In this document: one piece after another, positions 1 through 64,000 of the stretch
Numbering within the stretch: position 1 is the first letter of the stretch
How the letters are laid out: each line of letters starts with the position of its first letter
Assembly: GCF_000327285.1 (NCBI RefSeq)
Contig: NZ_HE998567.1
Span: forward strand, 121,136 to 185,135
Source: Holdemania massiliensis AP2
Lineage (GTDB): Bacteria; Bacillota_I; Bacilli_A; Erysipelotrichales; Erysipelotrichaceae
Direction: 5' to 3'
Length of the DNA stretch: 64,000 nt
The notes under the pieces: generated by a model
The model's input: the letters and a program-made list of their open reading frames with translations, nothing else
Told to the model about the DNA's origin: nothing
Databases searched by the model: none
Translations under genes and position numbers: made by a program

Positions 1-1015
1 TAGAATTCCGAATTAAGACCTTAAATGAAAAATATGTCGGCGGTGATTTGCTTCAGCGGCAGATTGCGCTGGCCTCCGAGTTTCTGCTGCATCCGTTAAA
101 ACCGAAGGACAGCTGTCCGAGGCTTTATTTAAGGAAGCCATGATCAATCTGAAAGCGATGATTCAGCGCCGCAGCGACAATCCGGCGGCGTACGCCGCTG
201 CGCAGTGCGCAAAGCTGTTAGGCGAAGGCCAGGCGCTGGGGATCAGCGTTTTGCCAACGTTAAAGGAAGCGGAAGCGATCACGTTAGAACAAGTCAGTGA
301 AGCTTATGAAAAAATGCTTTGTGAGGACCGCATTGATATCTTTGTGGAGGGCCAAGTGGAAGCTGACACCGTAACGCGGCTGTTGAAGCATGCTTTTCCA
401 CTGAAGGGCCGGGAGCTTAAAATCAAGAGTGAGTATTTAACGGAAAGTGATCAGCTGCGGCAGAAATCGGAAACCCGTGCGATTGATCAGACGGCGTTAG
501 TCATGATGTATCCGACGCATGTTGCTTTAAGCAGTCCGGATTACTGGACGCTGCGAACTGGCAGCTGCATTTTCGGCCAGCTGCCGACCTCGCTGTTATT
601 TCAGGAAGTCCGTGAAAAACGCAGCTTATGTTATTCCATTTATTCCAGCATTCTTTCCTATGATGGGGTGATGAGCGTCAGCACAGGCATCGATGGATCC
701 CATCTGGAGGAAGTCAAAGAACTGATTGAGCAGCAGCGAAAGCGGATGGCCGACGGGGATTTTGATGAGGAAATGCTCAGCACGGCGAAGGAAATGCTGA
801 TCAACTCCATTCTTGCTTCTGAAGATGATCCGGTTTCGATGATCAACCGTGAATTCCAGAACTGTCTTTTAGGCCAGGCTCAGAAACTCGAAGAGATCAG
901 CGATCAGATCCGCCAAGTTGACCGCAAAGCGATCATGAAGCTGTTTGCCAAGATGCAGTGCAAAGCTGTGTTCGCATTGATTCAAAAGGAGGATGTCCAT
1001 GAAGAAAATTGTTAA
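1..1015 (+). CDS. M16-family peptidase-like protein (YmfF-like), 5' cut by window, apparent frameshift
   Basis: This is the C-terminal part of an M16 (insulinase/pitrilysin) family protein. The first of a YmfF/YmfH-type pair usually lacks the zinc motif, and none is visible here. Codons beginning at position 3 read EFRIKTLNEKYVGGDLL and continue to about position 101. The homologous continuation (EGQLSEALFKEAMINLKAM) is in the frame that ends at 1015. Adding one A to the AAAA run at 98-101 joins the frames without a seam, so either one base is missing from the sequence or the gene is broken. The visible C-terminal domain (FGQLPTSLLFQEVREKRSL) is typical of M16. The end overlaps the next M16 gene by 17 bases, which implies translational coupling. 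The N-terminus lies outside the window. The family call is firm; whether the gene is functional is open. Confidence 0.8.
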
Positions 1016-2297
1016 TGCCCAATTTGATGAAACGTGGTATACCCATACGCTGGACAACGGTCTGAACTTGATTTTCTGGCATAAGCCGGATTTTGTCAGC
1101 ACGGCAGTCGTCTTTGCCACACCCTATGGAGCATTGGATTACCGGCAGATCGATAAGGCTGGAAATCATCTTGATTTTCCCAGCGGCATTGCACACTTTC
1201 TGGAGCACAAGCTGTTTGAATCGGATGAAGGCGATGTTATGGAAGACTTTTCGCGGATGGGAGCGAATGTCAATGCGTTTACGTCCTATAATGAGACCTG
1301 TTATTATTTTACGACCAGTCATGGAGATTTAAAGGAACCGCTGAATCTGCTGATTGATTTTGTTCAGGATCTGCGGATTACCGATGAATCGGTGGAAAAG
1401 GAAAAGGGCATCATCAATCAGGAATTGAAGATGTACCTGCAGATGCCGGACAGCCGTTTGTTTTTTGAAACGTTTAAAGCGCTGTATCACAAGCATCCGC
1501 TTAACCGCGATATCGGTGGGGATGAGCAGAGCGTCAATGCGACAACCCGGCAGCAGCTTCAGGATTGCTATGAGCTTAACTATCATCCTTCCCACATGAC
1601 GCTGATCGTGGCCGGTCCGCAGAATCCGGAAACCTTGCTGGAATGGATTGAGGAAAATCAGAAGCCGAAGTCATTTGCTGAGGCCAAAGACGTTGGTCGT
1701 TATCTGGAAGAAGAGCCGGAAGCTGTCGTGTCCAGTCATACGGTGATCCCGATGGACGTGGCGGTTCGCAAGGTCAGCGTAGCTTACAAATTTGCGCCGT
1801 TAACAACTTCGGCCAAAGAGCGGGTGCGTCGGGAGTGGGCGATTCGCTGTCTGCTTGAATCCCATTTCAGTTCCCTGAATCCGGATTATCAGAAGTGGCT
1901 GGACAACGAGGTCATTAACGATTATTTCGGCTATGAAATTGATCTGGGCAAGGACTACGCGATGATGATGTTCTACAATGAAACGGAAGATGCCACGGCC
2001 TTTACGCAGTTTGTCGAGGAGCAACTGAACGCGTTGAAGACACGGGCGATGGATTATCAGCAGCTGCAGCTGTTAAAGCGCCGGTATTTTGGCGAAGCGA
2101 TGCGGACGTTTAATAACATGGAGGATATTGCCGTGGCGATGATCCGTAATCAGTTCAATGGCGTCAGCTTCTTCGATACGCTGGAAATCATTGATCAGCT
2201 GGATCAGAAGCAGGTTCAGGATGCATTTGAATCACTGTCGTTTGAGCAGCGCAGCGTGGTTGAAATCAGTCCGGATGAAGGACAGCCTCAAGCGTAA
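999..2297 (+). CDS. M16-family zinc metallopeptidase (YmfH-like)
   Basis: Predicted zinc protease of the M16 family, second member of the pair. The inverted zinc motif HFLEH is at about residues 66-70, followed by the downstream glutamate region typical of pitrilysins (EKEKGIINQELKMYLQ). At 432 residues it has the usual two-domain length. ATG at 993 sits directly on the Shine-Dalgarno AAGGAGG (986-992), so the ATG at 999, six bases after it, is the better start. The cellular substrate of YmfH proteins is unclear. Pairing of an active and an inactive M16 subunit is known for this superfamily, so the two products may form a heterodimer; that is inference. A terminator follows at 2328-2358. Confidence 0.88.
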   Translation: MKKIVNAQFDETWYTHTLDNGLNLIFWHKPDFVSTAVVFATPYGALDYRQIDKAGNHLDFPSGIAHFLEHKLFESDEGDVMEDFSRMGANVNAFTSYNETCYYFTTSHGDLKEPLNLLIDFVQDLRITDESVEKEKGIINQELKMYLQMPDSRLFFETFKALYHKHPLNRDIGGDEQSVNATTRQQLQDCYELNYHPSHMTLIVAGPQNPETLLEWIEENQKPKSFAEAKDVGRYLEEEPEAVVSSHTVIPMDVAVRKVSVAYKFAPLTTSAKERVRREWAIRCLLESHFSSLNPDYQKWLDNEVINDYFGYEIDLGKDYAMMMFYNETEDATAFTQFVEEQLNALKTRAMDYQQLQLLKRRYFGEAMRTFNNMEDIAVAMIRNQFNGVSFFDTLEIIDQLDQKQVQDAFESLSFEQRSVVEISPDEGQPQA

Positions 2298-2327
2298 GTC
2301 AGAATTAAAATAAAGAAATTTTAGAAA

Positions 2328-2358
2328 AATGGGGAATTTAGACTTCTCCGTTTTTTTT
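2328..2358 (+). terminator. Intrinsic terminator after the M16 pair
   Basis: AATGGGGAA (2328-2336) pairs along its full length, with two G-U pairs, to TTCTCCGTT (2344-2352) around a 7-base loop, followed by a run of eight T. It closes the M16 transcription unit before ssb. Confidence 0.8.
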
Positions 2359-2465
2359 GTCAAGTTTTCCCCTTTACGTCCAGCTAACCAATAAAAAAAG
2401 GTCGAATTTGCCGATTTGTCAGAATCTTTAGTCTGCGCCATAATGGGAAAGCAAGGAGGAAAGCT

Positions 2466-2822
2466 ATGTTAAATTTTACAGTGTTGGTAGGAAAGGTCAA
2501 AGAAATTCCTGAAATTCGTCTGACAGCCGCCGGGACAAAAATCGCAACGATGCTGCTGGAGGTCGATCGGGGATTCCGCAACAGCAATGGAGAGTACGAT
2601 CAGGATATTTTCAATGTTGTCCTGTGGCGCGGGCTTGCGGAAACGTGTGCAGATTTGCTGCGGCCGGGTTCTGTCGTCGCGGTTAAGGGACGGCTGCAGG
2701 CGCACAACTATGAGCCGAAAGAAGGTCCGATGTATTACAACGCAGAAGTGGTGGCGGAGAAGGTTTCGTTTATTTCGGTTAAGCCGATCAATAATCCGCC
2801 GCTGGCTGAACAGAGCGCATGA
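2466..2822 (+). CDS. ssb: Short single-stranded DNA-binding protein
   Basis: OB-fold SSB of 118 residues, starting MLNFTVLVGKVKEIPEIR with a good AAGGAGG site 6 bases upstream. The fold residues continue through VVLWRGLAETCADLLRPGSVVAVKGRLQ and the block that follows. The acidic C-terminal tail (DDDIPF type) that recruits partner proteins in the main replicative SSB is missing; the protein ends in PPLAEQSA. It therefore resembles a secondary or accessory SSB (B. subtilis SsbB type). No competence genes adjoin it, although dprA is about 9 kb downstream. It is followed closely by a two-component system with its own promoter. Confidence 0.85.
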   Translation: MLNFTVLVGKVKEIPEIRLTAAGTKIATMLLEVDRGFRNSNGEYDQDIFNVVLWRGLAETCADLLRPGSVVAVKGRLQAHNYEPKEGPMYYNAEVVAEKVSFISVKPINNPPLAEQSA

Positions 2823-2850
2823 CGTTTATTTCTTTGTAAGAATTTGCAGA

Positions 2851-2879
2851 TTGTTGGAAATTCGTTTATAGGCTATACT
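2851..2879 (+). promoter_or_regulatory. Sigma-A-type promoter before the VanR-like gene
   Basis: TTGTTG (2851-2856), 17-base spacer, TATACT (2874-2879), about 24 bases before the start codon of the response regulator. Sequence match only. Confidence 0.55.
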
Positions 2880-2902
2880 TGAAATCGAAATGAGGGATAA
2901 AG

Positions 2903-3592
2903 ATGAATGAGAAAATTCTGATCGTGGATGACGATGCGGAAATCGCTCAGCTGGTTTCGGTTTATCTGAAAAACGAAGGATTCCAAACAACCGTTGAGTA
3001 CAGCGGAACGGAAGCTAAGAAATTAATTCGTGACTGCAAATTTGATCTTGCGGTTCTCGATGTCATGCTTCCAGACTGCAGCGGATTTCATCTGTGCGAG
3101 GAAATCCGCTGCCATTATAATTATCCGGTCATCATGCTGACAGCGAAGGGCGAGGATATTGATAAGATCACAGGTCTGACCATCGGCGCTGATGATTATA
3201 TTACCAAGCCGTTTAATCCGGTGGAGATGACAGCCCGAGTCAAAGCGCAGCTGCGCCGTTATATGCGCTATAATTCCCAGAAACGGGATGAGAATATCAT
3301 TGATTTCCAGGGACTGATCTTAAACTGCAGCACCCATGAATGCACGCTGTATGGGGAGAAGCTGAATCTGACGCCGACCGAATTTTCGATTCTGCAGATG
3401 CTGTGCGAAAACCGCGGCAAGGTGATCAGTTCGCAGGATCTGTTTGAAAACATCTGGAAGGAAAAGTATTTTGAGTCCAACAATACGGTCATGGTTCACA
3501 TTCGCCGGATTCGTGAAAAAATGCATGAACAACCGCGTAATCCGAAGTTTATCAAGACAGTATGGGGAATGGGGTATAAAATTGAAAAATAG
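2903..3592 (+). CDS. OmpR-family response regulator, VanR-like
   Basis: Response regulator of 229 residues. The receiver domain (about 1-115) has the acidic pair VDDDAE near residue 10, the phosphoacceptor Asp in LDVMLPD at about 54, and the conserved Lys in TKPFNP near 103. The C-terminal OmpR/PhoB winged helix (about 130-229) ends in VWGMGYKIEK. The recognition region HIRRIREKM and the spacing resemble the VanR group. It overlaps the sensor kinase gene by 11 bases. No vanH/vanA/vanX-like genes are in the window, so a link to glycopeptide response is family resemblance only. It acts in the cytoplasm as a DNA-binding regulator. Confidence 0.9.
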   Translation: MNEKILIVDDDAEIAQLVSVYLKNEGFQTTVEYSGTEAKKLIRDCKFDLAVLDVMLPDCSGFHLCEEIRCHYNYPVIMLTAKGEDIDKITGLTIGADDYITKPFNPVEMTARVKAQLRRYMRYNSQKRDENIIDFQGLILNCSTHECTLYGEKLNLTPTEFSILQMLCENRGKVISSQDLFENIWKEKYFESNNTVMVHIRRIREKMHEQPRNPKFIKTVWGMGYKIEK

Positions 3593-4670
3593 TCTGCGGC
3601 GATTTAAGATCCGGCTGTTTCTGGAGTTAAGCCTGCAGATTATCGGCGCCATCGTATTGCTTTTATTCGGATTAAAGTTGGCTGATGGGATTTTGAATGA
3701 TTTCATTGCGAATTTCCTTTCTTCGCTGGACAATGGACTCTATCGATTCTGCGTGCGCAACAAGGAAGCGCTGCTGCTGATCATCGCTTCCGGAACGATT
3801 ATGGTCGTCATTTATTTTACGATCCGCAAGACATCCAATTATCTGGAGCAGATGATTACATCAATCAATCAGGTCTTTAACAAGGATGAAGGCTTGGTTG
3901 TTCTTCCGACGGATTTTAAGGAAATTGAAAATCAGCTGAATTCAATCAAATTTGAAACGCTGCGCAGCGAACAGGCACAGCAGCAGGAACAACAGAAACG
4001 GGATGATCTGGTCGTCTATCTGGCTCATGATTTAAAAACACCGCTGACTTCAATCATCGGTTATCTGTCTTTATTGAATGATGAAAAAGAAATCAGCGAG
4101 GAACTGCGTGAGAAATATACGCAGATCGCACTGGAAAAGAGTTACCGCTTGGAAAGCCTGATCAATGAGTTTTTTGATATCACGCGGTTTGCTTTGCAGA
4201 AACAGACCTTAAACAAAGAAGCTGTCAATTTAAGCATCATGCTTCAGCAGCTGACGGATGAGTTCTATCCGTTATTTGAGGAACGGCAGGTAGAATGCAA
4301 ACTGCAGCTGCAGGAGGGCGTCATGATCAACGCCGACGCGGATAAACTGGCGCGAGTTTTCGATAATCTGCTGCGCAATGCGCTGGCGTATTGCGACAGC
4401 GGCACGGATATCGAGATTACGATGCGAGAGAATAATGATGGGGTGGAGCTGATGTTTGCCAACATCGGCCCGCAACTCAGCGAGGATCAGATTCCTATGT
4501 TGTTTGAGAAGTTCTACCGCGCTGATCCTTCACGCAGTGCCTCTACCGGCGGTGCGGGTCTGGGACTGGCGATTGCCAGAGATATCGTGGAAATGCACGG
4601 CGGAACGATCCGGGCTGTCGGCATCGGCAAACGGATTGAATTCCATCTGCATTTTAATAAGCGTCAGTAA
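3582..4670 (+). CDS. Sensor histidine kinase, VanS-like
   Basis: Membrane sensor kinase partner of the preceding regulator. The best start is TTG at 3582 (product begins KNSLRRFKIRLF), preceded by GGGGAATGGGG and overlapping the regulator stop; a longer reading would run back inside the regulator gene. About 362 residues. Two membrane helices (about 12-40 and 58-80) flank a very short outer loop, so ligand sensing is probably within or at the membrane. HisKA box YLAHDLKTPLTSIIGYL near residue 148, N box DNLLRNALAY, G box GGAGLGLAIARDIVEMHGG. The small ectodomain fits the VanS-like class. The start codon is less certain than the identity. Confidence 0.87.
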   Translation: MKNSLRRFKIRLFLELSLQIIGAIVLLLFGLKLADGILNDFIANFLSSLDNGLYRFCVRNKEALLLIIASGTIMVVIYFTIRKTSNYLEQMITSINQVFNKDEGLVVLPTDFKEIENQLNSIKFETLRSEQAQQQEQQKRDDLVVYLAHDLKTPLTSIIGYLSLLNDEKEISEELREKYTQIALEKSYRLESLINEFFDITRFALQKQTLNKEAVNLSIMLQQLTDEFYPLFEERQVECKLQLQEGVMINADADKLARVFDNLLRNALAYCDSGTDIEITMRENNDGVELMFANIGPQLSEDQIPMLFEKFYRADPSRSASTGGAGLGLAIARDIVEMHGGTIRAVGIGKRIEFHLHFNKRQ

Positions 4671-4872
4671 GGATTCTTTCACCTCGATTGGTGGAAAGAC
4701 GAAAAACAACACGAACGGCAGCAACGGACATAGAGAAATCCGCATCTCTCACGGATATGAAGTCAATTAACGGATCGAAAGATGTTGTCGTACTTTGTTC
4801 AATGAACGAGCGTGGGTTGAAAGAAGGCGGTTGGTCGTAAAAAGATTGTCACACAAGCTTAAACTGAACGAA
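4671..4872 (+). other. Gene-free stretch between the VanS-like gene and ffh
   Basis: About 200 bases with no supported coding frame. Several short inverted repeats are visible (for example ATCCG near 4738 with CGGAT near 4750) and the stretch ends in a strong terminator at 4873-4899. It could be the 3' untranslated region of the kinase mRNA or a small RNA. I looked for the SRP RNA tip and for T-box or riboswitch cores and did not see them. Confidence 0.3.
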
Positions 4873-4899
4873 AGAAGGCCGTTTTTCAGGCCTTCTTTT
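4873..4899 (+). terminator. Intrinsic terminator before ffh
   Basis: AGAAGGCC (4873-4880) and GGCCTTCT (4889-4896) form a perfect 8-bp stem around an 8-base loop, followed by TTTT. Confidence 0.85.
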
Positions 4900-4929
4900 C
4901 TGAATTTGGTTTAAAAAGAAATGAAAAGA

Positions 4930-4958
4930 GTGCTTTGCCTTGCTTTTCTTGATATAAT
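4930..4958 (+). promoter_or_regulatory. Probable ffh promoter
   Basis: A perfect -10 hexamer TATAAT lies at 4953-4958. At the usual 17-base spacing only a weak -35 (GTGCTT, 4930-4935) is present. TTGCCT at 4935-4940 would give a 12-base spacer, which is too short. Confidence 0.4.
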
Positions 4959-4999
4959 AAACCTCGGATAAGAAATTTGCAGGAAAGGAAGAAACAAGT

Positions 5000-6388
5000 A
5001 TGGCATTTGAATCGTTGACAGAGCGGCTGAATAAAGCGTTTAAAAATATCAGCGGCCAGGGGAAACTGACAGAAAAAAACATGGACGACATGCTTCGGGA
5101 AGTTCGGCTGGCTTTGCTGGAAGCAGACGTCAATTACAAGATCGTCAAAGATTTTTTAGTCAATGTAAAAGATAAAGCGGTAGGTCAGGAGGTCTATACC
5201 TCACTGAATCCATCTCAGATGGTCGTCAAGATTGTTCATGATGAACTGGTTGCGCTTTTAGGTGAAAAGGAAGCACCGCTGAACTTTAAGGAATCCGGCA
5301 TGACTGTCGTTATGATGGTCGGTCTGCAGGGGACGGGTAAAACGACCTCGGTTGGCAAGATTACCTCGCTTTTGAAGCGGAAATATAATAAGCATCCGAT
5401 GCTGATTGCCGCGGACGTGATCCGTCCAGCAGCGATCGAACAGCTTCAGACTTTAGGCAAGGAAGTTGGTGCGGAGGTTTTCTCGTTAGGCATTGAAACC
5501 CCGGCTGTGGAAACGGTGCGTCAGGGTCTGGCACGGGCGAAGGAAAGCGGCGCGGATATCGTCTTGATCGATACCGCCGGCCGTCTGCATATCGACGATG
5601 AGCTGATGGAAGAGTTGGCTCAGATTAAGGAAATCGCGAAACCGGATGATATTCTGTTAACCGTCGATGCGATGACCGGTCAGGATATCATCAATGTAGC
5701 CCAGGCTTTCCATGAAAAATTGAATGTTACCGGATTAGTCGTTACCAAATTGGATGGCGATTCCCGCGGCGGCGGAGTGCTGTCAGTCCGTTCAATTACC
5801 CAGGTGCCGGTCAAGTTTATCGGTTTAGGTGAAAAGATGGAAGATCTGGACGTCTTCTATCCTGATCGGATGGCAGATCGAATTCTCGGCATGGGCGATA
5901 TCATGACCTTAGTCGAGCAGGCACAGGAAAAAATGGATCTGGAACAATCCGAAAAGAGCGCCCGCAAGATGATGGAAGGCACCTTTACGCTGGACGATAT
6001 GCTGCAGCAGGTCGAGCAGGTTCAGAAGCTGGGATCGTTGGGCGGCATCATGAAGATGATTCCAGGACTCAATCAGTTTGCATCGCAGATGGATGATGAA
6101 AAGACCACGCGGCAGATGAACCGCTCCAAGGCGATCATTCGCTCCATGACCAAAGAAGAACGTCAGGATCCAGGAATCCTGCGTGCCTCCCGCAAGAAAA
6201 GAATTGCGGCCGGCAGCGGCACTACTGTCCAGGAAGTCAATGCTTTGGTCAATCAGTTTGAGAAAACCCGGCAGATGATGAAACAGATGGCCCAGCTGCA
6301 GAAAGGCGGCAAGATGAACATGAACGCCTTGATGGGACAGAAAAAAGGCATGAATATTCCGCTTAATCCACGCCGGCGGAAGTGGTAG
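5000..6388 (+). CDS. ffh: Signal recognition particle GTPase Ffh (SRP54)
   Basis: SRP GTPase of 462 residues that binds SRP RNA and signal sequences and delivers ribosome-nascent chain complexes to FtsY at the membrane. N domain at 1-95; G domain with GLQGTGKTTSVGK at about 108, DTAGR near 190 and TKLDGDSRGGG near 250; methionine-rich M domain from about 300, ending in MKQMAQLQKGGKMNMNALMG and a basic tail. Full length for the family. Start ATG 5000 follows AGGAAAGGAAG. The small gene ylxM, which often precedes ffh in Firmicutes, is absent; a terminator and promoter lie directly upstream. It is the first gene of the rpsP-rplS block, though separated from rpsP by a terminator. Confidence 0.97.
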   Translation: MAFESLTERLNKAFKNISGQGKLTEKNMDDMLREVRLALLEADVNYKIVKDFLVNVKDKAVGQEVYTSLNPSQMVVKIVHDELVALLGEKEAPLNFKESGMTVVMMVGLQGTGKTTSVGKITSLLKRKYNKHPMLIAADVIRPAAIEQLQTLGKEVGAEVFSLGIETPAVETVRQGLARAKESGADIVLIDTAGRLHIDDELMEELAQIKEIAKPDDILLTVDAMTGQDIINVAQAFHEKLNVTGLVVTKLDGDSRGGGVLSVRSITQVPVKFIGLGEKMEDLDVFYPDRMADRILGMGDIMTLVEQAQEKMDLEQSEKSARKMMEGTFTLDDMLQQVEQVQKLGSLGGIMKMIPGLNQFASQMDDEKTTRQMNRSKAIIRSMTKEERQDPGILRASRKKRIAAGSGTTVQEVNALVNQFEKTRQMMKQMAQLQKGGKMNMNALMGQKKGMNIPLNPRRRKW

Positions 6389-6410
6389 TCAGAAAAACGG
6401 TTAGAAAAAT

Positions 6411-6449
6411 AAGCCTGTAAAGGAAAAACACTTGACAGGCTTTCTTTTT
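6411..6449 (+). terminator. Intrinsic terminator between ffh and rpsP
   Basis: AAGCCTGT (6411-6418) pairs with ACAGGCTT (6435-6442), loop of 16 bases, followed by a T-rich tract to 6449. The 3' arm overlaps the -35 box of the rpsP promoter. Confidence 0.7.
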
Positions 6450-6459
6450 ATGATATGAT
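6432..6459 (+). promoter_or_regulatory. rpsP operon promoter overlapping the ffh terminator
   Basis: A consensus -35 TTGACA (6432-6437), 16-base spacer and TATGAT (6454-6459). The -35 lies inside the 3' arm of the upstream terminator hairpin, so one stretch of about 50 bases both ends ffh and starts rpsP transcription. Confidence 0.7.
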
Positions 6460-6489
6460 GAGTAAGTAATTTTCAGGAGGTATAGAAAA

Positions 6490-6762
6490 ATGGCTGTTAA
6501 ACTGCGTTTAAAGAGAATGGGTGCTAAGAAAGCTCCGTTTTACAGAATAGTTGCTGCGGATTCCCGCTTCCCAAGAGATGGACGTTCAATTGAAACGATC
6601 GGCTACTACAATCCGACAACGAATCCGGCTACGGTCAAGATCGATGCAGATCTGGCAATGAAGTGGCTGAGAAACGGCGCACAGCCTTCCGACACAGTTC
6701 GCAATCTGTTGTCCGGTGAAGGTCTGATGAAGCGTTTGCACGAAGAAAAAAACGCGAAGTAA
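6490..6762 (+). CDS. rpsP: Small-subunit ribosomal protein bS16
   Basis: Ribosomal protein bS16, 90 residues, starting [19 protein letters not shown] and containing the family signature [14 protein letters not shown] and IGYYNPT. AGGAGG lies 7-8 bases before the ATG. First gene of rpsP-khpA-rimM-trmD, the classical ribosome assembly and tRNA-modification operon. It binds 16S rRNA during 30S assembly. Its promoter is at 6432-6459. Confidence 0.97.
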
Positions 6763-6765
6763 CTT

Positions 6766-7020
6766 ATGGCAGAACTCGATCTGGAGAAAGTCTTACTGAA
6801 CCTGGTCAAACCGATGGTGGAAGACCCGGACAGTGTATCAGTGAAGTCGCTGCCAAGTCTTAACGAAAACGAGATCCTGTTAGTGGTCTATGCCAAGAGC
6901 GAGGATATCGCTCGTCTGATCGGCCGCCAGGGAAGCATGGCTTCTGCACTGCGGCAGTTGATGAACGTGCCGGCTCGGATCGAAAACCGCCGGATTTCGG
7001 TAAAATTTGAGTCTTATTAA
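6766..7020 (+). CDS. khpA: KH-domain RNA-binding protein KhpA
   Basis: Small KH-domain protein (84 residues) encoded 3 bases after rpsP. The GxxG loop reads IGRQGSMASALRQLM near residue 50, and the protein has the single-KH length typical of KhpA (YlqC), which in Gram-positive bacteria pairs with KhpB/Jag to bind RNAs and influence cell division and elongation. No strong Shine-Dalgarno site is visible, which suggests coupling to rpsP translation. The khpB partner is not in the window. A hairpin and T run follow directly after the stop. Confidence 0.9.
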   Translation: MAELDLEKVLLNLVKPMVEDPDSVSVKSLPSLNENEILLVVYAKSEDIARLIGRQGSMASALRQLMNVPARIENRRISVKFESY

Positions 7021-7021
7021 G

Positions 7022-7044
7022 AAGGATGCCCTGCATCCTTTTTT
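7022..7044 (+). terminator. Terminator-like hairpin between khpA and rimM
   Basis: AAGGATGC (7022-7029) and GCATCCTT (7033-7040) form an 8-bp stem with a 3-base loop, followed by TTTT. It sits inside what is normally one operon, so it may reduce rather than stop read-through into rimM-trmD. Confidence 0.65.
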
Positions 7045-7066
7045 CAAAGCAGAAGGAGGAGTCGGG

Positions 7067-7573
7067 ATGAAAAAAATGATCATCGGCAAAATCGTGAACA
7101 CCTTTGGCATTCGTGGAGAATTAAAAGTCGTTCCGGATACCGATTTTATTGAGGAACGCTTCGCGCCGGGACAGACGCTGACCATCTGTATGCCTCAGGG
7201 AGATCAGATCGTCACGATTGCATCAGTCAAAGAACACAAGGGACTGCTGCTGGTGCTGCTGGAAGGCGTGACCAATATCAATCAAGTGGAATGCTACAAA
7301 GGCTGTGAACTGGCCATCGATCAGGAAACCTTGCCGCCGCTCGAGGAGGGGGAATATTATTTCTTCCAGCTGAAAGGCCTGAGGGCAGTGGATCCGCAGG
7401 GGCATGAACTAGGAACAGTCGTACGCATGGAAGCCTCGGCGGCGCAGAATCTGATTCGGCTGAAAAAACCGGACGGCAAAGAAGCATTAATTCCCTACAT
7501 TGACGTTTTCGTCAAGCAGGTTGATCTGCAGGCGCAGACCATCACGCTGGATCTGATCGAGGGGCTGTTATGA
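7067..7573 (+). CDS. rimM: 16S rRNA processing protein RimM
   Basis: RimM, about 168 residues, needed for maturation of the 30S head domain, where it binds uS19. ATG 7067 (MKKMIIGKIVNTFGIRGELK) follows AGGAGG at a good distance; an in-frame upstream extension to 7007 would overlap khpA and the hairpin. The N-terminal RimM domain has GKIVNTFGIRGELKV; the PRC-barrel half has GEYYFFQLKGL and ALIPYIDVFVKQVD. The stop overlaps the trmD start (ATGA). Confidence 0.95.
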   Translation: MKKMIIGKIVNTFGIRGELKVVPDTDFIEERFAPGQTLTICMPQGDQIVTIASVKEHKGLLLVLLEGVTNINQVECYKGCELAIDQETLPPLEEGEYYFFQLKGLRAVDPQGHELGTVVRMEASAAQNLIRLKKPDGKEALIPYIDVFVKQVDLQAQTITLDLIEGLL

Positions 7574-8343
7574 GAATTACGATCCTGACGTTGTTTCCGG
7601 AAATGTTTGAAGGCTTTCTGACAACGTCGATCATTAAAAAGGCCCGGCTGAAAGGCCTGGCGGAAATCGAGGCGATCGACATCCGGGCGTTTACCGAGGA
7701 TAAGCACAACCGCGTCGATGAATATCCTTTTGGCGGCGGTCAGGGAATGATTATGAAATGCCAGCCAGTGCTTGATTGTTTGAAAAGCGTCCGGACGCCC
7801 AGCAGCAAGGTGCTCTTGATGGCGCCGACCGGCCAGCAGTTCACTCAGGCCAAGGCCCGCGAGCTGCAGAAACAGGAACACCTGATTCTTTTATGCGGGC
7901 ATTACGAAGGCTTTGACGCCCGAATCCGTGAATATGCAGATGAGGAAATCAGTATCGGCGATTATGTGCTGACCGGCGGGGAACTGGCCTCCATGGTGAT
8001 CACCGATGCCGTGACCCGTTTGGTGCCGGGGGTGATCACCGAAGAAAGTCATCTTGATGAATCCTTTGAAAACGGACTGCTGGAATATCCGCAGTATACC
8101 CGTCCGGTGGACTATGACGGACATCGGGTGCCGGAGGTTCTGCTTTCCGGTCATCATGAGAATATCCGCAAGTTCAGACTGAAGGAATCCCTGCGTCTGA
8201 CGCTGCAGGTGCGTCCGGATTTGCTTCAGCACCGCGCGTTTACGAAAGAGGAACTGAAGCTTCTCGATGAAGTTCGTGAGGAAGAGGAAGCCAAGGCGCT
8301 GAATCAGCTTGAAAGTCCTGAAATCAAGCCGGATTTGGAATAA
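7570..8343 (+). CDS. trmD: tRNA (guanine37-N1)-methyltransferase TrmD
   Basis: SPOUT methyltransferase that uses S-adenosylmethionine to methylate G37 of tRNAs reading CNN/GNN codons and so prevents +1 frameshifting. 257 residues beginning MRITILTLFPEMFEGFL. The trefoil-knot SAM site is seen in GGGQGMIMKCQPV, LLCGHYEGFDARI and SIGDYVLTGGE. ATGA overlap with rimM indicates translational coupling. The C-terminal domain carries the HHENIRKFR region used for tRNA binding. Full length. Confidence 0.97.
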   Translation: MRITILTLFPEMFEGFLTTSIIKKARLKGLAEIEAIDIRAFTEDKHNRVDEYPFGGGQGMIMKCQPVLDCLKSVRTPSSKVLLMAPTGQQFTQAKARELQKQEHLILLCGHYEGFDARIREYADEEISIGDYVLTGGELASMVITDAVTRLVPGVITEESHLDESFENGLLEYPQYTRPVDYDGHRVPEVLLSGHHENIRKFRLKESLRLTLQVRPDLLQHRAFTKEELKLLDEVREEEEAKALNQLESPEIKPDLE

Positions 8344-8349
8344 AAAGGA

Positions 8350-8378
8350 TTGCGTTTTCAGAAGGGGTATGTTATAGT
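8350..8378 (+). promoter_or_regulatory. rplS promoter
   Basis: TTGCGT (8350-8355), 17-base spacer, TATAGT (8373-8378). It would make an mRNA with a leader of about 80 bases before rplS. Confidence 0.65.
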
Positions 8379-8384
8379 TATACA

Positions 8385-8464
8385 GCTTAATAGCGTCCAT
8401 GTTCCGCTGATTCCATGAATGAATGAGCATCGGATATATCAGGTATTTGAAAAGGAGAAAAAGT
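8385..8464 (+). promoter_or_regulatory. rplS mRNA leader, candidate L19 autoregulatory element
   Basis: About 80 bases between the predicted transcription start and rplS, with short inverted repeats. An L19-binding leader is described upstream of rplS in low-GC Gram-positives. I cannot fold or align this one, so the assignment rests on position. Confidence 0.35.
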
Positions 8465-8812
8465 ATGAATCTGAATTTAGTCAACGAAATTACAAAAGAT
8501 CAGCTCCGTACTGACATTCCGGAATTTCGTCCAGGATGCACAGTTCGGGTTGACGTCAAAATCAAAGAAGGCGACAAATCCCGTATCCAGGCTTTTGAAG
8601 GTCTGGTTATCGCGAAGAAAGGCAGCGGCATCGCTGAAACTTTCACCGTTCGTAAAATGTCCAGCGGCGTTGGCGTTGAGAGAACATTCCCGCTGCATTC
8701 GCCGATTATCGACAAGATCACAGTTGTCCGTCGAGGCAAAGTCAGAAGAAGCAAGCTGTTCTATCTGCGCGGCCTGTCCGGCAAAGCGGCTCGTATCAAA
8801 GAAATTCGCTAG
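8465..8812 (+). CDS. rplS: Large-subunit ribosomal protein bL19
   Basis: Ribosomal protein bL19, 115 residues, located at the 30S-50S interface. Start ATG 8465 ([15 protein letters not shown]) lies 7 bases after AAAGGAG; an upstream in-frame TTG/ATG extension has no such site. Signature [32 protein letters not shown], read in shorter pieces along residues 70-100, is intact. It has its own promoter and is followed by a strong terminator. Confidence 0.96.
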
Positions 8813-8815
8813 TCG

Positions 8816-8838
8816 AAGCCGGAGCTATCCGGCTTTTT
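8816..8838 (+). terminator. Intrinsic terminator after rplS
   Basis: AAGCCGGA (8816-8823) and TCCGGCTT (8828-8835) form a perfect stem around GCTA, followed by a T run. Confidence 0.9.
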
Positions 8839-8877
8839 CTTATGCAGCGCAGTTTTTGGGCGCAAGGAGGATAAGTC

Positions 8878-9438
8878 ATGGATGAGATTAAAAAAGAACC
8901 AATCAACTGGGGACAGGAGATCTGGGAATTTGTCAAAATGCTTTTGATCAGTATCGTGGTTGTTTTCCTGTGCACACGATTTCTGATTCGACCGGTTCGG
9001 GTTGACGGGGATTCCATGTATCCGACGCTGCACAACAACGCTATCGGATTTTCGAATATTCTGACCTACCGGATGCAGGGGCTGAAGCGTTTTGACGTCG
9101 CAATCATTTATGTTCCGGAAAAGAAGGAACACCTGGTGAAGCGGGTGATCGGACTGCCGGGAGAGACCGTTGAATACCGTCAAGATCAGCTTTTGATCAA
9201 CGGGGAAATTGTAGAAGAAGATTTTTTTGACGAGGACTACAAGCGCAGCCAGAGTACCAACGGCATCTTTACGCAGGATTTTGGTCCGGTCACGTTGGCG
9301 GAGGATGAGTATTTCATGCTTGGCGATAATCGGCCGTATTCCAGTGATTCCCGCTGGTACGGGGCATTTAAGAAAGAACAGATTAAAGCCAAAGATGTGG
9401 TCGTGCTGTTTCCGTTTCAACAGATAGGAGTGCATTGA
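8878..9438 (+). CDS. lepB: Type I signal peptidase
   Basis: Membrane-bound serine/lysine protease that removes Sec and Tat signal peptides. 186 residues with a single N-terminal signal anchor (about 20-40, MLLISIVVVFLCTRFLI). Catalytic Ser in DGDSMYPTL near 46, catalytic Lys in LVKRVIGLPGE near 88, and box E GDNRPYSSDSR near 150. AAGGAGG precedes the start. It is co-directional with rbgA, which starts 2 bases after its stop, and follows rplS as in B. subtilis (sipS-like paralogues elsewhere are possible). It would process the signal peptides predicted in this window. Confidence 0.95.
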   Translation: MDEIKKEPINWGQEIWEFVKMLLISIVVVFLCTRFLIRPVRVDGDSMYPTLHNNAIGFSNILTYRMQGLKRFDVAIIYVPEKKEHLVKRVIGLPGETVEYRQDQLLINGEIVEEDFFDEDYKRSQSTNGIFTQDFGPVTLAEDEYFMLGDNRPYSSDSRWYGAFKKEQIKAKDVVVLFPFQQIGVH

Positions 9439-9439
9439 T

Positions 9440-10285
9440 ATGACAATCCAGTGGTTTCCCGGTCATATGACCAAAGCCAAACGGGAAATGCAGGAGAATT
9501 TAAAGCTGGTTGACTTGGTGATCGAGCTGCGGGACTGCCGCATTCCTTTGTCTTCCAAAAATCCGATGCTGGATGACATCATTCAGACCAAACCCCGCTT
9601 GATCGTATTGTCGAAAAAGGATAAAGGGGAAGCCGAGATCACTCAGCAATGGATTGAAAAGCTGAAAGATGATACAACACTGGTCATCGCCGCCGATTTG
9701 CTTCATGACTCTTTCGTGCCGAAGCTGACGCAGGCCTGTAAGGAAGTCATGAAGGAAAAAATTGAACGGATGATTCGCCGCGGTATCCGTCCGCGGGCGA
9801 TTCGGGCGATGGTAGTCGGGGTGCCGAATGTCGGAAAATCGACGATGATTAACCGACTGGCGGGCAAGAAGATCGCACAGACCGCGGATCGTCCGGGGGT
9901 TACCCGTTCGCTGCAGTGGGTCAAACTGAACAAAGACGTAGAACTGCTCGATACGCCGGGGGTGTTGTGGCCGAAATTTGAAGATCCGACCGTTGGGTTC
10001 CATCTTGCTTTGACAGGCGCGATCCGGGATGAAATTTTGCCCAAGGAAGACGTTGTGGTCTACGCGCTGAAATGGCTGAGTGCGCATGAGCCGCAGAAGC
10101 TGCAGGATCGTTATGCGCTGAGTGAAGTGGCGGAGGATCCATACGTTTTATTAGCGCAGATCGCTGCTTCCCGAAGACATTTAAACAAGCAGGGCGAAGC
10201 GGATCTCACACGGACGATCGACATGGTGATCAACGAAATCCGCAACGATAAGCTGGGTCCGATCAGCTGGGAGCGTCCAATATGA
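9440..10285 (+). CDS. rbgA: Ribosome biogenesis GTPase RbgA (YlqF)
   Basis: Circularly permuted GTPase that acts late in 50S subunit assembly. 281 residues starting MTIQWFPGHMTKAKREM. The permuted motif order is clear: the G4-like SKKD near residue 57 comes before G1 (GVPNVGKSTMINRLAG near 131) and G3 (DTPGVLW near 173). C-terminal ANTAR-like RNA-binding region. Starts 2 bases after lepB and overlaps rnhB by ATGA, forming lepB-rbgA-rnhB, a common Firmicutes order. Confidence 0.96.
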   Translation: MTIQWFPGHMTKAKREMQENLKLVDLVIELRDCRIPLSSKNPMLDDIIQTKPRLIVLSKKDKGEAEITQQWIEKLKDDTTLVIAADLLHDSFVPKLTQACKEVMKEKIERMIRRGIRPRAIRAMVVGVPNVGKSTMINRLAGKKIAQTADRPGVTRSLQWVKLNKDVELLDTPGVLWPKFEDPTVGFHLALTGAIRDEILPKEDVVVYALKWLSAHEPQKLQDRYALSEVAEDPYVLLAQIAASRRHLNKQGEADLTRTIDMVINEIRNDKLGPISWERPI

Positions 10286-10905
10286 GCCATCAGGCTGGAT
10301 TGGAATATGAACGCAGCTTCTGGGATCAAGGTAAACATGTCGTCGGCATCGACGAAGCCGGACGGGGGCCAATTGCCGGACCGCTAGTGGTCGCCGGAGC
10401 CGTGTTTGATATCGGCTATGCCAATTCAGAAATTTATGATTCCAAAGCCCTGAGCGAGAAAAAGCGGGAAATGTTGTTTTCACTGATTCTGAAAGAAGCC
10501 CGCTGCTACAAAATTAAAATTGTGACGCCTGAGGAAATTGACGCACTGAATATCTATCGTGCAACGCAGAAAGCGATGGAGGAAATCGCCCGTGAAATCA
10601 ACGCGGAAGCCGTGCTGACCGATGCGATGCCGCTGTTAAACTGTGCCAAACCGACACTGTCGATCATCAAGGGAGATCAGAAGAGTCTGTCGATTGCCGC
10701 CGGCAGTATTTTGGCGAAGGTTGTTCGGGATCATATCATGCTGGGCTATGATCGGCTGTATCCGGAGTATGGCTTTGCCAAGCATAAAGGCTATCCGACA
10801 AAGGCGCATCTGGAAGCGATGGAGAAATACGGGGTGCTGCCATTTTATCGAAAAAGCTACGGCCCGGTTGCGCGAATGAACCAGTTAGCACTGAATCTGG
10901 ATTAA
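10282..10905 (+). CDS. rnhB: Ribonuclease HII
   Basis: RNase HII, 207 residues, cleaves the RNA strand of RNA-DNA hybrids and single ribonucleotides in DNA. The active-site carboxylates are visible: DEAGRGPIAGP near residue 22-23 and DAMPL near 114, with SIAAGSILAKVVRDHIM following. ATGA overlap with rbgA. A 10-bp terminator hairpin follows at 10932-10959. Confidence 0.96.
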   Translation: MSHQAGLEYERSFWDQGKHVVGIDEAGRGPIAGPLVVAGAVFDIGYANSEIYDSKALSEKKREMLFSLILKEARCYKIKIVTPEEIDALNIYRATQKAMEEIAREINAEAVLTDAMPLLNCAKPTLSIIKGDQKSLSIAAGSILAKVVRDHIMLGYDRLYPEYGFAKHKGYPTKAHLEAMEKYGVLPFYRKSYGPVARMNQLALNLD

Positions 10906-10931
10906 GCAGCTTTAAAGAACAACAGAACAGG

Positions 10932-10959
10932 AATGATCTGAATTATCGGATCATTTTTT
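10932..10959 (+). terminator. Intrinsic terminator after rnhB
   Basis: AATGATCTGA (10932-10941) pairs fully, with one G-U, to TCGGATCATT (10946-10955) around ATTA, followed by TTTTTT. Confidence 0.9.
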
Positions 10960-11129
10960 GCATTGCACGATCTGCGAAGACATAGGTTTACATCAAGCAG
11001 TACAAGAAATGAAGTCAGATATTTTATTAAGGGAAAAACGGATACGAATCTCAGGCGCAAGAAAGTAAACCCGTATCCCGCTGAAAATCCGGAATGATCC
11101 GAGTAAAATGTGCTTACCGGTAAAAAAGG
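10960..11129 (+). other. Gene-free interval between two terminators, candidate small RNA
   Basis: About 170 bases without a supported reading frame, bounded by the rnhB terminator and a second terminator at 11130-11160. It contains a GGATACG...CGTATCC pair (about 11040-11076) and several ATCCG/CGGAT repeats. No clear promoter is seen and it matches no riboswitch core I know. It may be an independent small RNA or an attenuated leader of dprA. Confidence 0.3.
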
Positions 11130-11160
11130 AAGGCTGTTGGTAAAAAAAACAGTCTTTTTT
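11130..11160 (+). terminator. Intrinsic terminator before dprA
   Basis: AAGGCTGTT (11130-11138) pairs with AACAGTCTT (11148-11156) around a 9-base loop, followed by TTTTTT. There is no coding gene between this and the previous terminator. Confidence 0.8.
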
Positions 11161-11202
11161 AAAATGTTGCGTATATCTTTATAGAAGGGTCAAGGTGAAG
11201 AT

Positions 11203-11985
11203 ATGCAGAAGCAAATATTAGGATTAGCGTTAAAGTATCAGGGAGAATGGGAAAAGATCACACTGGGATTAAAGCAGGGAGAAAAGCCGCCTTGTCCGGC
11301 CATATCAGAAAAGTATGTCACCTGGGCGGATGCTCAATATCCAGCCTTGTTCCGACAGCTTCGCTATCCGCCCTGGATTCTGTTTTATCGCGGGAATCTG
11401 TCCCTGGCAGATTTGCCGGCCACGGGCATTGTCGGTTCGCGTAAGGCCTGCCGGTATGGTTTGACGATGACGGAACGCTGCTGCGCGGCACTGAAGGACG
11501 AGGTGATCGTCAGCGGTTTGGCGTTGGGCATCGATGGGGCGGCGCATCGGGCAGCGCTGCGAATGTGCCGGGGAACAATCGGCATTGCCGGATGTGGATT
11601 GGATCGGCCATATCCGGCGTATAATCGGGATTTGTATGAGGAACTGCCTAAGGCTAATTTACTGCTTAGCGAATATCCGCCGCATACACCGCCGCAAAAA
11701 CATCATTTTCCCTGGCGCAATCGGCTGATCGCGGCTTTGAGCGATCGCATCGTTGTCATGCAGGCGGGCTTTCACAGCGGGACAATGCTGACAGTCAGTG
11801 AAGCGCTGGAGCTGAATCGGGAAGTTTGGTGTCTGCCCTATCCCGCAATGAATAAAGAAGGGGAAGGCTGCAATCTGCTGATCAGCCAGGGGGCAGAGAT
11901 TCTATTGGAGCCCGCTCAGCTCACAAGAGGTCCTGGACAATGGACTCAAGCCTGTAAAAACCGTGTTAAATCGATGAAATTTTGA
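11203..11985 (+). CDS. dprA: DNA-processing protein DprA (Smf), compact form
   Basis: Rossmann-fold single-stranded-DNA-binding protein that loads RecA onto incoming DNA during transformation. Core motifs: GIVGSRKACRYG, SGLALGIDGAAHRAAL, GCGLDRPYP, FPWRNRLIAALSDRIVVMQA and GTMLTVSEALE. With 260 residues it is near the minimal core and has little of the N-terminal SAM-like and C-terminal winged-helix extensions. It has a modest AAGGTGAAG ribosome site. The order dprA-topA-trmFO-xerC is the usual Firmicutes arrangement. DprA alone does not prove natural competence; no com genes are in the window. Confidence 0.94.
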   Translation: MQKQILGLALKYQGEWEKITLGLKQGEKPPCPAISEKYVTWADAQYPALFRQLRYPPWILFYRGNLSLADLPATGIVGSRKACRYGLTMTERCCAALKDEVIVSGLALGIDGAAHRAALRMCRGTIGIAGCGLDRPYPAYNRDLYEELPKANLLLSEYPPHTPPQKHHFPWRNRLIAALSDRIVVMQAGFHSGTMLTVSEALELNREVWCLPYPAMNKEGEGCNLLISQGAEILLEPAQLTRGPGQWTQACKNRVKSMKF

Positions 11986-12066
11986 AAAGTTATTTGTAAT
12001 TTCTGCAAAGTTATGGCAATATAGGTTATTGGAACTGAGAAGGACTCAGTAGTAAGGAGGATGACG

Positions 12067-14094
12067 ATGAAAAACTTAGTCATTGTCGAGTCGCCGTCAA
12101 AATCAAAAACAATCGAAAAATACTTGGGAAAGGATTACGAAGTAGTTTCCTCCAAGGGACATATCCGCGATCTGGCCATCAAAGGAAAGGATGGTCTGGG
12201 CGTCGACATCAACGACAACTTCAAAGCGACCTATACGATCAGCGATGATAAAAAAGAGACCGTCAAAGAATTGAAAGCCAAGGCGAAAAAGGCCGATCAA
12301 GTTTATCTGGCAACCGACCCCGACCGCGAAGGGGAGGCGATTTCCTGGCACTTGGCCAGCGAATTAAAGCTGGACGTCGATCAGGATAACCGTGTGGTTT
12401 TTAATGAAATTACCAAGGATGCGGTGCTTCAGGCCTTTGATCATCCGCGCAAGATTGATATGGACCTTGTTCATTCCCAGGAAACCCGCCGGATTTTGGA
12501 CCGGATCATCGGGTTTAAGCTGTCCAAGCTGCTCAAATCGAAAATTCGCAGCAAGTCCGCCGGCCGTGTGCAGTCGGTGGCTTTAAAGCTGATCGTGGAG
12601 CGGGAAAAGGAAATCAAGGCGTTTGTGCCGGTAGAATATTGGACGCTGGATGCCAAGTTCAAAGAGGACGGCAAGGAATTCAGCGCCGCCCTGGCGAAGA
12701 TCAACGGGAAGAAGGCTGAAATTCACAATCAGGAGGAAGCCGATCAGGCGCTGGCAGCCTGCCAGGGCGAGATGACGGTTTCCGCGTTAAAGAAACAAGT
12801 CCGCAAAAAGGAAGCCAAGCCGCCGTTAATCACCTCAACTCTGCAGCAGGAAGCATCAACCAAGCTGGGTTTTTCCGCGAAGAAAACGATGCAGGTGGCG
12901 CAGAGGCTGTATGAGGGCGTAGAACTGGAAGATCACAGCGAAGGTCTGATCACGTATATGCGTACCGATTCCACCCGTCTGAGCAATGTCTTTATCGAAG
13001 CTGCCCAGGGCTATATTACAGAGCGTTTCGGCAAGGAATACTGGGGCAAATACAAGATCAAGAATGATGAAAATTCCCAAGACGCCCACGAGGCGATCCG
13101 TCCGACGAGTTTGGACAATGAGCCGGAACAGGTCAAGAAGTATCTAAGTCCGGATCAATACAAATTGTACAAGCTGATCTATGCCCGCGCCGTGGCCTCG
13201 CTGATGGCCCCAAGCAAGTCCAATACCGTCAGCGTTGTCCTGTCAATCAACGGTTATGATTTCAATGCCAGCGGCACGCAGTTAGCCTTTGAGGGTTATT
13301 TAAAAATGGTTTCCGATTATGAATCGAGCAAGGATGTGCTGCTTCCGGACTTAAACGAAGGTCAGAAGTGCACACCGGTTTCCCTCAACGGCAATCAGCA
13401 TTTTACTGAACCGCCGCTGCGCTATTCCGAAGCTCGGCTGATCAAGGAAATGGAAGAACAGGGAATCGGTCGTCCGTCAACCTATTCGATGATCATTGAC
13501 ACGATTCAGCAGCGCGGCTACGTCGAACTGAAAAAGGCCAGTGAAACAAGCAAGACCAAGGTTTTCTTCCCGACCGAACAGGGGGAGCTGACCTCGCAGA
13601 AGCTGGAAGAATTTTTCAATGACATCATCAACGTCCGCTATACAGCGAACATGGAAACCGAGCTGGATGAAATTGCCGAGGGCGATCGGGATCATGTTCA
13701 GTCGCTGAAAGAATTTTATGATAAATTTGAGCCGTTAGTCGACAACGCTTATCAGAACATGGAAAAAATGGAACCGGAAAAGATCGGCGAAGCTTGTCCG
13801 GAATGCGGTGGGGAACTGGTGATCCGTCAGGGACGGTTCGGCAAGTTCATCAGCTGTCTGAACTATCCGCAATGCAAATACACGCGTAAAATTGAAGCAC
13901 CGGAAAAAGAGAAGCCGGAACCGACGGGCAAGCTTTGCCCGGAATGCGGCGGCGAGCTGCTTAAGCGGAAAAGCCGCTACGGCAATTACTTCTTAGGCTG
14001 TTCCAATTTCCCGAAATGCCGCCACATTGAAAATATTGAAGGGGAAAAGAAGCCGACCTTCCGCCGGAAAGGAAAGAAAAAAGATGCCGAATAG
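12067..14094 (+). CDS. topA: DNA topoisomerase I (type IA)
   Basis: Relaxes negatively supercoiled DNA through a 5'-phosphotyrosine intermediate. About 675 residues. TOPRIM domain at the N-terminus ([33 protein letters not shown]), catalytic Tyr in [12 protein letters not shown] near residue 300, then two C-terminal four-cysteine zinc fingers ([20 protein letters not shown] and [20 protein letters not shown]). ATG 12061 directly abuts AAGGAGG, so ATG 12067 with 6-base spacing is the likelier start. The stop overlaps trmFO. Confidence 0.96.
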
Positions 14095-15394
14095 AGTGAC
14101 GGTCGTGGGTGCAGGCTTAGCCGGCAGCGAAGCGGCTTGGCAGCTGGCGCAGCGCCATATCCCAGTGACGCTCATTGAGATGCGGCCAGGAAAAATGACC
14201 CCAGCTCACAAAACCGGCAGCTTTGCCGAACTGGTCTGTTCCAATTCGCTGCGTTCGGATGCCCTGACCAATGCGGTCGGGATTCTGAAAGAAGAAATGC
14301 GGCGCCTGGATTCGCTGATCATGAAGGTTGCCGACGAGTTTAAAGTTCCGGCAGGCAGCGCCCTGGCAGTGGATCGTGAGGCGTTTTCGCAGGCGGTTAC
14401 CGAAAGACTCAGCGCCCATCCGATGGTGGAGGTTGTGCATCGTGAGGTGACGGAGATCCCTGAGGGACCCTGCATCATCGCCAGCGGGCCGCTGACCAGC
14501 GACGCGCTGAGTCAACAGATCCAGGCTTTTCTGGATCAGGAATCGTTCTACTTTTACGATGCGGCCGCGCCGATCATCGAAAAAGACAGCATTGATTTCA
14601 CCAAGGCTTATTTCAAGTCGCGTTATGATAAGGGCGAGGCCGATTACATCAACTGTCCGATGGACAAGGCTCAGTTTGAAGCTTTTTATGAGGCGCTGAT
14701 CCATGCGGAAAGCGCGCCGATTCACGAACATGAAAAGGAAATTTACTTTGAGGGCTGCATGCCGTTTGAAGAAATGGCACGGCGCGGGGAGAAAACGCTG
14801 TTGTTTGGGCCGATGAAGCCGGTAGGACTGGAACGTCCCGATGGCAGCCGGCCTTATGCCGTCGTGCAGCTGCGTCAGGATAATGCCGCCGCCAGTATGT
14901 ACAATGTCGTCGGTTTTCAGACGCATTTGAAATGGCCGGAACAAAAACGCATCCTGCAGATGATTCCGGGGCTGGAAAACTGCGTGATCTTACGCTATGG
15001 GGTCATGCACCGCAACAGCTATATCAATTCCCCAACCTGTCTGCGTCCGACATATCAGACACGAGGACGCGAGGATTTATTTTTCGCTGGGCAGATGACG
15101 GGGGTGGAAGGCTATATCGAATCCGCAGCCAGCGGCTTAAACGCTGGAATTCAATGTGCCCGGCTGGTTCTGGGACTGGATCTGATACCGTTTCCGCAAA
15201 CCTGTATGATCGGGGCGATGGCGCATTATATTACCCATGCCGATCCGAAGCATTTTCAGCCGATGAATGCGAATTTCGGCATCATGCCGTTAGTTCAGAA
15301 AGTAAAAAAGAGTGAACGCAAGGAAGCCTATGGCGTCCAGGCGCTGAAGGAGCTGGAACAGTTTTGCCGCACACTGACATGGGACACGAAGTAA
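14084..15394 (+). CDS. trmFO: Methylenetetrahydrofolate-tRNA (uracil54-C5)-methyltransferase TrmFO
   Basis: FAD-dependent enzyme that makes m5U54 in the tRNA T-loop using methylene-tetrahydrofolate. 436 residues. FAD-binding [14 protein letters not shown] close to the N-terminus, followed by VTLIEMRPG and the conserved [18 protein letters not shown] and [12 protein letters not shown]. Start ATG 14084 lies within the last codons of topA after GGAAAGGAAAG. Folate-type TrmFO, as opposed to SAM-type TrmA, is typical of Gram-positive bacteria. It overlaps xerC at its 3' end. Confidence 0.96.
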
Positions 15395-16350
15395 CCCCGC
15401 AGCAAAAGGCAGCGGCTCAGCTGAGGATCAGGGTGGATGAATTCATCGAATTCATCGTTGCCCGCCGCAGCGGCTCGGCTGCCACGGCCGATGGCTACCG
15501 TCGGGATCTGGAACGCTTCGCCGCTTTTCTGGCGGAAAAGGAAATCGCGGATTTCGGCCAGGTCGATAAAGCGCTGATGTTTGACTATGTTTCGCTTTTG
15601 CGCAGCGGTAAGATTACCCGCGGCAAAATCAGCGACAGTTCTTTTTCAAGGATGTTGTCAACGCTGCGGTCATTCTACCATTATCTTAACCGCTATCAGG
15701 GGCTGCGGGTCAACCCGACGCGGGGGCTGCATTCACCCAAGCTGAACCGCACGATTCCGGAGTTTCTGACGTTTGATCAGATGATGACGCTGTTTGATTC
15801 CTTTGACTGCGAAGATCCGGCGGCGCTGCGCAACCGCGCGATTCTGGAAACGATGTACGCCTGCGGTCTTCGGGTCAGTGAAGTTTGTTCCTTAACCCTG
15901 AATGAGCTGGATCTTGATGAGCGGATTCTGACCGTCAGCGGCAAGGGCGGCAAGCAGCGGATCGTTCCCTTTTATAAACGGCTGCGGACACTGTTAATCC
16001 GATATCTAAAGGAGTCGCGGGCGCTGTATCTGAAAGAAGAGCATGGGGTGGTGTTTGTTTCCCAGCGCGGTGCGCCGATCACCCCGCGTGCCGTACAGAT
16101 GATCCTAGCCCAAGCGGGGCAGGATGCCGGACTGAATCAGCCGCTGCATCCGCATATGCTGCGGCACTCGTTTGCGACGCATCTGCTCGACAACGGCGTG
16201 GATCTGAGGACGGTGCAGGAGCTTTTGGGACACAGCTCGCTCTCGACGACGCAGATTTATACGCATATCACCGTCGATCGGCTCAAGAAATCGGTCGACG
16301 ATGCCCATCCGCATTCCCATGAGCGTTCAAAAAATCAAATAAATGCCTGA
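15379..16350 (+). CDS. xerC: Tyrosine recombinase XerC-like
   Basis: Site-specific tyrosine recombinase that resolves chromosome dimers at dif, following topA-trmFO as codV/xerC does in Firmicutes. Catalytic set: Arg in ACGLRVSEV, Lys in [20 protein letters not shown], the GHSSLSTTQ box and the nucleophilic Tyr in TQIYTHI. N-terminal SAM-like core-binding domain at about 15-110. ATG 15379 ([10 protein letters not shown]) is preferred over a TTG at 15364; both overlap trmFO. In Bacillus hslV-hslU-codY follow here, but this window goes directly to rpsB. Confidence 0.92.
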
Positions 16351-16362
16351 ATCAGGCTTCAA

Positions 16363-16407
16363 TAAGGCACTTTTGGGATTGCAACCGGAAGTGCCTTATG
16401 GTATATT
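16363..16407 (+). promoter_or_regulatory. Hairpin after xerC with the rpsB promoter embedded
   Basis: AAGGCACTT (16364-16372) is repeated as inverted AAGTGCCTT around 16389-16397, giving a strong 9-bp hairpin without a T run. Inside it lies TTGCAA (16379-16384), a 17-base spacer and TATATT (16402-16407), a good sigma-A promoter. Hairpin and promoter are thus interleaved. Confidence 0.55.
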
Positions 16408-16412
16408 AATAC

Positions 16413-16532
16413 ATGGCATCCGCTTCAGGTGGGTGCACAACACACATCATGGATTCACGGCTCCGTGCTTGAGCGATCAAGTGACCGTGTTGGAAGTGAT
16501 GGAGGATATAACGGAAAGCGAGGAAATTAAAA
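16413..16532 (+). promoter_or_regulatory. rpsB mRNA leader
   Basis: About 120 bases from the predicted transcription start to rpsB. It contains several short complementary segments (for example CACGGCTCCGTG near 16456). Ribosomal-protein leaders are common in this position; I cannot assign it to a known class. Confidence 0.35.
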
Positions 16533-17474
16533 ATGTCAGTTGTATCTATGCGTAAAATGCTCGAAAGCGGCGTTCATTTCGGACACCAGACCCGTCGTTG
16601 GGATCCGAAGATGAAACCGTATATCTACACAGCGAAAAACGGTGTTTACATCATCGATTTAGCCAAGACACAGCAGAAGCTGGATGAAGCTTATGAAGCG
16701 ATGAAGGCGATTGCTGAAAAGGGCGGCAAGGTTCTGTTTGTCGGCACCAAGAAGCAGGCTCAGAGCGTTGTTCTGGATGAAGCTCTGCGTTCTGGTTCTT
16801 TCTATGTTAACCAGCGTTGGCTGGGCGGCATTCTGACGAACTACCGCACAATTCAGAAGCGCATCAAGCGGCTTTTGGAAATTGAAGAAATGGAAGCTTC
16901 CGGATCGATCAATGTTTATCCGAAGAAGGAAGTCGCTCAGATCCGCAAGGAAGCAGCCCGTCTGGAAAACTTCTTAGGCGGCATCAAAGAAATGAAGAAA
17001 CTGCCGGATGCAATCTTCGTTGTCGATCCGAAGGAAGAACACAACGCGGTTGCTGAAGCGAAGAAGCTGAACATTCCGGTCTTTGCGATGGTTGACACCA
17101 ACTGCAACCCGGAAGAAGTTGATTACCCGATTCCTTCCAATGATGATGCAATTCGTTCGGTAAAACTGATCATCGGCGTATTGGCGGATGCGATCGTTGA
17201 AACCAAGGGCGGTCTGTTAAGCTATGCTTACCAGGAAGATCAGGAAGCGGAAGACATCACGATGAAGGAAGTCATCATCAACGTTGAACAGCAGGCGGAA
17301 GAAAACGAACGCCGCCGTCGTCAGAGAAACGAAGAACGCCGTCCGCGCAACAACCGCTATGGCGATAACAAGCGTTTCACACCGCGCCGCGAAAATGCTG
17401 AAGCTGCCAAGGCTGCTGAAGCTGCACCAGCTGCTGAAGCAAAACCGGCAGAAGCTGCAAAGGAGGCAAAATAG
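16533..17474 (+). CDS. rpsB: Small-subunit ribosomal protein uS2, with long C-terminal tail
   Basis: uS2 core at residues 1 to about 230 ([60 protein letters not shown]). Full length is 313, about 50-80 longer than usual, because of a low-complexity tail: an Arg/Glu/Asn-rich stretch ([16 protein letters not shown]) followed by Ala/Glu/Lys/Pro repeats. The tail is probably disordered. It is encoded just upstream of tsf, 2 bases away, as in most bacteria. Confidence 0.96.
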
Positions 17475-17476
17475 TC

Positions 17477-18367
17477 ATGGCAATTACCGCTGCATTAGTA
17501 AAAGAACTGCGTGAAAGAACAAGCGCAGGCATGATGGACTGCAAAAAGGCCCTGACCGAATGCGACGGCGACATGGAAAAGGCCATTACCTGGCTGCGTG
17601 AAAAGGGCATCGCCAAAGCGGCGAAAAAGGCTGGCCGGATCGCGGCTGAAGGTCTGACCCGGGTCGTAGCCGAAGGCAACCGGGCTTGCTTGATTGAAGT
17701 CAACTCGGAAACCGATTTCGTCGCCAAGAACGAACAGTTCTTAGACCTGATCAATACGACAGCAGAGATGATCCTCAAAGCTGCGCCGAAGACGCTGGAA
17801 GAAGCTCTGGCTTTGGATGTCAAGGGTGCAACGCTGGAAAGCAAGTTCATCGATGCCACAGCGACAATCGGTGAAAAGATTACGCTGCGCCGCTTCGAAA
17901 TCATGGAAAAGACAGACAACGACATTTTTGGAACATATATGCACATGGGCGGCAAGATCAGCGCCTGCGTCGTTTTAAAGAACAGCGATGACGCGGCGGT
18001 TGCCAAAGACATGGCGATGCAGGTGGCTTCGATGAGCCCAAGCTATGTTTCCCGCAACCACATGCCGGCGGAAGTTGTTGAAAAGGAAAGAGTCGTTCAG
18101 ATGGAAATCATGAAGAATGACGAATCCCTGGCCAACAAGCCGGAAAAAGTGCTGCAGGGCATCGTTGAAGGCCGTCTGAGCAAGTCTTTGCAGGAAATGT
18201 GCCTGGTTGACCAGCCGTTCTTCAAAGATCCGAACCAGAAGGTTTCTCAGGTTCTTAAGGCTGCGAATACAGAAGTTGAAAGCTTCATTCGCTACGCTGT
18301 CGGCGAAGGTCTGGAAAAACGCGAAGAAAACTTTGCGGAAGAAGTCGCCAAGCAGATCGGCAAATAA
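17477..18367 (+). CDS. tsf: Elongation factor Ts
   Basis: Guanine-nucleotide exchange factor for EF-Tu, 296 residues. Begins MAITAALVKELRERTSAGMM with the signature GMMDCKKALTECDGDMEKA, followed by the dimerisation core (EVNSETDFVAKNEQF) and C-terminal region (VDQPFFKDPNQKVSQVL). Only 2 bases separate it from rpsB and the AAAGGAGG site lies in the last rpsB codons. It ends with a strong terminator, so rpsB-tsf forms a two-gene unit. Confidence 0.97.
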   Translation: MAITAALVKELRERTSAGMMDCKKALTECDGDMEKAITWLREKGIAKAAKKAGRIAAEGLTRVVAEGNRACLIEVNSETDFVAKNEQFLDLINTTAEMILKAAPKTLEEALALDVKGATLESKFIDATATIGEKITLRRFEIMEKTDNDIFGTYMHMGGKISACVVLKNSDDAAVAKDMAMQVASMSPSYVSRNHMPAEVVEKERVVQMEIMKNDESLANKPEKVLQGIVEGRLSKSLQEMCLVDQPFFKDPNQKVSQVLKAANTEVESFIRYAVGEGLEKREENFAEEVAKQIGK

Positions 18368-18377
18368 GCACACCCTA

Positions 18378-18407
18378 AAGCGATTGAGTGATCAGTCGCT
18401 TTTTTTT
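18378..18407 (+). terminator. Intrinsic terminator after tsf
   Basis: AAGCGATTGA (18378-18387) pairs with TCAGTCGCTT (18392-18401), with one G-U, around GTGA, followed by a long T run. Confidence 0.92.
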
Positions 18408-18549
18408 GTTCTTATAAAACAATGGCTCTTTCAAAAATAGTGTTGGCAAAAGACGCCTTTTTTTGGAAAATTCAGGTGAAATTCTCATGTTGTTCACCCA
18501 GACTTCGTTTTAAATGGGTATACTATCTTCATCAAAAACGAGGTGAATT

Positions 18550-20136
18550 ATGAAACATCATTCTTTTCCAGCACTGATCAGCCTGTATCTGATTCTGAGC
18601 GGATGCAGTACAGCCCCGACCTCAACACCTTCCACTTCCCCCGTCCAGACCGCTGAAGAAGCCGTGTCCATAACACTTAGCGATCAAGAAATTCTGGTAG
18701 ATGGACAGGCGATCACCGGCACCGGTGCGGTCACGTTGTCCCATGACATCGTCTATTATGAAGCGGATCAGGGAACAGCGTATGGCGAAGGCAGCCCTGC
18801 GGATGAACATCCTGCCGAGGAAGCGGCGGCGCATTCGGTGATCACAATCCGCGAGCCGGGAACCTATCGGATCAGCGGTACACTCAGTCAAGGACAGATC
18901 GCGGTTGATCTGGGTGAAGATGCCGACAACGATCCCGCTGCTGTGGTTACCTTGATTCTGGATCAGGCGGAGATAACCTGCACGGTCGCCCCGGCGATCA
19001 TTGTCTATCATGCTTATGAGTGTGCGGACGAACAGGCCCAAAGCGAGGTGAATACCCAGGTGGCAGGGTTTAACCTGATCGTTGCCGACAACACTGAAAA
19101 CTACGTGAAGGGTGCCTATGTTACGAAAATATACCAAGAAGGCACAACGAAGAAGCTGCATAAATACGACGGTGCGATTGAGTCCAAAGTCTCGATGAAC
19201 CTTGACGGTGAAACGGAAGGCAATGGAATCCTGAACGTTGAGGCCAGCAATGAAGGCATTGAAACGGCGATGCATATGACAATTAACGGCGGAAACTGGT
19301 TCATTCATTCCGCGGATGATAGTCTTAATGCCAATGAAGACGGCATTTCCGTCATCACGATCAATGACGGAACGGTGCGCTGCGATGCCGGAGCTGGTGA
19401 GGAAGGCGACGGGATTGACTCCAATGGCTGGATCGTCATCAACGGCGGTATGGTTCTTGCCTCGGCCAATCCAACAAGCATGGACAGCGGGCTGGATTCC
19501 GACAACGGGATTGTGATTCACGGCGGCACTGTGCTGGCAACGGGCAATATGTTTGATGAAATCGACGAGGCTTCAACGCAGAATGTCGCGGTCTTCAGCT
19601 TTGCTCAAACTCTGACGGCAGCGGACTGGCTGGTGTTGGCAGACAACGATGGACAGCCGGCTGTCGGTCTGAATGCACAGAATACTTATACAATTTTAAT
19701 CTATTCCTCACCGCAGCTTGACGCTCAGGAGTATACGCTGGCGCAGACTTCAAGCGTGAAGGGAGAGGATCTCGGCGGACTTGTCACTTCTGTGCAGTCA
19801 ACCGATGAACTCCATGCGCTTGGCTATTCGCAGACAACCCTGGGCATGGGAATGCGTCCGCAGGGCGGAGCGTTTGGTAAAGAAGAAAATTCGCAAACAG
19901 GTACGGCTGAAGATGGCCGTCCACAGGGAGAACGTCCGCAGCCTGATGAACAAGCGGAGCGTGATCATCAACCTCCGGCCGATCTGAAAAAGCCGGAGGA
20001 AGGTGATCGGCCGATACAGGATAGACAGGATCAGGGTGCCTTCAATGAAGAACCTGGGGAAGTGAATTCGGTTTTCTCCCTCCAGTCCGGTATCTCAATG
20101 TTCTCCGGAATCCGGCGGCTGGAAGAAGCTGAGTGA
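18550..20136 (+). CDS. Lipoprotein with Cthe_2159-like (DUF4353) carbohydrate-binding beta-helix domain
   Basis: Exported lipoprotein of 528 residues. Signal peptide with lipobox LSGC (Cys at about 19) and a Thr/Ser/Pro-rich linker. From about 220 to 335 it has repeated turns such as NEGIETAMHMTINGG, ANEDGISVITINDGTVR, GIDSNGWIVINGGMV and SDNGIVIHGGTVLATG, the parallel beta-helix pattern of the Cthe_2159 family, founded on a Clostridium protein that binds acidic polysaccharide and calcium. The C-terminus is rich in Gln/Pro/Glu/Asp and low in complexity. It lies between tsf and pyrH, normally adjacent genes, between two terminators. A TATACT box is at 18519-18524 without a clear -35. Ligand unknown. 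Confidence 0.8.
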   Translation: MKHHSFPALISLYLILSGCSTAPTSTPSTSPVQTAEEAVSITLSDQEILVDGQAITGTGAVTLSHDIVYYEADQGTAYGEGSPADEHPAEEAAAHSVITIREPGTYRISGTLSQGQIAVDLGEDADNDPAAVVTLILDQAEITCTVAPAIIVYHAYECADEQAQSEVNTQVAGFNLIVADNTENYVKGAYVTKIYQEGTTKKLHKYDGAIESKVSMNLDGETEGNGILNVEASNEGIETAMHMTINGGNWFIHSADDSLNANEDGISVITINDGTVRCDAGAGEEGDGIDSNGWIVINGGMVLASANPTSMDSGLDSDNGIVIHGGTVLATGNMFDEIDEASTQNVAVFSFAQTLTAADWLVLADNDGQPAVGLNAQNTYTILIYSSPQLDAQEYTLAQTSSVKGEDLGGLVTSVQSTDELHALGYSQTTLGMGMRPQGGAFGKEENSQTGTAEDGRPQGERPQPDEQAERDHQPPADLKKPEEGDRPIQDRQDQGAFNEEPGEVNSVFSLQSGISMFSGIRRLEEAE

Positions 20137-20139
20137 TCA

Positions 20140-20161
20140 AAGGCGGCGTCAGCCGTCTTTT
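20140..20161 (+). terminator. Intrinsic terminator after the carbohydrate-binding lipoprotein
   Basis: AAGGCGGC (20140-20147) pairs with GCCGTCTT (20152-20159), one G-U, around GTCA, followed by TTTT. Confidence 0.82.
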
Positions 20162-20475
20162 CCACATTTAAAGCAAAGTCCGGATGAAATGGAAGGCAGC
20201 GGAGGCGACAAATTAAAAAGATTGTCAACAAATTCAGCATTGTCCTTTTCAATCCGTTGGAAATCGCCTACAATAAAAGAAAGTGAGAAACTTTGCGGGA
20301 TGAAAAAGGTCGGAAAGCTGATCGGTACGACATACACTTTTATGCGGGTGTCAGATTCTTTAAATTTGATGAACTTGGTGTCAGACCCTAGGAAAACATG
20401 GGCGAATATGATAAAATAACGTCTGAAAAAGAAGCAGTCACAGAATTCGTTTCTGATGAAAAAGGAGAGATAACT
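20162..20475 (+). other. Gene-free stretch before pyrH with short direct repeats
   Basis: No supported gene. AGGCGA near 20202 pairs with TCGCCT near 20267, enclosing an AT-rich segment. GGTGTCAGA occurs twice exactly 30 bases apart (20347-20355 and 20377-20385), with AAATTT between. Such small repeats occur in REP-like or degenerated mobile elements, but this is only a resemblance. The pyrH promoter is not obvious; TATGAT at 20407-20412 is a possible -10. Confidence 0.35.
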
Positions 20476-21177
20476 ATGTACAAGCGCATCCTGCTCAAAC
20501 TCAGCGGAGAAGCTCTGTCCGGACAAGGAACCAATTTTGACCCTGAAATTCTGAAATCACTGGCCAGCCAGATCAAGGAAATTCAGGATCTGGGCGTCGA
20601 AATTGCGATTGTGGTCGGCGGCGGCAACTTCATCCGCGGCAAAATGGCGGAAAAAATGGGAATTGAGCGTGTTCAGGCCGATTATATGGGCATGCTTGCC
20701 ACAGTCATCAATGCATTGGCAATTCAAAGCTCGCTGGAACAGATCAATGTTCCGACCCGTGTTCAGACGGCGATTGAAATGAATAAGGTCGCGGAGCCGT
20801 TCATTGCCCGCCGCGCGATCCGGCATCTGGAAAAAGGCCGGGTTGTGATCTTTGGCGCCGGCACCGGAAGCCCGTTCTTCTCAACGGATACGACGGCGGC
20901 ATTAAGAGCTTCGGAGATCAAAGCGGACGTCATTCTGATGGCCAAAAACGGCGTCGACGGCGTCTATTCCGCAGATCCTAAATTAGATCCAAACGCGGTA
21001 AAATATGACCGGTTAACGTATATGGATCTGATCCAAAAAGGCCTGGCAGTCATGGATACGACCGCAACATCGATGTGTATGGATAATCACATCGACCTGA
21101 TCGTCTTCAATATGAATCAGGAAGGCAATATCAAGCGCGCCGTGATGGGCGAAAGCATTGGAACAATCGTAGAATAA
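20476..21177 (+). CDS. pyrH: UMP kinase
   Basis: Hexameric bacterial UMP kinase that converts UMP to UDP with ATP. 233 residues. Start ATG 20476 ([16 protein letters not shown]) follows AAAGGAGAG by 7 bases; the longer in-frame reading upstream is AT-rich non-homologous sequence. Amino-acid-kinase motifs: [30 protein letters not shown], and [12 protein letters not shown]. First gene of pyrH-frr-uppS-cdsA-dxr-rseP. Confidence 0.97.
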
Positions 21178-21194
21178 ACAGGAGGAACCTTACG

Positions 21195-21743
21195 ATGATG
21201 AAAGAAATACTGGATAACAGCCGCTCTAAAATGCAGAAAGCGATCGACACCTTCAGCGAACATCTGGAAACCATCCGCACAGGACGGGCCAATGCCGGCA
21301 TGCTTGCCGGAGTGGAAGCCGATTATTACGGCTGTCCGACGCCGATTAACCAGATCAGCTCGATTACGGTTGTCGAAGGCCGTCAGCTGGTCGTTAAGCC
21401 GTATGATTCCAGTTCGCTGAAAGCGATTGAGCATGCGATCAATAAGTCCGATCTGGGTCTGAATCCGCAGAATGACGGTTCTGTCATCCGCATCAATGTT
21501 CCGGCTTTAACGGAGGAAACTCGGAAAGAATTATGCAAGAAGGTTTCCAAGCTGTCGGAAGAAGCGAAGATTGCGGTCCGTAATCTGCGTCGGGATGCAA
21601 ACGAGGCTGCGAAAAAAGACGAAACGCTGACCGAAGATGCAGAAAAAGAATGCCTTGAAAAAATTCAGAAGCTGACGGATGAAATGATTAAGAAGGTCGA
21701 AGCCGTCGCTGCTGAAAAAGAAAAAGAAATCATGACAGTGTAA
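21195..21743 (+). CDS. frr: Ribosome recycling factor
   Basis: Splits post-termination ribosomes together with EF-G. 182 residues. The two-domain, mostly helical protein has the signature SIRTGRANAGM-like segment ETIRTGRANAGMLAGV and the C-terminal helix RNLRRDANEAAKKDE. AGGAGG lies 9 bases before ATG 21195; a second ATG follows at once. It directly follows pyrH, and a hairpin separates it from uppS. Confidence 0.97.
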   Translation: MMKEILDNSRSKMQKAIDTFSEHLETIRTGRANAGMLAGVEADYYGCPTPINQISSITVVEGRQLVVKPYDSSSLKAIEHAINKSDLGLNPQNDGSVIRINVPALTEETRKELCKKVSKLSEEAKIAVRNLRRDANEAAKKDETLTEDAEKECLEKIQKLTDEMIKKVEAVAAEKEKEIMTV

Positions 21744-21748
21744 CGGCA

Positions 21749-21775
21749 AAGCTCACCTTGAAGTGAGCTTCTTTG
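21749..21775 (+). terminator. Weak terminator or attenuator hairpin between frr and uppS
   Basis: AAGCTCAC (21749-21756) and GTGAGCTT (21763-21770) form a perfect 8-bp stem with a 6-base loop, but only CTTTG follows, so termination is probably partial. Confidence 0.55.
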
Positions 21776-21790
21776 ATAAGGAGCGACGGT

Positions 21791-22492
21791 ATGGAAGAAA
21801 AAATTAGACATGTAGCGATTATTATGGACGGCAACGGACGTTGGGCGAAAAAACAGGGCAAGGTCCGCACCGCCGGTCATTACCAGGGCGTTGAGAATGT
21901 GCGCAATATCGCGATTGCGGCGAATGATCTGGGCGTAGAAGTGCTGACGGTGTTCGCTTTTTCGACGGAGAACTGGAAACGTCCGGAGGAAGAAGTCAGT
22001 TATCTGATGAAGCTGCCGTCGGTCTTCTTTAAACGCTTTTTAAAGGAACTGATGGAAAAGAACATCCGGATCACGATGATCGGGGAAATGGATCAGATTC
22101 CTAAAGATACGGCAAAAGTGCTTCAGGCTGCGATTGATGATACGCGGGAAAATACCGGTATGATCCTGAACTTTGCGATGAATTACGGCGGCCGCCGGGA
22201 AATTGTATTGGCGGCACAGGCCTATGCCAAGGATGTGCGGGAGGGCAAAGCCAGCGATTCGATCAGCGATGCGGAGTTTGGAAACTACTTGATGGGTGCA
22301 CAATTTCCGCCGCTGGATCTTTTGATCCGCACCAGCGGAGAGTATCGGATTTCCAACTTTATGCTTTGGGAAATTGCGTATGCAGAAATGATCTTTGTGG
22401 AGGAAGCCTGGCCGGATTTCACACCGGAGCTACTGAAGCAGTGTCTGGATCAGTTTAAACAGCGGGACAGGCGGTTTGGAGGCGTCAAGTGA
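21791..22492 (+). CDS. uppS: Isoprenyl transferase (undecaprenyl diphosphate synthase)
   Basis: cis-Prenyltransferase that makes the C55 lipid carrier for peptidoglycan and other envelope polymers. 233 residues. ATG 21791 (MEEKIRHVAIIMDGNGRWA) follows AAGGAG; an upstream in-frame start lacks this site. Family motifs MDGNGRWAKKQG, TVFAFSTENWKRP and LIRTSGEYRISNFMLWEIAY. The stop overlaps the GTG start of cdsA. Confidence 0.96.
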   Translation: MEEKIRHVAIIMDGNGRWAKKQGKVRTAGHYQGVENVRNIAIAANDLGVEVLTVFAFSTENWKRPEEEVSYLMKLPSVFFKRFLKELMEKNIRITMIGEMDQIPKDTAKVLQAAIDDTRENTGMILNFAMNYGGRREIVLAAQAYAKDVREGKASDSISDAEFGNYLMGAQFPPLDLLIRTSGEYRISNFMLWEIAYAEMIFVEEAWPDFTPELLKQCLDQFKQRDRRFGGVK

Positions 22493-23253
22493 AACAGCGT
22501 ATCCTGACCGCCACGCTGATCATCGCGGTGGTATTGCCGCCGTTGATTTTAGGCGGAACGCTGATCGATCTGTTGATGTTGTTCTGCCTGGTCACCGGAG
22601 CGTATGAAATTACGCATTGTCTGAAAACGCCGCGTAAGAATTTACTCATGATCGCCATGATTGGCGTGATGATCGCTTTGGCTTTGATCAGTCCGCAGTT
22701 CTTGGGGGCTGGCCTGGCGCTGACGATGGTGGTGCTGTTTGCCGCGGCGATTGCCGATCCCAAGCTGGATTTAAACGACATTACGCTGGTTTTTGCGATG
22801 CTGACGATCTTTACGATGGCGGTTCGCTCGATTATTTCGATTTATGCTCAGAATTCATGGCTGATGATGTATGTGATTTTAGCCACCTATCTGACAGATA
22901 CTGGTGCATATTTCAGCGGTTATTTCTTTGGCAAGCATAAACTGATCGAACGTATTTCCCCGAAGAAAACGGTGGAAGGCGCCATCGGCGGATGGCTGTG
23001 CGGGATGCTGGGCGCGTTTGTCTTTGCGCTGACCATGCTGCCGGAGCTGTCGATGGGCCTTGCGCTGTTTGGCGCAGCGACGATGGCGATTGTCGGACAG
23101 CTGGGGGATCTGGCGTTCAGTCTGATTAAACGAAATGTCGGTATCAAAGATTTCGGATCTTTTCTGCCGGGACATGGTGGGATTTTGGACCGGATCGACA
23201 GTCTGTTATTTAATTTGTTGTATTTTACGCTGATTTTAGCGATGGTGGTGTAA
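22489..23253 (+). CDS. cdsA: Phosphatidate cytidylyltransferase
   Basis: Integral membrane enzyme forming CDP-diacylglycerol from phosphatidate and CTP. 254 residues with about 7-8 membrane helices. The C-terminal signature is clear: SLIKRNVGIKDFGSFLPGHG followed by GILDRID. The start is GTG at 22489, overlapping the uppS stop by 4 bases (GTGA). Confidence 0.95.
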   Translation: MKQRILTATLIIAVVLPPLILGGTLIDLLMLFCLVTGAYEITHCLKTPRKNLLMIAMIGVMIALALISPQFLGAGLALTMVVLFAAAIADPKLDLNDITLVFAMLTIFTMAVRSIISIYAQNSWLMMYVILATYLTDTGAYFSGYFFGKHKLIERISPKKTVEGAIGGWLCGMLGAFVFALTMLPELSMGLALFGAATMAIVGQLGDLAFSLIKRNVGIKDFGSFLPGHGGILDRIDSLLFNLLYFTLILAMVV

Positions 23254-23254
23254 T

Positions 23255-24409
23255 ATGAAACGTTGTTGTGTAATGGGCGTAACCGGTTCGATCGGGGTGC
23301 AGACCGTGGACGTCTGTACGGCGCATCCGGAGGCTTTTCAAATCACTTCAATCAGTGCCGGACGCAATCTGGCACAGCTGCGAAAACTAATTGTACAGCT
23401 GCCGCACTTAAAAGCGGTCTGTGTTCAGGAGGAAGCGGATTGTCTGACGCTGACCCGCGAATTTCCAAATCTGGAATGGGTTTGGGGCGAGGCGGGACTG
23501 CTTCGTTTAAGCGAGCGGGAGGACTACGATGTGCTGGTCAACGCTTTAGTCGGATTTGTCGGCTTAAAGCCAACGCTCAAAGCGATTGAAGCAGGACATG
23601 ACATCGCGCTGGCCAATAAGGAAACGTTAGTAGTCGCCGGAGCTTTCGTCAATGCGGCCTGCCGTCAGCATCAGGTAGCACTGCTGCCGATTGACAGCGA
23701 ACATTCCGCGATCTTCCAATGCCTGCAGGGAAACCGCAGGGATCAGCTTCAGCGTTTGATCATCACCGCGTCCGGCGGCAGCTTCCGGGATTTAACCCGT
23801 GAACAGTTAAAGGGTGTGACGGTGAAGCAGGCCTTAGCGCATCCAAACTGGTCGATGGGAGCCAAGATTACGATTGACAGCGCGACGATGATGAACAAGG
23901 GGTTTGAAGTTATCGAAGCGCATTGGCTGTTTGATGTGGATTTTGATCACATTGACGTGCTGATTCATAAGGAAAGCGTGATCCATTCGCTGGTTGAATA
24001 TCAGGATCATGCGGTGATCGCCCAGCTGGGAACAGCGGACATGCGGCTGCCGATTCAGTATGCATTAAGCTATCCTGACCGTCTGCCGTTAATCAACAGC
24101 CAGCCGCTGGATCTGGCTGCGATCGGAACACTGCATTTTGCCCCAGCCGATTTTACTCGCTATCCCTTGCTTGGGTTAGCTTATGAAGCAGGAAGAAAAC
24201 AAGGAACGATGCCGGCGGTCATGAATGCCGCCAACGAGGAAGCCAACGCTGCATTCCGTGAGGGGAAAATTTCATTTTTAGACATTGAGGAGCTGGTGAT
24301 CGACGCCTGCCGAACTCTCGCTTTCACGGATTCACCATCCCTGGATGCGATTTTCGAGGCAGATCATCAGGCCCGTGAGTTTGTGAAATCACATCTGAAA
24401 GGAGCCTAA
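23255..24409 (+). CDS. dxr: 1-deoxy-D-xylulose 5-phosphate reductoisomerase
   Basis: NADPH-dependent second step of the MEP isoprenoid pathway, giving MEP from DXP. 384 residues. Nucleotide-binding GVTGSIGVQTVDVC at the N-terminus, ANKETLVVAG, metal site LPIDSEHSAIFQCLQG and the flexible loop region HPNWSMGAKITIDSATMMNK with GFEVIEAHWLF. Starts one base after cdsA. It shows this organism uses the MEP pathway, whose product feeds UppS encoded nearby. Confidence 0.96.
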   Translation: MKRCCVMGVTGSIGVQTVDVCTAHPEAFQITSISAGRNLAQLRKLIVQLPHLKAVCVQEEADCLTLTREFPNLEWVWGEAGLLRLSEREDYDVLVNALVGFVGLKPTLKAIEAGHDIALANKETLVVAGAFVNAACRQHQVALLPIDSEHSAIFQCLQGNRRDQLQRLIITASGGSFRDLTREQLKGVTVKQALAHPNWSMGAKITIDSATMMNKGFEVIEAHWLFDVDFDHIDVLIHKESVIHSLVEYQDHAVIAQLGTADMRLPIQYALSYPDRLPLINSQPLDLAAIGTLHFAPADFTRYPLLGLAYEAGRKQGTMPAVMNAANEEANAAFREGKISFLDIEELVIDACRTLAFTDSPSLDAIFEADHQAREFVKSHLKGA

Positions 24410-24412
24410 GCA

Positions 24413-25459
24413 ATGGCAATTTTGTATTTTATCATCCTGCTGTCCGTGATCATCATCGTCCATGAATGCGGCCATCTGATCGCTGCCAAGTGTTTCCATG
24501 TTTACTGCGGTGAATTTTCTATTGGGATGGGACCGAAGCTGTGGTCCTATAAAGGCAAGGAAACGACATTCACGCTGCGGGCTTTGCCAATCGGCGGCTA
24601 CGTTGCGATGGCGGGCGAGGAAGGCAGCGAATTTGAAGGCGTGCCGCGTGAGCGGACGATCAAAGGCGTATCGCATTGGAAGCAGATCATCATCATGCTT
24701 GCCGGAGTGATCATGAACTTCGTGCTGGCCTGGTTGATCTTCGCTTCAATCATTTTGATCAACGGCAGCTACAACATTGCTCCCAAAGCGGTTGTCGGCG
24801 GCGTGGTCGCCGGTTCACCGGCGGAGGCCGCAGGTTTTGCGGAAGGCGATGTAATTACGAAAGTGGTCTTCGCTGACGGTACGGTCGTCAAGCCATCCAA
24901 CTTTTATGAGATTTTGACGTATTCGATGGACAATACCGATCCGGTAACCTATACGTTAAAGCGCGGCGGGGAAACATTGGAAAAAACGGTAGCTCCAGTG
25001 TATGACGAGCAGGAGCAATCGTGGCTGGTCGGTATCAAAATCCCCCCGGCAACGCAGGTCAAAACCACACTGCTCAACAGCGGTTACTATGGCGCTCAGT
25101 ATATGGGGCAGACCGTCAAGGAACTCATCACAGCTCTGACCCGTCTGGTCAAGGGCATCGGATTTGAGGATCTGTCCGGTCCGGTCGGCATTTATCAGGT
25201 TACGGAGCAGCAGGCCAGTCTGGGGCTGCAGAACTATATTTTATTGATCGCGCTGTTATCGCTGAATGTCGGCGTGTTCAATCTGCTTCCGCTGCCGATT
25301 TTGGACGGCGGGCGAATTCTGCTGGTGATCGTGGAAATGATTATCGGCAAGCCGCTCAACCAAAAGCTGGAGGCTGGAATTACAGCGGTCGGCGTAGCCC
25401 TAGTTCTGCTTTTAATGGTGTATGTGACCTGGCAGGATTTAATGCGGTTGTTTATTTAG
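24413..25459 (+). CDS. rseP: Site-2 intramembrane zinc protease RseP/RasP
   Basis: M50B protease that cleaves transmembrane anti-sigma factors and remnant signal peptides. 348 residues. HECGH zinc motif in the first helix (residues about 20-24), membrane helix MLAGVIMNFVLAWLIFASII, a single PDZ domain at about 125-190, and the second metal site NLLPLPILDGGRIL near 290. AAGGAG precedes ATG 24413. Last gene of the pyrH cluster; proS often follows in Firmicutes but galE follows here. Confidence 0.95.
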   Translation: MAILYFIILLSVIIIVHECGHLIAAKCFHVYCGEFSIGMGPKLWSYKGKETTFTLRALPIGGYVAMAGEEGSEFEGVPRERTIKGVSHWKQIIIMLAGVIMNFVLAWLIFASIILINGSYNIAPKAVVGGVVAGSPAEAAGFAEGDVITKVVFADGTVVKPSNFYEILTYSMDNTDPVTYTLKRGGETLEKTVAPVYDEQEQSWLVGIKIPPATQVKTTLLNSGYYGAQYMGQTVKELITALTRLVKGIGFEDLSGPVGIYQVTEQQASLGLQNYILLIALLSLNVGVFNLLPLPILDGGRILLVIVEMIIGKPLNQKLEAGITAVGVALVLLLMVYVTWQDLMRLFI

Positions 25460-25510
25460 CTCCATCTCCTCAAAGGCGAGGAAGACATAGAACAAATAGG
25501 AGGAATCAGC

Positions 25511-26524
25511 ATGAGTATTTTAGTCACAGGCGGTACCGGTTTTATCGGCAGCCACACAACAGTGGAACTGATCAACGCGGGTTATGATGTTGTCATTATT
25601 GACAACCTGGTCAATTCCTGCAAAGGCGTAGTGGATCGCATTGAAAAGATCACCGGAAAACGTCCGCGCTTCTACGAAAATGATTTGCTGGACAAAGCGG
25701 CGGTGAAAAAGGTTTTTGAAGAAAATGAGATCGAAGCGGTCATTCACTTTGCCGGATTGAAAGCGGTCGGGGAATCGGTAACGATCCCTTTGACCTATTA
25801 TCACAACAACTTAACCGGCACGCTGATTCTGTGTGAGGTCATGAAGGAACACAACTGCAAGAAGATCGTGTTCTCTTCCAGCGCCACAGTCTACGGTGAT
25901 CCGCATAAGGTACCGATCACAGAGGATTTCCCGTTATCGACAACGAATCCTTACGGTTCAACAAAGCTGATGATCGAACGGATTTTAAGCGATGTCTTCG
26001 TTTCCGATACGGACTGGAGCATCATGCTGCTGCGCTACTTCAATCCTATCGGCGCGCATAAGAGCGGGCTGTTGGGAGAAACGCCAAACGGCATTCCGAA
26101 CAACCTTGTGCCGTACATCGCTCAGGTTGCCACCGGCAAGCGCGAATTTTTGCGGGTTTGGGGCAATGACTACAATACGGTCGATGGTACCGGCGTGCGC
26201 GACTACATCCACGTCGTCGATCTGGCGTTAGGGCACATCAAGGCTGTTGAATATGTCCTGAAAAACAAAGGAGTGGAAGCCGTCAATCTGGGAACCGGTC
26301 ACGGCTATTCTGTGCTGCAGGTCAAGGATGCCTTTGCCAAAGCCAGCGGTAAGGAAATTCCATATAAGATCATGCCGCGCCGGCCAGGGGATATCGCTAC
26401 CTGCTATGCGGATACAGTCAAAGCTAAAAAGCTGCTGGGCTGGAGTGCCCAGTACGGCATTGATGAAATGTGCCAGGATTCCTGGTATTTCCAGCAGCAG
26501 AATCCGGACGGGATTACTGAATAA
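25511..26524 (+). CDS. galE: UDP-glucose 4-epimerase
   Basis: Short-chain dehydrogenase-type epimerase that interconverts UDP-glucose and UDP-galactose. 337 residues. NAD site TGGTGFIGSHTTVELINAG, catalytic Ser in FSSSATVYGDP with YGSTK (Tyr-x3-Lys), and PRRPGDIATCYAD near the C-terminus. Full length. A strong AGGAGG site precedes it. It is followed by a terminator and an AT-rich islet. It could feed envelope polysaccharide synthesis or the Leloir pathway; no other gal genes adjoin. Confidence 0.95.
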   Translation: MSILVTGGTGFIGSHTTVELINAGYDVVIIDNLVNSCKGVVDRIEKITGKRPRFYENDLLDKAAVKKVFEENEIEAVIHFAGLKAVGESVTIPLTYYHNNLTGTLILCEVMKEHNCKKIVFSSSATVYGDPHKVPITEDFPLSTTNPYGSTKLMIERILSDVFVSDTDWSIMLLRYFNPIGAHKSGLLGETPNGIPNNLVPYIAQVATGKREFLRVWGNDYNTVDGTGVRDYIHVVDLALGHIKAVEYVLKNKGVEAVNLGTGHGYSVLQVKDAFAKASGKEIPYKIMPRRPGDIATCYADTVKAKKLLGWSAQYGIDEMCQDSWYFQQQNPDGITE

Positions 26525-26539
26525 CCAACTAAACGAGGA

Positions 26540-26567
26540 AAGCAGTCGTGAATAGGCTGCTTTTTTT
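26540..26567 (+). terminator. Intrinsic terminator after galE
   Basis: AAGCAGTC (26540-26547) pairs with GGCTGCTT (26555-26562), one G-U, followed by TTTTTTT. Confidence 0.88.
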
Positions 26568-26602
26568 GTTAACTGGGAAAGTACTCTAAAGAGCCGAGAA
26601 GA

Positions 26603-26623
26603 GAAAAAGTGCCAAAAAGGCAC
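26603..26623 (-). terminator. Intrinsic terminator of the zinc-ribbon gene
   Basis: On the minus strand GTGCC, loop of five T, GGCAC and then TTTTT. It lies about 65 bases downstream of the minus-strand gene at 26690-26914. Confidence 0.6.
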
Positions 26624-26689
26624 AATAAAAACCAGCAAGTAAGGATTAGAAATATTAAGATGTTAGAAAGGGTACCTATGTAAATTAAT

Positions 26690-26914
26690 TCAATTTTTAC
26701 GATATAAAGTATCACGATGACATTTGGAACATTGGAAACAAGGAGGATCACTTTCTCCAATCTCTTTTAAAAAGTCAGCTTCTTCACCATATACAAAATC
26801 TGGGATATTTTCCTCATGTCCACAATGGATGCATTTCATCGTGATATAGCTTTCGCGAGCTACATCGAGATCATTTAAAAAATCAAATTCATTTTCATCA
26901 TTATAAGTCTTCAT
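26690..26914 (-). CDS. Small zinc-ribbon protein, function unknown
   Basis: Predicted 74-residue acidic protein beginning MKTYNDENEFDFLNDL. Two paired cysteine knuckles, KCIHCGHEENIP near residue 27 and CFQCSKCHRD near 59, form a likely zinc ribbon; the rest is hydrophilic. A minus-strand terminator follows, which supports transcription. No Shine-Dalgarno site is visible upstream. The surrounding 26570-27240 is clearly poorer in GC than its neighbours (hand count for 26641-26700: 14 of 60), which suggests transfer. I do not recognise the family. Confidence 0.55.
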   Translation of the reverse strand: MKTYNDENEFDFLNDLDVARESYITMKCIHCGHEENIPDFVYGEEADFLKEIGESDPPCFQCSKCHRDTLYRKN

Positions 26915-27241
26915 CTTGTGAAGCGAGAGAGAGGAGGAAGGAACAGATCTGCAGGAATACTCTCCTGGCAAGAAACAGAGAGGGGCTCTGAAGGTTTAGA
27001 CTTTCAGAGTGATGCTTGCATCACTTTCTTGTTGGTAAAGTTCTATGCAAAGGCAGAGTCCTTGTCTCTAAATGAAAACAATCTTACTGGATATACTTTT
27101 TTATAGCTGATGAAAGGCAAAATAGATTAAGAGGAACGTCGCAAAGGAAGGACAAGTTCATCGAAAGGTTAAAAAAATTGAACTTTCTGTTGATGGAGAA
27201 TGCAATGTGAAAATGTTATCATGACTTTGGAGGGAAGGAAA
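26915..27241 (+). other. Gene-free AT-rich stretch before the FMN/FAD reductase gene
   Basis: No convincing gene. AGTGATGC (27008-27015) is followed by its inverse GCATCACT (27018-27025), a compact hairpin followed by TTCTT, possibly a terminator. TTGAAC (27178-27183) with TGCAAT (27201-27206) at 17-base spacing could be the promoter of the next gene. Confidence 0.3.
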
Positions 27242-29269
27242 ATGAAAAAAATAACAACCAGTCTTTTAGCTTTATTGATGATTCTGTCCGTCACGGCCTG
27301 TTCTTCAGTCCAAGAAGAAACCTTTGAGGGCTCAGCACAGGGGTACGGCGGAACGGTAACCGCCAAAGTCACATTCAAAGCCGACAAGATGACATCCGTG
27401 GCAGTGGTAGCACCTGATGAAACTGAAGGTGTAGGATCTCGGGCAGTAGAGGAACTGCCGGAGAAAATTGTCGCAGCCAACAGTGCCGACGTCGATGTCT
27501 GCGCTGGAGCAACAATGACGTCCAAAGCCATTTTATCTGCGGTGAAGCAGGCCATCGGCAAGAAAAATGGAGAAACTGAGAGCACAACGGCGATGACAGA
27601 GGGTACCTACAGTGCTGTCGTCGCCGGTCATAATGGTGAAATGACTGTGGAAACAACCGTGGATTCAACTTCGATCCTGGAGGTAAAAATCATCAGTCAT
27701 ACGGAAACCTATGGGATCGGATATGGTTCCGTAATGACACCGGTTGAGGTGCTGCCGCAGCGAATCGTTGAACATCAAACACTGAACGTGGATAATGTCT
27801 CGGCAGCGACCGTAACATCATCCGCGATCAAGGCGGGGGTCCGCGACTGTCTGACCCAGGCCGGAGCGAGTGAAACCGCGATGAGTGAAGCGGCGCCGAA
27901 GGCAAATCCGACAGAGGCGGAATATACAGTGGATATCGCAGTCATCGGCGGCGGAGCTGCCGGATTAACCGCGGCGAATACGGCCTTGGATGAAGGCAAA
28001 ACCGTATTGTTGGTCGAAAAGATGGGAATTACCGGCGGTTCGACAGTTCAAAGCGGCGGGAATATCTTTGCCGCGGGAACCTCAGCACAGAAGGCCAACG
28101 GCATTGAAGACAGCGCGGAGGATCTCAATCAGTTTTTAATGAGCTATGATGAAGATCAGCTGCTGAATGCGGAAATGATTCGGGACTATGCTGAGCATAT
28201 TGCGGAAGATTTAGATTATCTGGCTGATCAAGGCGTCCAGGTCACTTATGTGACAACTGCACAGCCGACATTGACGCCTAATCGGCTGCATTTGACCAGC
28301 CCGAAAAACGAAATCGCTTCCGGGATCGGCGGCGGGATTACCGTGCCGTTAACGAAATCCATGCTGGAAAAGGGCGGCACGCTGCTTTTGGAAACCCGTG
28401 CTGAGGCGCTTTTAACCGATGAACAGGGCCAGGTCATCGGCGTTCAGGCTGTCAATCAGAGCGGAGAAACCGTGACAATTTATGCGCATTCCGTGATTCT
28501 GACAACTGGCGGCTATGGTTCCAACCCGGAAATGACAGCGCGCTTTGCATCGTTTAATCCGATCTTCAATTCCGCTGCGAGCAGTACCGGTGATGGATTG
28601 ACGATGGCGGGTGAAGTCGGCGCTCAGATCTTTGATTCCAACGGTCTGCAGCTGCAATATGTCGATTTCAATACCGGTGAAACTGGCAGCACAGCTTCCG
28701 GCCTAGTTGTGGATATGCAGGGGAAGCGGCTGGCTAACGAACACAGTTATCAATCGGTTTCTGCCGAAGCTTTTAAGCGTGAAAACAGTGCGGTGAATTA
28801 TTATATTACAGCGACTAAGGACGGCGTATGCGCTGAACCTTATCCAACGGTTCAATACGGTGTCACTCTGGAAAATGCCGTTAAAGCGTCAAGTTTAGAA
28901 GAACTCGCTACACTGATCAAAGTGGATCCGGCAGTTTTGAAAGCTACCGTTGAGCGGTATAACGATTTATGTGCCAAGGGACCGGATGAAGACTTCGCAA
29001 AGCCTGCGGACTGGATGATTCCTGTAGAAGGTGATACGTATTATGCTTTTGCCCGCTATCCAGTTGCGGCAGCGACTTTCGGCGGCCTAGTGATCGACGC
29101 TCAGGGTCGTGTTCTGAATCAGGATAACAAACCGATTTCTGGTTTGTATGCAGCTGGAGAAGTTGCTTTAACCGGTGTTTTTGCCAATGTTTATCCAAGC
29201 TGCGGTCTGGCGATCGGCAATTCCATTCACATGGCTAGAAATGCAGCTGTCACAGCCTGCGGGGAATAA
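27242..29269 (+). CDS. Lipoprotein flavin reductase: two FMN-binding domains plus fumarate-reductase-type FAD domain
   Basis: Secreted lipoprotein of 675 residues. ATG 27242 follows GGAGGGAAGG. Lipobox SVTAC puts the lipidated Cys near residue 20. Two FMN_bind domains follow, each with a flavinylation-type motif: CAGATMTSKA near 87-96 and VSAATVTSS near 186-194, where ApbE would attach FMN to Thr. From about 230 there is a FAD_binding_2 domain (VIGGGAAGLTAANTALDEGK) running to the C-terminal GLYAAGEVALTGVF and CGLAIGNSI segments. By family it is an extracytoplasmic reductase of the fumarate/urocanate reductase type, taking electrons through covalent FMN to an organic acceptor. The acceptor cannot be read from sequence. 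A LysR gene follows. Confidence 0.88.
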   Translation: MKKITTSLLALLMILSVTACSSVQEETFEGSAQGYGGTVTAKVTFKADKMTSVAVVAPDETEGVGSRAVEELPEKIVAANSADVDVCAGATMTSKAILSAVKQAIGKKNGETESTTAMTEGTYSAVVAGHNGEMTVETTVDSTSILEVKIISHTETYGIGYGSVMTPVEVLPQRIVEHQTLNVDNVSAATVTSSAIKAGVRDCLTQAGASETAMSEAAPKANPTEAEYTVDIAVIGGGAAGLTAANTALDEGKTVLLVEKMGITGGSTVQSGGNIFAAGTSAQKANGIEDSAEDLNQFLMSYDEDQLLNAEMIRDYAEHIAEDLDYLADQGVQVTYVTTAQPTLTPNRLHLTSPKNEIASGIGGGITVPLTKSMLEKGGTLLLETRAEALLTDEQGQVIGVQAVNQSGETVTIYAHSVILTTGGYGSNPEMTARFASFNPIFNSAASSTGDGLTMAGEVGAQIFDSNGLQLQYVDFNTGETGSTASGLVVDMQGKRLANEHSYQSVSAEAFKRENSAVNYYITATKDGVCAEPYPTVQYGVTLENAVKASSLEELATLIKVDPAVLKATVERYNDLCAKGPDEDFAKPADWMIPVEGDTYYAFARYPVAAATFGGLVIDAQGRVLNQDNKPISGLYAAGEVALTGVFANVYPSCGLAIGNSIHMARNAAVTACGE

Positions 29270-29273
29270 CGAT

Positions 29274-29302
29274 AAACGGTGCTTTAAACGAGCGCCGTTT
29301 TC
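29274..29302 (+). terminator. Intrinsic terminator after the FMN/FAD reductase
   Basis: AAACGGTGCT (29274-29283) pairs with AGCGCCGTTT (29291-29300), one G-U, loop of 7, followed by T residues. It overlaps the proposed -35 region of the lysR-type gene. Confidence 0.75.
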
Positions 29303-29311
29303 ATTTACAAT
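29283..29311 (+). promoter_or_regulatory. Promoter of the LysR gene, apparently leaderless
   Basis: TTTAAA (29283-29288), 17-base spacer, TACAAT (29306-29311). The expected start of transcription falls on or next to the A of the ATG at 29318, and no Shine-Dalgarno site is present. Confidence 0.5.
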
Positions 29312-29317
29312 AGACTT

Positions 29318-30232
29318 ATGAATATTAACGAGTTGAAATATTTTATTAAAGTGGCCGAAGCAAAAAGCTTATCCAAGGCGGCCAATGAATTGTTTATTTC
29401 CTATCAGGGACTTTCAAAGTCATTAAAAAATTTGGAAACCGAGCTGGGCTGCCCGCTGTTCGAAAAAAATCGTTTTGCGGCAAAACTGACAGAATATGGA
29501 GAGGAACTTTACCGGAGCGCAAAACTGATCGTCGGTGAGTGGGAAAACCTGCAGCTTTCGCTCGGTCAAATTCAGCGCCGCAAAAATAAGCTGTTTCATA
29601 TCGGCATCGCGATGGGCGTGGATATTCCGTTTCCGGACTTTCATCGCAGGCTGGATCAATTTCTGACTAACCATGGCGATGTCATCATGATCGACGCCTG
29701 GGATTCCTATTGTGAAGAAAAGCTGGAAAGCGGTGAGCTGGACATTGCGGTGACCTTCGGTCCGGTTGATGAACAGCGCTTTGATTCCACAAGGCTGCTT
29801 CAGGGATCTCTGGCAGCGATCGTGGATGACCATCATCCGCTGGCTGAACGTGATACATTATCCATTGCGGATTTGCAAGGCCAAAAAATCATTACGGTCA
29901 ACCGCTATTTCCGCAATTATGACATTCTTATGCAGGCCTGTCTGGCACAGGGTTTTAAACCGGATATCGTATTGAATACTGTGAATTTAACCGCGACCCT
30001 GATCGCCTGTCAGGATAAGAATACAATCGGTATTTCCAACAATCTCTCCTATTTCAAAAAAACAGTTGTCGGCTATCGGATTATCCCTGTTGCCGGACCG
30101 AATACCACCTGTCAGATCAATCTGCTGATCCATTCCAAGCAGAGAAAGAATAAGGAAATTCTGCGGTTAAAGCAGGAATTGATGCGGTGTCTTTTTGTGG
30201 ATTCGGAGTCTTTGGCGAAAGAGCTTCGATGA
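29318..30232 (+). CDS. LysR-family transcriptional regulator
   Basis: LysR-type regulator of 304 residues. The N-terminal winged helix-turn-helix reads MNINELKYFIKVAEAKSLSK and SYQGLSKSLKNLETELG; the C-terminal periplasmic-binding-like effector domain spans about 90-295. It lies directly downstream of the flavin reductase on the same strand, so a role in controlling that gene, perhaps in response to its electron acceptor, is a reasonable inference. The start codon seems to be at the transcript's 5' end. TTTACAATAG over the -10 resembles half of the operator found at 30305, 33657 and 33703. Confidence 0.88.
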   Translation: MNINELKYFIKVAEAKSLSKAANELFISYQGLSKSLKNLETELGCPLFEKNRFAAKLTEYGEELYRSAKLIVGEWENLQLSLGQIQRRKNKLFHIGIAMGVDIPFPDFHRRLDQFLTNHGDVIMIDAWDSYCEEKLESGELDIAVTFGPVDEQRFDSTRLLQGSLAAIVDDHHPLAERDTLSIADLQGQKIITVNRYFRNYDILMQACLAQGFKPDIVLNTVNLTATLIACQDKNTIGISNNLSYFKKTVVGYRIIPVAGPNTTCQINLLIHSKQRKNKEILRLKQELMRCLFVDSESLAKELR

Positions 30233-30304
30233 AGATCAAAAGACACGATCCCCAAGAATATGAAAATGAGAAGGTCAGAAAGCAGAAAAAGGCTTCCTAA
30301 ATAA

Positions 30305-30318
30305 TTTACTATAGTAAA
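30305..30318. promoter_or_regulatory. Palindromic operator, site 1 (TTTAC-N4-GTAAA)
   Basis: Perfect 14-bp palindrome TTTACTATAGTAAA, three bases upstream of the -35 box of the following promoter. The same pattern occurs at 33657-33670 and 33703-33716. Confidence 0.7.
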
Positions 30319-30320
30319 CC

Positions 30321-30349
30321 TTGTTGGCTTCCGCGGACTGTGATACAAT
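30321..30349 (+). promoter_or_regulatory. Promoter of the S41-like gene
   Basis: TTGTTG (30321-30326), 17-base spacer, TACAAT (30344-30349). The operator sits immediately upstream, a position typical of activator sites, though a repressor could also act there. Confidence 0.65.
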
Positions 30350-30376
30350 GAAGCCGGTGTTTAAAGGAGGAGTTTT

Positions 30377-31624
30377 ATGCCCCGCTATGATCAATTATTT
30401 CAGGAAATTGTCCATACTCTAAAAGAAGATTACGCCGGCTTTGTGATGTGTCAGGATCATCATGATCCGCGGCCTTACGTCCATACGATAGGCACGGCGT
30501 TTATGCAGAAGACACTGAATGAGGATTTATTTTTCCGACAGGTCAATCAATATCTGGCAGAGACGACAGACCGCAATCTGCGCTTTCAGCGCCGTCCAGA
30601 TTCTGATTATCAACCCTTTACTAATGGCTTTTTCACCCGTCGGACAGGCGCAGTGCTGACGATCAGCGAGGTCAGGGAAGAAGACCGGTTGCAGCCAAAG
30701 GATGAAATTGTTGCGATTAACGGTCAGCCGCTGAGCTTTTATACCGAAACGCTGAATAAGAAAATCTTTTACGCGGAAGAAAAGGAACGTCAGCTCTGGA
30801 CCGGCTTTTTAAAGATGGCGGATCGGATATCAGTGCGGCGAAACGGCCAGATTCATGAATTGACATTGCGGCGATTTCCAAAAAGGGAAATCGTGAAAAC
30901 GAATACATTTGCGATAGAAGAAGGCTGTGCGGTATTGCGGATTGAACGGATTGACGAAACCCTGGAAGCTTTGGTGACTGCGCATCAGGCTGCTCTGGCA
31001 GAGGCTCAGAAGGTGATTCTGGATTTACGACACTGCGAGGAAGGTTGGGAATCTTCGATGCTGTGTCTGCTGCCATATATCCTTGATCATCCGATGTCGA
31101 TTGCGGAAGTGATGGAGGGTCAGGGACTTCTGACCCATTATACTGAGAAGAACTGCCGTCGGCGCATCGAACAGCTGGAAGCGATGAAATCAGATCCGCA
31201 GCTGGAACCGATGATCAGCGAAATGATTGAAGAACTCGAAGCCAAAGCCGGTCTGGGCTGGATTCTGGAAACAGAGGCGGATTGGGGAGTGGATGAGGAA
31301 GAATTGATCCATCCCGTTAATGCAGAGCGTAAAACGGTTGTAATTCTTGATTTTCTGACTGCCGGTGCTGCGGAAGAACTGGCAGAGCTGGCTTCTCAAT
31401 CCGCCCGCTGTACGCTTGTTGGCAGGATGAGCAGCGGACGATATCAGACCTGCAATCTGATTTCAGTTGTGTTTGATGATCAGTTTCAGTTGGACTATCC
31501 GATCAGCCGCCGCAAGGCCTGGAACAAGGATCAGCCACGGGGAGTTCGCTGCGACATCGAGCTGGCCTGGACACCGCAGGAATGGGATGAAGATCTTTTG
31601 ATGGAAGCCGCGAAAACAGTTTAA
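30377..31624 (+). CDS. PDZ/S41-protease-like cytoplasmic protein lacking the catalytic dyad
   Basis: 415-residue protein without signal peptide or membrane helix. The layout resembles C-terminal processing (S41) proteases: a helical N-terminus, a PDZ-like segment at about 85-165 (GAVLTISEVREEDRLQPKDE), and a TSPc-like half at about 170-400 (VILDLRHCEEG; VVILDFLTAGAAEELAELA; LVGRMSSGRYQ). Where active enzymes have TASASE with the catalytic Ser, this protein has TAGAAE (Gly at about 330), and the usual EKT-G lysine region reads GRMSSG. It is therefore probably not a protease of the normal type. AAAGGAGGAG precedes the ATG. The palindromic operator before it links it to the Tat reductase. The S41 call is by pattern, at moderate confidence. 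Confidence 0.6.
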   Translation: MPRYDQLFQEIVHTLKEDYAGFVMCQDHHDPRPYVHTIGTAFMQKTLNEDLFFRQVNQYLAETTDRNLRFQRRPDSDYQPFTNGFFTRRTGAVLTISEVREEDRLQPKDEIVAINGQPLSFYTETLNKKIFYAEEKERQLWTGFLKMADRISVRRNGQIHELTLRRFPKREIVKTNTFAIEEGCAVLRIERIDETLEALVTAHQAALAEAQKVILDLRHCEEGWESSMLCLLPYILDHPMSIAEVMEGQGLLTHYTEKNCRRRIEQLEAMKSDPQLEPMISEMIEELEAKAGLGWILETEADWGVDEEELIHPVNAERKTVVILDFLTAGAAEELAELASQSARCTLVGRMSSGRYQTCNLISVVFDDQFQLDYPISRRKAWNKDQPRGVRCDIELAWTPQEWDEDLLMEAAKTV

Positions 31625-31654
31625 TTCCTGATTGGACAGTTTTATAAGATAATT

Positions 31655-31699
31655 AAAAAGCCGAAGGCAAAGCAGAGAACGCTGAGCCTGCGGCTTTTT
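31655..31699. terminator. Bidirectional terminator between converging genes
   Basis: AAAAAGCCGAAGGC (31655-31668) pairs with GCCTGCGGCTTTTT (31686-31699) with one mismatch. With A and T tracts on both sides it can end the S41-like gene on plus and the Tat reductase on minus. Confidence 0.88.
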
Positions 31700-31744
31700 C
31701 TTATAAAAAAACGGCGGACAAGCAAACTTATCCGTCGTAAGTCA

Positions 31745-33619
31745 TTATTCTTCGCTGATGAACTGACCTGCCAGCCGGCCATGCGTTACCGCCATGCCGA
31801 TGGAATTGCCTGCGCAAGGCGTAGAATAGCCTAATCCATAGCGTCCGCCCAGGCAGTTGCCGGCCGCGTAAAGACCTTTGATCTTCTTTCCGCTCATGTC
31901 CAGCACATTCTGTCGTTTATCAGTAACCAATCCGGACATCGTCACCATCATCGGCGTCGGTTTGTCATTCTTTGCGCTCTTGACAGCGTAGAATGGGGCT
32001 TCATCCACTGGAATCATGCAGGAAGCATCTTTACCAAAATCGGTGTCTTTTCCGGCATAGCACAGCCGGTTGTAAGCTTCAATCGAAGCCAGGAAGGCTT
32101 CTTTTGCTTCACCGCTGTAACCCAGATACTCCGCCAGTTCTTCCAAAGAATCAGCTTTGATGACCGTGGATTCCATCCGTTCCGCAACGGTGCAGCCGCG
32201 AACAGTGCCACCTTCCGGTCCGCTGATTAAAGCATCCATATCGTTGATCAGATCAATATAATACTGCGGCCGTCCGGCATTCGGCCCGCCATGTTCCAGG
32301 CCGGAAGCACAAACGGATTTGAGCCACTTCTTGTCGGTGACCAAACACAGCGTCCCTTCCGGCTGACGGGCACAGGCCGTCTGCGCAGCGGAGAGATTGC
32401 CCTCATTGGTGAAACGTTCACCTTCGCTGTTAAGCCACAGCATCGCATTGCAGCCCCAAGGTCCGCTCGGTCCGCCGCCTAAAAGCATACTTCCGCGCGG
32501 CGCCGGTTCAATCATTCCGCCGGCCCAGCAGCCCATTTTGACGGCTTCGCCCTTGCGACCGCCCATGAAGGAGAAGAAGTCCGGCTGTTCGCCGCCCGCC
32601 CGTTCAAAGCGTTCCATATATTCGTTGAGCAGCGCCCAGCACATGTCGGCATTGCCTGCGTAATCTCCGCCGCACAGAATGACACCTTTGGTGGTGTTGT
32701 ACTTGATGTAGCGGCCATCGCTGGCTTTGCCGGCCAGCCCAATGATCTCTTTACTTTCATTTTGCAGCAGCACCACGGCTTCGGTACCATAGTACCACTG
32801 CGCTCCCAGCTGTACAGCTTTGTCGATGCAGGCCTGATTGATCAGCGGCAGAACGGAGTTGGCCGCAACGCCCTGAATTGGCTGGTCATTGTACTGTCCC
32901 ATAAACTGCGCGGTCGCCGCCCATGTCTTGGTGCCCGGAGTCATCGGGTAGTCATACCGCAGGCAATCGTACAGATCCTGTCCTGCCTGAATTTTGGCAT
33001 AATCCATATTGGCCTGCATGATCAGCCAACCATCCGGCGTATTATCATAGGTGTAGGCTTTTGGATCGACACCCATTTCTTTAGCGACCTCCAGCATATG
33101 ATCCAGCGTCGGTCCTGAATTGTGAACATACGATTTGACAATGGCCGGGAAGCAGCGTCCGCCGGAGCGGGTGACAAATTCATTGACGACTTCGCCCAGA
33201 TCATAGGTGCCAAAACCAATTTCCTGCTGGAGCTTGGAGTTGAACGCTCCAATATCTTCGCCATACCAGGTGAACATATCTTCTTCCATCCGTTCCAGCA
33301 CAGCGACTTTCATTCCGGACTCCGCAGCGGCCAAGGCAGCCTGTACGCCGGCATGTCCGCCGCCGACCACCACGACATCGACATTGATTTCTTCAGCGTA
33401 ATCGGTAATGACCGGAGCTTCGCCTAACCAGTCGCCGGGTCCAGAATAACCGGTGATTCGTCCGGCTGGGGCAGAAGCGGTTGGAGCATCAGGTGTGGCA
33501 GAGGGAGTCGTGGATTCGCTGCTGCATCCGGCCAAAAGCCCTGCAGCCGCAACACCAAAGGCACTGGCAGCAGCACCTTTGATAAAATCACGACGTGAGA
33601 TTCCTTTTTTGTAACTCAT
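31745..33619 (-). CDS. Tat-exported lipoprotein FAD-dependent reductase (fumarate-reductase flavoprotein family)
   Basis: 624 residues. Twin-arginine signal SRRDFIKGAAASAFG at about 8-22 followed by a lipobox (LLAGC, Cys near 32), so it is exported folded with its cofactor and anchored by lipid. FAD_binding_2 domain: VVVVGGGHAGVQAALAAAES near 75, C-terminal GLYAAGNCLGGRYGLGY and CAGNSIGMAVTHGR. It has no FMN_bind domain of its own, so electrons must come from a separate carrier, possibly the FMN lipoprotein encoded at 27242 or a membrane system elsewhere. A GGAAAGGAG site precedes the start. Substrate unknown; relatives reduce fumarate, urocanate, cinnamates, steroids and other acceptors. Confidence 0.88.
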   Translation of the reverse strand: MSYKKGISRRDFIKGAAASAFGVAAAGLLAGCSSESTTPSATPDAPTASAPAGRITGYSGPGDWLGEAPVITDYAEEINVDVVVVGGGHAGVQAALAAAESGMKVAVLERMEEDMFTWYGEDIGAFNSKLQQEIGFGTYDLGEVVNEFVTRSGGRCFPAIVKSYVHNSGPTLDHMLEVAKEMGVDPKAYTYDNTPDGWLIMQANMDYAKIQAGQDLYDCLRYDYPMTPGTKTWAATAQFMGQYNDQPIQGVAANSVLPLINQACIDKAVQLGAQWYYGTEAVVLLQNESKEIIGLAGKASDGRYIKYNTTKGVILCGGDYAGNADMCWALLNEYMERFERAGGEQPDFFSFMGGRKGEAVKMGCWAGGMIEPAPRGSMLLGGGPSGPWGCNAMLWLNSEGERFTNEGNLSAAQTACARQPEGTLCLVTDKKWLKSVCASGLEHGGPNAGRPQYYIDLINDMDALISGPEGGTVRGCTVAERMESTVIKADSLEELAEYLGYSGEAKEAFLASIEAYNRLCYAGKDTDFGKDASCMIPVDEAPFYAVKSAKNDKPTPMMVTMSGLVTDKRQNVLDMSGKKIKGLYAAGNCLGGRYGLGYSTPCAGNSIGMAVTHGRLAGQFISEE

Positions 33620-33656
33620 AAGTTCTCCTTTCCTAAAAGTTTATTTAGATAAAATA

Positions 33657-33670
33657 TTTACCTTGGTAAA
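33657..33670. promoter_or_regulatory. Palindromic operator, site 2
   Basis: TTTACCTTGGTAAA, perfect palindrome 38 bases upstream of the Tat reductase start. On the minus strand its TTTACC with TAAATA 17 bases on could serve as the promoter, so the site would overlap the -35. Confidence 0.7.
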
Positions 33671-33702
33671 ATAAAATATCTGTGAACATCTTATCACATT
33701 AG

Positions 33703-33716
33703 TTTACGATAGTAAA
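33703..33716. promoter_or_regulatory. Palindromic operator, site 3
   Basis: TTTACGATAGTAAA, matching the palindrome except at the two positions CG/AT in the centre, 46 bases from site 2. It lies between the reductase and MATE promoters and is closer to the reductase. Confidence 0.68.
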
Positions 33717-33755
33717 TTAGTAAGTGAGAAATGTTGACGAAAGAGACGACAAAAT

Positions 33756-33784
33756 TTGACATTCGTTGATGATTGCATGATAAT
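33756..33784 (+). promoter_or_regulatory. Promoter of the MATE gene
   Basis: Consensus TTGACA (33756-33761), 17-base spacer, GATAAT (33779-33784), about 18 bases before the start codon. Confidence 0.7.
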
Positions 33785-33802
33785 TAATTCGGTGATGATA
33801 TT

Positions 33803-35161
33803 ATGACGATGAATAAAAATGCCGACAGATCATTAATTCTCGATTCCATGCCGGTTAAGCAAGCGCTGATCCGTCTGGCGGTTCCTTCCATTCTGGCCTC
33901 CATGGTCACAACCATCTATAATATTGCCGATACGTTTTTCATCGGGCAGCTGCACAACACTGCGATGATCGCAGCGACTACCGTAGCGATGCCGGTCATG
34001 ATGCTGACGCATGCTTTTGGTGAATCGGTAGGCGTCAGTGCCGGCAGCTATATCTCACGGCAGTTAGGCGCGGGACATCATGAACAGGTCAGCCGGATTG
34101 TACAGACAACGATGACGCTGGTGGTTTTGATTTCAATCGTTCTGCCGATTCTGTTCATCGTTTTTCTGGGGCCGTTATTGGGGATGTTCGGAGCGGAAGG
34201 CGATGTGACGATGTATGCGGCACAGTATGTGACGATCCTTCTGGTCTTCGCGTTCTCCCAGATTGTCAAACTGACGATTGTCCATCTGTTGCGGGCCGAA
34301 GGGGATGTAAATTTCCCGATGGCGGCAATTTTTACCGGCGTTGCTGCAAATTTGATTCTTGATCCGATTTTCATGTTTGACTGGGGTCTGAATCTGGGGA
34401 TTGCCGGGGCAGCGTGGGCGACGGCGGCTGCGCAGTGCATTTCGTTAGCGATGCTGCTGTGGCGGTTAATGTTTAAAGCTGAGGCTGTGCGCTGGAATCC
34501 GCGGGTGTGGATGCTGGATAAAACGGCGGTGCAGGAAATAGTCAGTCTGGGTGTAGCGGTATTTGCCCGGCAGGCGCTGCCCAGCGTCACCTACAGCTGC
34601 CTGGCGATGCAGGCCAGTGTGTATGGTACGGATTTTTTGGCCGGCATTGGAATTGCCAAGAAGTGCCTGAATTTAGTCATGTTTGCGATCATCGGTTTTG
34701 CGCAGGGGTTCCAGCCGTTCGCGGCGTATAATTATGGAGCCGGAAATCGTTCAAGGCTGCGTCAGGCTTTAAAGAGTGCTTTGCTTTGGGTGACGGTGTA
34801 CGGCTGTTTTGCGGCCGTTCTGTATATCGCGCTGGCGCCGCAGATCGTCCAGATTTTTTCGCGGGACGGCGCGGTCATTGAAATGGGACGGATGATGCTG
34901 TATGGTTATGCTGTCTCCATGCCGGTGGTGGGAGCGTATAATATAGCGGCGGTTCTGCTGCAGGCGCTGGGCGAGAAACGTTCAGCCTTCTTCCTGTCGA
35001 TAGCCCGGCAGGGATTGTTCTACATCCCGATTATTTGGATTTTGCCGACAATTTTGGGTCAGCTGGGAATTTTTATGGCCCAGCCGGCTGCAGACTACCT
35101 GACGATCCTGACTGTGATCTTGTTATGCCGGCATTTATTTGCTGAATTGATGAAAGGTTAA
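33803..35161 (+). CDS. MATE-family efflux transporter
   Basis: Multidrug and toxin extrusion family protein, 452 residues with about 12 membrane helices. Family segments: VPSILASMVTTIYNIADTFF, IGQLHNTAMIAATTVAMPV, and IIGFAQGFQPFAAYNYGAGN near residue 300. Uses a Na+ or H+ gradient to export small compounds. It is divergent from the Tat reductase gene and shares the 183-base intergenic region with operators 2 and 3. The start is MTMNKNADRS at 33803 with only a weak GGTGATGA site. The exported compound is unknown. Confidence 0.92.
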   Translation: MTMNKNADRSLILDSMPVKQALIRLAVPSILASMVTTIYNIADTFFIGQLHNTAMIAATTVAMPVMMLTHAFGESVGVSAGSYISRQLGAGHHEQVSRIVQTTMTLVVLISIVLPILFIVFLGPLLGMFGAEGDVTMYAAQYVTILLVFAFSQIVKLTIVHLLRAEGDVNFPMAAIFTGVAANLILDPIFMFDWGLNLGIAGAAWATAAAQCISLAMLLWRLMFKAEAVRWNPRVWMLDKTAVQEIVSLGVAVFARQALPSVTYSCLAMQASVYGTDFLAGIGIAKKCLNLVMFAIIGFAQGFQPFAAYNYGAGNRSRLRQALKSALLWVTVYGCFAAVLYIALAPQIVQIFSRDGAVIEMGRMMLYGYAVSMPVVGAYNIAAVLLQALGEKRSAFFLSIARQGLFYIPIIWILPTILGQLGIFMAQPAADYLTILTVILLCRHLFAELMKG

Positions 35162-35182
35162 TATTGGTAAGGAAAAACAGGT

Positions 35183-35215
35183 TTTAACGCGCCCCGGTTT
35201 ATGGTAGAATACCAT
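35183..35215 (+). promoter_or_regulatory. Promoter with inverted repeat before the anchored protein gene
   Basis: TTTAAC (35183-35188), 16-base spacer, TAGAAT (35205-35210). The -10 is the centre of a perfect inverted repeat ATGGTA-GAA-TACCAT (35201-35215), a possible operator. Confidence 0.5.
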
Positions 35216-35236
35216 TAGACTGGGGTAATGTTACTT

Positions 35237-36235
35237 ATGAGAAAAATGAAGAATAAAACGACGATGCTGCTGGCCGGCGGCTTGGCTATCGTTTTGATAC
35301 TCTTTGCCGCCGCAGCGATCTATTTCGGAATGATTGTAAAAGATCGCTCGGAATCGCAGCTGCCCAAAGAAACGGAAAAGCCGGTGCTGGCTGAACAGGG
35401 CGGACAGGAAAAGCCGCAGGAAACACAAGGTTTGGATGCCGTTGAAGTTGATCTGGTGAATGCGACCGTTTATCGCTTTGACGAACTGGACTTTCAGTTT
35501 GCGATCGCCAAAATCCGGGTTAAAGCCCAGGAACCAATCAATATTTCATTGGAGCATTTCACGACCGATGAAGGCATCAAGCTGAATGAAATTGACAGTT
35601 ACTTAGATCAGCTGGATAAAAACGGACTCTATATCGGCAAGCAGAATGTCTGGTTCGAATTGGTTTCCAAGGAAGACAGTTATGTTGCCAATATCTTTGT
35701 GCCGATCCGGGACAAGACGGCGCAGAGTGCTGCCGTCAACATTGATTTTGGCAGCAATGATCCGCTCAAATTAAATCTGAAAGAAGCCAGCGGGACGCGC
35801 GAGATGCTGGGTTATGTCGCGGAAGATGTGATCACCGACGGCAAGACTTATCAGATGCAGGTAAATGTTGCTTTTCAGATTGCATCTGAGGAAGTATATC
35901 GACGAGTGAATGGAGAAATTATGTATGGTGGTATTCCATCTACGGCAGCTGTTTATGTCTTCAAAGTAGAAGCTGTTAGTCTTTGGGGAGATAAACTGGA
36001 AATAGAATCTGCTCGTTATGTGCTCGATAACGGAAATGAATTTGATGCGTTAGAGGCAGACTATGAATCTGAAAAGTATGAAAACATTATAGGTAAATCC
36101 ATTCAGGAAAAAGATAACGGTGTTTTATTTATTGTTACTTATAACCCTGATAAAGAAGCGATATCCTATAGGGGTACATTGAAGCTTAAAATCAAAGGGC
36201 AAGAAAATTGGATTGATGTAAAGGTAAATTTGTAG
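35237..36235 (+). CDS. Membrane-anchored extracellular protein, function unknown
   Basis: About 332 residues. One N-terminal membrane helix (MLLAGGLAIVLILFAAAAIYF) followed by a charged Pro/Gln/Glu linker and an extracellular beta-rich domain with no motif I recognise. Starts at 35228, 35237 and 35246 are all possible; 35237 has the best spacing from GGGG at 35222. Around 35870-35930 the codon usage changes from the GC-richer style of the neighbourhood to an AT-rich style that continues into the next gene (hand counts of GC: 32 of 60 at 35761-35820, 18 of 60 at 36061-36120). The gene lies 10 bases before a large glucosaminidase gene and is probably co-transcribed with it. Confidence 0.7.
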   Translation: MRKMKNKTTMLLAGGLAIVLILFAAAAIYFGMIVKDRSESQLPKETEKPVLAEQGGQEKPQETQGLDAVEVDLVNATVYRFDELDFQFAIAKIRVKAQEPINISLEHFTTDEGIKLNEIDSYLDQLDKNGLYIGKQNVWFELVSKEDSYVANIFVPIRDKTAQSAAVNIDFGSNDPLKLNLKEASGTREMLGYVAEDVITDGKTYQMQVNVAFQIASEEVYRRVNGEIMYGGIPSTAAVYVFKVEAVSLWGDKLEIESARYVLDNGNEFDALEADYESEKYENIIGKSIQEKDNGVLFIVTYNPDKEAISYRGTLKLKIKGQENWIDVKVNL

Positions 36236-36245
36236 GAGGAAGAAT

Positions 36246-39200
36246 ATGAAAAAGGCGCTTAAATTTCTTTTGTCAGTTTTTGTAGCACTGACACTTATCC
36301 AGAATTATTCCTCCGATAAACCAGTTACGAAAGTAATTGCGGAAGGAACATATCCAATGGCATGTGGAAATTATGAGGTTTCATGGGTCAATGATAATGG
36401 TACATTTTCAGAGATCAGTTGTCATAATGATTTAGGTTCTGCATTGAATACGATGTTTAATTATGGTATTGATGCTGTTGTTCGTCATCCAGCAAGTAAA
36501 TCTCCAACGAAAATTATTGCTATGGTTTCAGGATTAGTTGCCAGCTATTCTTATCGCAGAGGATCAAATGTAACTCAAACAGGTGATGTAGTTAAAAGAG
36601 TAGCCGATTCAACAGTGACAATTACACAATATGAATCGTCAGGAGAAGAAACTTATGTGACAAGTCATCGAGAGATGATTTATCAACAAACCGCAAGCTA
36701 TAATCCAAGTAATGGAACTGGTAAAATAGGGGTGAATTTGACAGGTTTCGATGGATTTATTAATTTGGATCAAGTTGACTTAATTCCTATGAAGTTCGTT
36801 ACCCGTGGCTTAAGTATTCAGCTTGGAGGAAATAATGACGGAACTCCGTGGGAATCTCCGTTTTGGGTGAATCCAAAACAAAGCTATTATGAAGTTGTCC
36901 AAAATGGAAATTATAAAGATTTGGTTTATCATGTCTGGTCGTATTGGGCAAATAGTTCCAGAGTTCCGCAGGATTATTCTCAGACAATTGGTCCTGCAGA
37001 GGACTGGATGACAGTTGGATCAAAATATTATACTAACGATATGCATCATTTATATTCTGATCCCTATTTTCAGAATAAAGTAATGAATAATGGTCAACAT
37101 GCTGCATATTATAATTATTATGAAATGCTTCCATTACGCAGTCAAACCAATATCTCAGGTCAAACTTTGGATGCTTTTCTTGCTCAGCGATACAGTGCGG
37201 ACAGCTCTAAAATGTATGGTACGGGTAGTATTTTTACATCCAATCAGGAATCCTATGGAGTGAATGCTCTTTTAGTTTATTGTTTAGGGTTATTAGAATC
37301 CGCCTGGGGAACCAGTAAATATGCCAAAGAATATAATAATTTATTTGGCTGGAATGCTGTTGATAGTGATCCAGATAAAGCTGAATATTTTGATTCCATT
37401 GAAAAATGCATAAAGGAACAAATGGGGATAAATTTACGGGGTTATATGGATGTTCAGAATTGGCGCTTTTTTGGATATCATTTTGGTAATAAAGGGGCAG
37501 GATTTAACGTTAAGTATGCTTCTGATCCATACTGGGGTTTAAAAGTTGCAGCACTTGCTTATTCAATTGACAAGTTCGCTGCAGGATATAATGGCGATTT
37601 AATTGATTATGGAACATATGACCTTGGATTAATTAATCAAGTAAATGCTAGTGTTAAGCGTTACTCTGATGCAAATTCATCTACGCTATTTAACGCATCA
37701 TTTAGTCAAAGTAACTATATGAAAGACTATTCTATTATTATACAGTCGAATAATCAGGGGTGGATAGGCTTTCCGACACCAAATGGAGTTCGTGCTGATG
37801 GTTCTTTAGTCTTACATGGCAAAGGTTTTGAAAACTATGATTGGAATAACAGTGTCGGATATTTGCGTAATGATCAAATTACTCCTCTAGGGATTATTGA
37901 GGCAGAGGGTAATAAACCAGTAGGGGATTTTGTACAGAAAATCACCGAATTAAGTTTAAATGGAAGCAAACTTACGATAAAGGGCTATGCTTACCAGCCA
38001 GGATTGTATGTCCAAAATGTAGAACAGCTTACCCATCAGTTGGTGATTGAAGATGCTGACGGAAACAAACAAATGTATAATCTTACACAGGCAGAGTATA
38101 CGGATCAGAATTATAAGGCGGCAGGTTTTGCAGAAAGTGAGATACCACTTGATTTATTATTAACCGATGTTGGAACTTATAAATTATACATTCGAACGAT
38201 TCATGATACTTATGATGAAACTAAGCCTTTGTCTGATATAACTTTGCCGGAAACAGGCTCAGAATTATTGTTTGACTATGTTTTTGAAAATCAAAACGGC
38301 GGAGTCACGGTAACAAAGAAAGCTCATGTAATTCAAGAATATTTTAATACTTTAGTACAGAGATTTACGTTAAGTGAAGAAGGAAAGTTGTCAATTAAAG
38401 GAATAGCCTTTGTAGAAGGCAGACATCAAGGTTCACCTGAACAGATTTCACATCAGTTGTTAGTATCACGTGTTGACAGTGATGAGGTGATTAAGACATT
38501 TGATCTAACCAGTTATGTTGGAGATGAAGGCGATCCAAACTTGAATCTAGGCTATAATCACACCCAGCTTGGTTTTGATTACAGTTACGGTTATTACAAA
38601 GGCGATGTAGATATTTCTGATCTTCCTGACGGAGATTACAGTTTCACGATTAAAACGATCTCTGATGGTAAGGAATTTACTAGAAAACTATATGGCTTAA
38701 GCAATATGAAAGATAGTGGTGTACTTACGCTCAGTAATGGTAAATTTGGTGAGTTAAAAAGACAGTATGAATTCTCAAATCGTTTTGAATTAGCGATTCG
38801 TAATTATAAAATTGAACTTCCTGAAGGAAAACAGCCATTACCGCGAATACGTGAATCATATCAGTATCTGAGTAAAATTGCTTTCTCTGAAAATGATGAA
38901 AATTTGATTATCAAAGGCGCAGGATTCATTTGGAATGGTGATTTTTCAGCTGAACAACATCCAAAATATACTTTGTACTTGATTCACAAAGAAACAGGCA
39001 AAATTCATTCTTATCAAGTTGATGGACTTACGGCACTGACTGAAGGAGATTACAGCTGGGATATGACTGAAGAAAAAGGTGGAAATTATGATTATAGTCA
39101 TATTTGGTATGAGTTTGCAGTTCCTATGTCAGAGTTAGAAGATGGAAATTTTGAATTAAAGCTAATGGTTGAAACAGATTCATATGTTGATTTGCTTGAT

Positions 39201-39443
39201 TTGAAGTCAAGGGCTTCTATTAAACTGCCGTCAGTTGACAGTGAGAAAAAGTTTAAGGCAACTCGGAATACTAAAAATAAATACAAAATTGAATTTGAAT
39301 TAAAAGGCTGGTATGTTGAACCCATCTCGCTTGAATCAGAGAACCTAAATGATAATGAAGAAGCGGGAAATCCAACTGATTCTCCTGAGGAAACGAATGT
39401 TCCTAAACCTACTGTAGAAGCCAGTGAAACTCCAAACGGATGA
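36246..39443 (+). CDS. Large secreted glucosaminidase-domain protein with three repeat modules
   Basis: 1065 residues with a Sec signal peptide (KKALKFLLSVFVALTLIQ). The central segment near residues 340-450 matches the glucosaminidase fold of cell-wall hydrolases: LLVYCLGLLESAWGTSKYAK with a likely catalytic Glu, then EYNNLFGWNAVDSDP. Downstream are three related modules near 563, 703 and 873 (ITELSLNGSKLTIKGYAY; FTLSEEGKLSIKGIAF; IAFSENDENLIIKGAGF), each followed by a beta-strand-rich segment. The C-terminus is a Pro/Thr/Glu/Asn tail with no LPXTG anchor. The gene is AT-rich throughout. Probable role: cleaving peptidoglycan glycan chains outside the cell. AGGAGGAAG precedes ATG 36246. Confidence 0.82.
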   Translation: MKKALKFLLSVFVALTLIQNYSSDKPVTKVIAEGTYPMACGNYEVSWVNDNGTFSEISCHNDLGSALNTMFNYGIDAVVRHPASKSPTKIIAMVSGLVASYSYRRGSNVTQTGDVVKRVADSTVTITQYESSGEETYVTSHREMIYQQTASYNPSNGTGKIGVNLTGFDGFINLDQVDLIPMKFVTRGLSIQLGGNNDGTPWESPFWVNPKQSYYEVVQNGNYKDLVYHVWSYWANSSRVPQDYSQTIGPAEDWMTVGSKYYTNDMHHLYSDPYFQNKVMNNGQHAAYYNYYEMLPLRSQTNISGQTLDAFLAQRYSADSSKMYGTGSIFTSNQESYGVNALLVYCLGLLESAWGTSKYAKEYNNLFGWNAVDSDPDKAEYFDSIEKCIKEQMGINLRGYMDVQNWRFFGYHFGNKGAGFNVKYASDPYWGLKVAALAYSIDKFAAGYNGDLIDYGTYDLGLINQVNASVKRYSDANSSTLFNASFSQSNYMKDYSIIIQSNNQGWIGFPTPNGVRADGSLVLHGKGFENYDWNNSVGYLRNDQITPLGIIEAEGNKPVGDFVQKITELSLNGSKLTIKGYAYQPGLYVQNVEQLTHQLVIEDADGNKQMYNLTQAEYTDQNYKAAGFAESEIPLDLLLTDVGTYKLYIRTIHDTYDETKPLSDITLPETGSELLFDYVFENQNGGVTVTKKAHVIQEYFNTLVQRFTLSEEGKLSIKGIAFVEGRHQGSPEQISHQLLVSRVDSDEVIKTFDLTSYVGDEGDPNLNLGYNHTQLGFDYSYGYYKGDVDISDLPDGDYSFTIKTISDGKEFTRKLYGLSNMKDSGVLTLSNGKFGELKRQYEFSNRFELAIRNYKIELPEGKQPLPRIRESYQYLSKIAFSENDENLIIKGAGFIWNGDFSAEQHPKYTLYLIHKETGKIHSYQVDGLTALTEGDYSWDMTEEKGGNYDYSHIWYEFAVPMSELEDGNFELKLMVETDSYVDLLDLKSRASIKLPSVDSEKKFKATRNTKNKYKIEFELKGWYVEPISLESENLNDNEEAGNPTDSPEETNVPKPTVEASETPNG

Positions 39444-39453
39444 TTCTACGAAA

Positions 39454-39491
39454 AAAATGCAGAAACAGAGCAATCTGAATCTGCATTTTTT
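39454..39491 (+). terminator. Intrinsic terminator after the glucosaminidase gene
   Basis: AAAATGCAGA (39454-39463) pairs with TCTGCATTTT (39480-39489), followed by further T residues. Confidence 0.85.
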
Positions 39492-39566
39492 CTTGCTTGG
39501 AATGGAAAGGGAGACTGAAATAATTGCGAAATAAAATATTTCATCTCTGATGTCAGTAACATTACA

Positions 39567-39905
39567 TTATTTTAGTACTTTTATTTTATGAGCGTGATAT
39601 CGGTTAGAGAGTAAGGAAATCATGCCAAAAGAAACGGTTCCCAATCCCCATAACGGTTTGTTAATCAGAAATTGGACTGATCCCACGAAAAGCAACCCGA
39701 CACTGGCGATGCTACCGATCTTCGTTCCGATTCTGTCAACTGCTGGAGAAGGGGTACGCAGGGTCTTCGATTTTTCGATCAGTGATTGTGTGAACGCTGT
39801 GGTTCTGGCTGTAGCTTTCCATGTCCGATCGAGGACAGAACGGGTTAAATCTGATGGGATTTTTGAATTTTTCTTGATGACTGAACTGTTTTTCTCCTGG
39901 TTCAT
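39567..39905 (-). CDS. Small membrane protein under TetR control, function unknown
   Basis: 112 residues starting MNQEKNSSVIKKNSK. GGAGGT lies 7-8 bases before the start on the minus strand. The N-terminal half is basic and hydrophilic; the C-terminal half has two short hydrophobic helices (SIASVGLLFVGSVQFLI and WGLGTVSFGMISLLSN). A perfect 17-bp palindrome at 39979-39995 lies about 75 bases upstream and repeats the operator of the adjacent tetR, so this gene is a likely target. I do not recognise the family. Confidence 0.6.
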   Translation of the reverse strand: MNQEKNSSVIKKNSKIPSDLTRSVLDRTWKATARTTAFTQSLIEKSKTLRTPSPAVDRIGTKIGSIASVGLLFVGSVQFLINKPLWGLGTVSFGMISLLSNRYHAHKIKVLK

Positions 39906-39978
39906 AGTTTTACCTCCATGGATTATTGAAAATAATGCGGCTGTCAAATTGGTTAGAAACTTGAAATGCAAGCATATA

Positions 39979-39995
39979 AAACCGACCGTCGGTTT
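39979..39995. promoter_or_regulatory. TetR-type operator before the small membrane protein
   Basis: Perfect palindrome AAACCGAC-C-GTCGGTTT. A near-identical site precedes tetR at 40724-40740. Confidence 0.75.
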
Positions 39996-40013
39996 TTATT
40001 TTGGCTAAGAAAC

Positions 40014-40036
40014 AGGCTGTTGATCCAGCCTTTTTT
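40014..40036. terminator. Hairpin between tetR and the small membrane protein gene
   Basis: AGGCTG (40014-40019) pairs with CAGCCT (40026-40031). A T run follows on plus, a weaker one (GTTTCTT) on minus. It probably ends tetR on the minus strand just before the downstream operator. Confidence 0.5.
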
Positions 40037-40038
40037 AC

Positions 40039-40710
40039 TTAAGATGGTCTTTTCTGTTGTGATTGATCCAGACAGCTGTTTGCATGCATTGTTTTTAACA
40101 ATACCGCAATCAACGCGTCGTCTAAAATATCCAAACCTAGTTTTTTCATCATGGTTTGAAGATAGTCAAGCCGAGCTTTAGTTTCTGCCGGCTTTCGGCT
40201 GAATATGACAGGATTTGTCCAGTAATTAAGCAGAAATGAGAAAATTTCTGCGCAAAGTTCAGGCTGATCAACCTGCAGTGAACCGTCTTCATTGCCTTTT
40301 TGGATTAATTCTGCAATAATCGGTGCATCGTGCAGCACACATCCCTGCATCCCTCCGACTATAAGATAAGGCTCAACGTGAGAAGCAACAGCTTGGTCCA
40401 GTGAATGAGTTTTGGTGTCAATAGCCAGCCTATAAAGTATTTTCTTTAGTTTTTCTCTGGCATTTTCACCTTGTGTATCACGAATTAATTCATGGAAGAG
40501 ATTGTTGACGTACAGAATACGTTTTTCCATCACGGCTCCAAAAATCTGTTCTTTGGATTTGAAATGATGATAAAGGCCGCCTTTGGAAAGCCCGGAAACA
40601 TCCAGAATATCCTGAATACTGGTTTGTTCATAGCCTTTTTCAACAAATAGTTGGGCGGCCGTTTCTACAATTTTCTCTAATGTTTGTTCCGGATGTTTAT
40701 TTCGTGCCAT
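40039..40710 (-). CDS. TetR-family transcriptional repressor
   Basis: 223 residues. The N-terminal TetR DNA-binding domain reads LEKIVETAAQLFVEKGYEQT, then SIQDILDVSGLSKGGLYHHF. The C-terminal ligand domain is not assignable. AGGAGG precedes the start. The palindrome at 40724-40740 in its own promoter region and the identical-pattern site at 39979-39995 indicate autoregulation and control of the neighbouring small membrane protein. The ligand is unknown. Confidence 0.9.
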   Translation of the reverse strand: MARNKHPEQTLEKIVETAAQLFVEKGYEQTSIQDILDVSGLSKGGLYHHFKSKEQIFGAVMEKRILYVNNLFHELIRDTQGENAREKLKKILYRLAIDTKTHSLDQAVASHVEPYLIVGGMQGCVLHDAPIIAELIQKGNEDGSLQVDQPELCAEIFSFLLNYWTNPVIFSRKPAETKARLDYLQTMMKKLGLDILDDALIAVLLKTMHANSCLDQSQQKRPS

Positions 40711-40723
40711 AACTCCTCCTTAT

Positions 40724-40740
40724 AAACCGACGGTTGGTCT
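40724..40740. promoter_or_regulatory. TetR-type operator at the tetR promoter
   Basis: AAACCGAC-G-GTTGGTCT, the same 17-bp palindrome as at 39979-39995 with two changes in the right arm, 13 bases upstream of the tetR start codon. Confidence 0.72.
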
Positions 40741-40813
40741 GTTTGTATATTATCTGAAATCAGACAGTGTGTCAAGCAGAAAAAAATGAATATAGGATTA
40801 AACTTCTTTGCTG

Positions 40814-40858
40814 AAAAAAACTGTCTTCCGAGCTTCTAAACCACTCGATGAAGACAGT
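40814..40858 (-). terminator. Intrinsic terminator after tex
   Basis: On the minus strand ACTGTCTTC (40858-40850) pairs with GAAGACAGT (40828-40820), with an inner GAG/CTC pairing, followed by seven T. Confidence 0.9.
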
Positions 40859-40867
40859 GTGATGAAA

Positions 40868-43018
40868 TTAACGATGAGGATCAATCATAGTCAGCTGAAC
40901 CCGGTGGCGTTCAGCATCAATCCCATAGACCCAGACTTTGAGAATATCGCCGATCGATACCACTTCACTCGGATGGGAAATCCGTCCCTGCACCATTTTA
41001 GAAATGTGAACTAAGCCGTCCTCATGCAAACCGATATCCACGAAGGCACCGAAATCGACTACGTTGCGGACAACACCTTCCAGCTCATCGCCTGAATGCA
41101 GATCTTCCAAGGTGAGCACATCGTGCCGCAGCATCGGACCATCAAACTGCTCACGGTAATCGCGCAGCGGCTGGGAAATTGCTTCGATCATATCCTGCAG
41201 CGTATAAACATCTGTGTTCAGCTGTTCAGCCGTTTCTTCAAGATTGAGCTGGTTAAGTTTTTCCCGGCACTCATCGCTGCCTAACTGCTGGATGCTTAAC
41301 AGTTGACATAAACGATGCGCGGCTTGATAGCTTTCCGGATGGATCGGTGTTTGATCAAGCGGCTCTTCGCCATCATGAATGCGTAAGAATCCAGCAGCCT
41401 GCTGAAAGGATTTAACGCCCAATTTTGGAACCTCCAACAGCTGACGGCGGTTATAGAAACGTCCGTGTTCATTGCGGTAGGCGACAATTGCATTGGCGGA
41501 AGCCTTTGTCAGACCAGAAACATGACACAGAAGTTCACTGGATGCAGTATTCACATCGACGCCGACGCGGTTAACACTTTTTAAAATGGCAAAATCCAGC
41601 CGTTCGTTCAGAGCTTTGGTCGGTAAATCATGCTGATACTGTCCGACGCCGATACTTTTCGGATCAATTTTAATCAATTCAGAAAGCGGATCCAGAATCC
41701 GCCGGGCAATTGAAACCGCGGAACGCTGTTCGACGTGCAGATCCGGAAATTCTTTTCGGGCTAATTCACTGGCGGAATAGACAGAGGCGCCGGCTTCGGA
41801 AACGAGCGTGTAATCGACACTCAGATTTTCTTTCTGGATAACATCAGCGATAAAGCTTTCCGTTTCCCGGCTGGCAGTGCCGTTGCCAATCGCGATGACT
41901 TCAATCGGATAATCCTTCAGGATGGATAACAGCTTAGCCTTGGCCTCGGCTTTTTTGTTCACCGGCGGATGTGGATAGAAAACATCGATTTTTAGCATTT
42001 TGCCGGTTGAATCAATAACCGCCAGCTTACAGCCGGTTCGAAATGCTGGATCGACACCCAGTATCATCTTGCCTTCCAGCGGCGGCTGAAGAAGCAGCCG
42101 CTCAACATTCATTGAGAAAATTTCTATGGACTGAGCCTGGGCTTTTTCACTGAGTTCACTTCGGACTTCCCGTTCAACGCTGGGAAACGCCAGTCGCTTT
42201 AAGCCATCCTCGGCAGCTTCTTCAATCAGCTTCTGGCAGACGGTCATGCGCTCATGCGTGACGCCGCGGATGGCATAGTTGATCAGAAAGGTCTGGTTGT
42301 AGTCCAGCGTCACCGTGATGACCTTTTCCTTTTCGGCTCGGTCGATAGCCATGACGCGGTGATTAGCTAGCGTACTGATTTTTTCTTTGTAGTCATAGTA
42401 CATTTTGTAAACTTGTTTTTCATCCTCATGTTTTTTCTTTTCCTTGCAGAGGATAAACCCATAGCGTTCAATCTGTTCTTTTATTTTCCAGCGCAGTTTT
42501 GCTTCATCGCTGATCCGTTCTGCCAGAATATCTTTAGCTCCCTGCAATGCTTCTTCGATTGTGGGAACCTGATCGTTAACATACTTTTCGGCCTGAACTG
42601 CTGGATCACCCGAACGTGGACAGGAAGCAATCCAATCCGCCAGCGGCGTGAGCCCTTTGGCCGCCGCATCGGTGGCGCGGGTTTTGCGCTTTTGTTGATA
42701 AGGACGGTAAATATCGTCTACCTGCGAAAGCTTGGTGCAGGCCAGAACCTGCTTCCGTAAATCTTCGGTCAGCTTGCCTTGGGTCTCAATGATCCGCAGC
42801 ACGTCTTCTTTGCGTTTTTCTAAATTACTTAGATACTGGACCTGCTGCTGAATAAATAAAATCTGTTCTTCGTCCAGTCCTTTTGTCATTTCTTTGCGGT
42901 AACGCGCGATAAAAGGAACTGTATTGCCTTCTTCTAATAACTTTAATGTATTTCGTACCTGGGATGGCTCAATGTTCAATGAAGCCGCCACTGGCTGAAT
43001 CAGTTGTTCAGTTTCCAT
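40868..43018 (-). CDS. tex: Tex-family RNA-binding protein (transcription accessory protein)
   Basis: 716-residue Tex/YhgF-type protein. N-terminal HTH-like region (NTVPFIARYRKEMTKGLDEE), YqgF/RuvX-like RNase-H fold (LGVDPAFRTGCKLAVIDSTG), helix-hairpin-helix pair near 520-560 (LCHVSGLTKASANAIVAYRN), and a C-terminal S1 domain (GVVRNVVDFGAFVDIGLHED). Binds nucleic acids and affects transcription. ATG 43024 lies one base after GAGGAGG, so ATG 43018 at 7-base spacing is preferred. Stand-alone gene with its own terminator. Confidence 0.95.
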   Translation of the reverse strand: METEQLIQPVAASLNIEPSQVRNTLKLLEEGNTVPFIARYRKEMTKGLDEEQILFIQQQVQYLSNLEKRKEDVLRIIETQGKLTEDLRKQVLACTKLSQVDDIYRPYQQKRKTRATDAAAKGLTPLADWIASCPRSGDPAVQAEKYVNDQVPTIEEALQGAKDILAERISDEAKLRWKIKEQIERYGFILCKEKKKHEDEKQVYKMYYDYKEKISTLANHRVMAIDRAEKEKVITVTLDYNQTFLINYAIRGVTHERMTVCQKLIEEAAEDGLKRLAFPSVEREVRSELSEKAQAQSIEIFSMNVERLLLQPPLEGKMILGVDPAFRTGCKLAVIDSTGKMLKIDVFYPHPPVNKKAEAKAKLLSILKDYPIEVIAIGNGTASRETESFIADVIQKENLSVDYTLVSEAGASVYSASELARKEFPDLHVEQRSAVSIARRILDPLSELIKIDPKSIGVGQYQHDLPTKALNERLDFAILKSVNRVGVDVNTASSELLCHVSGLTKASANAIVAYRNEHGRFYNRRQLLEVPKLGVKSFQQAAGFLRIHDGEEPLDQTPIHPESYQAAHRLCQLLSIQQLGSDECREKLNQLNLEETAEQLNTDVYTLQDMIEAISQPLRDYREQFDGPMLRHDVLTLEDLHSGDELEGVVRNVVDFGAFVDIGLHEDGLVHISKMVQGRISHPSEVVSIGDILKVWVYGIDAERHRVQLTMIDPHR

Positions 43019-43179
43019 ATTCATTCCTCCTCGTGATGATTTTTATCATAACACGAAAATCTTTTCATGACTTCAAAAATTTGTAAGAATTCAAGCCAGT
43101 AACTTCCAAAGAAAGTCTACAAAGGCCGTTCTTTAGGGTTTAAAATTATGTTATACTTGTTAGCGTACAGGAGGGCAAT

Positions 43180-45150
43180 ATGAATATAGATTTTACGAAT
43201 AAAAAGACGATCGCGCTGCTCAGTGCTGTCGGCGTATTAGCCATTGCAACAATTGCAGCCGTTGTCGTTTTGTTGACGCTGCCTGGCAAAGCGATTCAGG
43301 TGGAAGATTTCTCGGGGAAGACTGTTGAAGAAATCAAACAATGGGCAACTGAGAAAAAGCTGGCAGACAGTCAGCTGGTAATCGATTACGAATTCAGTGA
43401 CACTGTAGATAAGGATAAACTGATTTCGCAGAGTATTGCCTCAGAACAGAAGCTGAACAAAGACAGCGTTCTGACGGTTGTATTCTCCAAAGGTCCGGAT
43501 CCAGATGTCGAAGTTACGCTGCCGGATTTTAAGGACATGACGGAAGAAGAAATCGAAAAGTTTGTGGAAACGAACAAACTATTGGATGTAACTTATGAAT
43601 ATGCTGTTGACGAAAAGATCGAGAAAGGCAAATTCATTAAAGTGAATGTAACGGATACCGTTGTTAAGCGCAGCACAATGCTGATCTTTACGATATCCCA
43701 AGGCGAGGATGGAACAGGCGAACAGATTATTGTTCCGGACTTCAGTGATTATACAAAGGCGAAGATTACAAACTGGGCGAAAGCTAACAAGGTGACCATC
43801 AACTGGAAAGAAGAAGCTAGTGATAAGATCGCTAAAGACAAAGTGATTTCGCAGGATCCAAAAGCTGGAGAAACAATTAAAACCGGCGATAAGATTACAG
43901 TAACCTTATCCTTGGGAAAAACGGTGACGATGAAATCTCTGGCGAAGATGAGCAAGGATGAAGCAAAGAAATGGCTGAATGATAACGGTTTGGTCGGAGA
44001 ATTCAGTGAGGCATACAGCGGTTCAATTGAATATGGCTATGTTATCTCCAATACACCTGAAAAAGGGGATGTTAAACAGGGAAGCACAGTCAAAGTCAAA
44101 GTTTCGTTAGGAAAGATTAAATTGGAATCCTTCATTGGCAAGAAAAAGGAAGATGCCGAGAACTTCAAGAAGAAGGTAAACAATTCGGAAGCCAATCTGA
44201 CGTTTACTTACAGCGAAGTAGAAAGTACGGAAGCCGTCGGAACAATTGTTTCTCAGGGCTATGATTCTGGAACGTATTTATCTCCGGGAACGACAGTAAA
44301 CTTTCAGATTTCCAAAGGAAAATCAGTAACTGTAGAGAATAAAGCAGGTTCTAGTGAAGATGATTTTAAGAAGTATATTAGTAGTCTAGGTTTAAATTTA
44401 GGAACACGTTCTACCGTATACTCAGATAAAGCCGCAGGATTAATTGTTGAAAATGAGACTGGAAGCAAGGCTGCAGGCTCGTCTGTTTGGTATAAGGTTT
44501 CACTTGGATTATATAATCCAGCAGCCAGCGATTTTAATAACAAAACTGTAGCTGATGCTCGGAAAATTATTGAAAATGCTAATAACTCCGGTGCAGGATG
44601 GAGTTTTGTTGAACAAGGAAGCGATTATAACGAAACAGTTGCTTCTGGGATTACCTATGACTGTTCGGCTTCTAGTTCTGAGAAGAAAGTAAGCTGCTTT
44701 GTTTCGAAGGGGCCGGCACCGAAACCTGTGAATGTTGGCAGTTTTGAAGGTAAATCATTTAATGAATTCAATAGTTTTATTACAAATAATGGATTGAAAT
44801 TAGGCACGAAAACTGAAGAATACAGTGATACCTATGCAGCAGGAACGATCATTAGTAATGACACTGGTGAATTCACGAAAGGAACAGCTGTTAATTACAC
44901 GATTTCGTTAGGTTCGAGCAAAATCCAAATTGTTGACTTAACGACAAAGGTTGTTGCAAATGATCCTGAAGGAACTAAGAACAACATTATGAATTATTTA
45001 ACAGGTCAAGGCTTTCCAGCTGGAAATATTAATATAACAATCGAAACAAGTGATGTAACCAGAGGTGAACTTATTGACTATCCAGGTGCAGGTTTTATTG
45101 ATAAAAATGATAAAATAACGATTGTCATTTCCTCAGGACCTTCAGATTAA
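43180..45150 (+). CDS. Membrane-anchored protein with about nine PASTA repeats and no kinase domain
   Basis: 656 residues. A short cytoplasmic N-terminus (MNIDFTNKK), one membrane helix at about 12-33, then tandem PASTA-type modules of about 65-75 residues to the end. Each begins with a hydrophobic aromatic segment (VEDFSGKTVEEIKQW, LPDFKDMTEEEIEKF, VPDFSDYTKAKITNW, SDFNNKTVADARKII, VGSFEGKSFNEFNSF) and ends in SxG-type strands (VVFSKGPD, TLSLGKT, VSLGKI, ISKGKS, TISLGSS, VISSGPSD). I count nine. PASTA domains in Ser/Thr kinases and PBPs bind peptidoglycan fragments or beta-lactams; here neither catalytic domain is present. GC drops after about 44340 (16 of 60 at 44341-44400). TATACT at 43152-43157 is a likely -10. 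Confidence 0.82.
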   Translation: MNIDFTNKKTIALLSAVGVLAIATIAAVVVLLTLPGKAIQVEDFSGKTVEEIKQWATEKKLADSQLVIDYEFSDTVDKDKLISQSIASEQKLNKDSVLTVVFSKGPDPDVEVTLPDFKDMTEEEIEKFVETNKLLDVTYEYAVDEKIEKGKFIKVNVTDTVVKRSTMLIFTISQGEDGTGEQIIVPDFSDYTKAKITNWAKANKVTINWKEEASDKIAKDKVISQDPKAGETIKTGDKITVTLSLGKTVTMKSLAKMSKDEAKKWLNDNGLVGEFSEAYSGSIEYGYVISNTPEKGDVKQGSTVKVKVSLGKIKLESFIGKKKEDAENFKKKVNNSEANLTFTYSEVESTEAVGTIVSQGYDSGTYLSPGTTVNFQISKGKSVTVENKAGSSEDDFKKYISSLGLNLGTRSTVYSDKAAGLIVENETGSKAAGSSVWYKVSLGLYNPAASDFNNKTVADARKIIENANNSGAGWSFVEQGSDYNETVASGITYDCSASSSEKKVSCFVSKGPAPKPVNVGSFEGKSFNEFNSFITNNGLKLGTKTEEYSDTYAAGTIISNDTGEFTKGTAVNYTISLGSSKIQIVDLTTKVVANDPEGTKNNIMNYLTGQGFPAGNINITIETSDVTRGELIDYPGAGFIDKNDKITIVISSGPSD

Positions 45151-45269
45151 GTTCTGAGAATTGAAAAATTTGCTTTATGAAAGAAAGTAAATTTACTTCG
45201 AAATATCAAAGACTGAGGAATTATTATAATGGCTTTCGAAATCATTCTGCCAGCTAAGAAAAGAAATGT
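45151..45269 (+). other. 3' untranslated region of the PASTA gene
   Basis: AT-rich, no gene seen. Ends in a terminator. Confidence 0.3.
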
Positions 45270-45304
45270 GGATGAAGCGTGTTAAGCGCTCATCCTTTTT
45301 TTTG
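45270..45304 (+). terminator. Intrinsic terminator after the PASTA gene
   Basis: GGATGAAGCG (45270-45279) pairs with CGCTCATCC (45287-45295) with one bulged A, followed by about nine T. Confidence 0.82.
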
Positions 45305-45378
45305 GTTATAGTGTTAAATAAGAGCTAACCACTAATGTTCCGATAGAATTAATGTTATAATAATAACGGAAAGACAAC

Positions 45379-45418
45379 TATTTACAGCTCCAGGAAAAAG
45401 TCTGTGCAGCTGTAAATA
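45379..45418 (+). promoter_or_regulatory. Long hairpin in the leader of the GGDEF gene
   Basis: TATTTACAGCT (45379-45389) and AGCTGTAAATA (45408-45418) form a perfect 11-bp stem; CAG/CTG extends it inward. It lies about 125 bases before the GGDEF gene. It does not match the c-di-GMP riboswitch cores I know. Confidence 0.45.
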
Positions 45419-45542
45419 AAGAATAAGTCAGGGTCAATCGCATAAACCGTGGATTTCCTTTGAATAAATTGGTTGAGTGCAAGGATAGCTGGAAACAAAT
45501 AAGTTGGTATTTATTCCAGTATGTCGGAAAGGAAGTAAAGCT

Positions 45543-46454
45543 ATGTTTGATTTAGAAAAAGCGGAACAGTTTATCCAAAAGCAAACGCAGAGATATCCTC
45601 TATTTGAATACTATCGGATTGTTGATGTTGATTCTTACGAGGTTTATGAGTGGAAAAAATCGCATCTGATGGCAACCGGGGAACATTGTTATCAGGTATG
45701 GAGTCGTAATTGCGCATGCCGAAATTGTGTGTCCCGATTAGCTGTGGATGAAAATCGGTCGATTATAAAAATGGAAACAACTCAGGATCATCGGATCTTT
45801 TTGATCGAATCTGTACCGTTAAAAGAGTTAGGAGATCATTACGCCCTGGAATTGATCAAGGAGGTGACGGATAATTTGTTATTTGCGGATCATGATCAAA
45901 AGAACAATGTGATGCTGACAGAAATTATTTATAAGATGAATGAATTATCTACCCATGATTCCTATACTGGACTTTACAATAAGCGTTTTATGGAACATGA
46001 GCTGAAACGGGAAATTTCCGACTGGAAAGAAGAAAGACCCTTGACGATAGCTTTGCTGGATATTGACCAGTTTAAGACCGTGAATGATAACTATGGTCAT
46101 TTGGTGGGGGATCGGGTTATTCTGGCCTTGTCAGAAGCGTTGAAAGAATGTGCTGAAAGTCATAATGGCTGGGCTTGCCGAATTGGCGGCGATGAATTCC
46201 TGATTCTGTTCCGGGGGATCAATGAAGCGCAGGCGCAACAGGTGATTCAGAACTTTCGTTCAGAAATAGCCCGGATTTCATTCGGGGAAGCGGCTAGGGA
46301 TTATCAGATTTCAGTCAGTGTTGGTCTTGCTGAATATGATCTGAAATTTCAAGATTGGGAAACTTGGTTTACACTGGCAGATCAGGCGATGTATGAAAAT
46401 AAAATGCAGGCGGAGATCCGAAATTGTCCTCTCAAGGATAAACCTGTGCAATGA
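45543..46454 (+). CDS. GGDEF-domain diguanylate cyclase with N-terminal Cys-rich PAS-like domain
   Basis: 303 residues from ATG 45543 (MFDLEKAEQFIQKQTQR) after GGAAAGGAAG. No membrane helix. The N-terminal part (about 1-125) is PAS-like with a cysteine cluster (HCYQVWSRNCACRNCVSRL) that could bind metal or sense redox. A helical linker leads to the GGDEF domain at about 140-295 (YTGLYNKRFMEHEL; LLDIDQFKTVNDNYGHLVGD; RIGGDEFLILF). The GGDEF signature is intact, so synthesis of c-di-GMP from GTP is likely. The RxxD product-inhibition site is not at its usual place upstream of GGDEF. No EAL domain. Confidence 0.87.
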   Translation: MFDLEKAEQFIQKQTQRYPLFEYYRIVDVDSYEVYEWKKSHLMATGEHCYQVWSRNCACRNCVSRLAVDENRSIIKMETTQDHRIFLIESVPLKELGDHYALELIKEVTDNLLFADHDQKNNVMLTEIIYKMNELSTHDSYTGLYNKRFMEHELKREISDWKEERPLTIALLDIDQFKTVNDNYGHLVGDRVILALSEALKECAESHNGWACRIGGDEFLILFRGINEAQAQQVIQNFRSEIARISFGEAARDYQISVSVGLAEYDLKFQDWETWFTLADQAMYENKMQAEIRNCPLKDKPVQ

Positions 46455-46461
46455 CCGCGCT

Positions 46462-47114
46462 ATGATGCTGAAGAAAGAAAAACAAGCGATTCTGACGAGG
46501 ACTGAATACCTTCAAAATCCAGCCGTACTTCTGCAATACCCTTTTGGAAATGCTTTGATTATGAGTTGCCGGCAGGTGTTGAAGTTATCCATGAGGAAGA
46601 AATCGGAAAAATAGATATCGATAAAAGGCGGCAGGCTGTTCGTTATTTTCGCCTTTTTCATCGCTTGGACTGGATGCCGTCCTGTATCCAATCCAAGGCC
46701 GAGCTGCTGATCGCACCGAGGCAGACTGCCGATTTTGCCGCTATGATTAATGCAGCTTACGCGGATCTGCAGGTCAGCGAAGCGCAGCTGTTGCAGCTGC
46801 AGAAGCAGGCTAGTTTTGATCCTAAAGGCTGGCTTTTGGCAAAGGATAAGCAAACTGGATTACCGCTGGCCTGCGGCATTGCTGCGCTGGATAGGGAAAC
46901 CCAGGAGATCAGCCTGGAATGGATTCAAGTGCTGCCTCAGGCTCGATGGCAGGGAATTGGCCGCGATCTTGTGATCCAGCTGCTGCTCAATCTGAAAGAC
47001 CAAGCACGCTTTGCAACGGTGAGTGGGAAACTGGATGGCGCACATTCGCCAGAAAAATTTTATCGAAAATGTGGATTTACAGGAAATGATGTCTGGTATA
47101 TCGTAAGGAAATAG
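46462..47114 (+). pseudogene. GNAT-family N-acetyltransferase, apparent frameshift near 46555
   Basis: The ATG at 46462 opens a frame reading MMLKKEKQAILTRTEYLQNP and on to YPFGNA, then continues only in a second frame as DYELPAGVEVIHEEEIGKID and to the stop at 47114. Adding one T to the TTT run at 46554-46556 would join them (FGNAFDYELPAG). The C-terminal half is a GNAT fold: WIQVLPQARWQGIGRDLVIQ is the acetyl-CoA-binding segment, and HSPEKFYRKCGF the terminal helix. If the shift is real the gene is broken or begins at TTG 46566; if it is a sequence error the protein is about 217 residues. Acceptor substrate unknown. A lipoprotein gene follows 13 bases later. Confidence 0.7.
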
Positions 47115-47127
47115 AAGGAGTAAGGGC

Positions 47128-47670
47128 ATGATGAAGAGAAAACGGCAGCGAAAGTTAAGCTTAGGATTCTTCCTGATTGTTCTGTGTGTAATCCTGACTG
47201 GCTGTTCTTCAGTAAGTTATCATTGGTACACGGAGCCGGATCGTTCAGTCAAGTTCAGTGTGAAAGCGGGGAAAGTTCAGCGGCTGCTCATTATTACGAA
47301 TGTGAGCCAGCTGGAATCCATGAAGCTGAATGAAGAAAAAAACTGGTTGGAAGCCATGAACATTCGAGATTATTTTGACATTCAGCAGTATCCAAAAGAC
47401 TTCTTCTTGGTTCATTATACAAGCCCGGGTCAAGGCGGAGTCGTATTCTATAATTTTAATTTTGCAGTGCCTGAGTATGATTTGGAAAATGAAAATGTTG
47501 CCGCGATACTGGATCACTTTGGATTAACGGAGGCTTTAGATCCTCAAACCCATACCATCGTCAAGGAGGCTCTGATTTCAGCCCAGACATTTCCTTATCA
47601 TGACCTGTTTGAAAACGGGGATTATCAACGTTTGAAAACACCGAATTGGTATGAAGAACGCTGGAAGTAA
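47128..47670 (+). CDS. Small lipoprotein, function unknown
   Basis: 180 residues. Basic N-terminus (MMKRKRQRKLSLGFFL), hydrophobic core and lipobox LTGC with Cys near 26, so it is exported and lipidated. The mature part is hydrophilic with aromatic residues and no motif I recognise. GAAGGAG precedes the start (two consecutive ATGs). It follows the GNAT gene by 13 bases and ends with a strong terminator, so the two may share a transcript. Confidence 0.72.
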   Translation: MMKRKRQRKLSLGFFLIVLCVILTGCSSVSYHWYTEPDRSVKFSVKAGKVQRLLIITNVSQLESMKLNEEKNWLEAMNIRDYFDIQQYPKDFFLVHYTSPGQGGVVFYNFNFAVPEYDLENENVAAILDHFGLTEALDPQTHTIVKEALISAQTFPYHDLFENGDYQRLKTPNWYEERWK

Positions 47671-47685
47671 ATGAAACAATGCGTG

Positions 47686-47715
47686 GGATCCAAGGAAGGC
47701 CTTTGGATCCTTTTT
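47686..47715 (+). terminator. Intrinsic terminator after the small lipoprotein
   Basis: GGATCCAAGG (47686-47695) pairs with CCTTTGGATCC (47700-47710) with one bulge, followed by TTTTT. Confidence 0.88.
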
Positions 47716-47773
47716 CTGTTCTCTTTTTACAAAAAATGATAAAGATGCTTAAAATTATGCTGAAAGTGCTTGC

Positions 47774-47821
47774 TTTAAATGACTACAAAGTGTAGTATAA
47801 TAATTGACTACACAATGTAAT
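47774..47821 (+). promoter_or_regulatory. blaI promoter with two BlaI-type operators
   Basis: TTTAAA (47774-47779), 16-base spacer and consensus TATAAT (47796-47801). Two copies of ACTACA-N3-TGTART flank and overlap it: 47782-47796 (perfect palindrome, in the spacer) and 47807-47821 (over the transcription start). They match the TACA...TGTA half-site style of BlaI/MecI/CopY operators. Confidence 0.8.
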
Positions 47822-47839
47822 AAAAAGAGGTGAACGAAA

Positions 47840-48220
47840 ATGGAATTGATGTCAGATTCCGAAAAGGAAATTATGAAGTTGATTTGGGATCATGGCGGGG
47901 TGATCACGATCAGCGAATTGCTGGATCAGATTGATCAAACTGGAAAGGACTGGAAGCGGACAACCGTCAGAACCTTTATTTCCAGATTGATTGACAAGGG
48001 GATGCTGATCAGTCAGAAAGAAGGCCGGGGAGCCTTATACATCGCCCAGGTCAGTGAAGCAGAATATCTGAAAGTCCAGTCAGTTCAGTTTGTGAATCAG
48101 GTGTTCGGAGGTAATGTCAGCACTTTGCTGACCTCTTTGTTTGGGCAGCAGTGTCTGGATAAAAAAGAAGTGGAAGAATTGGAGAAATTCTGGGAAGAAG
48201 GGAAGGGAAAATTGAAATGA
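47840..48220 (+). CDS. blaI: BlaI/MecI/CopY-family transcriptional repressor
   Basis: 126 residues. N-terminal winged helix (MELMSDSEKEIMKLIWDHGG; KRTTVRTFISRLIDKGML) and a C-terminal dimerisation tail typical of the family. Overlaps the M56 gene by ATGA, as blaI-blaR1 type pairs do. Two matching operators are in its own promoter, so it is self-repressed. In the classical system the M56 partner triggers its cleavage on a signal. The symbol marks the family; the regulated system here need not be beta-lactam resistance, since no beta-lactamase is in the window. Confidence 0.92.
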   Translation: MELMSDSEKEIMKLIWDHGGVITISELLDQIDQTGKDWKRTTVRTFISRLIDKGMLISQKEGRGALYIAQVSEAEYLKVQSVQFVNQVFGGNVSTLLTSLFGQQCLDKKEVEELEKFWEEGKGKLK

Positions 48221-50799
48221 ATACGGTACTGATCGGTTTTCTTTCTGTTTCCATCTCTGCAGTATGCATGGCGGGTATTGTCTTGATCCTGGAAAAACTA
48301 TTAAAAAATCATCTCAGTTTCCGCTTTCGGTATGGATTATGGCTGGTTATCATTCTGCGACTGTTAATTCCAGTTTCTCCCGTTTCCGGTCTGATGGGAA
48401 CGCTGTTTACCGCTGAAACCTGGAAAGGGCAGCCGCAGCCGTTCGTCGCTCAGCCGGAAACTCATCGGGAGGAATGGCGTGAGCCTGCTGAAACTATATT
48501 CCCGCAGATTGACAATGAGCCGCTGCCAGACTTGTCATCAACGTCAGAATCCCTTTCAACCCAAACTTCCTGGCATTTTCAGACGCCTGCCTGGCTTGAT
48601 GATTTAGTTCAGGCTGCCTGGGTGTTGTGGCTCAGCATCGCGGTTGTCTTAATGGTGCGGCGAATGACGAGTTATCAGGGATTTCTGCGGTTTATTCGCG
48701 CCGGCAGCTTTCCAGCTTCTAATCCCAAAACTTTGCAGATTCTTGACGAAGTACGTCAGGAAAAAGGTATCCGCCGGACTATTCCCATCTCGATCAATAA
48801 ATTAGCTGTTTCGCCAATGCTGCCGGGGGTTGTCCATCCGCAGATTATTCTGACGAGCGAAGAATGCGGTGAAGAGGAAATGCGGATGATTCTGCGGCAT
48901 GAACTGACGCATTATCAGCGTGGGGATATCTTTACTAAATGGCTTGTTCAGCTGGCTGTTTGCCTGCATTGGTTTAACCCGCTTGTCCGTCTGATCGGCA
49001 AGCATATGGAAAGCCTGTGTGAACTGGCCTGTGATGAACAAGTCCTAAAGCCGCTTTCAGCACAGGAGAAACGGTGTTATGGAGATACCTTGATCCATTC
49101 CCTGAAGGACAAGGGAACCTATGGGGATCTGATCGTTTCAATTACGTTAAATGAGAATCTGAGCTTATTGAAAGAAAGGTTAAGTGCGATTATGAATGAG
49201 AAAAAATCGACGGCGTCCCGAACGCTTATTTCGATGGCAGCCGGCGCTGTGCTGTTTGCCAGCGGAATTTTCTGCGGATCAGCGATCAGCTGGAAGGCGC
49301 CTGCCCCCTCTGCTGCCCCGGCGGCAACAACGACAACATCAACCAGCAATCAAAGAACTTTCTATTTTTCCGGAAGCGTTTATACACAAGGCTATATCGT
49401 CACCTTGAACTGGGCCGGGGCAGAGAATACCGAGAAAAATCGGGCTTATCAAGATTCCTTAGTCAGCGTGGCCTTTGATGAAAGCATGAAATCGGTGATG
49501 GAAAATGAGGAACAGATGGAAGCTGTGCGGCAGGCTGTGACTGAGCAGCATGCCCGTTTGGTTCGCAGCAACAGTACCTTAGCTTCCAATACACCGCTGC
49601 TGACATCCATCGAAGGGCCTTACAGTGAATCGGCAGAGGAGCTGGCCGCGCGTTTTCATAAAGAAAATAAAATGGCGCAGTTCCGCGCAGTTGCCGCAAA
49701 ACTGGAGGCTGAATCGGCTGTGAAGATGGCGCGGACTTTCTACGCTTCTAAAGAAATGGACTACTTTGCCGTTCTGGCCGATTCCTTATCGGAAGAAGAA
49801 GTCATTGAATTTTGCACACAGGCCTATCAGAATCAAATTGAGGATGCTTTTGATCTGCTGATACAAAAACTGCCGCAGGATCAGATTCAGACCCTGGCTC
49901 AGCAAGCCTACGAGGATGAACGGATTCAATATTATGAAATGGCGATCTATTCGCTGCCTGTTCAGCAGCGGGCGGATTGGGCTGAGAAAGCCTATACCGA
50001 TGCCCGTCTTGATTATTTTGAAGAAGCTGCTTATGATCTGACAACGGCGCAGCTGGGGGAATGGGCGGATCGAATTTATGCGGACAGTCAGCTGGAATTC
50101 TTTGAGATCATCGTGCGCCGGCTGACTTCACAGCAGCTGCAGAGCTTGGCTGAAAGAGCCTATGCGGATAATCGTCCCGACTATTTCAGAGAATTATACT
50201 ATGATTTATCCAAGGAGAGCATCGAAAAATATGCACAGCGCGTCATTGACGATCAGCGGATTCAGGACTATCTGTTTATCTTTGATGAAGATCTGCCTGA
50301 GGCATTAATGAATACCCTGGCTATTCAGGCTTATGAAGAAAAACAAAATGGTTTATTTGATCGCATCAATTGGAAAATTTCAACCGAAACAGCCAATGAA
50401 CTGCTTAAACGAGCATATCAAGATCATCGCATGGAGATTCTGTACCGCATGTCCTCTTATGCCAGTGCTGAGAATTTAAAGACGCTCATAGAACAAGCCT
50501 TTAATGATAACCGAACAGATGTTTTCATGAACCTCTGCGATGATCTGTCAAGTCAGCAGAAGGCCGAGTATGCTGTGCGGGCGTATGATAATCAAAACAT
50601 AGAAATCATGTCCAATCTCGTTTACGATTTGTCCCATGATCAGGTTCTGCCGCTGGCTCAAAAAGCCTATGACGATCAGCGAATTCAGTATTTTGAAATG
50701 ATCGTCTATGAATTAAACAGCGGTGATATTGCGAAATTCAAAGCTCAGGCCAAGCAAGACGGCCGGGATGAATTCTATTATCTGCTTGAAAATTACTAA
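48217..50799 (+). CDS. M56 (BlaR1-family) membrane metalloprotease sensor with tandem 28-residue-repeat ectodomain
   Basis: 860 residues. Membrane helices at about 5-27, 38-55 and 128-148; zinc protease domain with HELTHYQRGDIF at about 228; a fourth helix at about 335-352. A Pro/Ala/Thr-rich linker follows, then an extracellular region. From about 474 to the end run roughly fourteen repeats of 28 residues with the pattern LAQxAYxDxRIxYFExxxYDL and a variable 6-7 residue tail (for example LAQQAYEDERIQYYEMAIYS near 570, LAQKAYDDQRIQYFEMIVYE near 813). They look like paired helices forming a solenoid. No penicillin-binding SxxK/SxN/KTG motifs are present, unlike BlaR1/MecR1. Coupled by ATGA to blaI, so it should relay an unknown extracellular signal to that repressor. 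Confidence 0.85.
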   Translation: MNTVLIGFLSVSISAVCMAGIVLILEKLLKNHLSFRFRYGLWLVIILRLLIPVSPVSGLMGTLFTAETWKGQPQPFVAQPETHREEWREPAETIFPQIDNEPLPDLSSTSESLSTQTSWHFQTPAWLDDLVQAAWVLWLSIAVVLMVRRMTSYQGFLRFIRAGSFPASNPKTLQILDEVRQEKGIRRTIPISINKLAVSPMLPGVVHPQIILTSEECGEEEMRMILRHELTHYQRGDIFTKWLVQLAVCLHWFNPLVRLIGKHMESLCELACDEQVLKPLSAQEKRCYGDTLIHSLKDKGTYGDLIVSITLNENLSLLKERLSAIMNEKKSTASRTLISMAAGAVLFASGIFCGSAISWKAPAPSAAPAATTTTSTSNQRTFYFSGSVYTQGYIVTLNWAGAENTEKNRAYQDSLVSVAFDESMKSVMENEEQMEAVRQAVTEQHARLVRSNSTLASNTPLLTSIEGPYSESAEELAARFHKENKMAQFRAVAAKLEAESAVKMARTFYASKEMDYFAVLADSLSEEEVIEFCTQAYQNQIEDAFDLLIQKLPQDQIQTLAQQAYEDERIQYYEMAIYSLPVQQRADWAEKAYTDARLDYFEEAAYDLTTAQLGEWADRIYADSQLEFFEIIVRRLTSQQLQSLAERAYADNRPDYFRELYYDLSKESIEKYAQRVIDDQRIQDYLFIFDEDLPEALMNTLAIQAYEEKQNGLFDRINWKISTETANELLKRAYQDHRMEILYRMSSYASAENLKTLIEQAFNDNRTDVFMNLCDDLSSQQKAEYAVRAYDNQNIEIMSNLVYDLSHDQVLPLAQKAYDDQRIQYFEMIVYELNSGDIAKFKAQAKQDGRDEFYYLLENY
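49640..50799 (+). repeat. Tandem coding repeats (84-base units) in the M56 sensor gene
   Basis: About fourteen in-frame units, each 84 bases coding 28 residues, with the AY-[DE]-x-R-[IL]-xYF core conserved best in units 4, 5, 7 and 13. The DNA units are diverged, so this is old protein-level duplication and not a recent satellite. Confidence 0.8.
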
Positions 50800-50974
50800 T
50801 TTCAGTCCGATCCGTGGGTTTCATAAACGGATTAATCGATGTTGAATTCCGCTGCGGCATTGACTTTCATGCTATGATTTGAGTTCTGTTATTCATAAGA
50901 ACAGATCAATGAAATCGATTCCTGATGGAGTTTGGGGCTTTTCCGATGAATTTAATGAAATCCGATCTGACTTG

Positions 50975-50983
50975 TGTTATAAT
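50975..50983 (+). promoter_or_regulatory. Extended -10 promoter of the uracil permease gene
   Basis: TGT followed by consensus TATAAT (50978-50983), an extended -10 element; no good -35 is seen. It lies just upstream of the PyrR leader. Confidence 0.55.
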
Positions 50984-50989
50984 AAATTC

Positions 50990-51079
50990 CGCATAGGGCT
51001 TTTAAGCGGATCCAGAGAGATCGCAAGGCTGAACTACACTTAGGGGAAAGTCCTTTTGCAAAAATCAAAAGGGCTTTTT
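50990..51079 (+). promoter_or_regulatory. PyrR-type transcription attenuator
   Basis: The leader contains GGATCCAGAGAG (about 51008-51019) followed by ATCGCAAGG, closely matching the PyrR-binding loop (UCCAGAGAG...GCAAGG) of Firmicutes pyr genes. A terminator follows: AAAGTCCTTTTG (51047-51058) pairs over 12 bp with CAAAAGGGCTTT (51066-51077), then T residues. PyrR with UMP would favour termination, so the permease is made when pyrimidines are low. pyrR itself is not in the window. Confidence 0.85.
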
Positions 51080-51102
51080 ATTAAGCCCGGAAAGGGGTAT
51101 TT

Positions 51103-52407
51103 ATGTCACAGCGAGTAGAAATGATCCTCGACGTCAACGAAAAACCGCAGCCGGCACAATGGATTTTGCTGAGCTTCCAGCATGTCTTTGCGATGTTTGG
51201 CGCCACCATCCTGGTTCCGGTATTAACCGGCTTCCCGATTTCCGTTGCTTTGTTTGCTTCCGGAATCGGTACGATTATTTACAGCTGCATCACCCGTTTT
51301 AAAGTTCCGGTTTACTTAGGTTCTTCTTTTGCTTACATCAGTGCTGTTCAGATTGCCGTTGCCGCGATGAGCGGAGATGTCAGCGCGGCACAGACGGGTT
51401 TGATTTTAATTGGTCTGGTCTATGTCATTGTATCCATCATCGTTCGCTTTATCGGCAAGGATTGGATTGATAAGCTGCTTCCGCCGATCGTCATCGGTCC
51501 GATGATTGCGGTTATCGGCCTGGGCTTAGCTGCCAACGCCGTCAGCAATGCTGGCTTTGTTGCCGGGGGAAGCTGGAAAGTGATGCTGACCGCCGTCTTC
51601 ACGTTCATTCTTACAGCGCTCATCTCCACCAAAGCCAAAGGCTTCTTCAAAATCATTCCGTTTCTGTGCGGCATCCTGGGCGGTTATTTATTTGCCTTAG
51701 CGTTAGGCATTGTGGATTTTACACCCGTTATGGAAGTCATCGAATCCCGTCAGTTTCTGTCGCTGCCGGAGTTCATCCTGCCGTTTGCGGTGCCAGGATT
51801 CAAGCAGTATCATCTGTATTTCGGACCGGAAACCTTCGCGATTCTGCCGGTAGCGCTGGTTACGATTTCTGAGCATATCGGCGATCATACAGTCTTAGGC
51901 AAGATCTGCGGCCGCAACTTTTTAAAGGAGCCGGGGCTGGATAAGACGCTGATGGGCGACGGCATTGCGACTTCGATTTCCGCGCTGTTAGGGGGTCCGG
52001 CAAATACAACGTATGGTGAAAACACCGGAGTGATCGGAATGACTAAGGTTTCCTCTGTCTATGTTACCGTCGGTGCCGCCTGCATCGCGATTGTCTTAAG
52101 CTGCGTACCGATTGTTTCAGCGTTTATCTCTACTATTCCAAGTGCAGTATTGGGTGGTATGTCGATTATTCTCTACGGTGTCATTGCTTCCAATGGTCTG
52201 CGGGTTCTGATTGATAATCAGGTTGATTTTGGCCAGCAGCGTAATCTGATCATTGCCTCGGCGATGCTGGTCATCGGCTTAGGCGGTGCGGTTCTGCCGT
52301 TAGGCAAGCTGGTCACGCTGTCCGGTACAGCCTTGTCAGCCAGCGTCGGGATTGTCCTGAACTTAATCCTGCCGCGTTCAAAACAGACGGAAGACAGCAA
52401 AAATTAA
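51103..52407 (+). CDS. uraA: Uracil permease (NCS2 family)
   Basis: Nucleobase:cation symporter-2 membrane protein, 434 residues with about 14 membrane segments. MSQRVEMILDVNEKPQPAQW leads into the first helices (SFQHVFAMFGATILVPVLTG). The substrate-site region reads VTISEHIGDHTVLG, and GGPANTTYGENTGVIGMTKV is the uracil-permease form of the NCS2 signature. The PyrR attenuator upstream supports uracil over xanthine as substrate. Could equally be named pyrP. Confidence 0.93.
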   Translation: MSQRVEMILDVNEKPQPAQWILLSFQHVFAMFGATILVPVLTGFPISVALFASGIGTIIYSCITRFKVPVYLGSSFAYISAVQIAVAAMSGDVSAAQTGLILIGLVYVIVSIIVRFIGKDWIDKLLPPIVIGPMIAVIGLGLAANAVSNAGFVAGGSWKVMLTAVFTFILTALISTKAKGFFKIIPFLCGILGGYLFALALGIVDFTPVMEVIESRQFLSLPEFILPFAVPGFKQYHLYFGPETFAILPVALVTISEHIGDHTVLGKICGRNFLKEPGLDKTLMGDGIATSISALLGGPANTTYGENTGVIGMTKVSSVYVTVGAACIAIVLSCVPIVSAFISTIPSAVLGGMSIILYGVIASNGLRVLIDNQVDFGQQRNLIIASAMLVIGLGGAVLPLGKLVTLSGTALSASVGIVLNLILPRSKQTEDSKN

Positions 52408-52770
52408 AGTCCTTCTTATTTAAAAAACAGTGTGCTGGAAATGGAATCAGAAAGGTTCTTACACGAACTGGGATGAAGCATAATCAGCAAAAAAGAGGAA
52501 CGGTAAACTTATGATCAGTGAACGGCATAATTTTACTGTTCCTTTTATTTTGGTTTTAACTGCGGCCAAGAAGTCGGTCAGACCGCTGAACCTATAGCTT
52601 TTTCTGTCCGCTATTTTTGTATCTGATTTTATGCGAACGCACGGAAAGTGTGCTTAAGATGATCATAGGTTCCCGCTGTGTTCTTACCTGTTCTTTTACT
52701 TTATACCGCGCAAACGGGTTTTTCATTTCCTTTGTGTGTGTTTTCTGGTAAAATAAAGCACGGTGATAAC
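52408..52770 (+). other. Gene-free stretch between uracil permease and rsmE
   Basis: No gene seen. AGGAACGGTAAA (52496-52507) pairs with TTTACTGTTCCT (52532-52543), one G-U, followed by TTTT, a likely terminator. TAAAAT at 52749-52754 is a possible -10 for rsmE. Confidence 0.4.
52496..52546 (+). terminator. Intrinsic terminator after uracil permease
   Basis: 12-bp stem 52496-52507 with 52532-52543, loop of 24 bases, followed by a T run. Confidence 0.6.
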
Positions 52771-53484
52771 ATGCAGCAGATATTTATACAACAGAAAGCA
52801 GAAGTCCAGAACTTCGTTGAACCGGATGCGCAGCAGCGTCATCATCTGCAGCGCGTGGTGCGGATGAAGGAAGGCGAAATCCTGCGGGTGATCGATGGAC
52901 AAGGCCAGGTTTTTTCCGGTCAATTGAACACAGACGGGCGCATTCTGATTTTAGAACAAATCCAGGAAGACCGCGAGCTTCCTGTTTCATTGACTTTGGT
53001 GGCCGGTTTGATCAAAGGTGAACGCTGGGATTGGCTGCTGCAGAAATGTACGGAGCTGGGTGTCAGCCGAATTGTACCATTTCAATCCAGCCGCACCGTG
53101 GTAAAGTTGGATGGGGAAAAGGTCGATAAAAAGCAGCAGCGGTGGCAGAAGATTGTGCAGGAAGCCAGTCAGCAATGCAAGCGTACGCAGATTCCGCAGG
53201 TCTGCCTGCCGATTGCTCTGAGAGAGGTGGATCAGTATCTCAGCGAACAAAACTTCGTGGCATATGAAGATGAAGCGCTGCAGGGCGGATTGTTCAGCAC
53301 GCTGCTGGAAAAAGGACGCAGTACAACGATCGTCATCGGTCCGGAAGGCGGATTCAGCCCCGCTGAGATTGCGCAGCTGCAGGCGCAGGGCTTTCGCTGC
53401 TGCTCGTTAGGCAAGCGGATTCTGCGTGCGGAAACGGCTGCCATTGCTGCGGTATGTTTGGCAGCGGCTGTTATGGAGGCATAA
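52771..53484 (+). CDS. rsmE: 16S rRNA (uracil1498-N3)-methyltransferase RsmE
   Basis: SPOUT methyltransferase of 237 residues that methylates U1498 of 16S rRNA. Start ATG 52771 (MQQIFIQQKAEVQNFVEP) with GGTGATAAC before it; an in-frame upstream extension has no homology. N-terminal PUA-like domain, knot region IVIGPEGGFSPAEIAQL and LGKRILRAETAAIAA. Followed after 4 bases by an unknown gene. In many Firmicutes prmA precedes it; not here. Confidence 0.94.
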   Translation: MQQIFIQQKAEVQNFVEPDAQQRHHLQRVVRMKEGEILRVIDGQGQVFSGQLNTDGRILILEQIQEDRELPVSLTLVAGLIKGERWDWLLQKCTELGVSRIVPFQSSRTVVKLDGEKVDKKQQRWQKIVQEASQQCKRTQIPQVCLPIALREVDQYLSEQNFVAYEDEALQGGLFSTLLEKGRSTTIVIGPEGGFSPAEIAQLQAQGFRCCSLGKRILRAETAAIAAVCLAAAVMEA

Positions 53485-53488
53485 AACG

Positions 53489-54253
53489 ATGAATCCGAAA
53501 ATCATTAAAATTCTGCGCAAGGCCAACGATCAGGAACTGCTCAAGCTTCCTGAAGTCCGCAAGGAAACCGCGCGCATCAATGCCCTGCTTAAACCGTATC
53601 AGCTGGATCGAACGGTGAAAACCGCACGGGATGTCTACACGTTGAGCATCCTGGAGGAAGGCTTGAAAAATAAACAGAAGATTGAAGAACTGTACGAGCA
53701 GACCCGCCGTGAGATGCTGGATATCTGGGATATGCTTGATTATCCCAAACGCAATGAATTTGTCCGACCGAAAATTCAGGCGGCGATCTCCGAAATGAAA
53801 CAGTTTAGCAGTGAGGGCAAGCTGATCATGATTCCGTTTTTTGATCCGCTGATCAATGCGCTTTACGATCATGAAACCGCGGTCCTGGAACTGCCGCAGT
53901 TTTTCAAAATGTATAAAAACTTTGCGGATAAAATCGTGGATCCGCTGACCTACGGACGCTTGCCTTATGAGGCTGGCTTTGCTTCGCCACAGGTCATCTT
54001 TCAGAATGAACTGGGTTTTGCGGTGTATGAGGGGCGGGTGCATTGTCTGGAAATCTTCGCGTTTGACGGGAGGGAAACGGAGCTGCCGCTTTCCTTGGTC
54101 TGTACCGGACAAAAGCTGGATCCAGCTCAGGGTGCGCCGTTAGCGGCTGCGGTATTAAGCCAGGATCCTGTCCAAATCCGTGATGCCTTGTGTGCCAGCG
54201 GATATGTTCTGCCGAAGCTGAAAAGCAAAATTGCCCGAATTCACAGGCCGTAA
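53489..54253 (+). CDS. Conserved-looking protein of unknown function
   Basis: 254 residues starting MNPKIIKILRKANDQELLKL, with GGAGG 9 bases upstream inside the end of rsmE. Soluble: no signal peptide or membrane helix. The first half (to about 110) is strongly helical and charged; the second half is mixed and includes DPLTYGRLPYEAGFASP and VHCLEIFAFDGRETELPL. I recognise no family. It sits between rsmE and mtaB, both RNA modification genes, and ends in a terminator that has the stop codon in its loop. Confidence 0.7.
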   Translation: MNPKIIKILRKANDQELLKLPEVRKETARINALLKPYQLDRTVKTARDVYTLSILEEGLKNKQKIEELYEQTRREMLDIWDMLDYPKRNEFVRPKIQAAISEMKQFSSEGKLIMIPFFDPLINALYDHETAVLELPQFFKMYKNFADKIVDPLTYGRLPYEAGFASPQVIFQNELGFAVYEGRVHCLEIFAFDGRETELPLSLVCTGQKLDPAQGAPLAAAVLSQDPVQIRDALCASGYVLPKLKSKIARIHRP

Positions 54254-54263
54254 GGCCTTTTTC
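54245..54263 (+). terminator. Terminator with the stop codon in its loop
   Basis: AGGCC (54245-54249), loop GTAA, GGCCT (54254-54258), followed by TTTTCTTT. The TAA stop of the preceding gene (54251-54253) is in the loop, so ribosomes reaching the stop may affect hairpin formation. Confidence 0.65.
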
Positions 54264-54350
54264 TTTGAAAGCGGCGAAGAACCGCCGTTAAAAGACTACC
54301 TTGGGGGTAAAAAGTTTGATATAATATCCATCATGGAAGGGGATAAATTC

Positions 54351-55652
54351 ATGACGACAGTCGCAATTTCAACACTGGGCTGCAAGGTTAACGCCTACGA
54401 GTCGGAAAGTACCGCTCAGGCGCTGCGGCAGCGTGGTTATCAAACGGTGGACTTTAAGGAGAAGGCTGACGTTTACATCATTTTTACTTGTGCGGTGACC
54501 AATACCGCCGCCAGCAAGAGCCGGCAGAAGATCCATCAGGCCAGACGGCAGAATCCGGATGCTCTGGTGTGCGCCGTAGGCTGTTATGTTCAGATCCATG
54601 CCGAACAAATGAGCGAACAGGAGAAGATTGATCTTCTGATTGGCTCCAGCGGCAAGGATAAGCTTCCCCAGCTCATTGACCAGGCGCTGCAGCAGCGTCA
54701 GGTTCCGATCGTACCGATCCAGGATGTGCGGCAGGCGGCCGAGTTTGAGATGCTGCCGCTGGATGAATTTGAACATCAGACGCGGGCGTATTTAAAGGTC
54801 CAGGATGGCTGCAATCAATTCTGCGCCTACTGCATCATTCCTTATGCTCGCGGCCGGGAGCGCTCGCTGCCGCTGGATGAGGCGCTGCAGGAAGCTCGTC
54901 GGCTGGCGCAGAAGCATAAGGAAATTGTCTTAGCAGGAATACATACCGGTCGTTATGGGAAGGATAGAAACACCAGCCTGACAGAACTGATCCGCGGGAT
55001 GGGCAGCATTGAGTCTTTAAAGCGAATTCGAATTTCGTCGATTGAGATCACAGAAATTACCGATGAACTATTGGAACTGATGGAAAAACAGCCGAAGATT
55101 GCCCGGCATCTGCACATTCCGCTGCAGGCGGGCTGTGATGCAACGCTTAAACGTATGGGCCGTCCGTATACGACCCAGCAGTTTTTGCAGCGTGTTGAAG
55201 AAATCCGCGCCCGGATTGAGGGCATTTCGATCAGTACCGATCTGATCGTTGGTTTCCCTCAGGAAAGTGATGAGGAGTTTGCCGCAACGATGGCGTTTTT
55301 GAAACAGATCCGCTTCAGTTTCTGCCACGTTTTTCCGTTCTCGGCGAAAACCGGTACACCGGCGCAGCGGATGAGCGGTCAGGTTCCGGCAAATATAAAA
55401 AAGCAGCGCGCTCAGGAAGTCGGCGATTTTTCCCGCAGCAGCTATTACGAGGTCAAAAGCCGATGGATCGGCAAGGCGGTTGACGTGCTGATTGAAACCT
55501 GTGAAAACGGTGTTTCGTTCGGTCACAGCAGTGAATATCTGCCGGTTCAGGTTGAAGGGCAATGGGCCAGTGGTCAGCTGGTTCGCGTCTGTTGTACGCA
55601 TATGATCGGGGATCAGCTGGTGGCCCAGGCGCAAGGAGGTCAGGAAAAATGA
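54351..55652 (+). CDS. mtaB: tRNA (N6-threonylcarbamoyladenosine37-C2)-methylthiotransferase MtaB
   Basis: Radical-SAM enzyme that adds a methylthio group to t6A37 of tRNA. 433 residues. ATG 54351 (MTTVAISTLGCKVNAYESES) follows AAGGGG by 8 bases; ATG 54333 is too close to any such site. UPF0004 domain with the three cysteines binding the auxiliary cluster (STLGCKVN, FTCAVTN, AVGCYVQ), radical-SAM CNQFCAYCIIPYARG near 145, and TRAM-like C-terminus. TATAAT at 54320-54325 is a likely -10. The stop overlaps murE by ATGA. Confidence 0.94.
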   Translation: MTTVAISTLGCKVNAYESESTAQALRQRGYQTVDFKEKADVYIIFTCAVTNTAASKSRQKIHQARRQNPDALVCAVGCYVQIHAEQMSEQEKIDLLIGSSGKDKLPQLIDQALQQRQVPIVPIQDVRQAAEFEMLPLDEFEHQTRAYLKVQDGCNQFCAYCIIPYARGRERSLPLDEALQEARRLAQKHKEIVLAGIHTGRYGKDRNTSLTELIRGMGSIESLKRIRISSIEITEITDELLELMEKQPKIARHLHIPLQAGCDATLKRMGRPYTTQQFLQRVEEIRARIEGISISTDLIVGFPQESDEEFAATMAFLKQIRFSFCHVFPFSAKTGTPAQRMSGQVPANIKKQRAQEVGDFSRSSYYEVKSRWIGKAVDVLIETCENGVSFGHSSEYLPVQVEGQWASGQLVRVCCTHMIGDQLVAQAQGGQEK

Positions 55653-57124
55653 AGTTATCTGCATTATTTGACAACGCTCCGGATATTGAAATTGAAAATC
55701 TGATGGTGGACAGCCGCGATGTGCTGCCCAACGCCATTTTCTTCTGCATCAAAGGGATGATCCATGATGGTCACCGATATGTCAACGCCGCGATCAAAAA
55801 CGGTGCCGTGTGCATTGTTCACAGCGAGGATATCAAGCGCAACAACACCAATGTCATTTATATTAAAGTCCGTGACGTTACCGCAGCTTTAAATCAGGTT
55901 GCTGCCTGTTTCTATGGGTATCCGTCGAAAAAGATGGTCGTATATGGGGTAACCGGCACAAATGGAAAATCCTCAATTGCTTGCATGATCCGCAATCTGC
56001 TTAACCCAATCTATGCCTGTGGCTACATCGGTACGATTTCGATTGAATACGGGGATACCAAGCTGCCGCCGCTTTTGACAACGCCGGATATCGTTCCGCT
56101 GCAGAAAACGCTGCATGACATGGCAGAGGCTCAAATGAAAGCCTGCGCATTAGAAATCAGCAGCATCGGTTTGGAACAGCACCGCACCGACAGCGTGGAT
56201 GTTGATATCGCGATTTTTACCAATCTGACGCATGATCATCTTGACTATCACGGTACGATGGAGAACTATTTTGAAGCTAAGAAACGGCTGTTTGACCAGC
56301 TGAAACCCGAGGGTACGGCGATTACGAACAAGGATGATCCACATGGCATGGCGGTGGTGGCTGATTGTCCAGCTCATGTTGTGACCTATGGGGTCTTGGA
56401 AAAGGCCGATTATGAAGCTAAAGATATTCAGCTCAATGCCGATAAAACCGCTTTTACGCTGGTGTATGAGGGACAGGAATATCCTGTCCAGACCAATCTG
56501 GTCGCGATGTTTAACCTGTATAATCTGCTTGCGGTGATCGCGGCGCTGCATGAAGGCGGCCTGCCGTTAGAACAGATCCTGGATCAGCTCAATACCATTC
56601 CGCAGATCGAAGGGCGGATGGAACGCATTGAGGAAGGACAGCCTTTCAATATCATCGTGGATTTCGCTCATACTCCGGATGGATTGGAACAAATCTTCAA
56701 GTTTGCTTCCGCAATTACGCCAAAGGAAAAACGGATCATTTCTGTTTTCGGGTCAGCCGGCAAGCGGGATACGAAGAAACGTCCGGTGTTTGGCCAGCTG
56801 GCGGATAAATACTGTGATCTGATCATTTTGACCGAGGATGATCCGCGCGATGAAGATCCGATTCAGATCGCCGAGGAAATTGCTTCCGGAATTGAGAAAA
56901 CTAATCGGATTATCATTGAAAGCCGTTACGACGCGATCCGTCAGGCGATCGAAGTTGCCAATGTTGGGGATACGATTTTGATTTTAGGCAAAGGCGATGA
57001 AACGTTTATTTATCGTGAGTTTGGACGGGAGCCGTGGATGAGTGATCCGGCAGCTGCCCGCGATGCCTTGCATAAATATTATTTTGAAACGGAGGAGGAA
57101 GAGGAAGATGAAACCGTTGAATAA
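55649..57124 (+). CDS. murE: UDP-N-acetylmuramyl-tripeptide synthetase MurE
   Basis: Mur ligase that adds the third stem-peptide residue to UDP-MurNAc-L-Ala-D-Glu. 491 residues from ATG 55649 ([19 protein letters not shown]). ATP loop [16 protein letters not shown] near 110, central [20 protein letters not shown], and C-terminal [11 protein letters not shown]. Meso-DAP enzymes carry DNPR here, and lysine enzymes usually lack the Arg; DDPR is intermediate but keeps the Arg, which favours meso-DAP weakly. Overlaps mtaB by ATGA. The acidic C-terminus (EEEEEDE) is encoded by GA-rich DNA that also serves as the deoC ribosome site. Confidence 0.92.
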
Positions 57125-57770
57125 GTACATTGATCACACCCTGTTAAAACCTGCCAGTACCCGCAGTCAGCTGGAAAAGCTGTGCACCGAAGCCCGCGAC
57201 CATGATTTTGCGACAGTCTGCGTCAATCCTTGCTGGATTGAATTCTGCAAGCAGCAGCTGGAAGGCAGTGACGTTCAAGTCTGCACCGTTATCGGCTTCC
57301 CATTGGGGGCCATGACCAGTGAAGCCAAAGCTTTTGAATGCCGCGATGCCATTGCCAAAGGCGCGGATGAAATTGATATGGTCATCAACATTGGAAAAGT
57401 CAAGGATCAGGATTTTGATGGTGTTGTTCACGATATCAAAATGGTCAAGGAAGCGGCGGGCGAACACGTATTAAAGGTAATTTTAGAAACCTGCCTGCTG
57501 AGTGATGAAGAAAAAGTGTTTGCATGCAAGGCTTGTATGGAAGCCGGAGCTGACTTTGTGAAGACATCAACTGGCTTTTCGACAAGCGGGGCCACTGTTG
57601 AGGATGTCCGCCTGATGAAGCAGACCGTGGGGGATGTTTGCCAGGTAAAGGCTGCCGGCGGGGTGCGCTGCTTTGATGATCTGAAAGCGATGATTGAAGC
57701 CGGTGCGGATCGGATTGGAACTTCCAGCGGAGTAGCTTTATTGGCCGGTCAAGAAGCTGTTGGATATTAA
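57108..57770 (+). CDS. deoC: Deoxyribose-phosphate aldolase
   Basis: Class I aldolase that splits 2-deoxyribose 5-phosphate into acetaldehyde and glyceraldehyde 3-phosphate. 220 residues. ATG 57108 ([20 protein letters not shown]) lies inside the end of murE, 17 bases before its stop, after GGAGGAAGAGGAAG. Catalytic Lys in [15 protein letters not shown] near 150, VKAAGGVR near 180, and substrate site DRIGTSSGV. Position after murE is unusual; deoC is normally with other nucleoside genes. Confidence 0.95.
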
Positions 57771-57810
57771 GCCTTGAAGAACCAATTATTTTAGGCTGAG
57801 CATAAAAAAT

Positions 57811-57860
57811 ACCGGGAAGATCCCGGTGCTGGAGGGGAAGTCAGTGACTTCCTCTTTTTT
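57811..57860 (+). terminator. Tandem hairpins ending the mtaB-murE-deoC unit
   Basis: First hairpin ACCGGG-AAGAT-CCCGGT (57811-57827). Second GAGGGGAAGTC (57832-57842) with GACTTCCTC (57846-57854), with bulged bases, followed by TTTTTT. The second looks like the terminator proper. Confidence 0.8.
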
Positions 57861-57910
57861 GTCTGCTTTGCGGTCAGTAAGATCCTTTAAGAATGGAAAA
57901 TCGAACTTGT

Positions 57911-58735
57911 TTATCGCCGTGTGGCCAGATCAATGAAGTAAAAGAGCAACGCTCCCCCCAGCAGGCAGCCTAAGAGAATCCAGTCGGAAATCAGGGTATG
58001 CCGCAAACCATTCAGGCGCAGAATCTGATTGATGGAAAGCAGCGGCCCCAGCGCCAGAATCAGCATGGAATAGGACAGAATCTGCCACTTGCGCTTGAGA
58101 ATCATCAGCAGTTTAAGCAAAAGATACAGGCAGACGACACTGACTAAACTGATCGGCAAGGCCAATGAAATCAGCCAGCCTTGAGTCCCGCTGAGTTTTT
58201 CGATCATCGCCAGATAGATCATAAGTGAAAACTCCAGGGTTCCCATCAATATTTCCAGTCGATGAGCGTGGGGCAGAAGCAGCGCCAGCGTCAGACTGAG
58301 AACGATGAGCAGCGCGCCGATCGGATAGTAAGCCCAGCTGAGCTGATGGTTGACGGCCAGGTTAATGATCGCGCATATAAGCATGGCTGTCAGAAGCAGC
58401 GGGATAAAAATCAGACAGAAAATGCGTTTGCCTTTGGAAAAGGTATCGCGTTTTGAATAAACGAGGGTATCGGCAACTACGGAATCGAACACTTCAGGAT
58501 CGAGCGCCGGCTCACTCAGCTGCTGACCGCTGATGATTTCGCCGACGGTGACATGAAAGACATCGGCCAATCGAGGCAGCAGGGTGATGTCTGGAAACGA
58601 TAATCCGCGTTCCCATTTTGAGATGGCTTTGTCTGAAATCCCGATTTTGCTGCCAAGTTCCTTTTGGGTCCAGCCTTCCTTTAAGCGCAGCTGGCGGATC
58701 AGGCTGCCGGTTTTCTGTTCGTTCATATTCTGCAT
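57911..58735 (-). CDS. Membrane-bound XRE-family regulator
   Basis: About 274 residues. GGAGGA lies 7 bases before the ATG at 58735 (MQNMNEQKTGSLIRQLR); two earlier in-frame ATGs lack this. N-terminal helix-turn-helix (WTQKELGSKIGISDKAISKW, then ERGLSFPDITLLPRLADVF) of the type that recognises DNA as a dimer. The C-terminal two thirds are five to six hydrophobic helices with no assignable domain. XRE domains fused to membrane bundles are common in Firmicutes and often regulate adjacent transporters, but none adjoins. Target and signal unknown. Confidence 0.85.
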   Translation of the reverse strand: MQNMNEQKTGSLIRQLRLKEGWTQKELGSKIGISDKAISKWERGLSFPDITLLPRLADVFHVTVGEIISGQQLSEPALDPEVFDSVVADTLVYSKRDTFSKGKRIFCLIFIPLLLTAMLICAIINLAVNHQLSWAYYPIGALLIVLSLTLALLLPHAHRLEILMGTLEFSLMIYLAMIEKLSGTQGWLISLALPISLVSVVCLYLLLKLLMILKRKWQILSYSMLILALGPLLSINQILRLNGLRHTLISDWILLGCLLGGALLFYFIDLATRR

Positions 58736-58942
58736 GGGTTTGTCCTCCATCTTTTCTTCCATCATAAGCGATCATCGGAAAGTTTACAACCGACTGGCAG
58801 TAGAATCCCAATCGACGGCGAAGAGAATCAGATTTTTCAGCATGTAAGCGCTGTCATTTTAGCTGGGAGAAGGCTAGACGAAGATGTAGGAAATACGCCA
58901 TGAAAATTTGTGAAAAACATTCTTTAAATCGTTCTGAAAAGG
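58736..58942. other. Short gene-free stretch between divergent XRE gene and rpsU
   Basis: About 200 bases holding the divergent control regions. No operator or RNA recognised apart from the rpsU promoter at its right end. Confidence 0.3.
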
Positions 58943-58971
58943 TTGCTTTTTTTCATTGGTTTGGTTATAAT
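58943..58971 (+). promoter_or_regulatory. rpsU promoter
   Basis: TTGCTT (58943-58948), 17-base spacer, consensus TATAAT (58966-58971). Confidence 0.8.
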
Positions 58972-59002
58972 ATATCTGCTTGCATCAGAAGGGAGGGTAA
59001 GT

Positions 59003-59182
59003 ATGCCAAGAGTTGTCTTAAAAGAGAACGAAGTATTGGATGACGCATTACGTCGTTTCAAGCGTCAGGTTTCTCGCAACGGAACCCTTGCTGAGGCTCG
59101 CAAAAGAGAGTTTTATGTAAAACCAGGCGTCCGTCGTAAACTGAAGTCGGAGGCTGCAAGAAAGGCTAGACGTTCAAAGTAA
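59003..59182 (+). CDS. rpsU: Small-subunit ribosomal protein bS21
   Basis: bS21, 59 residues, basic, starting [20 protein letters not shown] with the usual [20 protein letters not shown] motif. GGGAGGG precedes ATG 59003. Needed for initiation on the 30S subunit, near the anti-Shine-Dalgarno. In Bacillus it is followed by yqeY and the yqf genes; yqeY is absent here and an unknown gene takes its place. The stop codon lies within the terminator stem. Confidence 0.96.
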
Positions 59183-59203
59183 AGAAGCGCAAGCTTCTTT
59201 TTT
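59181..59203 (+). terminator. Intrinsic terminator after rpsU
   Basis: AAAGAAGC (59181-59188), GCAA loop, GCTTCTTT (59193-59200), followed by TTT. It overlaps the rpsU stop codon. Confidence 0.85.
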
Positions 59204-59364
59204 CGTAGTTGGATGAAGTCAGAAAATCAGTATTCAAGTAGAAAGCGCTTTGTCATATTAGGGCAGCTGTTTTATTATAGAAGAAACGCATGACTGTCAT
59301 CCGGTCATAATAAAGGAAAAAGGGTGGAAGAGGAACCTTAAGAAGATCAAGGAGGAATGTAGCG

Positions 59365-60330
59365 ATGCAAAGTTCAAGCCGATCGCTTCAGCAGTTTAAG
59401 CAAGCTTTATCCGATCTCTATCAGCAATGGCGGGATAAACAATGGGAAATGCTGAATGTCAAACTGGAACTGCCGCTGTTTGACGCGCAGGTTTGTCTGT
59501 CCCTGCTGCAGATGGACGAGGAAACCGTATTGGAAATCTGCGATGACGACTGGGATCAGCTGGTCGGTAATTCGCTGGCGATGGAAGATTCCTATCATAT
59601 GGCAGTCCAGGCGTCAAGGCGGATCATGTGGCGGCCTTTCAATGCGGAGGAAGCCGAAGTTGCTTTGTTTCAGCAGGGGGACCTGCAGGTCTTTATCAAT
59701 GATATTCATTGTGGACTTCTGGAAGTTCGGCCTTCCTCCCGCTGGATTGAGGAAACCCGTCTGCTTGTAGAAGCACTGAGCGGGGTGCTAAAGCAGTATT
59801 CAGGTCGGGAAACGACGGATGAGGAATGGCTGGAGGCTGTTCAGCTGAGTGATCAGAGCTGGCGTCTGACGCCGAAATCCGGGGCTGTCCGGATCGAAGG
59901 TCCAGCCTGCATGATTGATGAAGTGGCGGCCGAGAAACTCAGTCAGCTTAAGCATACCCGCGAAACAGCACAGCTGGATGTCGTCAGTCTGATTGATCCA
60001 TTGGAGGCGGAACATGGCAGTGCCGTTGCTTTCCGTATGCTGGTGCTGGTCTGCTCCAATCGTCATCAGACGCATGTGGAATTTAATTTTCGCAAGCGTG
60101 AGGATTTATGTACGGCGCTGGTTGAAGGTTTGCGTCAATTCATTCTGACTGCCGGCATTCCAGCCCGGCTGCAGGTCAACCATGGCTTGTATGAATTTAT
60201 TCTCGCAGATTTAGCTCAGCGGCTGGGAATTCAAATTGTCAGCGTGGAGCATTTGATCTTAACAGAGCAGCTTAGTGAAGAACTGGCGGCCGGGCTCTCC
60301 ATGCTTTCAGCTCCGGAAACGATGAATTAA
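59365..60330 (+). CDS. Cytosolic protein of unknown function between rpsU and yqfC
   Basis: 321 residues starting MQSSSRSLQQFKQALSDLYQ after AAGGAGG. No signal peptide or membrane helix. Tyr/Trp/Asp-rich N-terminal half, and a C-terminal half (about 195-305) with HTHVEFNFRKREDLCTALVE and IPARLQVNHGLYEFILADLA, which resembles uncharacterised DUF6930/DUF7309-type domains; this is recollection, not a match I could test. It has its own terminator and so seems to be a single-gene unit inserted in the rpsU-yqf neighbourhood. Confidence 0.65.
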   Translation: MQSSSRSLQQFKQALSDLYQQWRDKQWEMLNVKLELPLFDAQVCLSLLQMDEETVLEICDDDWDQLVGNSLAMEDSYHMAVQASRRIMWRPFNAEEAEVALFQQGDLQVFINDIHCGLLEVRPSSRWIEETRLLVEALSGVLKQYSGRETTDEEWLEAVQLSDQSWRLTPKSGAVRIEGPACMIDEVAAEKLSQLKHTRETAQLDVVSLIDPLEAEHGSAVAFRMLVLVCSNRHQTHVEFNFRKREDLCTALVEGLRQFILTAGIPARLQVNHGLYEFILADLAQRLGIQIVSVEHLILTEQLSEELAAGLSMLSAPETMN

Positions 60331-60367
60331 TAAAATTAGAATAACCTGGATGGGGTACAGTCCGGTG

Positions 60368-60394
60368 AAAAGCGTTCTTAGGGGACGCTTTTTT
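60368..60394 (+). terminator. Intrinsic terminator before yqfC
   Basis: AAAAGCGTTC (60368-60377) pairs with GGACGCTTTT (60383-60392), one G-U, followed by T residues. Confidence 0.85.
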
Positions 60395-60446
60395 CATGTT
60401 TGAGGCATCCCGCGCATAATCTACAAAAGAGGAAGGAGTGTGCGCG

Positions 60447-60644
60447 ATGATCACAGTCAGTGAAAAACAGGCCATGATCGAAGACTTTGAGCGGCTGATC
60501 CTCGTCAGCCCCGAACAAATTATTACCGAGTCCAAACAGGGCAGAATGATCGTCGAAGGCAGCGGCCTTCATATCCGGGTGTTCAGCGCCGATGAAATTA
60601 TCTTGTCCGGACAGATCAGGCGGGTGAAGTTCGATGCGGAATAG
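60447..60644 (+). CDS. yqfC: YabP/YqfC-family sporulation protein
   Basis: 65 residues starting MITVSEKQAMIEDFERLILV, ending [11 protein letters not shown]. Size, hydrophobic-turn pattern (SKQGRMIVEGSGLHIRVF) and position before yqfD and phoH match YqfC, a YabP-family protein expressed in sporulating Bacillus and Clostridium cells. AGGAAGGAG precedes ATG 60447; a GTG at 60438 is too close to it. It overlaps yqfD by 11 bases. Confidence 0.85.
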   Translation: MITVSEKQAMIEDFERLILVSPEQIITESKQGRMIVEGSGLHIRVFSADEIILSGQIRRVKFDAE

Positions 60645-61584
60645 ACTTCCTTTTCTGTTTGGCATGGACTGCTGGCGGCTGAAAATACCGTTGACGTTTT
60701 TTCTGAATCAGTGCTTCCGACAGGATATTGAGGTCATGGAACTGAAACAGACGCCAGAGGGGCTGGTTTTCTGGTCACCGGTAACCAGCCGGCGTCGGAT
60801 TCTCAGCTTGTTTGAAGCGGCAGAGCGGGTAAAGACCAGCGGTGTTGCCGGTTTTTTGCTGCATCAGTTTCATCAGCCGCTGCGGCTGTTTTCGGTGGCT
60901 TTGTCCATTGCATTGTGGACTTTTTATTCCCATTGCATCGTTCAGGTCGATGTCAGCGGTACCGATCCTGTTTTGCAGCGGCAGATTGAGCAGCAGCTCG
61001 CCGACAATGGCTATGCCGTTCCCTTTTTTACGACGGATCAGAATCTGGCCGAAACGATTGAATTTCTGATCAAGGAAAGTTTTGAGGACCGCTTGGGCTG
61101 GACCGAAGTGACCCGCACCGGTTCGCGGATCCAGCTGCAGTTTACGGATAAAGAATATGTTGAAACACCGCAGCTGACCAACGAGCCGATCTATGCTCAA
61201 AAAGAGGGAATGGTCGTCCGTTTTGATGTTCAGCATGGCGAAAAGAAAGTGAAGATCAACGAGATTGTTCACCCCGGTGATCTGTTGATTGACAATGAGC
61301 TGAAAGATGCGTTTGAAGTGCCGCAGCCGCTGTATGTTAAGGGAAAGGTCTACGGTTATACGTGGTATACCGTGGAAAGCACACTGCAGGAAGCGCCGGA
61401 TTTTCCACTGCACGATGCCCTGGCGTTTTTTCGTCTGTTAATGGACTGCCGCGGTCAGATTGCCCAGCAGTTACAGGCGGATGAAAAAATTATCAAAGAA
61501 AATGTTTTACTTTTTGACAGGAATGCGGGTACAATAACGATGAAGATCCACTACACCTTGCTGGAGGATCTGACACGACCTTAA
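60634..61584 (+). CDS. yqfD: YqfD-family sporulation membrane protein, shortened
   Basis: 316 residues, shorter than the roughly 400 of B. subtilis YqfD. One strong membrane helix near 85-103 ([20 protein letters not shown]), then an extracytoplasmic region with the family features IEVSG-like [40 protein letters not shown]-type segment and [14 protein letters not shown]. YqfD works in the sporulation sigma-E regulon in Bacillus. Conservation beside yqfC and phoH suggests functional retention; whether this organism makes spores is not shown here. It ends 17 bases before phoH. Confidence 0.85.
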
Positions 61585-61601
61585 ATTCGAGGAGGAAAAC
61601 C

Positions 61602-62549
61602 ATGACTCATGTCCTGTCAATGGAACATCTGAGCGCGTCGGAAGCCGCGGAACTGATCGGCTTTGAAGACCGCAACCTGAACTGCTTATGTGAACTGTAT
61701 GGTGCGGACATTGTATTCCGTGATAATCAGTTTACGATCCGCTGCGAACATCCTGAGGCAGTGGCCGAAACGCTGCAGGAAATGCTGAAAATGATCCGGC
61801 GTTCCCAACAGATCAGCGAGCAGGAAATTCGATACTTAGTCCGCACGCAGCGCAAGCAGCAGGCGGTGGATCTGGGCGATTTAAAATCCAAGGTGCTGGC
61901 CCGCACCCACAGCGGCAAGGCGATTGCGCCGAAAACTGAAGGTCAGCGCAGCTTCATTGAGGCGATGGAGAAGAAAACGATTGTCTTTGCGGTGGGTCCG
62001 GCAGGAACCGGCAAGACGTATTTAGCCGTAGCCTATGCCGTCAGTATGCTGAAAAAGGGTGAGATTCACAAGATCATTCTGACCCGGCCGGCTGTCGAAG
62101 CGGGAGAAAGTCTGGGATTTCTGCCAGGTGATCTGAAGGAAAAGGTGGATCCGTATCTGCGGCCGCTTTATGACGCTCTGCATGATCTTCTTGGCGCGGA
62201 AACGACCGAGCGGCTGATCGAAAAGGGCACGATTGAGATTGCGCCGTTAGCTTATATGCGCGGCCGGACGCTGGATGACGCGGTGATTATTCTGGATGAG
62301 GCGCAAAACACAACGCCGGCGCAGATGAAGATGTTTTTAACCCGGCTGGGCTTTCAGTCGCGGATGATCATCACCGGCGATCTGACCCAGGTGGATCTGC
62401 CGAAGTCTCAGCGCAGCGGACTGATGGATGCCGTAGGATTGTTAAAAGGCATCGAGGAAATCGGCGTCCTGCAGCTCAGCAGTGATGACGTCGTCCGTCA
62501 TCCGCTGGTACAGAAAATTATTGACCGCTATGGAGAAAAGGGGGAGTAA
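61602..62549 (+). CDS. phoH: PhoH-family ATPase
   Basis: 315 residues. PhoH-like P-loop protein: [20 protein letters not shown] near 130, then [20 protein letters not shown], Walker [17 protein letters not shown] and [15 protein letters not shown]. An N-terminal KH-like extension (about 1-110) is present. GAGGAGG precedes the ATG. In Firmicutes it normally leads to ybeY; here a two-component system follows 3 bases later. Thought to act in RNA metabolism and ribosome quality. Confidence 0.95.
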
Positions 62550-62552
62550 GCC

Positions 62553-63224
62553 ATGCCGCGCATTCTGTTAATTGAAGATGAAGACAGCATCCGTCATTTG
62601 ATCAGCTACGATTTAAAAAACGCCGGATATGAGGTTGTTGGCTGTGCTGACGGTGCCAGTGCCAAAGAGAAAGGGCTGAGTCAGAGTTTTGACATCATGA
62701 TCATTGACTGGATGCTTCCGGAAATCAGCGGAATCGAACTGGTTCGGCTGTTTCGCGGCAAGGGAATTGACAGCGTCATGATGATGCTGACAGCCCGCGA
62801 TGAGGAAGAAGATATTCTGGAAGCCTTTGACGCCGGCGTCGACGATTACATCACCAAACCCTTTTCTCCGCGCGAGCTGCTGGCCCGAATCCAGGCGCAT
62901 GTCAAGCGGATCGTCAAAACCAGCCGCAGAGTTTTGGAAATGGGCGGTCTGACGATGGATCTGGGCAGCCGGGAGGTTCGTGTCAACAACCAGCCGGTCA
63001 GCTTAACCAAGAAAGAATTTGAATTGCTGGAGTATATGCTGCGCAATCCGCAGATCGTTCTCTCGCGCGACAATATCCTCAATGAGATCTGGGATTTTGA
63101 CTATGATGGCGATACGCGGATTGTCGACGTTCATATTTTTAAGCTTCGCAGCAAGCTTTCCGGCAGCGGGGTGCGGATTTCCTCACTGCGGGGTGTCGGC
63201 TATAAGCTGGAAGCTGAAGGCTGA
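62553..63224 (+). CDS. OmpR/PhoP-family response regulator
   Basis: 223 residues. Receiver: LIEDEDSIRHLISYDLKNAG, phosphoacceptor Asp in IIDWMLPEISG near 51, TKPFSPRELLA near 100. Winged helix from about 130 (LTKKEFELLEYMLRNPQIVL; IVDVHIFKLRSKL; GVGYKLE). The start is 3 bases after phoH, so it is probably co-transcribed. Together with the following PAS-containing kinase it resembles PhoP-PhoR/WalR-type pairs; which of them cannot be decided from sequence alone. Confidence 0.92.
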   Translation: MPRILLIEDEDSIRHLISYDLKNAGYEVVGCADGASAKEKGLSQSFDIMIIDWMLPEISGIELVRLFRGKGIDSVMMMLTARDEEEDILEAFDAGVDDYITKPFSPRELLARIQAHVKRIVKTSRRVLEMGGLTMDLGSREVRVNNQPVSLTKKEFELLEYMLRNPQIVLSRDNILNEIWDFDYDGDTRIVDVHIFKLRSKLSGSGVRISSLRGVGYKLEAEG

Positions 63225-63239
63225 GAGGATCGGTAAGGA

Positions 63240-64000
63240 ATGAAAACCTCAGAAATTCTGATCCTGATTCTGACGGTTGCCGGCCTGTCCTTATTCTGCG
63301 CCCAGGGATTATTGGAAGCGTGGAGCGCCTTAGTTTTATTGGGCCTGGTTGCGGCGGCGCTGTTGTGGCACAGCCAGGATCAGCTGCGCGAAAAAATGCG
63401 GACGAAGGAACAATCGTTAAAAACGCAGGTTCGCAGTTCAGCCAAGGATGCGTCATTGAAACAGAAGCAGATTCTGACCATTCTGACCAACATTCCTTCT
63501 CCGCTGGCGATGATGGATTCCTATGGTCATCTGACATTGTATAATGAGGGCTTCAGCCAATTTCTGACAGAGGAAAGCGAAGCAGAAATCAATTACCGCG
63601 ATGAACGGATCGCGGTGGAAGTTCGGCTATTTCTTAAAGAAGCGTATTTAAGCGAAAATGCGATCGTCCGCAACCTGCATCGAAATGGCATTGATTTTCA
63701 GTGCCTGTCCGTGCCGATTCATGAAAATGGCCGGTTTAACGGCTGTCTTCTTGTATTTCAGGACATCACTCAGGCAATGGAAAAGGAGCGGATGCAGAAA
63801 CGCTTCATCGCCGATGCTTCGCATGAGCTGAAAACCCCGATTGCCGCGATCAAGGGCATGATTGAAATCCTCAACCGAGATACCTTTGATGATCCGGAAA
63901 CGATGAAGGATTTTCATCTGCAGATTGAGAAAGAAGCAAAGCGGCTGGAAATGATCGTGGCGGATCTTTTGAAACTGTCGCGGCTGTCGATGAATACACT
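63240..64000 (+). CDS. PhoR-like sensor histidine kinase (3' end outside the window)
   Basis: ATG 63240 after GGTAAGGAA opens a frame that stays open to the window end (253 codons). Two membrane helices at about 5-24 and 29-44 with almost no outer loop, a coiled linker, a PAS domain at about 80-175 (ILTNIPSPLAMMDSYGHLTL; LLVFQDITQAMEKERMQK) and the HisKA box FIADASHELKTPIAAIKGMI near 195. The ATPase domain lies beyond the window. Short double-helix anchor plus PAS is the PhoR layout. Confidence 0.9.
   Translation, partial: MKTSEILILILTVAGLSLFCAQGLLEAWSALVLLGLVAAALLWHSQDQLREKMRTKEQSLKTQVRSSAKDASLKQKQILTILTNIPSPLAMMDSYGHLTLYNEGFSQFLTEESEAEINYRDERIAVEVRLFLKEAYLSENAIVRNLHRNGIDFQCLSVPIHENGRFNGCLLVFQDITQAMEKERMQKRFIADASHELKTPIAAIKGMIEILNRDTFDDPETMKDFHLQIEKEAKRLEMIVADLLKLSRLSMNT

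Follow-up and report, generated by a model that had tools for sequence, protein, structure and literature searches.

A membrane-anchored chain of PASTA repeats that carries no kinase is encoded together with a secreted LytB-type glucosaminidase and a membrane-anchored extracellular protein (P3), and the three genes form a conserved trio across Erysipelotrichaceae. All three were found in a 64,000-nucleotide stretch of the Holdemania massiliensis AP2 genome (hereafter the window). The distal PASTA repeats co-varied with the C-terminal module of the glucosaminidase. We consider it probable that the PASTA protein acts as an anchor or ruler by which its own LytB-type hydrolase is positioned or tuned, with the distal repeats recognising the C-terminal module of the enzyme. 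The glucosaminidase and P3, tied to the PASTA gene by gene order and co-variation, had been missed by the first-pass annotation of this DNA. The features are listed in Table 1.

Table 1. Features of the window and related loci; positions without a prefix are those of the window
Feature	Position	Strand	Basis or remark
P3 (P0003), membrane-anchored extracellular protein	35228..36235	+	10 bp upstream of the glucosaminidase gene
Secreted LytB-type glucosaminidase (P0002), 1065 aa	36246..39443	+	PF01832, PDB matches, neighbourhood
Glucosaminidase catalytic domain (PF01832), aa 329-441	37230..37568	+	55.3 bits, 1.4e-14
Glucosaminidase C-terminal module, aa 575-1065	37968..39440	+	Co-varies with distal PASTA repeats
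TetR-type regulator and Tex (S1 RNA-binding) gene	40039..43024	-	Between glucosaminidase and PASTA genes in Holdemania
Kinase-free nine-PASTA membrane protein (P0001), 656 aa	43180..45150	+	ORF call, Pfam
Signal-anchor or membrane helix, aa 9-42	43204..43305	+	Hydropathy; sole hydrophobic stretch
Membrane-proximal PASTA repeats R1-R6, aa 39-444	43294..44511	+	83-100% identity to H. filiformis
Distal PASTA repeats R7-R9, aa 445-656	44512..45147	+	R8-R9 diverged from H. filiformis
PASTA kinase	L011:5468-7168 (C1:855-857 kb)		Pkinase 193 bits, 2 PASTA stretches
PASTA penicillin-binding protein	L010:8286-10469
Second penicillin-binding protein, marginal PASTA	L010:4943-6859		22.5 bits in genome search, none in Pfam domain scan
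LytR-CpsA-Psr protein, one borderline PASTA	L012:5617-7944		Pfam 21.6 against 23.2; genome search 25.9 bits
Second kinase-free PASTA protein (class B), 547 aa	L009:4515-6158		4 certain repeats
PF12733 surface proteins between glucosaminidase and Tex	L152:4037-5983, L151:7249-9228, L153:4391-6286

The PASTA gene starts with ATG, and a plausible ribosome-binding site (AGGAGGG) was read directly upstream of it; in a scan for promoters and terminators, the number of sites was not above that in shuffled sequences. About 8 residues precede the membrane helix. Pfam assigned PF03793 (PASTA) to 7 stretches of the protein (193.8 bits, E 3.7e-58, gathering score 23.2) and no other family above the cut-off, neither a kinase nor a transpeptidase domain, in agreement with the first-pass description of a PASTA chain lacking both. 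When the repeats were scored singly against the Pfam PASTA model (cut-off 23.2 bits), R1 (39.6), R2 (24.4), R3 (55.2), R4 (49.1), R5 (31.0) and R8 (30.8) passed, and R6 (19.8), R7 (14.5) and R9 (13.2 bits) fell below. R1-R9 were all in register in the alignment, the profile of which was made from the same repeats and hence provides no independent test. The annotated count of roughly nine divergent repeats, with one helix and no further domain, was correct, because six repeats pass alone and the three weaker ones are in register; we regard six as certain and R6, R7 and R9 as likely. The PASTA fold consists of one helix packed against three strands. AlphaFold, supplied with a 3-row alignment, modelled the protein with a pLDDT of only 34.2, probably because the alignment was too shallow.

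Database matches to the protein pointed to PASTA kinases. The single NCBIfam model reported was that of a PASTA kinase (254 bits, below its cut-off of 450), with the best stretch in the C-terminal (TM and PASTA) part of the profile, and phmmer matched the kinase PASTA regions 3m9g, 3py9 and 2kui in the PDB (best E 6.4e-9). The sub-cut-off NCBIfam match could suggest a kinase PASTA tail severed by an assembly error or a frameshift. However, this artefact is already refuted, because the orthologues in other Holdemania genomes and in many genera share the same architecture. The gene also has its own start and signal-anchor, an intact, divergently oriented Tex gene lies upstream of it, and the locus sits inside a 1.69 Mb contig and not at its end, leaving a severed tail with a negligible probability.

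The genome contains an intact PASTA kinase elsewhere, as the first-pass annotation had supposed, and further PASTA proteins (Table 1); the gene at 43180-45150 is therefore neither the sole PASTA gene of the genome nor a fragment detached from its kinase gene. The protein shares a TM helix and PASTA repeats with the PknB, PrkC and Stk1 kinases, which gave its top NCBIfam and PDB matches, but it has neither the kinase domain nor the juxtamembrane region, and the kinase of this genome is a separate gene. Likewise, it resembles PASTA penicillin-binding proteins in exposing PASTA repeats outside the membrane but lacks their transpeptidase domain, and the PASTA penicillin-binding protein of the genome is also encoded separately. 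Many genomes probably have annotated kinase-free PASTA proteins. The class B protein of H. massiliensis also combines a TM helix with PASTA repeats and no enzyme domain; it differs in having four certain repeats, ABC-transporter neighbours and, in this genome, about 44 residues in its N-terminal tail. In the class B locus (L009:448-6158, G000:C2 about 292-298 kb) the PASTA gene adjoins FtsX/MacB-type ABC permeases and an ATPase, and such a permease was a neighbour in 8 of the 11 fetched loci; by analogy, the locus is possibly a PASTA-coupled ABC system resembling FtsEX. As a separate observation, the LytR-CpsA-Psr protein carries, upstream of its borderline PASTA, a stretch matching a phosphonate-binding family, which is an unusual fusion.

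Kinase PASTA regions bind muropeptides and lipid II, according to PMC8262956 and PMC12505970, and a PASTA kinase is present in the same genome. The first-pass annotation proposed a cell-wall anchor, or a muropeptide sensor or decoy competing with or assisting the kinase. However, since the cytoplasmic tail is only about 8 residues long, the protein would be incapable of relaying a signal by itself, and its gene is not linked to the kinase gene but strongly to those of the LytB-type glucosaminidase and P3. A sensor or decoy of muropeptides or lipid II acting on the kinase is thus quite improbable. The anchor part of the proposal fits best, and no evidence was found for a tie between the PASTA protein and the kinase.

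The catalytic part of the glucosaminidase was closest to 4q2w, 7pj3 and related PDB entries described as 'putative endo-beta-N-acetylglucosaminidase' (E 2e-20), which we take to be structures of pneumococcal LytB. The conserved Glu-containing motif, in the region around 'LLESAWGTSKYAKEYNNLFG', aligned with these structures, as expected of a GH73 catalytic domain, and the Glu is presumably the catalytic residue. Pneumococcal LytB carries choline-binding repeats. None were found in P0002, for which Pfam reported only PF01832; its C-terminal half gave nothing over the Pfam cut-off, either within the whole protein or with aa 601-1065 alone. P3 had no Pfam, NCBIfam or significant PDB match, and its AlphaFold model had a pLDDT of 40.7. 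A profile (A3) built from P3 matched 123 of 272 genomes of the family, 49 of 148 sampled within the order and 17 of 296 sampled within the class, and in all three samples every match listed fell in Erysipelotrichaceae.

The linkage of the three genes was examined in several sets of loci. In the first nine class-A loci (the window, L013, L014 and L045-L050), the only constant neighbours of the PASTA gene were the glucosaminidase (9/9) and P3 (8/9). The stretch of the ninth locus, L048, begins near a contig end within the glucosaminidase gene, and in the same genome P3 is found on a different contig (L098), together with the other portion of such a gene. Among 115 family genomes, 45 had a P0001 match, and a P0002-type glucosaminidase lay less than 12 kb away in 29 of the 45. 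These correspond to 29 of 78 P0001 matches; the remainder look mostly like class B paralogues, and some are class-A genes that lie elsewhere or on short contigs. The PASTA gene was located 3' of the glucosaminidase in 28 of the 29 linked genomes. In the exception, G102, the glucosaminidase tabulated with it was a weak paralogue (77 bits), and next to the PASTA gene lie the final 70 aa of a different glucosaminidase gene, truncated where the contig stops.

A further 58 P3 loci contained a glucosaminidase in every case and a PASTA gene in 42. Nine of the 16 PASTA-less loci (G012, G142, G147, G152, G194, G222, G226, G254 and G258) are stretches that end near the glucosaminidase, and the other seven are real absences. 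The slot is occupied by a cadherin-like (PF12733) protein in G010, G080 and G095, by the start of another secreted-looking protein in G011, by an ATP-grasp gene in G212 and by other genes in G140 and G168. The cadherin-like and other surface proteins indicate that the slot behind the glucosaminidase can hold another surface protein.

Both proteins were complete in 67 genomes, in which the two genes were co-directional in 43, convergent in 21 and unlinked in 3. The gap or overlap was within 30 bp in 40 of the 43 co-directional genomes (a 63-bp overlap in two cases), and the remaining three were Holdemania, with 3.7-5.5 kb and other genes between glucosaminidase and PASTA. In the window, P3 and the glucosaminidase are only 10 bp apart, and the PASTA gene is a unit of its own located beyond Tex. 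In G001 the PASTA gene is convergent with the glucosaminidase at a distance of 2.4 kb. Tex was found beside the PASTA gene in other genera too. In Holdemania sp. Marseille-P2844 (L014:5970-9845), Tex is split by a 402-aa opposite-strand ORF, probably a mobile element. A functional tie to the GGDEF, GNAT and BlaI/BlaR1 genes of the window was rejected, as outside the nearest Holdemania they no longer neighbour the PASTA gene. The BlaR1-type M56 peptidase (48217-50799, 860 aa) is located 3' of a BlaI/MecI-like gene at 47840 (named by eye), and its long C-terminal part resembles, also by eye, about a dozen helical repeats of ~30 residues.

We compared the sequence distances of the two proteins by partial Mantel tests with genome-level permutation, which can be anti-conservative. 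The glucosaminidase was divided into the parts before (GN) and after (GC) the column of P0002 residue 575, and the PASTA protein into its first four repeats (PN) and its last 150 or 200 aa (PC); the test was GC~PC given GN and PN. The first set comprised 27 genomes (the 29 minus two near-duplicates) and gave r 0.259, with 2/5000 permutations and 0/3000 in a repeat run. The pairs GN~PC (2737/3000) and GC~PN (2032/3000) were null. The signal remained without Holdemania (11/3000) and with one genome per genus (24/3000 and 10/3000). It was observed in the 11 convergent genomes (r 0.33-0.65, 0-26/3000 by PC length) and was not significant in the 16 non-convergent ones (395-533/3000). A signal carried by convergent genomes would fit simple linkage, and the sample was therefore enlarged.

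In 64 genomes, GC~PC (PC being the last 200 aa) gave r 0.300 (0/2000). The correlation was strongest in the convergent genomes (r 0.547), but it was also present in the 41 co-directional ones (r 0.339, 0/2000), though GC adjoins PN there. Linkage is no explanation of these results, because the co-directional order would join GC to PN, and GC~PN was null both in the 64 genomes (1852/2000) and in the co-directional ones (1531/2000). Within-genus pairs gave r 0.434 (0/2000), and two genera were positive by themselves (g3, 1/2000; g44, 4/2000). The test was not significant in genus g57 with its 6 genomes (1090/2000), nor for all pairs with within-genus permutation (258/2000). GN~PC was raised too in the co-directional (6/2000) and convergent (28/2000) genomes, which counts against the reading favoured here. 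P3 had no comparable co-variation link to GC or PC, and the lengths of the GC module and the PASTA protein were uncorrelated (Spearman 0.12, p 0.32). Co-variation beyond phylogeny thus appears to link the distal PASTA repeats to the C-terminal module of the glucosaminidase in most cuts of the data, with some cuts negative and with a test that may overstate the effect; the remaining pairings of modules mostly show none. Gene order and co-variation together associate the PASTA protein genetically with the LytB-type hydrolase.

The same two ends stood out in the comparison within Holdemania. Tex is 95% identical to the window in H. filiformis and 75% in G001, which places G001 as an outgroup. R1-R5 of the window were 93-100% identical to H. 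filiformis, and 87-100% to H. filiformis or Marseille-P2844, whereas R8-R9 were only 19-23% identical to these two. Similarly, the glucosaminidase was 48-76% identical to theirs over aa 1-600 and 21-30% over aa 601-1065. The more distant G001, in contrast, matched the window at 67/56% in R8/R9 and at 49-69% in glucosaminidase aa 601-1000, with 31% in the last 65 aa. In nucleotide sequence, the window and H. filiformis shared a backbone of roughly 74-84% identity with two gaps, one without any match at 44606-45526 and one in the glucosaminidase gene, of which only 254 bp matched. Between them, 40851-44606 (Tex and R1-R6) was 83% identical. These sequence comparisons indicate that, within an otherwise syntenic backbone, the PASTA end and the glucosaminidase end were each replaced as an island of its own. 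The end types also matched across genera: the ends of the window and G001 were nearest to those of G055 and G097, and the ends of H. filiformis to those of G084, G111 and G020.

The two proteins might also be functional neighbours without contact, which act in the same wall process and whose exposed ends recombined or diversified together, e.g., under phage or immune pressure. Both C-terminal ends are indeed the fast-evolving parts, and co-variation peaks in the convergent genomes, in which the 3' ends are adjacent, so that both could be exchanged in a single recombination tract. However, the co-directional genomes co-vary as well, and the link between glucosaminidase end and PASTA start that such a tract predicts was null. 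In Holdemania a single tract could not have replaced both ends, because the conserved Tex and R1-R6 separate the islands. We therefore regard association without contact as unlikely. A passive membrane-to-wall anchor unrelated to the hydrolase would satisfy the architecture alone, but the conserved trio and the co-variation argue against it and make it very unlikely.

In the favoured reading, a PASTA anchor or ruler for the hydrolase, the N-terminal helix would hold the protein in the membrane and the nine repeats would extend outward through the wall material. The repeats nearest the membrane may be a conserved spacer, or a stalk that binds the wall, and the glucosaminidase secreted from the neighbouring gene would be recognised through its C-terminal module, by direct contact with the variable distal repeats. 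This recognition would place or tune the enzyme at the site of wall cutting, for cell separation or wall thinning, with P3 as a putative third, membrane-anchored member of the unit. Against this reading, the PASTA gene of Holdemania is not in an operon with the glucosaminidase, seven loci have P3 and glucosaminidase without it, and some of the co-variation subsets above were negative. A bolder version, in which the distal repeats and the C-terminal module are matched, exchangeable specificity modules swapped jointly between lineages, on a scaffold that purely recruits the enzyme with the kinase uninvolved, is possible but tentative.

The nearest known system is StkP-LytB of Streptococcus pneumoniae. 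There, LytB is directed to the septum by the StkP PASTA repeats (PMC8262956), the terminal PASTA contains the LytB-binding region (PMC6428115), and the three inner repeats can be exchanged for one another and determine how thick the septal wall is (PMC6593474); PASTAs are also said to augment LytB hydrolysis (PMC12505970). Both systems combine PASTA repeats on a membrane helix with a LytB-type glucosaminidase, here by genetic association, and the logic is the same, namely conserved inner repeats and variable outer repeats that co-vary with the enzyme. Unlike StkP-LytB, however, the present system has no kinase, nine repeats as opposed to four, and adjacent genes, and the hydrolase differs from LytB in its large C-terminal module without a Pfam match. 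For S. aureus PknB, a 2025 paper argues for an undiscovered kinase-independent function of the PASTA region and suggests control of extracellular proteins, as with LytB (PMC12505970). A PASTA region working without kinase activity is common to both cases, but that of S. aureus PknB still belongs to a kinase. Searches of open-licence PMC papers returned work on StkP-LytB, but none on a kinase-free multi-PASTA protein tied to a LytB-type hydrolase, in Erysipelotrichaceae or otherwise.

What PASTA repeats do beyond kinase switching is a question for which a PASTA chain split from its kinase provides a natural experiment. The reading proposed here specifies the modules expected to bind each other, and close relatives (H. 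filiformis against the genome of the window) supply both cognate and non-cognate pairs. In Erysipelotrichaceae, the PASTA chain has been detached from the kinase and is genetically coupled to a LytB-type hydrolase.

Follow-up and report, generated by a model that had tools for sequence, protein, structure and literature searches.

In this study, we found that a two-gene operon of Holdemania massiliensis AP2 combines a BlaI/MecI-family repressor and an M56 zinc protease with an ectodomain predicted to be a 14-repeat alpha-solenoid. We propose, with a probability of about 0.62, that the operon encodes a self-regulating switch of the BlaI/BlaR1 type whose sensor has been replaced, the solenoid being the putative input that binds a protein or peptide. 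BlaI/M56 pairs are usually annotated as regulators of beta-lactam resistance. This locus is a clean case in which the protease and the repressor were kept and the sensor was exchanged. Its features are listed in Table 1, with positions counted in the whole stretch of 64,000 nucleotides that was analyzed (the window).

Table 1. Features of the blaI-blaR-like operon, by position in the window.
Feature	Position	Strand	Description
Promoter, sigma-70 type	47774..47801	+	TTTAAA-16-TATAAT; overlaps operator 1; candidate from a consensus scan only
Operator 1	47782..47796		ACTACAAAGTGTAGT (ACTACA-N3-TGTAGT); perfect palindrome between the -35 and -10 boxes; exact match
Operator 2	47807..47821		ACTACACAATGTAAT (ACTACA-N3-TGTAAT); 25 bp downstream of operator 1
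blaI	47840..48220	+	126 aa; BlaI/MecI winged-helix repressor; PF03965, E=7.2e-30
blaR-like gene	48217-50799	+	860 aa; overlaps blaI by 4 nt
Protease half, residues 1-360	48217..49296	+	Four TM segments and a cytoplasmic M56 zinc protease
Juxtamembrane ectodomain segment, residues 380-475 (approx.)	49354..49641	+	Strand-strand-helix-helix-strand, predicted
Alpha-solenoid ectodomain, residues 476-860	49642..50796	+	14 repeats of 28 aa, two helices each, predicted

Protease half, repressor and operators

The first-pass annotation had recognized the classical BlaR1-BlaI design in an M56 protein, an overlapping blaI and two operators. The profile matches and the operators that we found agree with this. 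In a Pfam scan, Peptidase_M56 (PF05569) covered residues 8-325 of the M56 protein (E=3.1e-52, 178 bits, cut-off 31), and the product of blaI matched its own family (Table 1). Hydropathy peaks lie at residues 1-31, 33-64, 126-152 and 334-359, the last being TM4. The zinc-protease motif consists of H228-E229-x-x-H232, E269 and D273. In the alignment with BlaR1 (PDB 8exp), all of the residues compared were kept: H201/H205 correspond to H228/H232, D210 to D237, E242 to E269, D246 to D273, Y261 to Y288, and R294 to R321. The catalytic and supporting roles of these residues were described in the cryo-EM paper of BlaR1 (PMC9834060). The protein therefore has the HExxH and ExxxD zinc-site motifs and also the Asp, Tyr and Arg that play supporting roles in BlaR1. 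Among solved structures, the only significant relatives of the M56 protein were those of BlaR1, and these were aligned over the protease half only.

The self-cleavage loop of BlaR1, ILSHSF-N, pairs with IVSITL-N in the alignment with 8exp. By this alignment, S283-F284 in the loop that joins helices 8 and 9 would correspond to T310-L311, with a hydrophobic residue (L311) at P1'. The blaI product was compared with solved MecI (1okr, E=1.2e-12) and was also aligned with solved BlaI. At the place of the scissile Asn-Phe of the staphylococcal proteins it has Ser99-Leu100, and the same pair is found in all three Holdemania species that carry the locus. Phe at P1' of BlaI was reported to be almost invariant (PMC9834060). 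Since the residues at the aligned place also vary among the other BlaI paralogues in the H. massiliensis genome, Ser-Leu instead of Asn-Phe does not exclude membership in the BlaI/MecI family. The Asn-Phe scissile bond is not a defining feature of that family as a whole. Cleavage of BlaI at the predicted S99-L100 bond is likely, not certain. Co-variation of Leu at P1' between BlaI and the protease loop was also considered and was dropped; paralogue P4 has Leu in BlaI only.

Both operators are kept in position and spacing in the two other species, one site with a single change, and the promoter sequence is kept save a few base changes. A scan of the genome for the operator had been suggested in the first-pass annotation. 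The pattern scan recovered the pair at its own promoter and no second pair elsewhere in the three Holdemania genomes. Sites with one mismatch numbered 12 in the H. massiliensis genome, against 33 for the reversed control pattern, and those looked at were coding, stood beside unrelated regulators or were not common to the species. Because there is no other operator pair and the one-mismatch sites are not above the control, the regulon as known is the operon itself. A comparable case is BlaI of C. thermocellum: its regulon is its own operon alone, and two pairs of inverted repeats lie at the promoter (PMC8457756). In H. filiformis, one operator-like site with one mismatch lies just 5' of another BlaI-like gene of 125 aa (G002:C35:18000-21800, near 1814), and no link to an M56 gene was seen within that stretch.

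The operon contains blaI and the M56 gene and nothing else. The downstream permease gene at 51103 has its own promoter-like site. It is preceded by a leader at 50995-51083 that resembles a PyrR-binding site (Rfam RF00515, 36.6 bits, below the cut-off of 54; E=0.022), also visible in both related species. Owing to this promoter-like site and the sub-threshold leader, the permease is probably regulated separately. Directly 5' of blaI, a lipoprotein of a family without a name is encoded at 47128-47670 in the three species, with 58-60% identity. It may be a surface partner, but a terminator-like hairpin separates it from the operators.

With the sole operator pair found at its own promoter, the M56 protein could act as both receptor and effector. 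The solenoid would then serve mainly as a surface binding or scaffold protein, its amount set by the BlaI loop, and the output would be the M56 protein itself. The composition of the operon and the separate promoter and PyrR-type leader of the downstream gene agree with this, and four M56 paralogues of the genome that end in M23 would fit the idea of direct effectors. However, the pattern scan could miss genes that BlaI regulates through weaker or diverged operators, and the analogy with M23 is indirect. We regard this reading as unlikely.

The ectodomain

No penicillin-sensor family was found in the M56 protein by Pfam and NCBIfam scans, and a fold search of the ectodomain found no penicillin-sensor fold, the model being one of helical repeats instead. 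The NCBIfam BlaR1 model covered residues 9-344 only (126.6 bits against a cut-off of 400). The repeat region therefore does not match a described BlaR sensor domain, a possibility that the first-pass annotation had raised against its own reading, and a hidden penicillin sensor was rejected. The same annotation had stated that SxxK, SxN and KTG motifs do not occur. SxN and KTG are indeed absent throughout the ectodomain, but SxxK tetrads are present at S500, S668 and S779, which we count as chance occurrences.

The BLOSUM62 self-score of residues 470-860 had means of 1.06 at lag 28, 0.60 at lag 56 and 0.36 at lag 84, whereas no lag in any of 100 shuffles scored above -0.20. Setting the register by hand gave 13 full repeats and a shortened last one over residues 476-860, with repeat 8 longer by one residue. 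Periodicity and register thus agree with the earlier estimate of roughly fourteen repeats at about 474-860. Position 6 of the repeat (tyrosine-type) and positions 1, 5, 13 and 14 belong to those that vary least from species to species. Each repeat is closer to the repeat at the same position in the other species than to its own neighbors, and no tandem repeat remains at the DNA level across the array. These results indicate that the array is old and its repeat number fixed.

An AlphaFold model of residues 363-860, built from three sequences, had a mean pLDDT of 83.9 and showed one helix pair per 28 residues; over most of the repeats, pLDDT exceeded 90. The helical look that had been noted for the repeats is in line with this model, which predicts with high confidence that they fold as an alpha-solenoid. 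PDB fold searches with the solenoid model returned generic helical repeats and no specific relative, so the fold names no ligand. None of the Pfam repeat families HEAT/ARM, TPR, Pumilio and LRV reached its cut-off on the repeats.

We also considered whether the repeats are distant kin of the helical repeats in the intracellular N-domain of MgtE (PF03448) and likewise detect an ion or partner domain. Run against genomes of the class, the repeat profile gave one weak match (E=2.5e-4), to a gene that is MgtE-like by eye, and an artificial four-fold consensus repeat matched MgtE_N with E=2.9e-4, below the family cut-off. The natural protein had no MgtE_N match, however, and MgtE_N is cytoplasmic. 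Profile-profile comparison with hhalign gave no support (probabilities of 10.5% and 2.6%), and this kinship was rejected as weak; we consider it very improbable.

Between TM4 and the repeats lies a juxtamembrane segment that the earlier annotation had overlooked. Its pLDDT in the AlphaFold models is about 45-80, a moderate confidence, and in a PDB search no fold matched it (best hit E=0.5). In the pair H. filiformis and Holdemania sp. Marseille-P2844, dN/dS was 0.014 in the juxtamembrane segment, 0.086 in the protease and 0.133 in the repeats. The strongest conservation in the whole protein is therefore in this segment, which is well placed to relay a signal to TM4.

Conservation, distribution and paralogues

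The gene is intact in H. filiformis DSM 12042 and in Holdemania sp. Marseille-P2844, with 72% identity and 14 repeats, and the overlapping blaI of these species has 86.5% identity. The neighbors are common to the three species: a GGDEF protein and the lipoprotein on the 5' side, and a uracil/xanthine-type permease and an RsmE-like gene on the 3' side, the GGDEF and RsmE-like labels being our presumptive reading by eye from the sequence. A fourth Holdemania genome (2.0 Mb) has no M56 gene. As judged from the coding sequences, the whole ectodomain is under purifying selection.

A search of the class for the same architecture had been proposed. It returned the three Holdemania species; outside the genus, the 395 class genomes searched yielded nothing related to the ectodomain. 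One marginal match, to an unrelated gene, was obtained in 392 genomes of the phylum, and none in plasmids, phages and IMG/VR viral contigs. A scan of named genomes with peptide patterns, which reach close relatives only, gave two Holdemania loci only. Among the genomes searched, the solenoid on an M56 protein was seen only in Holdemania, with Clostridia proper left out of the sensitive search.

Such a narrow distribution might be expected of a degenerate or idle locus, be it a decayed BlaR1 relative with a functionless expansion of its repeats or an artificial joining of two genes in the assembly. However, the fusion, its length, the number of repeats and the neighbors are equal in three independent genomes. 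Selection is purifying across the ectodomain, the protease residues are intact and the operators are conserved. We therefore give an idle locus hardly any weight. An assembly error joining the repeats to the protease, which the first-pass annotation had named as a caveat, is excluded by the three genomes, and a frameshifted fusion was likewise rejected, since the same fusion is whole in two independent genomes besides that of H. massiliensis.

The H. massiliensis genome has nine M56 genes (ten profile matches, two of which are pieces of one gene). The ectodomains of the eight others are of roughly 150-590 residues; none has a penicillin sensor and none has internal repeats. Half of them contain M23 (one just below the Pfam cut-off), and the other four have no Pfam match above the cut-off. 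The four M56-M23 proteins are encoded in two tandem or near-tandem pairs (G000:C1:940000-949000 and G000:C3:177000-193000), one of them behind a blaI. M56 genes linked to blaI elsewhere encode proteins of 346 (Listeria), 420 (C. difficile) and 1310 residues (Pusillibacter plasmid), with another ectodomain or almost none. The gene on the Pusillibacter faecalis plasmid (2980-6912 of the record) adjoins blaI, and its ectodomain of ~970 residues has no Pfam match and no internal repeat. None of the nine M56 genes of H. massiliensis has a recognizable penicillin sensor. Together with the exchanged sensor of the locus studied here, this argues that the BlaI/M56 pathway serves gut Bacillota as a general means of transmembrane input.

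The M23 peptidoglycan-peptidase domains on these proteins and the origin of the family in BlaR1 would also suit an indirect sensor of cell-wall or beta-lactam stress. The solenoid would then bind a penicillin-binding or wall-synthesis protein and report its state, the input being wall damage. However, no beta-lactamase or penicillin-binding-protein gene is present in the operon, and no operator pair was found elsewhere; we consider this reading improbable.

Most of the five other blaI genes of the genome have tandem palindromic operators of their own, with differing sequences; examples are GACTATTGTAGTAGTC-like sites, found twice, and ATTACA-N3-TGTAAT-like sites, also found twice. These distinct sequences suggest that the circuits are largely insulated. 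Cross-talk with the ATTACA-N3-TGTAAT circuit, which differs from the studied operator by one base per half-site, is possible.

Proposed switch and known systems

In the switch that we propose, BlaI dimers would occupy both tandem operators at the blaI-blaR promoter and hold the operon low. We infer that the M56 protein crosses the membrane four times. Its zinc protease would lie on the cytoplasmic side, and the juxtamembrane segment would face outward together with the solenoid. The solenoid would bind a ligand. Alpha-solenoids in general bind proteins or peptides, and it is this fold class that points to a protein or peptide, from the envelope or from the cell's surroundings, as the most likely ligand. 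Binding may cause a movement that the juxtamembrane segment and TM4 relay from the solenoid to the protease. The activated protease would then cleave BlaI, and expression of the operon would rise. This direction of signaling, like the topology and the cleavage, is modeled on BlaR1; the sequence itself shows the gene structure, the protease residues, the operators, the predicted fold and the conservation. Points against the proposal are Ser-Leu at the aligned cleavage position of BlaI, the lack of further operator pairs or of one-mismatch sites above the control in the genome scans, and the generic nature of the solenoid's fold matches. Because the solenoid stands in place of the penicillin-binding part, the BlaI switch is probably wired to a different cell-surface signal.

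A more specific version is that of a one-component switch restricted to the genus, in which the external 14-repeat alpha-solenoid recognizes a protein or peptide and triggers cleavage of BlaI, the receptor possibly being the sole regulated product. We hold this version tentatively, at somewhat less than even odds. If the proposal is true, the locus would provide a modular repeat-protein input to the BlaI/M56 pathway that works without a penicillin sensor, and a repeat-protein sensor would be an attractive base for engineering new inputs.

The closest described systems are BlaR1/BlaI and MecR1/MecI of staphylococci (PDB 8exp; PMC9834060). These share with the Holdemania locus an M56 zinc protease that has four TM segments and identical catalytic residues, the overlapping gene for a BlaI/MecI-family repressor and the palindromic TACA-TGTA operators at the operon promoter. 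In contrast to BlaR1 and MecR1, the Holdemania protein has a juxtamembrane segment and a 14-repeat solenoid in place of the sensor that resembles a class-D beta-lactamase. No beta-lactamase or PBP target gene was found, and P1' of BlaI is Leu, not Phe. The solenoid has the helix-pair build in common with other two-helix solenoids (ARM/HEAT, Pumilio, LRV 1lrv and the designed toroids 7rdr), but no sequence match to these families was found, and its structural scores are at the level of any helical repeat.

In the PetR/PetP system of cyanobacteria, a BlaI-like regulator and a BlaR1-like protease respond to copper, with petE/petJ as targets (PMC7896320). The likeness lies in the control of a BlaI-family regulator by a BlaR1-family protease whose input is not a beta-lactam. 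The difference is the copper input, and a solenoid is not described in PMC7896320. The M56-M23 architecture was mentioned in PMC9662197. Such proteins also join an M56 half to a different C-terminal part, one set of them beside blaI; however, their ectodomain is a peptidase M23 without repeats and has no sequence similarity to that of the solenoid protein. The first-pass annotation had spoken of a new input class for the BlaI switch. The solenoid is new, but the class was overclaimed, given eight other M56 proteins without a penicillin sensor and the copper-responsive PetR/PetP pair. Replacement of the penicillin sensor is common on M56 proteins; the tandem-repeat solenoid is the new element.
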